A DNA stretch of 34,733 nt from a virus, in the IMG/VR virus record IMGVR_UViG_3300042564_000465, positions 1 to 34,733 of that record; one strand, given 5' to 3'. The position numbers were made by a program, and so were the translations under genes. Shown here piece by piece: positions 1-34,733 of this stretch. Each line of letters opens with the position of its first letter. The first letter of the stretch is position 1. The notes beneath the pieces were generated by a model. The model was not told the origin of the DNA. It did no database searches and worked only from the letters and a program-made list of their open reading frames with translations.

Positions 1-108
1 TATGGTAACGAGCTTTACGATTATTGCAATAAGAACTTTAATTTGCACCAAGTAAATAAGCAAAGATTTGCTATTTATAGTAAATTGATAGACAATGCCC
101 GTAATTAA
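1..108 (+). CDS. 3' end of glycosyltransferase gene (duplicate from circular overlap)
   Basis: The first 36 codons, including the TAA stop at 106-108, are open from base 1 and identical to the end of the glycosyltransferase gene at 33707-34714. This is not a separate gene: it appears twice because the contig ends overlap. Confidence 0.95.
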   Translation, partial: YGNELYDYCNKNFNLHQVNKQRFAIYSKLIDNARN

Positions 109-127
109 ATGCAGTAATGGCAAATAC
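1..127. repeat. Terminal direct repeat, left copy (127 bp)
   Basis: Bases 1-127 are identical to 34607-34733. A repeat of exactly 127 bp at both contig ends is what a de Bruijn assembler with k=127 leaves on a circular sequence. It contains the end of the last glycosyltransferase gene and the first 33 bases of the gene at 95. A true terminal repeat is possible but less likely, because the repeat cuts through two genes that are intact across the junction. Confidence 0.97.
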
Positions 128-517
128 AGAATAGGATCAGGTGCTTGCATATATGACACCGAAGAAAAGGCGCAAAGTGTTTGGGCGGCAATCAGGGTTT
201 CAATGGTCGATAGTTACAACGACTATCCACAATCTGCAAGAGTAAACGCACAAAGAGCAATCAATATAAGAGAACAATACGATCGTAAATGCGGAACGCC
301 TGTTGGTTGGGCGCGCGCAAATCAATTAGCTAAAGGCGAAAATATAACAAGGGACACAATAGCAAGGATGGCTTCATTTGAAAGGCACAGGGATAATTCA
401 AAGGGTGATCCAAAAAATGATTGCGGTGCTTTGATGTGGTTGGCTTGGGGTGGTGATGAAGGAGTGGCTTGGGCGCAAAGGAAACTTGAACAGATCGATA
501 ATGAAAAAACACGTTAA
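95..517 (+). CDS. Conserved small phage protein (140 aa), function unknown
   Basis: The 140-residue product has no catalytic motif I recognise. It does resemble a short domain that recurs in phages, alone or attached to head maturation proteins. Here an N-terminal part begins MPVIKCSNGKYRIGSG. Then come a segment with SYNDYPQSARVNAQRAI, a GWARANQLAKGENI segment and a C-terminal WLAWGGDEGVAWAQRKL helix. The ATG at 95 overlaps the end of the upstream glycosyltransferase by 14 nt across the circular junction, and its 3' end overlaps the HNH gene by 17 nt, so it sits inside an operon. The family resemblance is from memory and the role is not known; a structural or packaging-associated role is only a guess. 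Confidence 0.75.
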   Translation: MPVIKCSNGKYRIGSGACIYDTEEKAQSVWAAIRVSMVDSYNDYPQSARVNAQRAINIREQYDRKCGTPVGWARANQLAKGENITRDTIARMASFERHRDNSKGDPKNDCGALMWLAWGGDEGVAWAQRKLEQIDNEKTR

Positions 518-758
518 AATATATCTTGACTATTTCGGTTACGGAATAGAAGACTTTATACCTTGTGAGGCTTGCGGAAATAAAGCCGTTGATATTCATC
601 ACATAGACGCAAGGGGAATGGGCGGATCTAAGAAAGCGGACACGATCGAGAACTTGCAGGCATTATGTAGACAATGCCATATAGTTATGGGGGACACTAA
701 GACGCATTACGATTATTTAAAAGATATACATAATAAAAAAATAAATGGCAAAAGTTAA
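501..758 (+). CDS. HNH endonuclease-like protein
   Basis: The 85-residue product has a compact HNH/zinc-finger fold signature: Cys22-x2-Cys25, the His33-His34 pair, Asn51 in ENLQALC, then Cys56-x2-Cys59-His60. The paired Cys motifs would hold a structural zinc, and the HH and N residues match the metal-binding catalytic core. A longer reading from 450 adds residues that overlap the previous gene deeply; MKKHVKIYLDYFG at 501 looks like the natural N-terminus. HNH proteins often sit near terminase genes and assist packaging in some phages; here the terminase is about 3.8 kb away, so either a packaging nickase or a free-standing nuclease is possible. Confidence 0.85.
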   Translation: MKKHVKIYLDYFGYGIEDFIPCEACGNKAVDIHHIDARGMGGSKKADTIENLQALCRQCHIVMGDTKTHYDYLKDIHNKKINGKS

Positions 759-867
759 AAGTGATTCAAAAAAGGTTAACTTTGGTAAAAGGAAATGCGG
801 ACACGCAAAGAAATCCTTTAACAAACATACGCCAAGACCAAAAGCATACAGAGGACAAGGCAGGTAA
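745..867 (+). CDS. Small basic conserved phage peptide (40 aa)
   Basis: This 40-codon gene starts at an ATG overlapping the HNH gene by 14 nt and ends with TAA at 865-867. The product is very basic, with the core KRKCGHAKKSFNKHTPRPK followed by AYRGQGR. I recall near-identical short peptides in other Bacteroidota phages, which supports it being real despite its size. The charge suggests nucleic-acid binding, but no function is known to me. Confidence 0.7.
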   Translation: MAKVKSDSKKVNFGKRKCGHAKKSFNKHTPRPKAYRGQGR

Positions 868-877
868 ATAAAAACCT

Positions 878-1462
878 ATGATAAAAAAAGTAAAGATTGC
901 GGAAGTGAAACCTAATCCGAACAATCCTCGTTTAATTAAAGACGATAAGTTTAGAAAACTTGTAAAGTCAATACAGGAATTTCCCGATATGTTAAGCGTC
1001 CGACCTATTGTAGTTAATAAAGATATGGTTGTATTGGGTGGCAATATGCGCCTGAAGGCAATTAAGGAAGCAGGCTATAAAGATATAGCAGTCGAAATAG
1101 TAGATTGGACTGAAGATCAGCAAAAAGAATTTATTGTAAAAGATAACGCGAGTTTTGGCGAATGGAATTGGGATGACCTTGCTAATAATTGGGATGAAGA
1201 ACAATTAGTTGAATGGGGAGTTGATACTTGGGTATCTAAAAACAATGACGATCTTTTAGAATTAGACGAAAAGACAGAGGAAGAAAGTACAAGTATCCCA
1301 AAGATCACAGACGAAGGCTATTCATTATTCGAGATTGTGATGTTGCACGAAAACAAAGTACATTTATTTGATGTATTAAATCAAGTAAAAAAGGAGTTCC
1401 TATTTGATAAAACAGAGGACGCCCTAATGGAAATAATTAGAGTATATCAAAATAAAAACTAA
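878..1462 (+). CDS. ParB/Srx-fold nuclease-like protein (upstream copy)
   Basis: The 194-residue protein has an N-terminal ParB/sulfiredoxin-like domain: VKPNPNNPR at residues 10-18, then VVLGGNMRLKA at 51-61, the family's GxxR-type nucleotide/phosphate loop. EFIVKDNASFGEWNWDDLANNWD follows at about 125-147, a segment typical of phage ParB-like proteins that also occurs fused to adenine methyltransferases. The C-terminal 60 residues are acidic and unassigned. Such domains bind nucleotides or DNA and some are nucleases or partners of modification enzymes. It starts the ParB/cupin/IbrA/nuclease/IbrB block, 6 nt before the cupin-like gene. No methyltransferase domain is present here or elsewhere in the window. 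Confidence 0.85.
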   Translation: MIKKVKIAEVKPNPNNPRLIKDDKFRKLVKSIQEFPDMLSVRPIVVNKDMVVLGGNMRLKAIKEAGYKDIAVEIVDWTEDQQKEFIVKDNASFGEWNWDDLANNWDEEQLVEWGVDTWVSKNNDDLLELDEKTEEESTSIPKITDEGYSLFEIVMLHENKVHLFDVLNQVKKEFLFDKTEDALMEIIRVYQNKN

Positions 1463-1467
1463 ATAAT

Positions 1468-2265
1468 ATGAGGCAAGAAAATAGCGCATTCATCAGTTTC
1501 GGTAAAGCAAATAGTGGTTTAATCTTTGACGATTCAGAGAATCAGGTTTATCCAATTAGATACTACAATGTAATTAATGGCGTTGGGGTTACCTTAGATC
1601 CTGAAAGTTCTTACTATGGGTTTGTATATAATGGTAAGGTAACTATCAATAGGAAATGGTTATCACCAATTGAATTAGATCAAGATATGTATTTCAGCTT
1701 ATCAGATGAGTTTACATTTTCTACAAACGCATTAGGTAGTTGTATTCTTATTGAGGTATTAGATAAAGGATATTATAAAGAAAGCGACTATAAAGCATAT
1801 GCAACTTTTGGCGGTCCTATCGAGGCTAAAGGAAGATTGAAATATATTGATGGTTGCACAGATAGTTTATTGATCAGTCCTGTAAAGAAAGGGCAACCTT
1901 GTTTAAATCATTTACATTTCCCTGAAAATATTAATCAAACGCAACATACGCACCCATCACATAGAATTGGTATTGTAGCTTCTGGATATGGAGAATGTAT
2001 TACCCCGTTCGGTAACTTACCTTTATCCCCTGAAATGATATTTGTTATTAAGGCGTGGAACGGAGTTTATTTTGATAAAGGATTAGATGGCGAAATGTAC
2101 GCAATAGGACAACACGCTTTCCAAACATTCGGCGAACCTATGAATGTTATTGCATTCCATCCTGATAGCGACTTCGGTCCTGAAGATGAGTTTCACCCAA
2201 TGATCAATAGAACAATTGTAGATGGTATTTCAGCTAATAAACTTAAAGATATAATGACTAAGTAA
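1468..2265 (+). CDS. Cupin-like protein, function unknown (265 aa)
   Basis: The 265-residue product is rich in short beta-strand-like segments. Around residues 147-165 it carries LNHLHFP and QTQHTHPSHR, then a GYGECITP turn, and GEMYAIGQHAFQTF about 50 residues later. Several closely spaced His residues followed by a later His strand fit a cupin metal site, though I cannot align the two classical cupin motifs with certainty. No signal peptide is present. Its stop codon overlaps the start of the IbrA-like gene by 1 nt (TAATG), implying translational coupling. If it is a metal-dependent cupin, an oxidative or thiol-chemistry role next to a PAPS-reductase-family protein is attractive, but that is inference. 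Confidence 0.6.
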   Translation: MRQENSAFISFGKANSGLIFDDSENQVYPIRYYNVINGVGVTLDPESSYYGFVYNGKVTINRKWLSPIELDQDMYFSLSDEFTFSTNALGSCILIEVLDKGYYKESDYKAYATFGGPIEAKGRLKYIDGCTDSLLISPVKKGQPCLNHLHFPENINQTQHTHPSHRIGIVASGYGECITPFGNLPLSPEMIFVIKAWNGVYFDKGLDGEMYAIGQHAFQTFGEPMNVIAFHPDSDFGPEDEFHPMINRTIVDGISANKLKDIMTK

Positions 2266-3458
2266 TGAGCAAAATTAGAAAAAAGAATTATCAGGAAGAC
2301 AATGTCTTGCAGGCTGCAATAAATAGAATGAGGTACTTGTATGATAGCTTTGACAATGTAGAGGTTGGATTTTCAGGAGGCAAGGATAGTACGGTTATCT
2401 TAAACATTGCGCTTCAGGTTGCAAAGGAGAAAGGAAAACTTCCTGTAATTGCTAATTTCTATGATGAGGAAGCAATCCATCCTACTACGATTGAATATGT
2501 AGAAAGGGTAAGAGATAATCCTGATATTAAACTAAATTGGTTTTGCTTAGAGTTTAAACATAGAAACGCATCTTCCAATGAAGAACCTTATTGGTTCACT
2601 TGGGATAAGGATAAAAAAGATAAATGGGTTCGCGAAATGCCTGAAGGCGCAATCACAGAACATAGCAAATTCTACAAAGGATTATCGTTTCAAGAGTTCA
2701 CTTCGTTAAGAGCAGAAAAGTCAAAGGGTACAACTGTTGATGTAACGGGGGTAAGAACACAGGAAAGTCTAAGACGATTTCAGGCGGTAGCTAAGAAAGT
2801 AAATGATAACTATATTTCGAGGTACGGACATTTTTCTATTGCGCACCCAATATATGATTGGAGTAGTCAGGACGTTTGGAAATTAGTACACGAATGGAAT
2901 ATAGATTACAATAAGACTTACGATATATTTAACCAAACAAAACTAAGCAATAGGTTTTTGACGCAAAGAGTTTGCCCGCCATTTGGCGAAGAACCTTTGA
3001 GGGGTTTATGGATCTATGCAGAGTGCTTCCCTGAATTATGGCATAAGATGCTTAACAGAGTAGAAGGCGTTGCGACCGCTTGGCGTTATGCTAATACAGA
3101 ATTGTATGGCGTTGGCGGGATCGAGAAGCCTGAAGAATTAGCTTGGAAAGAATATCTTAAATATATTGTAGACACATATTCAGGCAAAGAAAAGAATTAT
3201 GTGATCGAGAACATAAACAGATATATTACATATCATAAGGACAGATCAAAGGTAGCTATTGATGATACAGAGGCGTCCGCATTGACAGGGATTTCTTATA
3301 GGTGGCTTTGCAAGATTGCACATAAAGGGGATTTCAAAGGAAGGCAAAAGCCTGATAATGAAAGAACGGCTGCAATGAAAAAAGAGAACCTGACACAAGA
3401 TGAAGCAGTAATGAAATACGGAACAGAAAAGTATAAAAAAGAATACTTTAAAAAATGA
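2265..3458 (+). CDS. IbrA-like PAPS reductase-family protein (DUF3440 type)
   Basis: The 397-residue protein has the PP-loop SGGKDST at residues 37-43, which in this superfamily binds the pyrophosphate of ATP or PAPS and adenylates or reduces substrates. A TSLRAEKSKGT and GVRTQES segment follows, and then RVCPPFGEEPLRGL at about 235-248, typical of the DUF3440/IbrA branch. The C-terminal 100 residues contain a basic helix-turn-helix-like region. IbrA proteins are known as partners of the ParB-like IbrB; an IbrB-like gene lies 537 nt downstream in the same operon. Its own role could be DNA or tRNA sulfur/nucleotide chemistry or regulation. A CysH role in sulfate assimilation is less likely given the phage context and the partner. 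Confidence 0.88.
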   Translation: MSKIRKKNYQEDNVLQAAINRMRYLYDSFDNVEVGFSGGKDSTVILNIALQVAKEKGKLPVIANFYDEEAIHPTTIEYVERVRDNPDIKLNWFCLEFKHRNASSNEEPYWFTWDKDKKDKWVREMPEGAITEHSKFYKGLSFQEFTSLRAEKSKGTTVDVTGVRTQESLRRFQAVAKKVNDNYISRYGHFSIAHPIYDWSSQDVWKLVHEWNIDYNKTYDIFNQTKLSNRFLTQRVCPPFGEEPLRGLWIYAECFPELWHKMLNRVEGVATAWRYANTELYGVGGIEKPEELAWKEYLKYIVDTYSGKEKNYVIENINRYITYHKDRSKVAIDDTEASALTGISYRWLCKIAHKGDFKGRQKPDNERTAAMKKENLTQDEAVMKYGTEKYKKEYFKK

Positions 3459-4021
3459 TAGATCAATACCCTTCCGTAACAAGAATACTCGCTGCTACTA
3501 AACCGCAAGAGGATATTGATGCTTTAGAAAGGTGGCGCAAAAGAGTAGGTTACGCGGAAGCTGAAAGGATTAGCAATGCCGCCCTGCAAAGAGGGAAGAT
3601 GTATGATAATTTTGTAGAGGATTATAGCAATGGCATAGATATTCCTCACGCCCAACTAAAAGAATACCTAAGCCAATTCGATATAATATCAAGAGAGCAA
3701 ACGATATATAATAACGAATTTGGATATAAAGGAAGATATGATTGTATATTTGCAAAGAACGGGATATTAATACTGAATGACTTTAAAGGATCAGGAAGAA
3801 AAAAGTCAAGGGAGTATTTAAAAGATTACCCATTACAGATAGCAGCATACATAAAGGCAATAGAGGAAACAGGCGTGGTTATCAATTGGGGGATGATTTC
3901 AGTAATACTATCGGATCAGATACAGACATTTGTATTTGATCATTGCGAAATAGAAAAATACTTTAGAGAATTTATTACAAGACTAAAAAAATATAATGAT
4001 GCAAAAAATGCCGATTTCTAA
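3455..4021 (+). CDS. PD-(D/E)XK exonuclease, Cas4/MGME1-like
   Basis: The 188-residue protein shows the RecB-like nuclease core. GRYD (Asp96) is followed by LILNDFK at 105-111, giving the Asp and Lys of the active site. LQIAAY at 127-132 is the QxxxY motif typical of Cas4, AddB and MGME1-type 5'-3' exonucleases. The N-terminal SVTRILAATKP and ALQRGKMYDNFVED segments also match the MGME1-like group. It overlaps the IbrA-like gene by 4 nt (ATGA) and the IbrB-like gene by 26 nt. It could be the exonuclease partner of the ERF annealing protein at 28317 for recombination, or an effector of the IbrA/IbrB block; position favours the latter, family habits the former. Confidence 0.88.
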   Translation: MIDQYPSVTRILAATKPQEDIDALERWRKRVGYAEAERISNAALQRGKMYDNFVEDYSNGIDIPHAQLKEYLSQFDIISREQTIYNNEFGYKGRYDCIFAKNGILILNDFKGSGRKKSREYLKDYPLQIAAYIKAIEETGVVINWGMISVILSDQIQTFVFDHCEIEKYFREFITRLKKYNDAKNADF

Positions 4022-4535
4022 CGTAGTATGGTTAGATAGAAACGAACTATCCCCTAATTTATACAATCCTAATAAGGTAGCACCGCCCGAAATGGCTTTG
4101 CTTAAACAAAGTATATTACAGGACGGGTGGCTTTTCCCTATCGTAGTATTTGATAAGACTATCAACATAGAAGGATTGACAGATAACAACGATCTAAATA
4201 AATATACAATCATAGACGGCTTTCATAGATTCACAATGAGCGGTGATAAAGAAATATTTAAAATGACAGATGGCAAAGTCCCTGTTGTTATTCTTAATCC
4301 TGCAAACCCATTAGCGACAACCGTGAGAATGAACAGAGCAAAGGGAACGCACGCCGTACTAAAGATGGGGGACATTGTAAAGAACCAAATAGACAACGGC
4401 AAGCCGATCAGTCAGATAATGCAAGAGTTCGGAATGGAGAAAGAGGAAGTAATTAGATTAGCAAATAGAATGGGTATTCACAAGACAGATATCATAATCG
4501 ATACAGATTGGTCTAATTCTTGGATTCCCCAATAA
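3996..4535 (+). CDS. IbrB-like ParB-domain protein
   Basis: The 179-residue protein has a ParB/Srx-like domain with LSPNLYNPNKVAPPE near residues 18-32, IIDGFHR at 72-78 and RMNRAKGTH at 111-119. The last motif is characteristic of IbrB-type proteins. A helix-turn-helix-like stretch (PISQIMQEFGMEKEEVIRLA) lies at about 137-156 and would allow DNA recognition. Two adjacent ATGs (3996, 3999) are possible starts. In known systems IbrB is encoded with IbrA and affects expression of other genes in E. coli; here the two are separated only by a nuclease gene. It differs clearly from the ParB-like protein at 878, so the two are not a recent duplication. Confidence 0.85.
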   Translation: MMQKMPISNVVWLDRNELSPNLYNPNKVAPPEMALLKQSILQDGWLFPIVVFDKTINIEGLTDNNDLNKYTIIDGFHRFTMSGDKEIFKMTDGKVPVVILNPANPLATTVRMNRAKGTHAVLKMGDIVKNQIDNGKPISQIMQEFGMEKEEVIRLANRMGIHKTDIIIDTDWSNSWIPQ

Positions 4536-4550
4536 CAGAACAAGAACAGA

Positions 4551-4910
4551 ATGAGCAAAGAGCATTTAATACCATTTGTCAAAGGTCAGTCAGGCAATCC
4601 TAACGGACGACCGCGCAAATATGTAAGCCTACTTAAAGAGCAAGGGTATAAGCTAAGCGAAATCAATGACACGATTCAGGTGATGATGTCAATGGATATA
4701 GACGAACTTAAATCGGTCTATGATAATCCAAAAGCTACCATACTTGAAAAGACTATTGCCAATGCTATGAATAAGAGTTTAGCAAAGGGAAGCCTTTATA
4801 GCTTAGATACATTACTCACGCGCGTATATGGAAAGCCTAAAGAACAAATGGATATACAACAAGATTCGAGGATCGAGGTTGTATTTGTAGAAGGCAAGAC
4901 AATCCTATAA
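4551..4910 (+). CDS. terS: Small terminase subunit (DUF5681-like)
   Basis: The 119-residue product begins with a GQSGNPNGRP segment at about residues 13-22, the hallmark of DUF5681-type proteins found in front of large terminases. It ends with LLTRVYGKPKEQMDIQQ. The middle is helical, as expected for oligomerisation. It overlaps the large terminase gene by 1 nt (TAATG at 4908-4912). The small subunit recognises the packaging site on concatemeric phage DNA and regulates the ATPase. Family assignment rests on the motif and on the coupled terL gene. Confidence 0.85.
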   Translation: MSKEHLIPFVKGQSGNPNGRPRKYVSLLKEQGYKLSEINDTIQVMMSMDIDELKSVYDNPKATILEKTIANAMNKSLAKGSLYSLDTLLTRVYGKPKEQMDIQQDSRIEVVFVEGKTIL

Positions 4911-6061
4911 TGAGAATAGAATTACCAAAACCACATATAAACCAACAAAAGATATTAGAATGCGAAAGGCGTTTTATTGTCGTTATGTGCGGTCGCCGTT
5001 TCGGTAAGTCAGAACTATCACAAATATTCTCAATCAGCGAAGCGATCAAGGGCGGGCAAGTGGCATACATTACGCCTACCTATAAATTAGCAAAGGCATT
5101 TTTTGAAAGGCTAACTAAGGCATTGCCATTTAAAAACAATATCAGCAACTTAAAGATCTATTGCCCTAATAATGGATCAATAGAATTTTTTACAGGGGAA
5201 AGGCTTGACAATCTTAGAGGTCGTAAATTTCATTTAGTGATCATAGACGAGGCGGCGTTTATCCCGAACTTAGAAGATGGTTGGAATAATAGTATTCGCC
5301 CTACGCTTACAGACTATCAAGGTAAAGCCGTATTCCTTTCTACGCCAAGAGGAAAGAACTTCTTTTATTCTATGTTTATGAAACAGGGTGAGAATGATTG
5401 GCAAAGTTTTAAATTCAGTACATACGATAACCCATATATAAACCCCCGCGAAATAGAGGACGCTAAGATCCAATTGCCGAATGTAGTATTCGAGCAAGAG
5501 TATTTAGCGAACCCATCCGAGAATAGCGCCAACCCGTTCGGTAATGCATTCATACGAAATTGCATAAAGCCAATATCAGGGCAACCAATTGTATGTTACG
5601 GGATCGACTTAGCTAAGTCGGTAGACTTCACCGTTATCGTAGGTCTTGATAAAGGCGGCAACGTGGCGTATTTTGACCGCTTCCAAATGGATTGGCATAA
5701 TACAAAGGAAACGATTAAAAGGCTTCCTATTGCGCCTATATTAGCAGATAGCACGGGCGTTGGTGATCCTATCCTCGAGGACTTGATCAGGGACGGCGTA
5801 AACATTCAGGGGTTAAAGTTCACAAATCAGTCGAAGCAGCAGCTTATGGAAGGATTAGCACAGGCAATCCAACAGACAAGGATAGGCTACCCCGATGGCG
5901 TAATAGTAGACGAATTGGATATATTTGAGTATCAGTTCACCTCGAACGGCGTTCGGTATTCCGCGCCTTCAGGATTCCACGATGATTGCGTTATGGCATT
6001 GGCTTTAGCGTGGCAAAATTTAGATCTAAAAAAGGGATCAGGGCGCTACGCCTTTGCTTAA
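4910..6061 (+). CDS. terL: Terminase large subunit
   Basis: The 383-residue protein carries both terminase activities. The ATPase domain has Walker A GRRFGKSE at 28-35, Walker B LVIIDEA at 109-115 and a coupling motif FLSTPRGKNFF near 138-148. The nuclease domain has YGIDLAKSVDF near 230-240, ADSTGVGDP near 280 and FHDDCVMALALA near 356-367; these carry the acidic residues expected of the RNase H-like fold. It packages DNA into the prohead through the portal and cuts it. The downstream 176 nt is non-coding and repeat-rich, so terL probably ends an operon. At 383 residues it is somewhat short for the family but all motifs are present. Confidence 0.97.
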   Translation: MRIELPKPHINQQKILECERRFIVVMCGRRFGKSELSQIFSISEAIKGGQVAYITPTYKLAKAFFERLTKALPFKNNISNLKIYCPNNGSIEFFTGERLDNLRGRKFHLVIIDEAAFIPNLEDGWNNSIRPTLTDYQGKAVFLSTPRGKNFFYSMFMKQGENDWQSFKFSTYDNPYINPREIEDAKIQLPNVVFEQEYLANPSENSANPFGNAFIRNCIKPISGQPIVCYGIDLAKSVDFTVIVGLDKGGNVAYFDRFQMDWHNTKETIKRLPIAPILADSTGVGDPILEDLIRDGVNIQGLKFTNQSKQQLMEGLAQAIQQTRIGYPDGVIVDELDIFEYQFTSNGVRYSAPSGFHDDCVMALALAWQNLDLKKGSGRYAFA

Positions 6062-6180
6062 TCAATCAAAAAATAGTGGTTTATAGCTCATTTTGAGCCG
6101 TTTATGATCTATATTCGGCTCATTTATGATCGATTTACCGCTTATCCTTCATATTTACCGCTTATCACAAAGTACCCTGT
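6062..6180. repeat. Repeat-rich intergenic array (possible operator or origin)
   Basis: This stretch holds ordered repeats. GCTCA-TTT-TGAGC (6086-6098) is a short hairpin. TGAGCCG (6094-6100) and CGGCTCA (6116-6122) are inverted across 15 nt. TTTATGATC occurs at 6101-6109 and 6123-6131, 22 bp apart, and ATTTACCGCTTATC at 6133-6146 and 6153-6166, 20 bp apart. Spacing of about two helical turns suggests a protein binding array on one DNA face. It lies immediately upstream of a promoter, so it may be an operator or activator region; an iteron origin is the alternative. No coding region is seen. Confidence 0.6.
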
Positions 6181-6216
6181 TATGTGTAAAATATGAATAA
6201 ATCCTGTATATTTGTA
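6181..6216 (+). promoter_or_regulatory. Putative Bacteroidota-type promoter P1
   Basis: TATATTTG at 6207-6214 matches the Bacteroidota -7 element TAnnTTTG. The 36 bp here align with 27758-27793 at 29 of 36 positions, including ATGT 21 bp upstream of the -7 element, which may take the place of the -33 TTTG. Transcription would start around 6221, about 17 nt before the ATG at 6238. Confidence 0.65.
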
Positions 6217-6237
6217 TAACAAAACCAAAAAAGCTAT

Positions 6238-6399
6238 ATGAAAAAGATCAAAATCACATTCGGTACAGGCGAAGATTCAGTAGTACATAATATTGAAGTA
6301 AGCCATCCCCAAGAGTTAATTAATTACGTAAATGACTTACACGAGAAAGGTTGGGATTTATGTGAAATAACTTCAATCGTAGGCGGTTGGACTTTCTAA
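6238..6399 (+). CDS. Small unknown protein (53 aa)
   Basis: This is the first gene after promoter P1 and is 53 codons long with a clean ATG and TAA. The product starts MKKIKITFGTGEDSVVHNIEV and ends HEKGWDLCEITSIVGGWTF, suggesting a small alpha/beta fold. I recognise no family. Its position makes it the first product of the transcript, where phages often place host-takeover or regulatory peptides; that is inference from location only. Confidence 0.65.
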   Translation: MKKIKITFGTGEDSVVHNIEVSHPQELINYVNDLHEKGWDLCEITSIVGGWTF

Positions 6400-6420
6400 A
6401 ATCTATTTAAAAAAACACTT

Positions 6421-6756
6421 ATGAAAACAAACACACAAAGAGTAAAAGAAATCAGAAACGAATTAAAGAACGCACTTCCTGCTTACAAGTTCTCTGTAAC
6501 TAAAAGACATTGGAACGGCGTTAGTATCGTGATCCTTTCAGGACCTGCAAAATTAACTGAAAAAGATTACGAGCAAGTAAATGTTTACTACATTGATGAG
6601 CAACCTGAAGGGGTTAAAAAGAATGTTTTAAATGTTGTCAATACAATAGCAAGCGAAGGAGTTACGTACAGAGAAACGGGCGATTACGGAACGCAGCCTG
6701 ATTTCTACGTAAACATTAGAATCGGTGATTTCGGTAAACCATATATTCATAACTAA
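6421..6756 (+). CDS. Hypothetical protein, possibly LPD29-like (111 aa)
   Basis: The 111-residue product starts with a helix (TQRVKEIRNELKNALPAYKFSV), then strands VSIVILSG and VNVYYIDE, and ends YGTQPDFYVNIRIGDFGKPYI. The pattern of a helix, then a KFSV strand, then further strands recalls the LPD29 domain of large polyvalent phage and plasmid proteins. The match is weak and from memory. It is the second gene downstream of P1 and is followed directly by GC-rich hairpins. Confidence 0.65.
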   Translation: MKTNTQRVKEIRNELKNALPAYKFSVTKRHWNGVSIVILSGPAKLTEKDYEQVNVYYIDEQPEGVKKNVLNVVNTIASEGVTYRETGDYGTQPDFYVNIRIGDFGKPYIHN

Positions 6757-6757
6757 A

Positions 6758-6779
6758 ACCCCCGCAGGGGTGCGCCTGC
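6758..6779 (+). promoter_or_regulatory. Overlapping, mutually exclusive hairpins (possible attenuator)
   Basis: Two stems compete for the same bases. ACCCC (6758-6762) pairs with GGGGT (6767-6771). GCAGG (6764-6768) pairs with CCTGC (6775-6779). Only one can form at a time. There is no proper U-tract downstream. The element begins 2 nt after the stop codon at 6756 and precedes the small membrane protein gene at 6795. Confidence 0.45.
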
Positions 6780-6794
6780 TTAACGCACTTATAT

Positions 6795-6923
6795 ATGAAC
6801 AGATTAAAAACAATACAGGAAAAAAGAAACGAGCAATACAAAGCGGAAAGCCTAAGCGGAAAATGGTTTTGGTATATAATGGGCGGCGCTTTATTATTAA
6901 CGGCTTTAATAGAAAACTTATAA
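6795..6923 (+). CDS. Small membrane protein (42 aa)
   Basis: This 42-codon gene starts with ATG at 6795 and stops at 6921-6923. The product has a charged N-terminal half (MNRLKTIQEKRNEQYK) and a C-terminal hydrophobic segment WFWYIMGGALLLTALIENL long enough for one transmembrane helix. The charge distribution predicts the N-terminus inside. A longer reading in another frame from 6725 crosses this gene and is not supported. Function unknown. Confidence 0.6.
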   Translation: MNRLKTIQEKRNEQYKAESLSGKWFWYIMGGALLLTALIENL

Positions 6924-6925
6924 TT

Positions 6926-7081
6926 ATGCCATATTCAACTTGTTGCGGCGCGCACACTAATTTCGAGGAAATAGATATTTGCCCTGATTGCTTAGAACAT
7001 TGTGATTGGGAAGAAGAAGACGAAGATGAGGACGAGGATACAGACGCTAAGATCGAACAGGATAAACTAAACAAATTATAA
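6926..7081 (+). CDS. Small Cys-rich acidic protein, zinc-ribbon-like (51 aa)
   Basis: The 51-residue product begins MPYSTCCGAHTNFEE, then CPDC and a further Cys, and ends in a very acidic tail (EEEDEDEDEDTDAK). The CC...CPDC spacing fits a small zinc-ribbon. I recall similar YSTCCGA...CPxCLEHC proteins in Bacteroidota genomes and phages. The frame stays open upstream to 6725, but that extension would overlap the previous gene and its hairpins, so ATG 6926, 2 nt after the preceding stop, is chosen. Role unknown; metal binding is likely. Confidence 0.65.
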   Translation: MPYSTCCGAHTNFEEIDICPDCLEHCDWEEEDEDEDEDTDAKIEQDKLNKL

Positions 7082-7087
7082 ACGCAC

Positions 7088-7157
7088 GCCGCCTGAAGCA
7101 TTTTTTAATATTAAAAAAACAAAGGTAGTAATTTGGGGAACTTTGGGCGGCATTTTT
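7088..7157 (+). promoter_or_regulatory. Long hairpin with AT palindrome (terminator- or leader-like)
   Basis: GCCGCCTGAAG (7088-7098) can pair with CTTTGGGCGGC (7141-7151) as an 11-bp stem with two G-U wobbles. The 42-nt loop contains the perfect 18-bp palindrome TTTTTTAATATTAAAAAA (7101-7118), which can form a second hairpin inside it. Five T residues follow (7153-7157). It may be a terminator or a structured leader for the gene at 7169. Confidence 0.45.
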
Positions 7158-7168
7158 AAATCTATCTT

Positions 7169-7330
7169 ATGACAAAAAATAATTATATAATGGGACAAGA
7201 GTATTTAATACGTCTTGAAAATGAACTACTTATTGAGAAAATACTGAAGTTAGAAAAAGAGATTGGTTTGAAGGAAAAAGAAATCAGGGATCTAAAGCGC
7301 GAGATTCAGCAAAAAGAAGTAAATTCATAG
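7169..7330 (+). CDS. Small coiled-coil protein (53 aa)
   Basis: The gene runs 53 codons from ATG at 7169 to TAG at 7328-7330, 1 nt before the next gene. The product is mostly charged heptads (IEKILKLEKEIGLKEKEIRDLKREI), a good coiled coil. An internal ATG at 7190 is an alternative start. No family recognised. Confidence 0.55.
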   Translation: MTKNNYIMGQEYLIRLENELLIEKILKLEKEIGLKEKEIRDLKREIQQKEVNS

Positions 7331-7331
7331 T

Positions 7332-7688
7332 ATGATAAAGAACTTTGAGGAAATCACGAAAGAGATGACACAGGACGAAAAGAAACTTGTTCCTTTGATC
7401 ATACGCGGATTGAGTACAAGGACAAAAGAAAACCCGATTAAGGGCGCGGAAATAGTCAGCGCAATCAATAGCCAAAAGGATAAGTACGGGATCAAGCTAT
7501 TCAGCGAACCACGCCTTCGGAAGATAGTCAATTTTATCAGGACGGAAAGCATACTTCCATTGATGGGTACGTCAAACGGCTATTATGTTACAAAGGATCG
7601 AACAGAATTAGAAAGTCAGATTGAAAGCCTTACGCAAAGATCAGAGGCTATAATGTCAAGCGCTAACGGATTAAAAAAATTCTTATGA
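7332..7688 (+). CDS. Winged-helix-like DNA-binding protein (118 aa)
   Basis: The 118-residue protein looks like a small DNA-binding module. The NPIKGAEIVSAINSQ segment (about 40-54) followed by SEPRLRKIVNFIRTESILP (about 63-81) reads as helix, turn, recognition helix. SNGYYVTKD (about 86-94) would be the wing. The C-terminal third, LESQIESLTQRSEAIMSSANGLKKF, is a coiled coil for dimerisation. I recall this as a common conserved protein of Bacteroidota phages. It ends with ATGA overlapping the next start. Located between the regulatory region and the tail genes, it could be a transcriptional regulator, but that is inferred. Confidence 0.7.
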   Translation: MIKNFEEITKEMTQDEKKLVPLIIRGLSTRTKENPIKGAEIVSAINSQKDKYGIKLFSEPRLRKIVNFIRTESILPLMGTSNGYYVTKDRTELESQIESLTQRSEAIMSSANGLKKFL

Positions 7689-7843
7689 AACAATTAATTG
7701 AACTTCGGGATTGGGTGGATCAGCAATGTAAGACAGGGCAACCTTTTACTTGCGCGGACGTACTGAATAAGATTGACGAAATCTTAGAATCAGATGAGGA
7801 TATTCAGGAACTTTTAGTAACTTCGGCGTATGAAATGGAATGA
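7685..7843 (+). CDS. Small hypothetical protein (52 aa)
   Basis: This 52-codon gene overlaps its upstream neighbour by 4 nt (ATGA) and the next gene by 14 nt. The product, starting MKQLIELRDWVDQQCKTGQPF and ending EDIQELLVTSAYEME, is acidic and helical. Overlaps on both sides support real translation coupling. No family recognised. Confidence 0.55.
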   Translation: MKQLIELRDWVDQQCKTGQPFTCADVLNKIDEILESDEDIQELLVTSAYEME

Positions 7844-8504
7844 CCTAACCCTTTGGCAATATCAGCAATTGATGCCTACAATTACCAAACCTGATAAGGA
7901 TTGGACTGAATTAGATACAGAGGTAAAGCAGCTTTGCATTGTAACAGGATTAACAGAATACCAAATAGATAGCCTTTCAATAACCGCCCTAAAGGAATTG
8001 AGAAAGGAATTAGATTTTTTAGATGAAACTATCGAAGGGAAGCCTGTAAATTACATAGAGGTAAATAAAAAGCGTTACAGGATTAATTACGATATTAAGA
8101 ATATGCCTTCCGCGAGGTATATAGAAAGCAAAGTATTCAGTAAAGAAACATTATTGAACCTGCATAAAATAGCGGCTTCAATGGTGATCCCACAAAAGCG
8201 TAATTGGTACGGGAAATGGATTGATCAGGATTATGATGCGAGTAAACACGAGGAATATGCGAGTGATATGCAAGAGGCTAAATTTGTAGACGTTTATCAT
8301 TCGTTGGTTTTTTTTTATCAAGTATACAAAAATTGGATCGAAGTTTCGCGGGATTATATGATTCAGGAAATGATGAAAGCGAAGATAACGGAGAAACAAG
8401 CGGCTATGGTGGTGGATCTTTTATCAGAATCTATGGATGGCACTATTCCTGTTACCTTATTGCCGCCCAAGAAAATATCAGAGTTAAAGAAGTATTTGAA
8501 ATGA
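7830..8504 (+). CDS. Putative tail assembly chaperone (224 aa)
   Basis: The 224-residue protein is helical and charged, beginning MKWNDLTLWQYQQLMPTI and ending with IPVTLLPPKKISELKKYLK. A start of the type 'W..lt..qyqql' and a position just before the tail genes are usual for tail assembly chaperones that bind the tape measure. At 8308-8316 the gene contains nine consecutive T residues; reading -1 there opens a frame that runs to 8587, past this gene's own stop. That mirrors the lambda G/GT arrangement. No enzymatic motif is seen. The chaperone call rests on position, length and the frameshift feature, not on a clear family match. Confidence 0.55.
   Translation: MKWNDLTLWQYQQLMPTITKPDKDWTELDTEVKQLCIVTGLTEYQIDSLSITALKELRKELDFLDETIEGKPVNYIEVNKKRYRINYDIKNMPSARYIESKVFSKETLLNLHKIAASMVIPQKRNWYGKWIDQDYDASKHEEYASDMQEAKFVDVYHSLVFFYQVYKNWIEVSRDYMIQEMMKAKITEKQAAMVVDLLSESMDGTIPVTLLPPKKISELKKYLK
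8308..8316 (+). promoter_or_regulatory. T9 slippery tract, candidate -1 frameshift site
   Basis: Nine T residues are read as gTT TTT TTT Tat in the zero frame, an ideal X-XXY-YYZ slippery sequence. A -1 shift enters a frame open without stops to 8587, giving about 161 shared residues plus about 90 new ones. I see no obvious downstream pseudoknot. Confidence 0.45.
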
Positions 8505-8587
8505 AAACAATAGAGTTCTTGAATGCAATGGCTTATATGAAAGCTAAAAATTCATACGAACGAGAAGAAGCTAAGCGTATTAGGTAG
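8501..8587 (+). CDS. Small downstream reading frame (28 aa) or frameshift C-terminus
   Basis: From the ATG at 8501 (ATGA overlap with the previous stop) this frame encodes 28 residues, MKTIEFLNAMAYMKAKNSYE then REEAKRIR. Its charged helix resembles the C-terminal helices of GT-type tail chaperone extensions. The same frame is open all the way back to the T9 tract at 8308. So it may be the end of a -1 frameshift product rather than, or as well as, a free peptide. Confidence 0.45.
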   Translation: MKTIEFLNAMAYMKAKNSYEREEAKRIR

Positions 8588-8607
8588 ATTTGGTTGACAT
8601 AAGTGAT

Positions 8608-8637
8608 CCCCTGCTATTTCTATGGCGGGGGTTTTTT
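8608..8637 (+). terminator. Rho-independent terminator
   Basis: CCCCTGC (8608-8614) pairs with GCGGGGG (8625-8631) through seven pairs including one U-G wobble, with a 10-nt loop, followed by TTTTTT (8632-8637). It separates the chaperone-like gene from the tail structural genes. Confidence 0.8.
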
Positions 8638-8673
8638 GTGCGGTATTTAGAAGGCTTTTACCTATTTAATGGT

Positions 8674-9399
8674 ATGAGTGAAACAAAAGCACAGGCGAAA
8701 GCATTAGCCGATGGGTTTTTACAATCTATTGGGGAATCATACAATCAGTTTGATCCAAGCGAGTACCCTGTTGCAGAACAAATGTTTATATATTACGGAA
8801 AGATATTTAATGATGCGGTTGCCAAAAATCTAAAACAAAGCGGATCTATTGGATCAGGAAAGATAGGAGAATTAGCCATCCCAAAAGTTAATAAGTTTGG
8901 GAATGACTATGAAATGTATTTAGGATATCACAAAGATAATCCTGCTTCCGTTTATTATAGATTTGTTAATAAGGGCGTTAAAGGTTTTGGAGGCATAAAC
9001 GCTAAGCCTAAAAAAGTTAAATCAGATTCACCTTATAAATATAAAACGCCGTTCCCTAATGAGAAAATGGCTAAGTCTATAATGGAATGGTATAAATTAG
9101 GTAAGGCAAAGGCACGAACAGATACACAGAAAAAAAACCTAACCGCAGAGCAGATTAAAAATAAAAGATTAAAAAACGTAGTTCCTAAACCTTTGACATT
9201 AATGCAAATATCTTATATGACGGCTGCTGCAATTAAAAGGGACGGCTTAAAGACTACTTCATTTTTTGACAATGCGGTTAAAGCGGTTTTTAATAAGGAT
9301 TTTTTTTCTGCTATGGCAACGGCATTCGGTGGTGATATTCAAATACAAATTAGACAAATAGGAAATAAAATAGAACATAATGGCTATAACAATAAATAG
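8674..9399 (+). CDS. Putative virion/tail structural protein (241 aa)
   Basis: The 241-residue protein starts MSETKAQAKALADGFLQSI; mid-protein segments include GNDYEMYLGYHKDNPASVYY and SPYKYKTPFPNEKMAKSIMEWY, and the C-terminus is a helical LMQISYMTAAAIKRDG region. The last two recall small neck or tail-associated proteins of Bacteroidota phages. The frame extends upstream to a TTG at 8590, but that stretch overlies the terminator at 8608-8637, so the ATG at 8674 is the better start. Its stop overlaps the next gene by 20 nt. A T8 run lies at 9300-9307. The structural call is based on context and partial resemblance. Confidence 0.6.
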   Translation: MSETKAQAKALADGFLQSIGESYNQFDPSEYPVAEQMFIYYGKIFNDAVAKNLKQSGSIGSGKIGELAIPKVNKFGNDYEMYLGYHKDNPASVYYRFVNKGVKGFGGINAKPKKVKSDSPYKYKTPFPNEKMAKSIMEWYKLGKAKARTDTQKKNLTAEQIKNKRLKNVVPKPLTLMQISYMTAAAIKRDGLKTTSFFDNAVKAVFNKDFFSAMATAFGGDIQIQIRQIGNKIEHNGYNNK

Positions 9400-10594
9400 T
9401 ACGCCCGCAACATATCCAAGTATGCACGAGGATCTTTGGTTCGTTGCATCTTCTACGAATGTAGGTACAACAAATTTTAAATTCGTTTATGATGTTTATA
9501 TAGACGGCGCACAGGTGAGTCGAAACAAAATATACCCATCGCCAAGTGCGGAAGGAAGCTATGGAGTTTTTAATGCTTCACCAATGGTGCGCGCATATGT
9601 TACGAATTACTTTGAGCCTTCAGGAAGCAGCGTATTGGTTGCATCAAATGACAAAATAAAGGTTGATTATCAGGTTCGTATCGGTGAGGAAGTAGGCGGC
9701 GCGGTTACGCCTAATTTAGCAAGCGGATCTTATTCAGCTTATAATTACTATTCACCTTTATTCGGTGATATATTTACAGAGAATGGAAATATCCCGTTAG
9801 TGCTATCTAATTACTATGATAATTTATTAATTGAGAATTATACGGACGATTGGTTAAGTGATAGGGACAATAGTAATATTACAATTGAATATGGTGATCA
9901 GTTCTTTATTACATTCTTAAAGATTACAGGCGGATCTTATAAACTATGGGTTCAGCCTACTAATGAAGACGGGACATTCGGAACGGCGGTTAGTGGCAAT
10001 ATAACTATGTCAGGACAATTTAATCTATTCAACTTTCAGGCGGCTGCAATTAATGCTTGGGCGGGATCAACAATAATAACAGAAAATACTTATGGATACA
10101 ATGTGTACATTACGCTTGGAGCAGCAACCACAAGGGTATTACGATTTAGACAAGTATGTAACCCTAAGTATCGACAATATAACTTACACTTCCTCAATAG
10201 ACTTGGTGGATATGATACAATGGCGTTTAGGCTTGTCAATAGGAGAAGATCTGAATTTAAAAGAACTTCATACAGACGCAATCCTTATCAATTATCAAAT
10301 GGTCAAATGACTAATATTGATGCTTATAATAAGTACAATGAAACGACATATAACTTTGCCGTTCAACATTCAGACTATTATAACCTAACGGCTGATTGGG
10401 TAAATGATCAGGATTACGCTTGGCTTGCTCAATTAGTAGCTTCGCCACTTGTGTATATGGAAGTACAGGGAGCTTTCTTTCCTATCACAATAAGAAACAC
10501 AAACTATCAATATAAGTATCAAATAGCAGACGGATTATTTAACTTTGATTTAGAAATAGAAGTAGGTAAATATTTAAATAGCCAATATAGATAA
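9380..10594 (+). CDS. Tail/baseplate-region structural protein (404 aa)
   Basis: The 404-residue protein is beta-rich and starts MAITINSTPATYPSMHEDLWFVASSTNVGTTNF, written here in parts as it resembles the family start: WFVASSTNVGTTNFKFVYDV followed by YGVFNASPMVRAYVTNY. I recall this pattern from tail-module proteins of Bacteroidota phages, encoded before the large tail protein and the tape measure. The C-terminal part (YAWLAQLVASPLVYMEVQG) fits a baseplate-like beta sandwich. It overlaps the next gene by 1 nt (TAATG). Exact position in the tail is unknown. Confidence 0.65.
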   Translation: MAITINSTPATYPSMHEDLWFVASSTNVGTTNFKFVYDVYIDGAQVSRNKIYPSPSAEGSYGVFNASPMVRAYVTNYFEPSGSSVLVASNDKIKVDYQVRIGEEVGGAVTPNLASGSYSAYNYYSPLFGDIFTENGNIPLVLSNYYDNLLIENYTDDWLSDRDNSNITIEYGDQFFITFLKITGGSYKLWVQPTNEDGTFGTAVSGNITMSGQFNLFNFQAAAINAWAGSTIITENTYGYNVYITLGAATTRVLRFRQVCNPKYRQYNLHFLNRLGGYDTMAFRLVNRRRSEFKRTSYRRNPYQLSNGQMTNIDAYNKYNETTYNFAVQHSDYYNLTADWVNDQDYAWLAQLVASPLVYMEVQGAFFPITIRNTNYQYKYQIADGLFNFDLEIEVGKYLNSQYR

Positions 10595-12681
10595 TGATAA
10601 GAACGGAAATATATATTGAGGATCAAATAATTGATCTATTGCAAGATATAAGTACAGACTTTACTTATGCAATTGATGACGTTAAGGATTTTGGTAGCCG
10701 TAATACTTCATTCAGTAGAACTATATCTATTCCCGCAACTGCAAAGAATAATAAGATATTAGGTTTTGCTTTTGAATTAGGAATGTCGCACGATCATAAT
10801 ATGGACTTGCCAAACGTAAATACAAACTTTACGCCATCACAGGCGGCGAAGTGCGAGGTTTATATTGATAAGATACAGATATTTAAAGGCGTTATTCGTA
10901 TCCTTGAAATAGTAGTTAGTAATAATGTAGTTCAATATCAATGCGCCGTATTTGGCGAATTAGGTGGATTTATTACAGAGTTAGGAAACAGACGTTTAGA
11001 GGATTTAGACTTCAGCGAATATAATCATACTTGGAACGTAACGTCAATACAGAATAGTTGGAACACGATTAATGGATCAGGATATTATTATCCATTGATT
11101 GATTACGGGGATGTTTCTACAAATAAGGACGATTTCAGCGTATATACTTTTAGACCTGCATTATATGTAAAGGAATATATAGAAAAGATATTTGATGGAA
11201 CTACATATAGTTTAAATTGCGACTTTTTTGAAACAGACTTTTTTAAAAAACTAATAATCCCTAATAATAGTCAGGGTATTCAGGGTACGAATGATCGATT
11301 CATACTTGCGACTATTGATGCAACTAAAACAATTTTAAATAGTAACACGCCAACCGCACGAAATATAAATGTACCTTTTGATACTACGACTTTACTTAAT
11401 TTTACGGAAAATGGAACTAAAAGTATATTTACTTATACTGATGGCACAAAGACAATTAGGGCGTTGGCTACAATAACAGGCGTATATCAAACGGATGCTG
11501 CTTCGTCTATTACTGCTACTTTATACGTTGCAGGCGTAGCGGTGCAAACGCTAACGCAGAATACATTTTCAGCTAATAACCCTTTTACGTTTAATATAGA
11601 TTGGACGGGGGATATTGCAAACACTAATCAGGTGAGAATAGAATTAAGCGTTCCTGTAACTGCTAATACTTATATTGTAAATTTGTCAAGCGCTAACTTT
11701 ACTTTTACTCAATTAGCCGCACAATTAGCGTCTGTTGCTTATAATGGTACTGTTTCAATTAATGCAAACCTACCGAAAGGTATATTCCAAAAGGATTTCT
11801 TTTTGTCTGTTTGTAAGATGTTTAATTTATATGTGTATCAGGATAATATAAATGAGAAGCAAATAAACATAGCGCCGTATATTGATTTCTATTCGTCTTC
11901 TGTTACTAATAGTTTAGATTGGTCGCAAAAGATTGATATGGCTAAGCCTATGTCAATAAAGCCAATGTCGCAATTAAATGCAAGATACTACGCTTATAAA
12001 TATACTTCTGATTCAGATTATTATAATGATAACTATCAGAAAAAATATGGTCAAACGTATGGTGATTATTTATTCGATTCTCAATTTGATTTCGTGAAAG
12101 ATACGGCTGCAACACAGATTATCTTTGCACCTTCTGTTTTATACCAACCAACAGGACACGGGCATATTGATAAATATTTTACAACAATATTTAAGTTGTC
12201 AAATAATAATACAGAGGAAGATCCAATGGATTCTGTAATTCGTATTTTAATGGCTAAAAAACTAACAATTAGCCACGCTTGGGATATTAAAAGTGGTTCA
12301 GGCGGTGGCGGCGGTGGTGGATCAGTTTTAGCAACTTTAACTTCATACGGATATGCGGGACACTTAGACGATCCTACAAATCCTACTATTGATATTAATT
12401 TTGGTGCGCCAAAAGAATTGCAATTCCCTGCTTCTACATATCCTACAAATAACTTATTTAATACATATCATTTGCCGTACATTTTAGAAATTACTGATAT
12501 GGAAAGTAAATTATTATCTTGTAAGGTATATCTAAGCGCTATCGATATTTATAATTTAGATTTCAGTAAATATATATGGATCAATGGAGTATTATTTAGA
12601 CTGAATAAAGTAGAGGGATATAATCCTATGGATTATCAGACAACACAGGTTAATTTATTAAAAGTAATAAACACGAATTAA
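10594..12681 (+). CDS. Large tail structural protein, baseplate-hub-like (695 aa)
   Basis: The 695-residue protein begins with RTEIYIEDQIIDLL, followed by DFGSRNTSFSRTISIPAT at about 30-47 and a KCEVYIDKIQIFKGVIRIL segment at about 88-106. This N-terminal pattern is typical of large tail proteins in Bacteroidota phages. The middle holds repeated Thr/Asn/Ala-rich beta segments (about 240-380). A run of seven glycines lies near residue 570 (12301-12324) and looks like a flexible linker. The C-terminus ends FRLNKVEGYNPMDYQTTQVN. It is coupled to both neighbours by 1-nt overlaps. A hub or tail-tip role next to the tape measure is likely. Confidence 0.65.
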   Translation: MIRTEIYIEDQIIDLLQDISTDFTYAIDDVKDFGSRNTSFSRTISIPATAKNNKILGFAFELGMSHDHNMDLPNVNTNFTPSQAAKCEVYIDKIQIFKGVIRILEIVVSNNVVQYQCAVFGELGGFITELGNRRLEDLDFSEYNHTWNVTSIQNSWNTINGSGYYYPLIDYGDVSTNKDDFSVYTFRPALYVKEYIEKIFDGTTYSLNCDFFETDFFKKLIIPNNSQGIQGTNDRFILATIDATKTILNSNTPTARNINVPFDTTTLLNFTENGTKSIFTYTDGTKTIRALATITGVYQTDAASSITATLYVAGVAVQTLTQNTFSANNPFTFNIDWTGDIANTNQVRIELSVPVTANTYIVNLSSANFTFTQLAAQLASVAYNGTVSINANLPKGIFQKDFFLSVCKMFNLYVYQDNINEKQINIAPYIDFYSSSVTNSLDWSQKIDMAKPMSIKPMSQLNARYYAYKYTSDSDYYNDNYQKKYGQTYGDYLFDSQFDFVKDTAATQIIFAPSVLYQPTGHGHIDKYFTTIFKLSNNNTEEDPMDSVIRILMAKKLTISHAWDIKSGSGGGGGGGSVLATLTSYGYAGHLDDPTNPTIDINFGAPKELQFPASTYPTNNLFNTYHLPYILEITDMESKLLSCKVYLSAIDIYNLDFSKYIWINGVLFRLNKVEGYNPMDYQTTQVNLLKVINTN

Positions 12682-15038
12682 TGGCAACAGAAGAAATAAT
12701 TGGTATTAAGGTAACTTCAGATACCGCACAGGCAACACAGGAAGTACAGAAATTAGATAAAGCATTTGAAGAAACAGATCAAACCGTTAAAGGTTTAAGA
12801 CAGCAATTAAAAGAGGCGGTTGCGAATGTAGTATTAATGTCTGATAAATTCGGTGCTACGTCTAAAGAGGCTATTAATGCGGCTAAGCGTGCGGCTGATT
12901 TAAAAGATCGTATTGGGGATGCAAAGGCTTTAACAGATGCCTTCAATCCAGATGCAAAATTTAAGGCGGTGGCTTCATCATTAGCAGGTGTTGCAGGGGG
13001 ATTCAGTGCGCTTCAGGGTGCAATGGCTTTATTTGGAAAACAGAATAAAGATGTAGAAGCTGCTTTATTAAAGGTAAACGCTGCAATGGCATTGTCGCAA
13101 GGATTACAATCAGTCGGCGAAAGTATAGATTCATTCAGGCAATTAGGCGCGGTTATTAAAAGTACAACAGCATTTCAAACTTTAAATAATGCAGCGACAC
13201 AAACCGCCGTTACAATACAAAAAGCATTTGGTATTTCAGTAGATACTACTTCAAAATCATTTAATGTTTTAAAAGGTGCTATTGTTGCAACAGGTATCGG
13301 TGCGCTTGTAGTTGCTTTAGGATTAGTAATAAATAATTTTGATGCTATTTCAAAATGGATTAAGAATAGTCCATTAGGATCTTTGGCTAAAGGCGTAGGT
13401 AATTTAGTAGAACAATTTACAGACTTTATTGGAGTTACAAGTGAAGCTGAAAGAAACTTAAATAAAATATCGGCTGCTAATAAAAGAGCAAACGAGGATA
13501 TTGAAAATAGAATTAAAGTATTAAAGGCGCAAGGTGGATCAGAAAAAGAAATTTACGAATTAGGGAAACAAAGGATTGAAAATGAACTTACTAATTTAAG
13601 ACAAACATTAAAAACTAAAGGTGAATTAACAGAAGAAGAAGCTAAGCAATTCAGGAATTTAAAAACCGAGCAATTAGTTTTAACGGCTGACTATAATAAA
13701 AAGAGTTCAGAAGCAACTGCAAAAGCTGCTGAAAAAGCAAAAAAAGATCGTGATGATGTTAATAAGCAAGTAGAAGAAGATACAAAGGCTGCTAATAAAA
13801 TGCTTATTGATTTACAAAATGCAAAGAGCGTAGCAATAATTGATGACGAAACTGCTAAAGCTACAAAGCAATTAGAAATAGACAAGAAAGCTAAAGAAGA
13901 TGAAATTGAACAATTAAAGGTAAGTCAATCAGTTAAGGATGAATTAATTAAACTTAATAATGAAAAGTTTGATGCTGATAAAGCAGCCCTTGATAAGAAG
14001 GCAAAAGAGGATTTAGAAAAAAAGCAGAAAGAAGAACAAGATAATCTTGATGCTTTTAATGAGAAGATTAAAGATATTAGAATTGCTGCAATTAAGGATG
14101 ATAATGAAAGAGCAGAAGCAGAAAGATTGGCTAAACTTGAAAGGGATCTAAAAGAGTTAGATGAAGATAAAGAGTTTATAAAATTATCCCAAAAAGAACA
14201 GGCTAAAATTAAAAAGGATTTAATTGATGCTTCTGAAGCAGCAGGTCAAAAAAGCAAAAATGAAATTGTAAAAAAAGGATTACAAGAAGAATTAGATTTA
14301 TTACAAATTCAACAAAAGTCTTTAACCACAGATTCAAAAGCATATTGGGATAATGCTAAGGCTATCGAGGAAGCGTCTTATAAATTAAAATTAGATGCAG
14401 CTAAAGGTAATGCTAAGGAAATTGAAAAAATAAATACAGAACATAAAAATAATAATATTGCTATTGAAAAAGCTGAAGCAGCTGCAAAAAGAGCATTATT
14501 ACTTGAAAGGCTTAAATTGGTTGAGGATTTTGGTAAAAATATACAAGTATTAGCGGGTAAAAATAAAAAGGTAGCCATTGCAGGATTATTAATTGAAAAA
14601 GCGGCGGCATTAGGTCAGGTTGTTGTAAATACGGCGGCGGCAACTACAAAAGCAGTAGCAGCTTCACCTTTAACTTTAGGTTTACCTTGGTCGGCTTTAA
14701 TTATTGCTAATGGTGCATTACAAGCAGCAGCCGTTGTAAAGTCTGCTATTGATGGTGTTAAGGCAATTAATTCAGCAGGATCTTCAGCAGGATTAAGCGA
14801 GGAAGGGACAATAGGTGATAGTGGTGCGGGTACTTCTGTTCCATCAACAGGAAGCGGTGGCGGATCTTTGCCATCAACAGGTGGCGGCGGTGCTCCATCA
14901 ACAGGTGGCGGCGGCGGTGGTGGTGGATCAACAGGCGGTGGCGGAGGTGGTGCAGTTCGCGCTTATGTAGTTCAAAGTGATATTGAGGACGCACAACAAA
15001 GAGAAAGCGAAATACAGAATAGAGCAAGATTTGAATAA
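12681..15038 (+). CDS. Tail tape measure protein (785 aa)
   Basis: The 785-residue protein has the expected layout: an N-terminal helical part, a hydrophobic GAIVATGIGALVVALGLVI segment near 198-216, and long charged coiled coils (about 260-620, rich in Lys/Glu/Asp heptads). A second hydrophobic stretch follows (IAGLLIEKAAALGQVVV and LGLPWSALIIANGALQAA, about 635-690). The C-terminus is Gly-rich (PSTGGGG repeats, about 720-757) and ends AYVVQSDIEDAQQRESEIQNRARFE, a tail seen in other Bacteroidota phage tape measures. In siphophages its length sets tail length; at about 1.5 angstrom per residue it would give a tail of roughly 120 nm. No contractile-sheath gene is present. Confidence 0.88.
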   Translation: MATEEIIGIKVTSDTAQATQEVQKLDKAFEETDQTVKGLRQQLKEAVANVVLMSDKFGATSKEAINAAKRAADLKDRIGDAKALTDAFNPDAKFKAVASSLAGVAGGFSALQGAMALFGKQNKDVEAALLKVNAAMALSQGLQSVGESIDSFRQLGAVIKSTTAFQTLNNAATQTAVTIQKAFGISVDTTSKSFNVLKGAIVATGIGALVVALGLVINNFDAISKWIKNSPLGSLAKGVGNLVEQFTDFIGVTSEAERNLNKISAANKRANEDIENRIKVLKAQGGSEKEIYELGKQRIENELTNLRQTLKTKGELTEEEAKQFRNLKTEQLVLTADYNKKSSEATAKAAEKAKKDRDDVNKQVEEDTKAANKMLIDLQNAKSVAIIDDETAKATKQLEIDKKAKEDEIEQLKVSQSVKDELIKLNNEKFDADKAALDKKAKEDLEKKQKEEQDNLDAFNEKIKDIRIAAIKDDNERAEAERLAKLERDLKELDEDKEFIKLSQKEQAKIKKDLIDASEAAGQKSKNEIVKKGLQEELDLLQIQQKSLTTDSKAYWDNAKAIEEASYKLKLDAAKGNAKEIEKINTEHKNNNIAIEKAEAAAKRALLLERLKLVEDFGKNIQVLAGKNKKVAIAGLLIEKAAALGQVVVNTAAATTKAVAASPLTLGLPWSALIIANGALQAAAVVKSAIDGVKAINSAGSSAGLSEEGTIGDSGAGTSVPSTGSGGGSLPSTGGGGAPSTGGGGGGGGSTGGGGGGAVRAYVVQSDIEDAQQRESEIQNRARFE
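14841..14961 (+). repeat. Glycine-rich repeat tract in tape measure gene
   Basis: CCATCAACAGG occurs at 14841-14851, 14871-14881 and 14895-14905, with a near copy ending at 14935 (ATCAACAGG), interleaved with GGTGGCGGC-type runs. It encodes PSTG(G)n repeats, a flexible linker between the hydrophobic domain and the conserved C-terminus. Confidence 0.75.
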
Positions 15039-15072
15039 ATGATAAATATATAAAATAAAACTATTTAAAGGT

Positions 15073-15666
15073 ATGAATACAGAATTACCAATATTTATGT
15101 TGGATATAACAGAAGACATAAATGACGATTCACAAGTCGATTTTATCGCTTTGGTAGATCGTCCTGCAATTCAAAAGAATTGGAATGCATTTAATAAAAG
15201 TCAAAAATTTGAAATCGTAAATGAAGAACGCCGTATTATTAGTGGTGCTATTATGTTGGCTGATACTCCTATTTTTCGTAGTGATTCAACTTATGGTGAT
15301 TATTACGTTGCATTTAGTGCGGACACTATTCTTAAAATTGTACAAAAGTTTTTCAAAAAAGGATTCCAAAGTAACGTTAATTTGATGCACGATTCAAGCG
15401 CACAATTTGAAGGCATTACTTTATTTGAGAGTTTTATTTCAGATCCATCAAGAGGTATTATGCCAATGAAAGGCTTTGAAGATGCGCCTGTTGGTAGTTG
15501 GTTCGGATCTATGATAGTAGACAATGATATGGCTTGGGGAAAGGTAAAGAATGGCGAAATATTAGGATTTAGCGTAGAGGGATTATTTAACTATAAACCG
15601 AAGGAAGTAAACAAGGTTGCATCTATGGTAGACGCAATCAAAAAAATATTATCACAGGTTAAGTGA
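15073..15666 (+). CDS. Prohead protease, XkdF-like
   Basis: The 197-residue protein starts with LDITEDINDDSQVDFIALVDRP, a family hallmark of XkdF-type (herpes-like fold) phage serine proteases. NLMHDSS contains the probable catalytic His106 and GFSVEG the probable nucleophile Ser167, in the normal order for this fold. It cleaves scaffold and capsid proteins during head maturation. The next two genes encode scaffold and major capsid proteins, as expected. The third catalytic residue cannot be assigned with confidence. Confidence 0.85.
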   Translation: MNTELPIFMLDITEDINDDSQVDFIALVDRPAIQKNWNAFNKSQKFEIVNEERRIISGAIMLADTPIFRSDSTYGDYYVAFSADTILKIVQKFFKKGFQSNVNLMHDSSAQFEGITLFESFISDPSRGIMPMKGFEDAPVGSWFGSMIVDNDMAWGKVKNGEILGFSVEGLFNYKPKEVNKVASMVDAIKKILSQVK

Positions 15667-15703
15667 TAAACATTTTATTTTTTAACTATATAATAAAAAA
15701 AGT

Positions 15704-16315
15704 ATGAACGCACAGGAAGCGATTTTAAAGATCAAAGCATTGTTTGAGGACAATGTTGCGCCTGTTGAGGAAGTGCAAGCTGAAGAAACTAAGGTTGATG
15801 AAACTAAGGTTGAGATGGCTGAATATTCTTTAATGGACGGAACTAAGGTTGAGATTTCAGCTTTAGAAATTGGCGGTTCTGTTACTATCGAAGGTCAACC
15901 TGCACCTGCTGGTGATCACGAATTAATGGACGGCACAGAAATTACTTTAGACGAAAACGGCATTATCGTAGAAATCGAAAGTAAGCAAGTAGAAGCTGCA
16001 CCCGAAGTAGACACAGAGGTAGAAGCTAAAAAAGAAGAAGACAAAAAGATAGCTGAAATGGCTGAACAATTTGAAGCAAAAATTGCTGAATTGATCGAAG
16101 CTAAGAATGCATCTGATTTAAAAGTTTTGGAATTAGAATCTAAGGTTAAGCAAGGATTTGCACAAGTAGCTGAATTAATCGAAGCACTTTCAAATACACC
16201 AAGCGAAGATCCTATTCAAAGACCAAACGCATTTAGTTCTTTTGTTAAAACAAATGATATTAAAGAAGCGAGATTACAAAAATTTAGAAACGCAATTTTA
16301 AACACTAAAAATTAA
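15704..16315 (+). CDS. Capsid scaffold-like protein (203 aa)
   Basis: The 203-residue acidic protein lies between protease and major capsid genes. It starts with an amphipathic helix (AQEAILKIKALFEDN). A duplicated beta unit follows, SLMDGTKVEISALEIGG and ELMDGTEITLDENG, and then a long coiled coil (about 105-165). These features match scaffolds that are cleaved by the XkdF-like protease. A 15-bp tandem duplication (15785-15814) encodes ETKVD-ETKVE. Expected to be absent from mature virions. Confidence 0.8.
   Translation: MNAQEAILKIKALFEDNVAPVEEVQAEETKVDETKVEMAEYSLMDGTKVEISALEIGGSVTIEGQPAPAGDHELMDGTEITLDENGIIVEIESKQVEAAPEVDTEVEAKKEEDKKIAEMAEQFEAKIAELIEAKNASDLKVLELESKVKQGFAQVAELIEALSNTPSEDPIQRPNAFSSFVKTNDIKEARLQKFRNAILNTKN
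15785..15814 (+). repeat. 15-bp tandem duplication in scaffold gene
   Basis: GAAACTAAGGTTGAT (15785-15799) is followed at once by GAAACTAAGGTTGAG (15800-15814), with a further partial copy near 15840 (GGAACTAAGGTTGAG). In-frame expansion of a low-complexity acidic segment. Confidence 0.85.
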
Positions 16316-16320
16316 TAAAA

Positions 16321-17274
16321 ATGGCATTTAACGTAGACGCATTAGCTGCATATACAGAGCAAAACGAAGCCTTATTGGTTACCGATTCTGTATTGGGCGC
16401 AAAGACTGCATCTTTAATCAAGAGCGCAGGAAACGTGATGGTAGGAGTTAAGTCTTCTGAAACTATCAATATTATGGATACAGACGCGATCTTCCAAGCA
16501 GGTGGATCTTGCGGATTTACTGCATCTGGTTCTACTACTTTTACTCAAAGAACAGTAACAGTTGGTAAGATCAAAGTAAACGAGGCTCTTTGTCCTAAAG
16601 ACTTAGAATCTAAGTATTTACAAAAAGCATTACCTACGGGTTCAATGTATGATTCAATTCCTTTCGAGCAAGAATTTGCTGATAAGAAAGCGAAGACAAT
16701 CGCTGCACAATTAGAAACTGCTTTATGGCAAGGTGATACTTCAAGTGTAAACGTAAACTTAAATAAGTTTGACGGATTAGTAAAATTGATTGGTGCTGCT
16801 TCAGGTGTTGTAGCTGCTAACGCTTCTACTTACATTTCAGGTGCGCCTTTAAGCACAATTACTGCTGCTAACGTAATCAGTATTTTTGATGGCGTTTATG
16901 CTGCTATTCCTGCACAAGTTGTAGCTGCTGACGATATGACTATCTTTGTAGGTCAAGACGTTTTCAGAACTTACACAATTGCTTTAAAGAACGCTAACCA
17001 ATTCCATTATTCAATCGATGTTAAAGCTGATAGCGAGTTCGTATTGCCTGGTACTATGATCAAAGTTATTGCTCTTGCAGGATTGAATGGAACTAACAAA
17101 ATTTACGCTGCTCGTTTAAGCAACTTCTTCTTAGGTACAGACTTATTGAACGAAGAAGAAAAGTTTGAAATTTTCTATGCAAAAGAAGCTGATCAAGTTC
17201 GTTTTGTATCTGAATTCAAAATGGGTGTAAACTTTGCTTTCCCTGATGAGATCGTTAAGTTTATCTTAGCATAA
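16321..17274 (+). CDS. Major capsid protein (317 aa)
   Basis: The 317-residue protein follows the scaffold by 5 nt and is followed by a strong terminator, the usual setting of a major capsid gene. It starts MAFNVDALAAYTEQNEALL and includes KVNEALCPKDLESKYLQKAL near 94-113. A helix near 116-140 (IPFEQEFADKKAKTIAAQLE) resembles the spine helix of HK97-like folds in Bacteroidota phages. Codon choice is regular with many GTA/GCT/GAA codons, fitting high expression. The N-terminus lacks an obvious cleavable delta domain, so cleavage by the protease may mainly target the scaffold. Confidence 0.85.
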   Translation: MAFNVDALAAYTEQNEALLVTDSVLGAKTASLIKSAGNVMVGVKSSETINIMDTDAIFQAGGSCGFTASGSTTFTQRTVTVGKIKVNEALCPKDLESKYLQKALPTGSMYDSIPFEQEFADKKAKTIAAQLETALWQGDTSSVNVNLNKFDGLVKLIGAASGVVAANASTYISGAPLSTITAANVISIFDGVYAAIPAQVVAADDMTIFVGQDVFRTYTIALKNANQFHYSIDVKADSEFVLPGTMIKVIALAGLNGTNKIYAARLSNFFLGTDLLNEEEKFEIFYAKEADQVRFVSEFKMGVNFAFPDEIVKFILA

Positions 17275-17278
17275 TTAT

Positions 17279-17300
17279 AAGGGGGTGAAATATCCCCCTT
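17279..17300 (+). terminator. Rho-independent terminator after major capsid gene
   Basis: AAGGGGG (17279-17285) pairs with CCCCCTT (17294-17300) across an 8-nt loop, followed by a short T-rich stretch (TATTTT). It starts five bases after the capsid stop. The T-tract is interrupted by A, so it may be leaky and let downstream head and tail genes be read at reduced level. Confidence 0.75.
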
Positions 17301-17328
17301 TATTTTAAAAATATTAAATTAATTAACA

Positions 17329-17850
17329 ATGGCGTGCGCATTAACACAAGGATACACTTTAGACTGCCGTGATAGTTTAGGTGGAATCGTTGAGGTTTAT
17401 TTTACTGAAGCTGCAAACGTAACTACTTCAACTGAAGCAAGCGGTGTAATTACTGCATTGACTAAGGCGACGGGTAAGCGTTTTTGGAAATATGCTTTAG
17501 TGAAGGATACTTCAATGTTCAACCAAACAATGACTGCTTCTGTTGCAAACGGGACGGTATTCTATGGTCAGGAACTACAAATAGTTTTAAATAAACTACA
17601 AACAAATACAAGAAATGAGTTACTTTTGTTAGCACAAAATAGCTTAGTTGCGGTTGTAAAAGATAGCAATGGCTTGTATTGGTACTTAGGAAAAACACGC
17701 GGTATCGATTTGACTGCAAACGCAGCTTCAACAGGTACGGCGCAAGGGGATAGAAGTGGTTTCACTTTAACATTCACAGGTTCTGAACCTGAATTAGCAC
17801 CAAGCGTTAACCAATCAGTTTATTCTGCTTTGGAAACTCCTGGTTCATAA
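17329..17850 (+). CDS. Structural protein, probable tail tube (173 aa)
   Basis: The 173-residue beta-rich protein starts MACALTQGYTLDCRDSLGGI. Its C-terminal part has TAQGDRSGFTLTFTGSEPELAP, a pattern like the closing strands of siphophage tail tube proteins. It is isolated between two terminators (17279-17300 and 17878-17909), consistent with a highly expressed, separately controlled virion protein. Tail tube is preferred because no other tail tube candidate is seen; a head decoration protein is the alternative. Confidence 0.55.
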   Translation: MACALTQGYTLDCRDSLGGIVEVYFTEAANVTTSTEASGVITALTKATGKRFWKYALVKDTSMFNQTMTASVANGTVFYGQELQIVLNKLQTNTRNELLLLAQNSLVAVVKDSNGLYWYLGKTRGIDLTANAASTGTAQGDRSGFTLTFTGSEPELAPSVNQSVYSALETPGS

Positions 17851-17877
17851 GTTTGTTTTCATAGGTTTATAGGTTTG

Positions 17878-17909
17878 CCGCCGTTCCTTAATTGGTTCGG
17901 CGGTTTTTT
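17878..17909 (+). terminator. Rho-independent terminator
   Basis: CCGCCG (17878-17883) pairs with CGGCGG (17898-17903), with an inner CC/GG pairing past a TT/TT mismatch, followed by six T residues (17904-17909). It lies 27 nt after the tail-tube-like gene. Confidence 0.8.
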
Positions 17910-17953
17910 ATTGCGTGATCTGCAACAAATTACTATTTTAGCTATTTAGTTAT

Positions 17954-18328
17954 ATGATCAGGCTAACAAAGGGACAAACCCAAAATATTATTTTGACATT
18001 AACTGAAAAGCAGCTATTAACTAATCCTAACTATTTATTTATCTTCACAAATAGAAGTGCAAATACAGAGGTTAAGTTTGTTAAGTTAAACGCTACTGAT
18101 ACAAGTGAATACAAGGATAGATACAATGAGTTTAGTATTGTTACAAATACATACTTTAGCACGTCCCTAAATGGTCAATACGATTATGATGTTTACGAAC
18201 AGGCAAGCACTACGAATACTAACCCAACAGGATTGAATAAGATCGAAACAGGGATTATGGATTTAGTAGGTACGCCTTTTGAGTTTACAGAGTATTCAAC
18301 AACAGATACATACAAAATAAGACAATAA
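17954..18328 (+). CDS. Conserved virion-associated protein (124 aa)
   Basis: The 124-residue protein is beta-rich: LTKGQTQNIILTLTEKQLL near the start, YLFIFTNRS, then RYNEFSIVTN and GQYDYDVYEQAST. I recall this arrangement in Bacteroidota phages beside capsid or portal genes, where it is annotated only as a conserved protein. The fold looks like an Ig- or jelly-roll-like sandwich. It is coupled to the portal by TAATG. A head decoration or joining role is possible. Confidence 0.65.
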   Translation: MIRLTKGQTQNIILTLTEKQLLTNPNYLFIFTNRSANTEVKFVKLNATDTSEYKDRYNEFSIVTNTYFSTSLNGQYDYDVYEQASTTNTNPTGLNKIETGIMDLVGTPFEFTEYSTTDTYKIRQ

Positions 18329-20127
18329 TGGATTTAAGAGTATTAACATTTGCAGAAGCCAAGCAGCCTGAATTTAAAGAAAAGAAGGGTGAAGGATATA
18401 TTCAGTATGGCGACCGCAACGACTACCCAAACTATTTGGTAGATCTTTTTAATAAGTCAGCCAAGCATAATGCTATTGTTAAAAGCAAAGTACATTATAT
18501 AACTGCAAATGGTTGGACGGGAAGTCCTGAAGCTGAAACATTTATTCAGAAAGTGAATAGAATGGAAAGCCTTGAAGAACTAACCCGCAAAGTTTCCTTA
18601 GATGCTGAATTATTTGGTGGATATTATTTAGAAATCATTTGGTCGGTTACTAAGCAATTGGCTGAAATATGGCATTGTGATTATACAAAGATCCGTACTA
18701 ACAAAGACAATACACAATTTTGGCATAAAGAAGAATGGAGTGATAGGAATGAAAAGCCTATGGTTTACGGCGCTTTTAATCCTGCTAATCCTGTTGGCAA
18801 ACAAATATTATATGTAAAAGAATACCGCCCGAATATGGGTTACTATTCTTTGCCTGGTTACTTTGGTGCGCTTAACTATATAGAATCAGATATTGAAATA
18901 TCTAAGCACGTTTTAGGAAACGCACAAACAGGATTCAGCGCGAGCAAATTAATTACCCTTCCTAATGGTGAACCTTCAGATGATGAAAAGCGTAATATCG
19001 AAAAACGTTTCACGAATAGATTTAGCGGATCAGATGGCAAGAAATTTATCTTAGCTTTTGTAAATGATAGCGCAAGAAAACCAATAGTAGACGATTTAGG
19101 AACTTCTGATATTACAAAAGAAGATTTTGGTCGCGTGGATTCTTTGATCCAAACTAATATTTTTAGTGGGCATCAAATTACTACGCCGTCAATCTTTGGT
19201 ATTGCAGAGGCGGGCAAATTAGGAAGCCGTTCCGAAATGAGGGATGGTTACGAAATCTTTAAAAATACCTATGTAAATAGCAAGCAGATGCACCTTGAAG
19301 GCGTATTCAATATGTTGGCTAAATATAGAGGAATTGCAGAACCCGAATTGAGCATAATCCCGACAGAACCGATCGGCTTCGAATTTACTGAAAACCTACT
19401 GAAAGAAATAGCGCCAAAAGAGTGGTTACTTGAAAAGGCTGGGATCGATATGACTAAATACCAACCCGTTGCCCAACAGGCGCAATTTAAGGACGAATTT
19501 AGCGTCTTTTTTGAGTTCGGTGAGGCAAAGAATTGTTTTAACGTTTGGAAGCAAAGAAAGCGCTTTAATGACGATTCAGAGCATCAAATGTTTGCAGAGG
19601 TAAATCAATTACAGGCTAATGTCCTTGACTTAATGGCTAAGGATAAGAGAATTACCCCTGAAGTATTAGCCACTACCCTTGATCAAAGTATTGAAACGAT
19701 CAATCAAGTGATTAATACATTAGTTCAAAATGGATATGTTGAGGTAAATGAATATTCAATAGGCGAAGGATATGATGAAAATATAATTACAGAACATATT
19801 TTAACAGAACCTTTAGGTGATATTTTAGTAAAGATCAAACCGCAAACAAAGGAATTATTAATTAGATATTCCTACGAATGGAAAAAAGAGTTTGGTATTT
19901 CAGATAAAAGTAAAACAAGTACCCCATTAATTGATACAAGCAGACCTTTCTGTAAGTATTTATTAGAGGCGGGGAAAATGTATAGCCGTTCTGAAATAGA
20001 AACAATTAGTGCGCGTTTAGGATATTCTGTATTTGATCGCGGTGGCGGATGGTGGACTGAAGAAGATGGCAATCATTCCCCAAGTTGTAGGCACGAATGG
20101 ATTTCAAACATAGTAACAAGAAAATAG
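18328..20127 (+). CDS. Portal protein with MuF-like C-terminal extension (599 aa)
   Basis: Residues 1 to about 390 form a portal of the PBSX-like type. The start is VLTFAEAKQPEFKEKKGEGY, with YPNYLVDLFNKSAKHNAIV near 33-51, LFGGYYLEIIW near 91-101 and a DFGRVDSLIQTNIFSGHQI wing-helix segment near 266-284. Residues about 415-480 contain a winged-helix-like region (ITPEVLATTLDQSIETINQV and NGYVEVNEYS). The final 70 residues (RPFCKYLLEAGKMYSRSEIE then GGGWW and SPSCRHEW) match the C-terminus of phage Mu gpF-like head morphogenesis proteins. No separate MuF gene is present, so the portal seems to carry it. The portal is the DNA entry channel at one vertex. Confidence 0.85.
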   Translation: MDLRVLTFAEAKQPEFKEKKGEGYIQYGDRNDYPNYLVDLFNKSAKHNAIVKSKVHYITANGWTGSPEAETFIQKVNRMESLEELTRKVSLDAELFGGYYLEIIWSVTKQLAEIWHCDYTKIRTNKDNTQFWHKEEWSDRNEKPMVYGAFNPANPVGKQILYVKEYRPNMGYYSLPGYFGALNYIESDIEISKHVLGNAQTGFSASKLITLPNGEPSDDEKRNIEKRFTNRFSGSDGKKFILAFVNDSARKPIVDDLGTSDITKEDFGRVDSLIQTNIFSGHQITTPSIFGIAEAGKLGSRSEMRDGYEIFKNTYVNSKQMHLEGVFNMLAKYRGIAEPELSIIPTEPIGFEFTENLLKEIAPKEWLLEKAGIDMTKYQPVAQQAQFKDEFSVFFEFGEAKNCFNVWKQRKRFNDDSEHQMFAEVNQLQANVLDLMAKDKRITPEVLATTLDQSIETINQVINTLVQNGYVEVNEYSIGEGYDENIITEHILTEPLGDILVKIKPQTKELLIRYSYEWKKEFGISDKSKTSTPLIDTSRPFCKYLLEAGKMYSRSEIETISARLGYSVFDRGGGWWTEEDGNHSPSCRHEWISNIVTRK

Positions 20128-20128
20128 A

Positions 20129-20722
20129 ATGAGCAAGAATACACTATTCATATCAGTTCAATCAATTAAAGACAGAACGGGATTGCACGCAAACGTAGAC
20201 GAAAAATTAGTTTTGCCTGAAATCAAGACGGCGCAAGATATGTATATTTTGCCCGCATTAGGATCAGCGCTTTATAATGAATTACAAACGGCGGTTGATA
20301 GTAATACATATACAAATTTACAAACGACTTTATTAGATGATTACATAGTAGATTGTTTGATCTATTTTGTAATGTCTGAATTGCCGCAAGGATTATCATA
20401 TCAATTCTATAATAAGGGATTGATCAGAAAGACAGGGGATAATCAAGAAAGTCCTTCTATGCAGGATATGATTGACGTAGCGAATAGGTACAGAGCAAGA
20501 GCAGAATTTTATAAGCAAAGATTGATTAAATATTTAAAACAAAATAATGCTTTATATCCTAATTATCTAAATTTCGGAAGCGGGATTGATTCAATCAAGC
20601 CTGACAACGAAGGTTATTCAGTTTCAATGTGGTTGGGTGATGCTTGTTGTGTTGATGATTACGATGGTAGACACAAAAAAACATTCGAGGAAAGATATCA
20701 GGGTAATATAGGTTGCTGCTAA
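20129..20722 (+). CDS. Head-tail connector/adaptor protein (DUF6712-like)
   Basis: The 197-residue protein starts KNTLFISVQSIKDRTGLHAN and has LPEIKTAQDMYILPALGSAL near 30-49, typical of the DUF6712 head-tail adaptor group. Helices with YFVMSELPQGLSYQFYNKG follow at about 75-93. Its place right after the portal (1-nt gap) and before a tail-terminator-like gene supports a head completion role. The C-terminus is Cys-rich (NIGCC). Confidence 0.7.
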   Translation: MSKNTLFISVQSIKDRTGLHANVDEKLVLPEIKTAQDMYILPALGSALYNELQTAVDSNTYTNLQTTLLDDYIVDCLIYFVMSELPQGLSYQFYNKGLIRKTGDNQESPSMQDMIDVANRYRARAEFYKQRLIKYLKQNNALYPNYLNFGSGIDSIKPDNEGYSVSMWLGDACCVDDYDGRHKKTFEERYQGNIGCC

Positions 20723-20724
20723 AT

Positions 20725-20853
20725 ATGAGTAAACAAGTAACAATTAAAAACCAAACTAAACTTAAAGTTTATTTGGAAAAAGCAAAAAAGAATGACATTA
20801 AACCAAATAGTCAAAGAACTAACAACGATAGGCAACGCCCACGAACAAATTAA
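20725..20853 (+). CDS. Small basic protein (42 aa)
   Basis: A 42-codon frame begins 2 nt after the connector stop and overlaps the next gene by 62 nt. The product is strongly basic (VTIKNQTKLKVYLEKAKKND, ending RQRPRTN). The first half has a plausible coding look, the second half lies in the overlap. I include it as possible rather than certain. Confidence 0.4.
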   Translation: MSKQVTIKNQTKLKVYLEKAKKNDIKPNSQRTNNDRQRPRTN

Positions 20854-21241
20854 TTTTGTTTATTTTGGGGACGTATGGGAACGTTTAAGTAATGGCGAGG
20901 TTACTTATCCTGCAATGTTTTTTACATTGACAGGCGCGAGTTTTGGCGCTAAGGAAATAGCCTATTCTTTTAGTCTTTACTTTATGGATCGTATGCTAAT
21001 GGAAGAAACAAACGAAACAGAAGTTTTATCAGATATGACACAGGTGGCGGGTGATATAGTGGCGCAATTAAGATACCCTGAAGATTATTCAATAGTAACT
21101 TGGACTTTAAACCAAAATCTTCCTGTTACATTTTACACGGAAGAAGATCCTGATTTATTAGCAGGCGTTAAATTAGATATTAGCTTATCACTTCCCTTTA
21201 TTAACAATAGGTGTCAAGTACCTTCAAATTATACTTATTAA
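20792..21241 (+). CDS. Putative tail terminator/completion protein (149 aa)
   Basis: The 149-residue alpha/beta protein has LTTIGNAHEQINFVYFGDVW near 10-29, YPAMFFTLTGAS and YSFSLYFMDRM, and ends with a strand KLDISLSLPFINNRCQVPS. Length, order after the connector and an alpha/beta pattern fit tail terminator proteins that cap the tail tube at its junction with the head. The match to a specific family is from memory and moderate. Confidence 0.6.
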   Translation: MTLNQIVKELTTIGNAHEQINFVYFGDVWERLSNGEVTYPAMFFTLTGASFGAKEIAYSFSLYFMDRMLMEETNETEVLSDMTQVAGDIVAQLRYPEDYSIVTWTLNQNLPVTFYTEEDPDLLAGVKLDISLSLPFINNRCQVPSNYTY

Positions 21242-23394
21242 TGGAATCAAAAAAAATAAACCAATTAGCAACGGAATTAACGCCCGCGCTTGATGATATT
21301 ACAATCATAGGTGATCCAACAACAGGAATTAGTAAAAAGATTACGCTATCGCAAATGGCATCTTTGTTTACGGGAACAGTTGAGGAGTACGCAAACTTTG
21401 CGGCATTCCCTTTAGTTGGTGTTGCTGACACTATTTACATTGCTTTAGATACAAACGTTTTATATCGTTGGAATACAGGGACAAATGCTTACGTTGAATT
21501 GTCGCCTAACATTATCAATTCATTGGTATTTAGTGATGCAAATGGATTTGATGGAAATATTAGTTTAGTTGGTTCAACTGCGACGCTTACAATTACAACC
21601 GCATTAACAACAGGATCAGTTCCTTTTATTGGCGCTTCAGGTGCATTAAGTCAAGACAATGCAAACTTATTTTTTGATGATACCAACAATAGATTGGGTA
21701 TTAATACAAATGCACCAACAACCGCATTAGATGTTTTTGGTTCAGGAATTATTGGAAGATTAAATGGTACTTCAACAAACAATGCTTACTTAGGTTTTGC
21801 AAGTGCAGGTACTAACAAATGGTCAATTGGCAATGTTCAATCCGACCATAGATTTAGGATTTATAATGAAGCAACAACAAGCGAATTAGTTTCAGTTTTA
21901 TCAACAGGCGAATTTGGTATTGGTATTGCAAATCCAACAACAAAGGTACATATTGACGGCGGCGCAAGTGCTTTAATTGCTAATTTAGACGCAAACGTTT
22001 CTGTTGCAAAATCAATTAGTTTCCGTTCAGATAATAGCAATAGAATAAATTTAGAAGTTTCAGGGACAGAATCAGGTTCAAATGCAGGTGCTAACTTTTT
22101 TATTAGACGATATTCAGACGCAGGTGCTTTAATTGATACTCCTTTGACAATTACACGTTCTACAGGGGTTGCAACATTTGGTACAAGTATTGTAATTGGT
22201 TCAGGTTCTTCAGATAATAGTTTAAATATTTATGGTTCTTCAGGCGTTGGATTGCTTATATTTGAAACATCAACAGGTACAAATAAAAGATTAACTTTAA
22301 CACAAACTTCAACAAGTGTAAATTATAATGCAACTTTCGGAAGTGGACCAAATCAACACGTTTTTCAAGTTGGTAATGTAACAAAATTAACAATTGCTGA
22401 TACAACATCTACATTTGCTAATAGTGTTGTATTTGATTTAACAACAACACATACAGGAGTTGCATCGTTTGGTATAGGTGGTCCGACCGCAATTGGAACT
22501 GACGGAACATTAATTATTCCTAAAATAAGATTATACGCTTCTAATCCTGCAAGTATATACCACGATTTAGTTTCGGCGGCTACAAGTAATAGGTCAATAA
22601 CTATTCCCGATGCTTCAGGAACAATGGCTTTAACAAGTAATTTGTCAGCATATTTACCTTTAAGCGGTGGAACTTTAACAGGTACGTTAAACGGAACTGC
22701 TGCTAATTTTGCAGGGAATTTGCTATTAACAAACGTAAACCCAATTATTAGTTTTAATACTACTACAACTGTAGCAACAACTATGTTACAAATTATTGGC
22801 GCACAATATGTTGGTTCAGCGCCATTTAATTCAAATAGAATAGTGGCATTTAATGCTTCAAGCATAACACTTGAAACAAGTTCAGCAGAAAGAATTAAAG
22901 TTACTGAAACAGCAGCAGGTGGTGTAATTTTTAATCATACAGGAGGTTTTGAAACAAGAATACAACAAAATAGTCAAATTAATGCTTTTTATAATGGTGG
23001 TGGTGGTGCAATGTATTTAAATTATCAAGGTAATGGCGGTATTTATGCAGGAACAAGTTTACAAGTTTTATATGCAGGCTCAGATAGAAGAATTAAATCA
23101 GATATTAATAATGTTGAATCAACACTTAATAAAATATTAAATTTAATACCAAGAACTTTTAAATATAAAGATAGACCTGAATTTACTAATTATGGTTTTA
23201 TTGCACAAGAGGTTGAAGAAATAATGCCTGAATTAGTTAGAACAACAGAAGGTATTACAATGTGTAAAGGAGAAGAAATTGAAAATCAAAAAAGCGTTGA
23301 AAGTTATGGTTTAGTTTGGGCTTCTATTTTAGTAAAAGCTATTCAAGAACAACAGAAACAAATTGAAGAATTAAAAACATTAATAAATAAATAA
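21241..23394 (+). CDS. Tail fibre/tip protein with C-terminal S74 intramolecular chaperone
   Basis: The 717-residue protein is a trimeric-fibre type. An N-terminal attachment part (SKKINQLATELTPALDDITIIG) is followed by Ser/Thr/Asn/Gly-rich beta repeats (for example NNRLGINTNAPTTALDVFG and IGIANPTTKVHIDGG). The C-terminal S74 (endosialidase-type) chaperone has SDRRIKSDI at about 614-622, whose Ser614 and Lys619 form the self-cleavage dyad, then YGFIAQEVEEIMPELV and a coiled-coil end. The chaperone drives trimer folding and is then released. The start at 21241 (TAATG overlap) is used; an upstream TTG in frame is not needed. The 3' half is AT-richer than its neighbours, hinting at exchange of the host-recognition end. 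Confidence 0.88.
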   Translation: MESKKINQLATELTPALDDITIIGDPTTGISKKITLSQMASLFTGTVEEYANFAAFPLVGVADTIYIALDTNVLYRWNTGTNAYVELSPNIINSLVFSDANGFDGNISLVGSTATLTITTALTTGSVPFIGASGALSQDNANLFFDDTNNRLGINTNAPTTALDVFGSGIIGRLNGTSTNNAYLGFASAGTNKWSIGNVQSDHRFRIYNEATTSELVSVLSTGEFGIGIANPTTKVHIDGGASALIANLDANVSVAKSISFRSDNSNRINLEVSGTESGSNAGANFFIRRYSDAGALIDTPLTITRSTGVATFGTSIVIGSGSSDNSLNIYGSSGVGLLIFETSTGTNKRLTLTQTSTSVNYNATFGSGPNQHVFQVGNVTKLTIADTTSTFANSVVFDLTTTHTGVASFGIGGPTAIGTDGTLIIPKIRLYASNPASIYHDLVSAATSNRSITIPDASGTMALTSNLSAYLPLSGGTLTGTLNGTAANFAGNLLLTNVNPIISFNTTTTVATTMLQIIGAQYVGSAPFNSNRIVAFNASSITLETSSAERIKVTETAAGGVIFNHTGGFETRIQQNSQINAFYNGGGGAMYLNYQGNGGIYAGTSLQVLYAGSDRRIKSDINNVESTLNKILNLIPRTFKYKDRPEFTNYGFIAQEVEEIMPELVRTTEGITMCKGEEIENQKSVESYGLVWASILVKAIQEQQKQIEELKTLINK

Positions 23395-23801
23395 TGACAA
23401 TATTTTTATCAATAGTATTTTTAGTTCACTTAATTAGTTGGGTTTTATATCAAAAGCACCAATTTAAAGAACGCGACCTTTATGCAACCGATTCGCATAA
23501 TGCCTACGAACACAATAAAAAGTGGCATATTTGGAAGGGTATAAACCATTTGTCAGTCTATGTTTTAGTATGGTCGCTTTATGGATTCTTTTCAATGGTA
23601 TTCTTTGCGACTGCGTTTTGGTTTGGCTTTGACATTCTTTGCAATATAATCGTCCTAAAAAGACCTGCATTTTATGTTGGTCAAACGGCGCAAACAGACC
23701 TATTTATTCGCAAAGTTGCGGATCTTATAAAAATAAAGCCTGAATATGCTTCGGCATTGATTAAAGTATTAATTTTACTTATATTAATAATTTTAAAATA
23801 A
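23394..23801 (+). CDS. Multi-pass membrane protein (135 aa)
   Basis: The 135-residue protein has hydrophobic segments at about 1-20 (FLSIVFLVHLISWVLY), 50-80 (SVYVLVWSLYGFFSMVFFATAFWFGF) and 115-135 (ALIKVLILLILIILK). It overlaps the fibre gene by 1 nt and opens the lysis region. A role in holin function or superinfection exclusion is possible. No family recognised. Confidence 0.6.
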   Translation: MTIFLSIVFLVHLISWVLYQKHQFKERDLYATDSHNAYEHNKKWHIWKGINHLSVYVLVWSLYGFFSMVFFATAFWFGFDILCNIIVLKRPAFYVGQTAQTDLFIRKVADLIKIKPEYASALIKVLILLILIILK

Positions 23802-23805
23802 AACT

Positions 23806-23946
23806 ATGATTACGTTAAACGAACAACAATTAACTGAATTAAACCAATTTTGTCAGGAACTTCCAACAAAATACGGAGTGCCTTTATTACAATGGTTTAA
23901 ACAAATTCAAGACGAACAAAATCCAAAAGAAGAAAAAGAAAATTAA
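23806..23946 (+). CDS. Small hypothetical protein (46 aa)
   Basis: A 46-codon gene between two membrane protein genes, with clean ATG and TAA; the stop directly abuts the next ATG at 23947. The product (MITLNEQQLTELNQFCQELP then WFKQIQDEQNPKEEKEN) is charged and soluble. No function known. Confidence 0.5.
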   Translation: MITLNEQQLTELNQFCQELPTKYGVPLLQWFKQIQDEQNPKEEKEN

Positions 23947-24126
23947 ATGACACAACATAGCGACCAAGCGGATTTTAATTTATTAATTAGCACAATTGGT
24001 GCAATTGTAAGTATTACAACAATTCAACCTGTTGTTACATTGTTGGCAGGTTTGGTCGCTATTGTTTCTGGAATAATGGCAATTCGCTATTATTACAACG
24101 CAACTAAAAAAGTCAAAAATGATTAA
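23947..24126 (+). CDS. Small two-helix membrane protein, holin candidate (59 aa)
   Basis: The 59-residue product has a short polar N-terminus, then a hydrophobic stretch (FNLLISTIGAIVSITTI, about 10-26) and a second (VVTLLAGLVAIVSGIMAI, about 29-46). A basic tail follows (YYYNATKKVKND). Two transmembrane helices, small size and a basic C-terminus match class II holins. It overlaps the next gene by 8 nt. Another holin candidate lies at 25561. Confidence 0.5.
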   Translation: MTQHSDQADFNLLISTIGAIVSITTIQPVVTLLAGLVAIVSGIMAIRYYYNATKKVKND

Positions 24127-24664
24127 GAATTTAGTGATTGTAATTTTATTGGTTATCATTGCTTTATTTATATTTAGCGAACCTGTATATAAAGGCGCAA
24201 CAATTAATATCGTACACGATACGGTTTACCAACAGAAAACTTTTACTAAATATAAGAAAGGGGATTATATTCCTTTTGTAGTTTTAGATACTACCTACTT
24301 AATAGATCAGATCCACGACACAATAAAAATCATATCCGATTATAGCCGTGTTTATTCGTATTCCGATACGATACGCATAGACACTTTAGGATACGCATAC
24401 ATACAAGATACTATTTCACAAAACAAGATTCAGGGTAGAAGTTTTAAAGCTGAAATAAAAGAGAAAACAATTTACGTTACAAAGACAATCACACCAAAAC
24501 ATAAGAACGAGTTTTACTTAGGGGTATTAGGCGATTTAAGGGCATTAGATAATAAAGTAGGGTTAGGAGTTGGATTAGGATTTAAAACGTCTAAAAACAG
24601 ATTATTTACTATAAACGCAACAACAAATCAATATTCATTAGGTTATTATAAAAAATTATTTTAA
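24119..24664 (+). CDS. Membrane-anchored protein, DUF6808-like (181 aa)
   Basis: The 181-residue protein has one N-terminal transmembrane helix (LVIVILLVIIALFIFSEPV, about 4-23), then a periplasmic part of beta-rich repeats with DTVYQQKTF, DTIKIISDYS, DTIRIDTLG and DTISQNKI. The C-terminus is Gly/Leu-rich, LGVGLGFKTSKNR and YSLGYYKKLF. Anchoring plus strands rich in D-T pairs is seen in the DUF6808 type found near Bacteroidota phage lysis genes. It may span the periplasm toward the outer membrane. Function unproven. Confidence 0.6.
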   Translation: MIKNLVIVILLVIIALFIFSEPVYKGATINIVHDTVYQQKTFTKYKKGDYIPFVVLDTTYLIDQIHDTIKIISDYSRVYSYSDTIRIDTLGYAYIQDTISQNKIQGRSFKAEIKEKTIYVTKTITPKHKNEFYLGVLGDLRALDNKVGLGVGLGFKTSKNRLFTINATTNQYSLGYYKKLF

Positions 24665-24665
24665 A

Positions 24666-24935
24666 ATGGCATTACCCGTATCCTTTAAAGAGTTTGCAAA
24701 AAATCCTGTCGTAGCTACTTTGTTTATTGTTCTATGTGGAATATCGGCATTATATATTGATGTGCGTTCTACTTTTAAAGATCAGATCACAAGCCAAGCG
24801 GTTAAGGTACAAAAGCTTGATGAGAAAGTTGATATTATGCAGGTGGCTTTAAGAAGATGCGATTCATCTTTAGCTTCAGCAACTGCTAAGTTAAGTACAC
24901 TTGAAAGTTTAGGTAAAATTCAATCTATTAAGTAA
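24666..24935 (+). CDS. Putative inner-membrane spanin-like protein (89 aa)
   Basis: The 89-residue product has one transmembrane helix (VVATLFIVLCGISALYIDV, about 14-32) followed by a coiled coil to the end (VKVQKLDEKVDIMQVALRR). The layout resembles i-spanins: inner-membrane anchor and periplasmic helix. It overlaps the next gene, which encodes a secreted coiled-coil protein, by 1 nt. Assignment rests on topology and neighbourhood only. Confidence 0.5.
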   Translation: MALPVSFKEFAKNPVVATLFIVLCGISALYIDVRSTFKDQITSQAVKVQKLDEKVDIMQVALRRCDSSLASATAKLSTLESLGKIQSIK

Positions 24936-25261
24936 TGAAATACTTATTATTTATATTTTTATTTGGTTGTACGGCATCGGCTCAAAATCAAAATGAGGAA
25001 TTAAAAGATGATATTGAGTTTCAAAAGTTAATGAATAAGGTAGCGGAAACGAATACTTTATCAGTTCAAGTACAGGATAAGGCAACTAAAAAGGAAGCTG
25101 AATTAGTACAGAAAGCGGTGGAAACAATTAAGGAATTAAAAACAGAAGTATCAATATTAAAAACCGAATTAAGTGAAGTCAAAGCAACTTTGGATAGTGT
25201 TAGTAATGATTCTGGTATCAGTTTCAAGCTACTCGCAATACCCAATAATAAAGAAAATTAA
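24935..25261 (+). CDS. Secreted coiled-coil protein, possible spanin component (108 aa)
   Basis: The 108-residue protein begins with the signal-like MKYLLFIFLFGCTASAQ. Cleavage after ASA would secrete it; alternatively LFGC could act as a weak lipobox. The mature part is a coiled coil (QDKATKKEAELVQKAVETIK then ELKTEVSILKTELSEVKATL). Its last 89 nt overlap, in another frame, the start of the gene at 25173. This nested overlap plus the secreted coiled coils recall spanin pairs such as Rz/Rz1. Confidence 0.55.
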   Translation: MKYLLFIFLFGCTASAQNQNEELKDDIEFQKLMNKVAETNTLSVQVQDKATKKEAELVQKAVETIKELKTEVSILKTELSEVKATLDSVSNDSGISFKLLAIPNNKEN

Positions 25262-25559
25262 AGAGGATTCTGTTGTTATTATGACCATTCAGCAAGGTAA
25301 AGAAATAAACGCTTTGTATTTGGGATTTAAACAGACAATAGATTCGTTAAAAATTAAAACAAAAGATTATGATTCAGCAATTAATCAAATTAGCAAAAAA
25401 CAAGATTCAATTAATATTTACAGATATCATATCCAAAATATTAAACCAACCACAGGAATTGACCAAGAGTTCAAAGAAGCCTTTGAAAAAGAAAAAGGCA
25501 TAAATAGATTATGGACTTTGGTTTTATTTATGGCATTAGTATTAATTAAAACAGAATAA
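25173..25559 (+). CDS. Secreted coiled-coil protein with C-terminal membrane helix (128 aa)
   Basis: The frame begins at a GTG inside the previous gene and encodes MKSKQLWIVLVMILVSVSS-YSQ, a convincing signal peptide with cleavage near YSQ. A coiled-coil region (about 45-90) follows, and then a C-terminal hydrophobic helix (LWTLVLFMALVLI, about 113-125). A signal peptide falling exactly where the overlap starts argues the GTG start is real. With the two preceding genes it may form a periplasm-spanning lysis complex. A plain membrane-anchored structural protein is the alternative. Confidence 0.55.
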   Translation: MKSKQLWIVLVMILVSVSSYSQYPIIKKIKEDSVVIMTIQQGKEINALYLGFKQTIDSLKIKTKDYDSAINQISKKQDSINIYRYHIQNIKPTTGIDQEFKEAFEKEKGINRLWTLVLFMALVLIKTE

Positions 25560-25560
25560 T

Positions 25561-25791
25561 ATGAAATGGATTGCAAATTTATTATCGGACGAAAGGGGAT
25601 CAATTAGCACTAAAAGAGTTATAGCTTTAATGAGTGCTTTGTTTTTATGTATTACCTTATTGGCAAATTCGTTTAGCCATATTGAGGTAGCACCAAGCGA
25701 CAAACTTGTAGATTGCGTTATGGCTATTTGTATAGCTGCAATGGGTACGAGTACAATTGATAAATTTTCAATAAAGAAAGATGCGGAATAA
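25561..25791 (+). CDS. Putative holin, two-transmembrane Bacteroidota phage type (76 aa)
   Basis: The 76-residue protein starts with a short amphipathic helix (MKWIANLLSDERGSISTKR), then two hydrophobic helices (VIALMSALFLCITLLANSF, about 20-38; LVDCVMAICIAAMGTSTI, about 49-66), then DKF. The STKRVIALMSAL and GTSTIDKF motifs match a small membrane protein I recall next to endolysins in Bacteroidota phages, usually called a holin. It lies 69 nt upstream of the endolysin, with one short gene between them. Confidence 0.65.
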   Translation: MKWIANLLSDERGSISTKRVIALMSALFLCITLLANSFSHIEVAPSDKLVDCVMAICIAAMGTSTIDKFSIKKDAE

Positions 25792-25864
25792 CGAAAAGAA
25801 AGCACTATTAATAGGCTTTATATTTTGGGTATCATTATTAACTTATTTTATTTATAACATATGA
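25781..25864 (+). CDS. Very small single-helix membrane peptide (27 aa)
   Basis: A 27-codon frame overlaps the holin-like gene by 11 nt and the endolysin gene by 4 nt (ATGA). It encodes MRNNEKKALLIGFIFWVSLL then TYFIYNI, a basic start and one hydrophobic helix. The exact ATGA coupling to the endolysin suggests a real gene, perhaps an antiholin-like or pinholin-like peptide. Confidence 0.45.
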   Translation: MRNNEKKALLIGFIFWVSLLTYFIYNI

Positions 25865-26325
25865 AACTATCAGAACATTTAGATTTAAGCGAAGTTATTA
25901 GAAGCGAAAGCGCAAAGCGTAACGGAATTAGTAATATGCCAACAGAGCAACACATTGCTAATTTTAAACTATTAGCTGAAAAAGTATTCGAGCCAATACG
26001 AAACAATTTTCGTTGCCCTATTCATATTTCAAGTGGGTACAGATCCATTGAACTAAATCGTGCGATTAAAGGAAGTTTAACAAGCCAACATTGTCAGGGC
26101 GAAGCCATTGATATTGATATGGACGGGACACCGCACGGAGTAACAAATAAAATGGTTTTTAATTATATTAAAGACAATTTAGAATTTGATCAATTAATTT
26201 GGGAATTTGGTACAAACGAAAATCCTGATTGGGTTCACGTTTCATACGAAAGCACAGGAAAACAAAGAAAACAAGTATTAAAAGCAATAAGAGTTAACGG
26301 GAGTACACAATATAAAACCTACTAA
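25861..26325 (+). CDS. Endolysin, peptidase M15 family
   Basis: The 154-residue protein is an M15 metallopeptidase. HISSGYRS at 55-62, SQHCQGEAIDID at 75-86 (zinc ligands His77 and Asp84) and WVHVS at 124-128 (His126) form the complete zinc site. Members cut peptidoglycan cross-links as D-Ala-D-Ala carboxypeptidases or L-Ala-D-Glu endopeptidases. There is no signal peptide, so release depends on a holin, consistent with the membrane genes just upstream. The length is normal for a single-domain phage M15 lysin. Confidence 0.93.
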   Translation: MKLSEHLDLSEVIRSESAKRNGISNMPTEQHIANFKLLAEKVFEPIRNNFRCPIHISSGYRSIELNRAIKGSLTSQHCQGEAIDIDMDGTPHGVTNKMVFNYIKDNLEFDQLIWEFGTNENPDWVHVSYESTGKQRKQVLKAIRVNGSTQYKTY

Positions 26326-27072
26326 ATGACTAACCCAAACCTAAAAACAAAACGTAGAAGACTATTTTTTGATATAGAAACTTCACCAAATATCGGTTTG
26401 TTTTGGGAAGCAGGCTACAAAAAAAATATTGATTATTCAAATATAATTCAAGAACGTGCAATTATCTGTATCTGTTATAAGTGGGAAGATGAGAAAGAAG
26501 TTTACTCCCTACAATGGGATGCTAAACAAAATGACAAGCGTATGCTTGAACAATTTATTGAGGTTGCAAATGTGGCTACTGAAATGGTCGGACATAATGG
26601 GGACAAATTTGATTTGGCTTGGATCAGGACAAGGTGCTTGTTTCACAATATCCAAATGTTCCCAAAATATACAACTATTGATACTCTAAAGGTAGCGCGT
26701 CAAAAGTTTAGGTTTAATTCAAATAGGCTTAATTATATAGCTGATTTCTTAGGGATCGGTCAAAAGATTAAAACAGAATATAGTCTTTGGAAAAATATCC
26801 TTTTACATAAGGATAAGGATGCTATGGAAGCTATGATTAAATATTGTAAAAAAGACGTTGTTTTACTTGAAAAAGTATTTAAACTTTTAAGCGCGCACAT
26901 AGAACCTAAGACACATTACGGGGTTATATTCGGACAGGAAAGAGGCTCTTGCCCTGAATGTGGATCGGATGACCTGATAAGAAATAACAAAGTAGTAACC
27001 GCAACAGGATTAACCCGCATTCAATATAAATGTAAAACCTGTAATAAATTCCATTCTAAAACTGATAAATAA
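26326..27072 (+). CDS. DEDDy 3'-5' exonuclease (RNase H-like) with C-terminal zinc ribbon
   Basis: The 248-residue protein has the exonuclease motifs of the DnaQ-like superfamily: FDIET with Asp16 and Glu18, GHNGDKFDLAWI with Asp96, and YCKKD with Tyr173 and Asp177, so the DEDDy subtype. It resembles YprB/predicted polymerase-proofreading domains. A C-terminal zinc ribbon has Cys209-x2-Cys212 and Cys236-x2-Cys239. No polymerase domain is present here or elsewhere, so it works alone in repair, recombination or host DNA breakdown, or assists the host polymerase. It directly follows the endolysin with no gap and opens the DNA-metabolism region. Confidence 0.88.
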   Translation: MTNPNLKTKRRRLFFDIETSPNIGLFWEAGYKKNIDYSNIIQERAIICICYKWEDEKEVYSLQWDAKQNDKRMLEQFIEVANVATEMVGHNGDKFDLAWIRTRCLFHNIQMFPKYTTIDTLKVARQKFRFNSNRLNYIADFLGIGQKIKTEYSLWKNILLHKDKDAMEAMIKYCKKDVVLLEKVFKLLSAHIEPKTHYGVIFGQERGSCPECGSDDLIRNNKVVTATGLTRIQYKCKTCNKFHSKTDK

Positions 27073-27275
27073 TGTCAAGAATTTTATATACTATCATAGA
27101 CGACCTTTTAGCGCGTGAAGAAAAAGGACTTAAAGAATACGGAACTACAATGGATCGATCGGATCTTTCAGAAATTGAATGGCTGCAACACGCCTACGAA
27201 GAAGCATTAGATTTATCTATATATTTAAAAAAACTTATAAAAATTAAGAAAGATGCGAATGCCAAAGGGTTTTAA
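27072..27275 (+). CDS. MazG-like nucleotide pyrophosphohydrolase-type protein (67 aa)
   Basis: The 67-residue protein has LLAREEKGLKEYGTTMDRSD and EWLQHAYEEALDLSIYLKKL. The EWLQHxYEEALD helix with spaced Glu and Asp residues resembles the metal-binding helix of all-alpha NTP pyrophosphohydrolases such as MazG. It is short for that fold, so it may act as a dimer or only bind nucleotides. Similar small proteins are common in phages. Confidence 0.65.
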   Translation: MSRILYTIIDDLLAREEKGLKEYGTTMDRSDLSEIEWLQHAYEEALDLSIYLKKLIKIKKDANAKGF

Positions 27276-27441
27276 CAAATGGACTTTACAACAACAAGAA
27301 GAATTTTTTATTAAAAAACTTAACGAATTGTATGATATTGAAACAGAAATAAGGCATACTTTGGCAAAGATACGCGGCGGGAATAGGATGGAATACAAAG
27401 AAATAGAAAGACCTGATGAAATACTACTAAAAGATTTATAA
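27253..27441 (+). CDS. Small conserved hypothetical protein (62 aa)
   Basis: The 62-residue product, MRMPKGFNKWTLQQQEEFFI then KKLNELYDIETEIRHTLAKI, is helical and charged. An in-frame ATG at 27259 (MPKGFNKW) is equally likely as the start and matches my memory of related proteins better. It overlaps the upstream gene by 23 nt and the downstream gene by 1 nt (TAATG). Function unknown. Confidence 0.6.
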   Translation: MRMPKGFNKWTLQQQEEFFIKKLNELYDIETEIRHTLAKIRGGNRMEYKEIERPDEILLKDL

Positions 27442-27689
27442 TGTCAGAGGAAAAAGATCCCGAAATTACGGAAGAAATAGAATGGGAAGATGCCGAAACG
27501 ACAACGAGAAGCGACTTGATTTCTTGTGCATACTATGCAATTTCAGCCGTTGAGGATATTGACCTGACTTTAGTATCTAAGATCGAAGCCAATAAAATAC
27601 GCCGTATTAAAAAGCAATCCTTAGAGATCATTGCAGAGGTAATAGGGGAAATGCACGCCGAAATCTTTGATACAGGGGAAGATATATAA
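27441..27689 (+). CDS. Small acidic hypothetical protein (82 aa)
   Basis: The 82-residue acidic, helical protein (EEIEWEDAETTTRSDLISCA; later IEANKIRRIKKQSLEIIAEV) closes the operon that began with the lysis genes; a terminator follows within 25 nt. No family recognised. Confidence 0.6.
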   Translation: MSEEKDPEITEEIEWEDAETTTRSDLISCAYYAISAVEDIDLTLVSKIEANKIRRIKKQSLEIIAEVIGEMHAEIFDTGEDI

Positions 27690-27713
27690 TTTTATTTATA
27701 TATGTATTAGATT

Positions 27714-27739
27714 AAGCCACTTATTATAGTGGTTTTTTT
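27714..27739 (+). terminator. Rho-independent terminator
   Basis: CCACT (27717-27721) pairs with AGTGG (27728-27732) over a 6-nt loop, extended by A-U pairs at the base, followed by seven T residues (27733-27739). It ends the preceding operon just before promoter P2. Confidence 0.8.
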
Positions 27740-27757
27740 ATGAAAATTATCTAAAAA

Positions 27758-27793
27758 GATGTAGAGAATATGGATAAATGTTGTATATTTGTA
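27758..27793 (+). promoter_or_regulatory. Putative Bacteroidota-type promoter P2
   Basis: TATATTTG at 27784-27791 is the -7 element, with ATGT at 27759-27762. The block matches P1 at 29 of 36 positions. It lies 19 nt after a terminator and about 30 nt before the ATG at 27826, so it likely drives the replication genes. Confidence 0.7.
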
Positions 27794-27825
27794 ATGTCGT
27801 AATAAAACCATACGGCATAAATACT

Positions 27826-28035
27826 ATGAAAAGTTTTAAATTTATTGGCGAAGCCAAGTTCGGAAAACCTGATGACATTTTCTATTACACTACCGAGAAT
27901 GATAGTTACATTCCTGATTCGGGTAGCCACATTAAAGACAATGCCTACGAAAAGTTTTTGATCTTATCACAAGGCGGTTCTTTAAAACCTACAAAAGAAA
28001 TATTTGAGGAAGTATTATTTGAACCTAAAAATTAA
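27826..28035 (+). CDS. Small hypothetical protein, first gene after P2 (69 aa)
   Basis: The 69-residue product starts MKSFKFIGEAKFGKPDDIFY. The frame is open from 27778, but that overlaps the promoter's -7 element and would precede the transcript, so the ATG at 27826 is the start. Length and strand pattern suggest a small soluble protein. No family known. Confidence 0.65.
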   Translation: MKSFKFIGEAKFGKPDDIFYYTTENDSYIPDSGSHIKDNAYEKFLILSQGGSLKPTKEIFEEVLFEPKN

Positions 28036-28038
28036 GAA

Positions 28039-28293
28039 ATGAATACATTGCACCAACTTTCAAATCTAAGAGATCAAGTAAGTTATTACGAATGGCTTTT
28101 TGATATAAGCGATCGGGCAAATGCTCAAAAAAGATATGAATTATTAAAAGAGGCACGTAAAACATTAAAGGATTTTAAAGCGGTATATTTCCCTCATTTA
28201 TTAGAAAGACCTAAAAACCCGTTTCCCCCGATACCATTTACCCCAATGTCAGAATGGACTGAAAAATTTGAGGAATATGGTGATATGTATTAA
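28039..28293 (+). CDS. Small hypothetical protein (84 aa)
   Basis: The 84-residue product is helical (LRDQVSYYEWLFDISDR, then YELLKEARKTLKDFKAVYF) and ends in a proline-rich stretch (RPKNPFPPIPFTPMSEW). It starts 3 nt after the previous stop. No family recognised. Confidence 0.6.
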   Translation: MNTLHQLSNLRDQVSYYEWLFDISDRANAQKRYELLKEARKTLKDFKAVYFPHLLERPKNPFPPIPFTPMSEWTEKFEEYGDMY

Positions 28294-28316
28294 ATTTATA
28301 AACCTAAAAGAAACCT

Positions 28317-28868
28317 ATGAAATTAGTAAAAATTCAGGCAGAATTAAAAGCGCCTAAAAACCAAGTAAATTCCTTTGGCAAATACAAATACCGAAGCGCA
28401 GAGGATATAATCGAAGCAGTAAAGCCAATACTTTTTAAGTATGAAACCGCCCTTCTTATTAGTGATGAAATAGTACAAGTAGCCGATCGAGTTTATGTAA
28501 AGGCAACCGCTATGCTAATAGATGAAAATAACGAGGAATTACCCATACAAGTTTATGGTTGGGCGCGTGAGGAAGACGTAAAGAAAGGAATGGACGCGGC
28601 ACAAATTACAGGATCAGCAAGTTCATACGCCCGCAAATATGCCCTCAATGGATTGTTTGCTATTGATGACACAAAAGATTCAGATGCTACGAATGATCAT
28701 AAGGACGAAATAGGTGAGGAAAAAAGAATGGAATTAATTACCTTGTTAGAAAATACTATTTGGGACGAAAGTCTAAAAAGCAAACAGGCTATAAAGATCA
28801 GCGCGTACACTACAAAGGATCAATATGAAAAAGCCTATAAAATTATAATAGCTAACCAAAATAAGTAA
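28317..28868 (+). CDS. erf: ERF-family single-strand annealing protein
   Basis: The 183-residue protein has the ERF core. An N-terminal KNQVNSFGKYKYRSAEDIIE (about 14-33) is followed by GSASSYARKYALNGLFAIDD at 99-118, the family signature, with DSD downstream. ERF proteins coat single-stranded DNA and anneal complementary strands, supporting recombination and circularisation of phage DNA. The nuclease gene at 3455 could be its exonuclease partner. Followed closely by a small protein and the SSB-like gene at 29083. Confidence 0.92.
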   Translation: MKLVKIQAELKAPKNQVNSFGKYKYRSAEDIIEAVKPILFKYETALLISDEIVQVADRVYVKATAMLIDENNEELPIQVYGWAREEDVKKGMDAAQITGSASSYARKYALNGLFAIDDTKDSDATNDHKDEIGEEKRMELITLLENTIWDESLKSKQAIKISAYTTKDQYEKAYKIIIANQNK

Positions 28869-28869
28869 T

Positions 28870-29082
28870 ATGCAAGAAACCTATCAAGACTTAGAAAACG
28901 GGATGCAAAAATTGCTTCCTATGGAACGCCAAATGTTATTAGCTGAAGTATATCACTATTGTTGGTATTCAACAGAGGCGTATAACGAACTAAAAGATTT
29001 CCTGAATAAATGGGAAGCAGGATGTCAAGTAAAAGCAGTATTTTTTAAATCGGAATCAGAGGATTCCACAAATCAATTATAA
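28870..29082 (+). CDS. Small hypothetical protein (70 aa)
   Basis: The 70-residue product, QETYQDLENGMQKLLPMERQ with YHYCWYSTEAYNEL and a C-terminal polar tail, lies between ERF and the SSB-like gene with 1-nt and 0-nt spacing. This suggests a role with them in recombination or replication, but no family is recognised. Confidence 0.6.
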   Translation: MQETYQDLENGMQKLLPMERQMLLAEVYHYCWYSTEAYNELKDFLNKWEAGCQVKAVFFKSESEDSTNQL

Positions 29083-29295
29083 ATGTCAGAAGTAAAAAAA
29101 GAATCAATCGGCGCTTGGAAAAACCAAACGAAAGACGGAAAAGAAGTAATTAAATTTTCAATCAACGGGCAACGCTACAATATGTGGGTTAATTCCTACA
29201 AGGATAAACCCGCGCAACCTGACTACAAAATTTACGAAGATACATATGTAGCACCAACCCAAGTAAATAAAGTAGAAGACGACTTAGAATTTTAA
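29083..29295 (+). CDS. Small DUF736/SSB-like protein with acidic tail (70 aa)
   Basis: The 70-residue protein has strands GAWKNQTKDGKEVIKFSING and YNMWVNSYKDKPAQPDYKIY, resembling DUF736-type small beta proteins found with phage replication genes. It ends VEDDLEF, similar to the acidic C-terminal tip by which SSB proteins recruit partners. A single-stranded DNA-binding or accessory role beside ERF is inferred. Confidence 0.6.
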   Translation: MSEVKKESIGAWKNQTKDGKEVIKFSINGQRYNMWVNSYKDKPAQPDYKIYEDTYVAPTQVNKVEDDLEF

Positions 29296-29297
29296 TT

Positions 29298-29717
29298 ATG
29301 GATTATAACAATTTAATACAATGTTACAAAGACCAATTGCAGAGTTTGCGTATGTTTCATAAAGAATTAGTGAAAGCTAAATTGATAACAGACGACATTG
29401 CAATAGGATCATTTCCTACAAGTATCCTTCCGCATAGAATAGTAGAATTAGTTGAGGATGTATTTGACACAAATATTCAGATCAAGAACCGAAGCCAAAG
29501 CGTAATTTTTGGACGTAAAGCGGCGGCATATGTACTGAAGAAATATACTCAATTATCCCTCAATGAAATAGCTAAACAAATAGGCGTTGGTGATCATACA
29601 ACTGTTATCTATAACATAAAAACGGCAGAAAACCTAATGTTTACCGAAAAATGGTATAAAGAAAAAGTTCAGGAAATTGAGAAAGAAATAGAAAGTTTTA
29701 ATAACTTTGTAAAATAA
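29298..29717 (+). CDS. DnaA domain IV-like DNA-binding protein (139 aa)
   Basis: The 139-residue protein contains a DnaA C-terminal domain. VEDVFDTNIQIKNRSQS at about 52-68 is followed by GRKAAAYVLKKYTQLSLNEI and GVGDHTTVIYNIKTAE at about 97-111; the DHTTV motif (99-103) corresponds to the DHSTV that recognises DnaA boxes. The AAA+ ATPase domain is absent, so it can bind origin-like sites but cannot unwind alone. It precedes the kissing-hairpin element and the replication initiator gene, and could act there or compete with host DnaA. Confidence 0.85.
   Translation: MDYNNLIQCYKDQLQSLRMFHKELVKAKLITDDIAIGSFPTSILPHRIVELVEDVFDTNIQIKNRSQSVIFGRKAAAYVLKKYTQLSLNEIAKQIGVGDHTTVIYNIKTAENLMFTEKWYKEKVQEIEKEIESFNNFVK
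29702..29709 (+). promoter_or_regulatory. Promoter-like -7 element before hairpin element
   Basis: TAACTTTG fits TAnnTTTG; TTG at 29677-29679 lies 22 nt upstream. It falls within the last codons of the DnaA-like gene and would start transcription near 29716, just ahead of the two hairpins. A match inside a gene can be chance. Confidence 0.35.
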
Positions 29718-29808
29718 TAAGAAAACGTTATGGTACAACGTAGTTTAAATATATTGGATCAAGGGCGAGCAGGTAGTACCATTACCTGTAAGCCTAAGAT
29801 CCATTTTT
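29716..29808 (+). ncRNA. Candidate structured RNA with complementary hairpin loops
   Basis: Two hairpins lie in the gap before the replication gene. Hairpin 1 is ACGTT-[ATGGTAC]-AACGT (29725-29741). Hairpin 2 (29755-29803) has arms TGGATC-3-GGC-3-CAGGTA pairing with TACCTG-3-GCC-3-GATCCA around the loop GTACCAT (29776-29782). The loops are exact reverse complements over 7 nt, able to form a kissing complex. Five T residues follow. It could be a small RNA, a translational control element for the gene at 29814, a terminator, or a DNA structure at an origin. Confidence 0.55.
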
Positions 29809-29813
29809 AATTT

Positions 29814-30440
29814 ATGTCAAAAGATCCCGCAGTGCTATTTTATACAAGTGATTTTTTAAGTGGAACATTTACAATGACAGACGAGCAAGTCGGTAAATAT
29901 ATCAGGCTTCTATGCCTTCAGCATCAAAAAGGAAAGCTAACCGAAAAGGATATGCTAAGCATATGCAAAGCATATGATAACGAAATATGGGATAAGTTTG
30001 ATCAGGTGGACGGCTTTTTTATAAACGATCGAATGTATAATGAATCCATAAGAAGGTCAAAATTCACAGAAAGTAGACGAAATAACGCTAAATCATTAAA
30101 AAATGATAGCATAAGCGAAGCAAGTGCTAAGCATATGCCTATGCATATGGAAACTGAAACTGAAAATATAACTACAAATAAAGATATATTTATAAAAAGT
30201 ATAGAACCTTTTGTAACTTTATTGGGTGGATCATATCAGGAATTTATAGATTATTGGACGGAACCATCAAAAAGTGGTAAATTACGCTATGAGGCACAAA
30301 AGTTTTTTGATATTAAACGCCGAGTAAATACTTGGATGCAAAATAAAAACAAATATGGAAATTCAAAAAATACTGACGCAACCGCTACAAGTAGGAAACG
30401 AATGGAAGACCTTGCCAATTGGGTTAATAGAGCAGGATGA
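29814..30440 (+). CDS. Replication initiator/primosome-like protein (DUF1376-like, 208 aa)
   Basis: The 208-residue protein has a DUF1376-like N-terminus (VLFYTSDFLSGTFTMTDEQV, then YIRLLCLQHQKGKL). Its C-terminal helical part (YQEFIDYWTEPSKSGKLRYE then FFDIKRRVNTWMQNK) is typical of replication organiser proteins in Bacteroidota phages. In such phages this type precedes a DnaC-like helicase loader, as it does here, and resembles the lambda O/P order. The central low-complexity part contains iteron-like repeats at the DNA level. It starts 10 nt after the hairpin element and overlaps the next gene by 86 nt. Confidence 0.75.
   Translation: MSKDPAVLFYTSDFLSGTFTMTDEQVGKYIRLLCLQHQKGKLTEKDMLSICKAYDNEIWDKFDQVDGFFINDRMYNESIRRSKFTESRRNNAKSLKNDSISEASAKHMPMHMETETENITTNKDIFIKSIEPFVTLLGGSYQEFIDYWTEPSKSGKLRYEAQKFFDIKRRVNTWMQNKNKYGNSKNTDATATSRKRMEDLANWVNRAG
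29953..30149 (+). repeat. Iteron-like repeats within the initiator gene (candidate origin)
   Basis: TGCTAAGCATATGC occurs exactly at 29953-29966 and 30125-30138. Further GCATATG copies lie at 29970-29976 and 30143-30149, spaced 11-12 bp from the first pair. The two 14-mers are read in different frames, so the repeat is not driven by protein sequence. An AT-rich stretch follows at about 30150-30230. Confidence 0.5.
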
Positions 30441-31098
30441 CATTCCGATCATAGAAGCCTTTAAGGGGGACAAATTGAACCTAATAAGTCCAATAACCCT
30501 AAGAGAGAACTTAGCGTATATATTCACATTGATCGGATTAACGCGACTTCCTGATGTGGTCGAATTAGAAGTGATCGAGGATTTTATACGAACTACTTAT
30601 CCTTTTTTCACTATTCAGGAAATGAGAATAGCTTTTAAGATGGCGGTTCAAGGTAAGTTTGATTGCAATATTGAACACTACGAAAAGTTTTCGCCTAAAT
30701 ATATTTCGGGAATAATGAATGCCTACAAAGCAAAAGCTAACCAAGTGAGAAAGAATATACCCCCGCCGCCCGATCCCCCTGCTAAACAATTAACAGATGA
30801 GGAAATAGTAGAGTTCACTAAAAATGATTGGATCAATGGAAAGCGTGAGGATTTTAATAAGCTATTTAATGCTGATAAAGTTTTTAAGATCCTATTAAAA
30901 CAGGGAAAGCTAACCTTTACACAGGATCAGATCTTAGAAACGATCAAGGTAGTAAGGGAAGACAACCTTTACAGGATTAATAGAATGCATCCTTTAGACG
31001 CAAAAAAGTTTAGCAAAGATATCAGAAGCGAGGATTTTATTGAATTACAATGTAAAAAATTAGCATTAGTTAAATATTTTGAAAATTTACCAAGTTAA
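30355..31098 (+). CDS. Helicase-loader-like replication protein (247 aa)
   Basis: The 247-residue protein has LRENLAYIFTLIGLTRLPDV near 50-69 and RTTYPFFTIQEMRIAFKMAV near 79-98. GKFDCNIEHYEKFSPKYISG lies near 101-120 and is followed by IMNAYKAKANQ. This pattern is common to replication proteins of Bacteroidota phages next to initiators. A proline-rich linker (PPPPDPPAK) separates a C-terminal helical part. No Walker motif is visible, so it is not an ATP-dependent DnaC. The long overlap with the upstream gene is unusual; another start could exist further in. Confidence 0.7.
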   Translation: MEIQKILTQPLQVGNEWKTLPIGLIEQDDIPIIEAFKGDKLNLISPITLRENLAYIFTLIGLTRLPDVVELEVIEDFIRTTYPFFTIQEMRIAFKMAVQGKFDCNIEHYEKFSPKYISGIMNAYKAKANQVRKNIPPPPDPPAKQLTDEEIVEFTKNDWINGKREDFNKLFNADKVFKILLKQGKLTFTQDQILETIKVVREDNLYRINRMHPLDAKKFSKDIRSEDFIELQCKKLALVKYFENLPS

Positions 31099-31294
31099 AT
31101 ACACGCACTACGGAACTATAAAGTATTGTTATACAAGTAACTTTACAGACTTTTATGGTTGTTATACTGAAGTCGAACCGCAAATAAATAGGATGAAATT
31201 TAAAAAAGAATTTTACGAAAAAATATGGATATATCAGCAAACGATCTTACAAAATGGGCAAAGCAACAACTTGAATACGCGGGATTCAGATTAA
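31079..31294 (+). CDS. Small hypothetical protein (71 aa)
   Basis: A 71-codon frame with a TTG start overlaps its neighbours by 20 and 70 nt. The product (KIYQVKYTHYGTIKYCYTSN then EVEPQINRMKFKKEFYEKIW) looks like a beta-hairpin plus helix. The non-ATG start and large overlap keep confidence low. Confidence 0.4.
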   Translation: MKIYQVKYTHYGTIKYCYTSNFTDFYGCYTEVEPQINRMKFKKEFYEKIWIYQQTILQNGQSNNLNTRDSD

Positions 31295-31539
31295 ACAGAG
31301 TGAATAATATACCTTGGGGTAAGCGTAAGGGAACGATACAAAAAGGTTGGGCGGATCTACAAGGATATACAGATAAAGGTGTTTATGTAGCTATTGAGGT
31401 TAAAAAGATAGGGGACAAATTAAGCCTCGAACAGAGGGATCGTTTAAAAGATATTTACGAATGTGGTGGAATTGTTTATATTTGTACCGAAATGGATAAT
31501 AAACCCACATTAGTTGAATGGTCAAAAATGAAATTATAA
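31225..31539 (+). CDS. VRR-NUC domain endonuclease (104 aa)
   Basis: The 104-residue protein is a minimal VRR-NUC nuclease of the PD-(D/E)XK superfamily. GWADLQGY with Asp44, VAIEVKKIGD with Glu58 and Lys60, and LSLEQRDRL with Gln70 give the full active site. Such phage enzymes are thought to act on branched recombination intermediates. It starts 126 nt after the helicase-loader gene. Its 3' end overlaps the sigma-like gene by 22 nt. Confidence 0.88.
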   Translation: MDISANDLTKWAKQQLEYAGFRLNRVNNIPWGKRKGTIQKGWADLQGYTDKGVYVAIEVKKIGDKLSLEQRDRLKDIYECGGIVYICTEMDNKPTLVEWSKMKL

Positions 31540-32012
31540 CGCAATTTTGGACTTCAAAAGAAGTGAATGATGCTTTTGAAAAGATGCAACCCGAAGAATT
31601 ACGTTATGATTTAAAAGCAGAAGTTTTTTTAGTTCTTTGTGAAATGGATGAAATGAAATTGATCGGGATGTTTGAAAGGAACGAATTAAAATTTTATATA
31701 GTACGAATAATGTTGAATATGATTAAGAGTGATCGGAGTACATTCTATAAAAATTATAGAAATCATATTGAGTTCGTAAATATTGACAAAGATTTTGATG
31801 TGATCAATTACGATAAATTAGATTTAGTCGATAAACTTGAAAAGAACTTAGAAGGATTACATTGGTATAACAAAGAGATTTTAAAATTATACGCAATTGA
31901 CTTTAAAAAGAACGCAAAAGAATTAAGCAGAAAGACAGGCATTCCATATATGTCTTTAGTTAGGACGATAAATAAAACCAAAAAACAAATGAAAACAAAT
32001 ATTAGAAAATGA
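31518..32012 (+). CDS. Sigma factor-like or HTH regulator (164 aa)
   Basis: The 164-residue protein has an N-terminal helical region and a C-terminal helix-turn-helix (ILKLYAIDFKKNAKELSRKT then GIPYMSLVRTINKTKKQMK) resembling sigma-70 region 4 and phage sigma-like regulators. It lacks an evident region 2, so it may bind promoter -33 elements or act as a co-activator. It sits at the end of the replication genes, a common place for a late-gene activator. Overlaps its neighbour by 4 nt. Confidence 0.65.
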   Translation: MVKNEIITQFWTSKEVNDAFEKMQPEELRYDLKAEVFLVLCEMDEMKLIGMFERNELKFYIVRIMLNMIKSDRSTFYKNYRNHIEFVNIDKDFDVINYDKLDLVDKLEKNLEGLHWYNKEILKLYAIDFKKNAKELSRKTGIPYMSLVRTINKTKKQMKTNIRK

Positions 32013-32251
32013 TTTTATCAATTTTAACCGCTATTTGTGCATCACTATTTTTTACTGAAATTCATAACCTACACTATAAATGGGGAATCAATTTCAAGCC
32101 CTTTAATTGCGGAAGTTGTTTGGCTGCGTGGCTTGCACCAATACACTATTTCCTACCTGAATTAATACAACATATTACTTCTGTTATGTTTATATCAGGG
32201 TTCTTAGCGCCAATAATAACTAAACTAATGTGGAACTACTTATGGAAATAA
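32009..32251 (+). CDS. Small membrane protein (80 aa)
   Basis: The 80-residue protein has an N-terminal helix (ILSILTAICASLFFTEI), a FKPFNCGSCLAAWLAPIHYF segment with two Cys, and a third hydrophobic helix (VMFISGFLAPIITKLMW). I recall PFNCxxCLxxW membrane proteins in Bacteroidota phages. Three helices are predicted. It overlaps its downstream neighbour by 22 nt. Function unknown. Confidence 0.65.
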   Translation: MILSILTAICASLFFTEIHNLHYKWGINFKPFNCGSCLAAWLAPIHYFLPELIQHITSVMFISGFLAPIITKLMWNYLWK

Positions 32252-32580
32252 TACAAGAACATAGAGATTTTTTGAACGCTAATATAGGGAACTATGAAAG
32301 CGCAAAGAATGGTTATATAAGAAACCTCGATCTAAACGAATTAAAAATGTATGAGCATATTTATAGATTATATTTAGATCCAAATTTTTTACTTTCAGTA
32401 TGGTGCGGCGCTTGTAAGTACGAAATGATTATGCGTTTGTACAAATGGTACGAGCAACAACCAAAAAGTTTACCAACAGAAAACATTGAAGAAGGTAATT
32501 ATTTTTATGAAACACCTGTTGAAATAGTTTTAAACCAACAACCAAAGAAACGCGGACGTAAACCAAAAGCAAATGGCTAA
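32230..32580 (+). CDS. Hypothetical protein with C-terminal AT-hook-like motif (116 aa)
   Basis: The 116-residue protein has LNELKMYEHIYRLYLDPNFL and WCGACKYEMIMRLYKWYEQQ in its helical core, and ends KKRGRKPKANG, an AT-hook-like minor-groove binding motif. An ATG at 32242 (MEIIQEH) is an alternative start. I recall similar Cys-containing helical proteins from Bacteroidota phages. The RGRKPK motif suggests DNA binding, but it may only be a charged tail. It overlaps the acyltransferase gene by 8 nt. Confidence 0.6.
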   Translation: MELLMEIIQEHRDFLNANIGNYESAKNGYIRNLDLNELKMYEHIYRLYLDPNFLLSVWCGACKYEMIMRLYKWYEQQPKSLPTENIEEGNYFYETPVEIVLNQQPKKRGRKPKANG

Positions 32581-33076
32581 TTTTATACACCCAACCGCCA
32601 TAATTGGCAAAAATGTAGTATTAGGCGACAATAATTATATTGGCGCTTATTGTATTATAGGAGATCCCGCCGAGCATAAAAAATATTGGAATAAAGAAAT
32701 TGGCAAAGTATATATTGGAGATAATAATATTATTACGGGATTAGTTACTATTGATGCAGGAACAGAAGAAGTAACATTTATAGGGAATAATTGTTTTATA
32801 ATGAAACACGCACATATCGGACACGATTGTTTGATTCAGGATAATGTAACAATAAGTTGCGGCTCTAAAATTGGCGGGCATTCAATGATAAAAGCATATT
32901 CAAATATAGGATTGAACGCGGTGCTTCATCAATTCACTATAATAGAACGCGGTTGTATGATCGGCGCGAGTGCTTTCATTAAAGGCGCAACAGAAGAATT
33001 TAGTAAATACGCGGGCGTGCCTGCAAGAAAAATAGGAACAAATGAACATAGCCGTAATCTTATTAACCCTAAATAG
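32573..33076 (+). CDS. LpxA-like acyltransferase (hexapeptide repeat, 167 aa)
   Basis: The 167-residue protein is a left-handed beta helix of hexapeptide repeats (IHPTAIIGKNVVLGDNNYIG; IGNNCFIMKHAHIGHDCLI; VTISCGSKIGGHSMI). The KHAHIGHDC segment resembles the catalytic His region of LpxA-type UDP-GlcNAc acyltransferases. The usual C-terminal helical domain is mostly missing (ends GTNEHSRNLINPK). It could acylate or acetylate a sugar nucleotide or a surface glycan. It overlaps the glycosyltransferase gene by 35 nt and starts a three-gene glycan cassette. Confidence 0.85.
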   Translation: MANFIHPTAIIGKNVVLGDNNYIGAYCIIGDPAEHKKYWNKEIGKVYIGDNNIITGLVTIDAGTEEVTFIGNNCFIMKHAHIGHDCLIQDNVTISCGSKIGGHSMIKAYSNIGLNAVLHQFTIIERGCMIGASAFIKGATEEFSKYAGVPARKIGTNEHSRNLINPK

Positions 33077-33719
33077 AAATGATTTAACAAAGCGTGTTAT
33101 TGATCAGAATTTTTTTAATTCAGGATATAATGCTGATTGTTATTTAATTGATAATGGTAGCGACATAGTACCTTATACTTTATATAATTGGGAAGGGTGC
33201 AACGCATCATTTGGTAAAAGAGGAATAGCGGCTGGCGTAAACGTTGGATTAAAAATGACAAAAGGATACGATGGCGTTTGCATATTAGCAAACGATATAT
33301 TATTACCAACCAATTGGCTGCAAAATTGGGTTATGTTTTCGCAACGTGTGTCAAAAACGGGCATTATTGGCATACATTGCGTTGAGGAATTACCGCCATT
33401 ACAGGATGGGGTACACAAAACACATACACCTTTTGGAAATAATTTTTTAACGAGGGAACTAATTGACACAATAGGAGGCTATAATACAGAATATGATCCA
33501 TATGGTATGCAGGATCAGGATTATGCAGAAAGGGCTATACTTGCAGGGTTTACCAATTACTATATTCCCGATCTAAGGAGTGAGCATATAGGACACGATG
33601 TTGGGAACGGCACAGAATACAGAGCAATGAAAGACGAAAGCCTACAAAGGGCGCAATCGGTTTGGGAAAAATACCAACCAATATACCATACAGAAAAAAA
33701 ACTTAGATGCGAATTTTAG
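33042..33719 (+). CDS. GT-A fold glycosyltransferase, GT2-like (225 aa)
   Basis: The 225-residue protein starts NIAVILLTLNRNDLTKRVID, the usual GT2 first strand. It has CYLIDNGSD near 33-41, GIAAGVNVGL near 62-71 and VCILANDI near 79-86 in the place of the DxD region. MQDQDYAERAILAGF follows at about 156-170, the acceptor-site motif. It transfers a sugar from a nucleotide donor to an unknown acceptor. Coupled to the acyltransferase upstream (35-nt overlap) and the GT-B gene downstream (13-nt overlap). Confidence 0.85.
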   Translation: MNIAVILLTLNRNDLTKRVIDQNFFNSGYNADCYLIDNGSDIVPYTLYNWEGCNASFGKRGIAAGVNVGLKMTKGYDGVCILANDILLPTNWLQNWVMFSQRVSKTGIIGIHCVEELPPLQDGVHKTHTPFGNNFLTRELIDTIGGYNTEYDPYGMQDQDYAERAILAGFTNYYIPDLRSEHIGHDVGNGTEYRAMKDESLQRAQSVWEKYQPIYHTEKKLRCEF

Positions 33720-34714
33720 CAATTACGAGCAAGACAAGCGGCGTAGCTTATCATAGGATCATTATGCCAATAGTCAATATGCAGAAAGATTATTGCTTAA
33801 TGACTGACACTATCAGCGAAGAAACGTTTGAGAATAACTATGATATTGTGATCCTGAATAGGATGCTTGCAAACATAACGCCCGATCAGATGGTAGAATG
33901 GCGCAAAAAATACGGCTTTAAATTAATCGTAGACAATGATGACTATTGGAATTTAGACGCTTCGCATATACTTTACGAACGATATGTTCTAAATAATGTA
34001 AGTCAGCAAATTATAGATTGGATTAGTATTGCCGACCTTTGTACTTGTACGCACGAAAGGTTAGCAGAGGAAATATATAAGCACAATATAAATGTAGAAA
34101 TATTACCTAATGCAATACCATACGGAGAAGAACAATTTGTTTTAGAAAAAAAGCCTTCGGATCTTGTTAGGCTATTTTGGTCAGGATCAGGAACGCACGG
34201 CAAAGACTTAGATATATTACGCAACCCAATGAAGCGAATCAATTTCCCCGTTCGCACAATCATAGCAGGATATAACGAAACAGAGAAACCTATTTGGGAT
34301 GGAATGATAGCAGCTTTCACTAATGGTTTAAAATTAAACCCTACAATTTACAACTATAATCAGGTTACGGAATATATGGCGGCTTATTGTGATTCTGATA
34401 TTAGCCTAATTCCTTTGGTGGATTCTAAGTTTAATTCTATGAAGTCCAATCTAAAAGTATTAGAAACGGCATCAAAAAAGAACCCTGCAATTGTCAGCAA
34501 CGTTCACCCGTATAAAGATTTATATCCTGCTTGCCACGTCAATAGCCAAAAAGATTGGTATTATTGGATCAAGATGTTAGTTAATGACAAAGAAGCACGC
34601 GAGCATTATGGTAACGAGCTTTACGATTATTGCAATAAGAACTTTAATTTGCACCAAGTAAATAAGCAAAGATTTGCTATTTATAGTAAATTGATAGACA
34701 ATGCCCGTAATTAA
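33707..34714 (+). CDS. GT-B fold glycosyltransferase (335 aa)
   Basis: The 335-residue protein has the two-domain GT-B pattern. The N-terminus is RILAITSKTSGVAYHRIIMP, then LIVDNDDYWNLDASH near 74-88. The C-terminal domain has LFWSGSGTHGKDLDIL near 161-176 and FNSMKSNLKVLETASKKNPA near 243-262, the donor-binding E-x7-E-like region of GT4 enzymes. It ends within the 127-bp overlap, so on the circle it leads straight into the gene at 95. The substrate is unknown; phage virion glycans, host surface polysaccharide or modified DNA bases are the options. Confidence 0.85.
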   Translation: MRILAITSKTSGVAYHRIIMPIVNMQKDYCLMTDTISEETFENNYDIVILNRMLANITPDQMVEWRKKYGFKLIVDNDDYWNLDASHILYERYVLNNVSQQIIDWISIADLCTCTHERLAEEIYKHNINVEILPNAIPYGEEQFVLEKKPSDLVRLFWSGSGTHGKDLDILRNPMKRINFPVRTIIAGYNETEKPIWDGMIAAFTNGLKLNPTIYNYNQVTEYMAAYCDSDISLIPLVDSKFNSMKSNLKVLETASKKNPAIVSNVHPYKDLYPACHVNSQKDWYYWIKMLVNDKEAREHYGNELYDYCNKNFNLHQVNKQRFAIYSKLIDNARN

Positions 34715-34733
34715 ATGCAGTAATGGCAAATAC
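34607..34733. repeat. Terminal direct repeat, right copy (127 bp)
   Basis: This is the second copy of bases 1-127. Joining the ends here gives a circle of 34,606 bp in which the glycosyltransferase gene ending at 34714 runs, with a 14-nt overlap, into the gene starting at 34701 (equal to 95). Confidence 0.97.
34701..34733 (+). CDS. 5' fragment of gene at 95 (duplicate from circular overlap)
   Basis: The first 11 codons of the gene at 95-517 reappear here and are cut by the contig end. This is the same gene seen through the circular junction, not a second copy. Confidence 0.95.
   Translation, partial: MPVIKCSNGKY

Follow-up and report, generated by a model that had tools for sequence, protein, structure and literature searches.

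The window analysed here, the whole 34,733-nt stretch of IMG/VR virus record IMGVR_UViG_3300042564_000465, derives from an uncultured Bacteroidota phage. On its plus strand, a gap of 96 nt (29718-29813) lies between a gene with a DnaA domain IV (PF08299; 29298-29717) and a replication-initiator gene of the lambda-O/DUF1376 type (29814-30440), the latter assigned from domain, PHROG and repeat evidence. The upstream gene had been called DnaA-like in a first-pass annotation made from the sequence alone; DnaA domain IV is the only part of DnaA detected in it. The gap is filled by a structured leader, and it measures 93-107 nt in most relatives. Elsewhere in the window, the terminase gene is accompanied by a phosphoadenosine phosphosulfate reductase-like gene (2265-3458) and two ParB-like genes (878-1462 and 3996-4535).

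The first-pass annotation had also described the gene downstream of the hairpins as replication-related, which agrees with the matches of its relatives to the PHROGs 'replication initiation O-like' and 'primosomal protein'. The N-terminal domain of the initiator is predicted to be a helix-turn-helix plus wing. The structure model has modest confidence (pLDDT 70) and matches viral DUF1376 and replication proteins; a comparison of the model with the PDB returned no match with an E value below 0.001. Repeats centred on CATATG (AAGCATATGC and variants) occur within the gene in all three reading frames, with CATATG starting at 29960, 29971, 30132 and 30144. These repeats form two clusters, at +146/+157 and at about +285 to +342 of the gene, with a spacing of 11-12 nt. 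Most of the DUF1376-type homologues listed carry 3-6 such repeats at fixed places, against a background of 0-0.3 per 650 nt, and they are absent from DnaD-type initiators. The repeats are probably iterons of a replication origin inside the initiator gene. The arrangement resembles that of lambda O, an initiator gene with an internal origin, in that the window gene combines iterons in its frame with O-like PHROG relatives.

Two hairpins with complementary loops

Hairpin 1 (29725-29741, plus strand) was read directly from the sequence and consists of a 5-bp stem, ACGTT (29725-29729) with AACGT (29737-29741), which covaries among relatives, and the loop ATGGTAC (29730-29736). A single-stranded, A/U-rich linker of 13 nt (29742-29754; 13-18 nt in most groups) leads to hairpin 2 (29755-29803), which is supported by sequence, fold and covariation. 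The 5' arm of hairpin 2 reads TGGATC (29755-29760), aag, GGC (29764-29766), gag and CAGGTA (29770-29775), its loop is GTACCAT (29776-29782), and its 3' arm reads TACCTG (29783-29788), taa, GCC (29792-29794), taa and GATCCA (29798-29803). Direct reading confirms that the two 7-nt loops are exactly complementary, as the first-pass annotation had claimed, and the 6-3-3-3-6 layout that it had described for hairpin 2 is exact in the window. This regularity is not a property of the family, since the internal loops change or vanish across groups; two relatives (L206 and L207) have long hairpin 2 stems and group D has a single internal loop. In some groups (L199, L200, L246-L255), the linker contains an additional small hairpin, whose arms vary yet still pair (GGTTAG/CTAACC, GGTTAT/ATAACC). 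The predicted fold of the gap has an energy of -30.2 kcal/mol (z = -4.8), and none of 200 shuffled sequences was equally stable. An unconstrained fold shrinks the loop of hairpin 2 to 3 nt, whereas covariation backs the form with a 7-nt loop.

Relatives were collected as IMG/VR matches to both flanking genes and the conserved N-terminal domain, together with a few genome loci, giving 128 distinct upstream regions of homologous genes. In 63 of these, two hairpin loops match through at least 7 consecutive Watson-Crick pairs, compared with 7 of 2560 dinucleotide shuffles, so that the pair of hairpins with complementary loops is far beyond chance. Of the 92 upstream regions whose gap is 75 nt or longer, 80 carry the leader, and at about 20 homologous loci the stretches searched did not contain one. 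The loop sequences differ between groups and always change jointly: in place of the ATGGTAC/GTACCAT pair of the window's group, others have ATGCGAC/GTCGCAT, GTAGGAT/ATCCTAC, GTGTCCG/CGGACAC, GTAGCCG/CGGCTAC, GTCGCAT/ATGCGAC, ATTGCGG/CCGCAAT and many more. In all, at least 25 different 7-nt loop pairs occur at the same place within the same architecture, every one fully Watson-Crick. The main set accounts for 25 of them and additional loci supply further pairs; together they cover all four Watson-Crick types. Because the main set was selected on loop complementarity, the shuffles and a second control, in which non-cognate loops were 39.6% complementary and never paired fully, carry particular weight.

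Covariation was counted with the kissing helix, the pairing of 29730-29736 with 29776-29782, entered as a pseudoknot. In a set of 14 leaders (A8), 96.9% of cells were paired and 81 cells were doubly changed, compared with 25 in shuffles. The kissing helix was 100% paired in this set, with double changes in 5 of its 7 pairs, and 4 of the 5 pairs of stem 1 were doubly changed in the same count. Pairing in group E reached 98%, and 4 of the 7 pairs of its kissing helix were doubly changed. Some of these statistics come from related sequences and from leaders picked for complementarity, so the counts are not independent. The first-pass annotation had proposed covariation among relatives as a check on its RNA reading, which homologues keeping neither stems nor loop complementarity would have weakened. 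That outcome did not occur: in dozens of relatives, compensatory changes preserve both features. From this comparison of sequences, we regard the two-hairpin kissing-loop structure as very secure.

Several loci depart from the common arrangement. L245 has lost stem 1 and retained loop complementarity. In L168 (near 1021), hairpin 2 is intact and hairpin 1 is swapped for unrelated sequence, either by natural loss or as an assembly chimera. A distant homologue in a Bacteroidia MAG (L187, upstream of 6001) has loops AATAGGG/CCCTATT and a terminator-like hairpin ahead of the same gene type, and could belong to the leader family as a remote member.

Inverted repeats beside an initiator gene with origin-like iterons could in principle work as DNA, for example as a cruciform, an operator or a part of the origin, with no RNA involved. 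We consider this very improbable. In the stems adjacent to the loops, the sense strand shows 22 G.U pairs against 4 A.C mismatches (binomial p 0.0005), an asymmetry that is the signature of a sense RNA and rules against a cruciform, and complementary loops are the expectation for a folded RNA. Furthermore, the CATATG iterons remain in two homologues in which the leader is not adjacent and sits elsewhere (L056 and L148). Given the excess of G.U pairs, the conserved molecule is most likely the sense RNA.

Promoter box, U-run and position in the operon

A putative Bacteroidota sigma-A -7 box, TAACTTTG (29702-29709, plus strand), falls within the upstream gene, at its 3' end, and predicts a transcription start at about 29714. 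In Flavobacterium psychrophilum, the corresponding TAnnTTTG box extends from -12 to -5 (PMC9723704). The first-pass annotation had noted this promoter-like sequence ahead of the hairpins, and it is backed by the relatives: 67 of 88 leaders have TAnnTTTG no more than 47 nt upstream of loop 1, compared with 3.1% of random positions. A sigma-70 scan is not suited to promoters of the Bacteroidota phylum. Stem 1 mostly starts 4-5 nt past the box, which places the predicted 5' end of the RNA at the base of hairpin 1; the window's group has about 11 extra nucleotides. An antisense promoter (CAAAnnTA on the minus strand) was not conserved, its sole bin being at -70 in 13 of 88 leaders.

Hairpin 2 is followed by a U-run and spacer, TTTTTAATTT (29804-29813, plus strand), that ends at the ATG at 29814. 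The T5 run noted in the first reading is present at 29804-29808, and this is the only one of 48 gene starts examined in the window with a T5 within 16 nt. Between the end of hairpin 2 and the first AUG there are 9-12 nt in 77 of 86 leaders, with the U-run in between, and this spacing is nearly constant even in group E, where the U-run is displaced to 4-6 nt from the stem. The stem beside the U-run measures only 5-6 bp in groups A-C before an internal loop interrupts it. Three relatives (L206, L207 and L247) combine a little-interrupted hairpin 2 with a U-run and have the look of intrinsic terminators, in which an unbroken GC-rich stem has a U-run immediately behind it. A simple terminator scan, which does not cover interrupted stems, left hairpin 2 of the window unflagged. 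A leader peptide was rejected as an explanation: an ATG-initiated ORF of at least 10 codons occurs in 46 of 88 leaders, the ORF is shorter in 31 and an ATG is lacking from 11; in group C the ATG is immediately followed by TAG.

The position of the leader is more constant than its neighbours. The first-pass annotation placed the element right after the DnaA-like gene, which is correct for the window; as a meaningful link this appears incidental, for the upstream gene is DnaA-like in some groups only and others have different genes there. Downstream, some relatives (L082-L102 and L356-L392) have the same leader ahead of a different initiator, whose N-terminal domain matches replisome organizer and DnaD-like helicase loader PHROGs. 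Some of these DnaD-like initiators share the C-terminal part of the window's initiator gene, an apparent swap of the initiator domain beneath a conserved leader (L082, 2575-3000, and L356-L392). At five loci, the leader lies 300-650 nt upstream of the initiator, before an inserted gene that overlaps the initiator start by 1-14 nt. The inserted genes encode HNH proteins in L056 (2594-3001) and L148 (2679-3008), a protein that is HNH-like by inspection in L375 (1089-1427), one with a methyltransferase-like look by inspection in L380 (854-1501), and one with a weak GIY-YIG match in L386 (772-1098). Because its position survives a different upstream gene, a different initiator domain and inserted genes, the leader belongs, on this comparative evidence, to the head of the replication-initiation operon.

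Candidate mechanisms of control

Building on the promoter box, both stems, the loop-loop pairing, the sense RNA and the operon-head position, which comparison of the relatives establishes, we infer that the leader sets the output of the initiator operon. Specifically, we hypothesize that it is a cis-acting kissing-loop element governing this operon, most likely as an attenuator-type switch, and assign this reading a rough probability of 0.55. The sigma-A promoter would start a sense-strand leader RNA of about 90-100 nt just before hairpin 1, both hairpins would form, and their 7-nt loops would pair with each other. Hairpin 2 would end in the U-run about 10 nt ahead of the first start codon, and the kissed or unkissed state would alter the fraction of RNA polymerases halted at hairpin 2 and the U-run. 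Alternatively or secondarily, the same two states could alter the openness of the start site. Either way, the leader would set the amount of initiator and hence the timing and strength of replication firing.

We favour control at the level of the operon, since the leader stays where it is when genes are inserted before the initiator. This persistence, combined with the terminator-grade hairpins of several groups, makes attenuation the leading version. Intrinsic termination would be poorly served by the interrupted stems of groups A-C and by the displaced U-run of group E, and the near-constant spacing between hairpin 2 and the AUG would also suit translational control.

The strongest competitor of attenuation is translational control at the first AUG, in which the kissed fold would set ribosome access to the start codon about 10 nt downstream, without termination; we consider it less likely than attenuation. 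Such a switch would resemble the pseudoknot-dependent repZ leader of IncI-alpha plasmids. The spacing of 9-12 nt, kept in group E with its displaced U-run, is in line with it, as is the finding that in Flavobacterium structure close to a start codon reduces translation (PMC6847099). However, where an HNH, GIY-YIG-like or methyltransferase-like gene is inserted, the leader abuts a gene other than the initiator, and translational coupling would be needed; the short overlaps between these genes and the initiator could provide it. A U-run straight after the hairpin is also unlike the A-rich start context favoured in the Bacteroidota phylum.

The geometry of the kiss bears on whether the loops pair within one molecule. 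By a rough A-form estimate, a straight coaxial kiss in cis needs 93 A, and the 13-nt linker of the window's group gives 84-95 A, so that with linkers of 13-16 nt it is estimated to be feasible but tight. Across 30 loop-pair types, the length of stem 1 (3 to about 14) is anticorrelated with that of hairpin 2 (r = -0.68, from related sequences and including a few doubtful automatic parses). This is expected if the total length of the coaxial stack matters, as it would for a length-limited intramolecular contact.

The tight fit in cis leaves some room for an RNA acting in trans, in which the terminated leader would be a small RNA whose loops pair with other copies, forming dimers or inhibiting nascent leaders. 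The outcome could be a copy-dependent shut-off of initiator synthesis or the exclusion of a co-infecting relative. The leader has its own promoter and a U-run end, and fully complementary loops could pair between molecules. In addition, three relatives (L120, L378 and L379) differ only in their loop pairs, with 40 flanking positions of hairpin 2 identical. Overall, however, loops diverge no faster than their flanks (0.091 vs 0.103 per site), the anticorrelation of stem lengths fits an intramolecular contact, and no second target with both loops is present in the window. General diversifying selection on the loops, first hinted at by group E, was rejected on the same equal divergence of loops and flanks. 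Trans action is possible and has no specific support, and we consider it unlikely. Equally doubtful is a sense-strand copy-number governor, in which terminated leaders would build up with genome copies, kiss nascent like leaders and stop initiator synthesis. Were it correct, virulent phages would have plasmid-like RNA control of replication and incompatibility with no antisense RNA and with more than 25 loop specificities.

The many natural loop pairs constitute a ready-made series of compensatory mutations, with which kissing, control of the initiator and action in cis or trans are directly testable in reporters.

Distribution and comparison with known systems

Neither the window nor four other loci (L053, L060, L080 and L090) matched any Rfam 15 family at gathering score, and at loose thresholds the best match had an E value of 1.8, far under its threshold. 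A DNA similarity search of phage records returned short chance matches only. The gene family was found in only 2 of 395 cellular Bacteroidota genomes in each draw, and the phage and plasmid records searched are essentially devoid of it, one faecal phage record being the exception. An RNA model, run without a positive control, had no match in 395 cellular Bacteroidota genomes. The near-absence of the gene family from cellular genomes and phage records suggests that the hosts of the leader are uncultured, mainly virulent phages, and makes a role in lysogenic immunity unlikely. No description of such a leader was found in the open-access literature searched, which is weak evidence of absence. The leader appears to define a family of structured RNAs in Bacteroidota phages that has not been described before. 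Few RNA switches are known to act on the replication initiators of phages, and the covariation of the loop pairs points to a new one acting on phage DNA replication.

The first-pass annotation had likened the element to kissing-loop RNAs in plasmid replication control. The likeness stands in so far as the leader precedes a replication gene and covaries. It is incomplete in that the two loops share a single sense transcript and an antisense promoter is not conserved. In ColE1, RNAI and RNAII have fully complementary 7-nt hairpin loops tied to replication control, but these are on two opposite-strand RNAs, of which RNAII is the primer. Both loops of the phage leader are on the sense strand of one RNA, and a protein initiator is encoded downstream.

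In purine and other kissing-loop riboswitches, too, a loop-loop contact connects a pair of hairpins within the 5' leader. The phage leader differs in having no conserved aptamer core and no closing three-way junction, only its architecture being conserved. A metabolite riboswitch was rejected, as no core sequence is common to the groups and the internal loops are variable and sometimes missing; for want of a conserved core sequence, a ligand aptamer is unlikely as well. The phi29 pRNA is a phage RNA with two mutually complementary loops, but these pair between molecules in the packaging ring, whereas the leader described here heads a replication operon.

Closer parallels are found among plasmid rep leaders. 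The pT181-type transcriptional attenuator of the rep gene (Novick 1989, as cited in PMC10724649) similarly places a terminator-like hairpin, within a structured leader, after the promoter and ahead of the initiator gene. pT181 uses a countertranscript; none was found for the phage leader, in which termination is hypothesized. In the repZ leader of IncI-alpha and other I-complex plasmids (ColIb-P9; Asano and Mizobuchi 1998, cited in PMC10724649), long-range pairing switches expression of the initiator. Two short complementary segments, one of them a hairpin loop, lie in one mRNA ahead of an initiator gene, and the phage element, too, is the leader of an initiator gene in which one loop is complementary to another stretch of the RNA that contains it. 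By contrast, both partners are hairpin loops in the phage leader, and the repZ system has an antisense RNA, whereas the leader of these uncultured phages is sense-only, with no conserved antisense promoter. The likeness is one of architecture, with no sequence similarity claimed, and by this analogy the leader would work most like the plasmid rep leaders that contain a long-range RNA switch.
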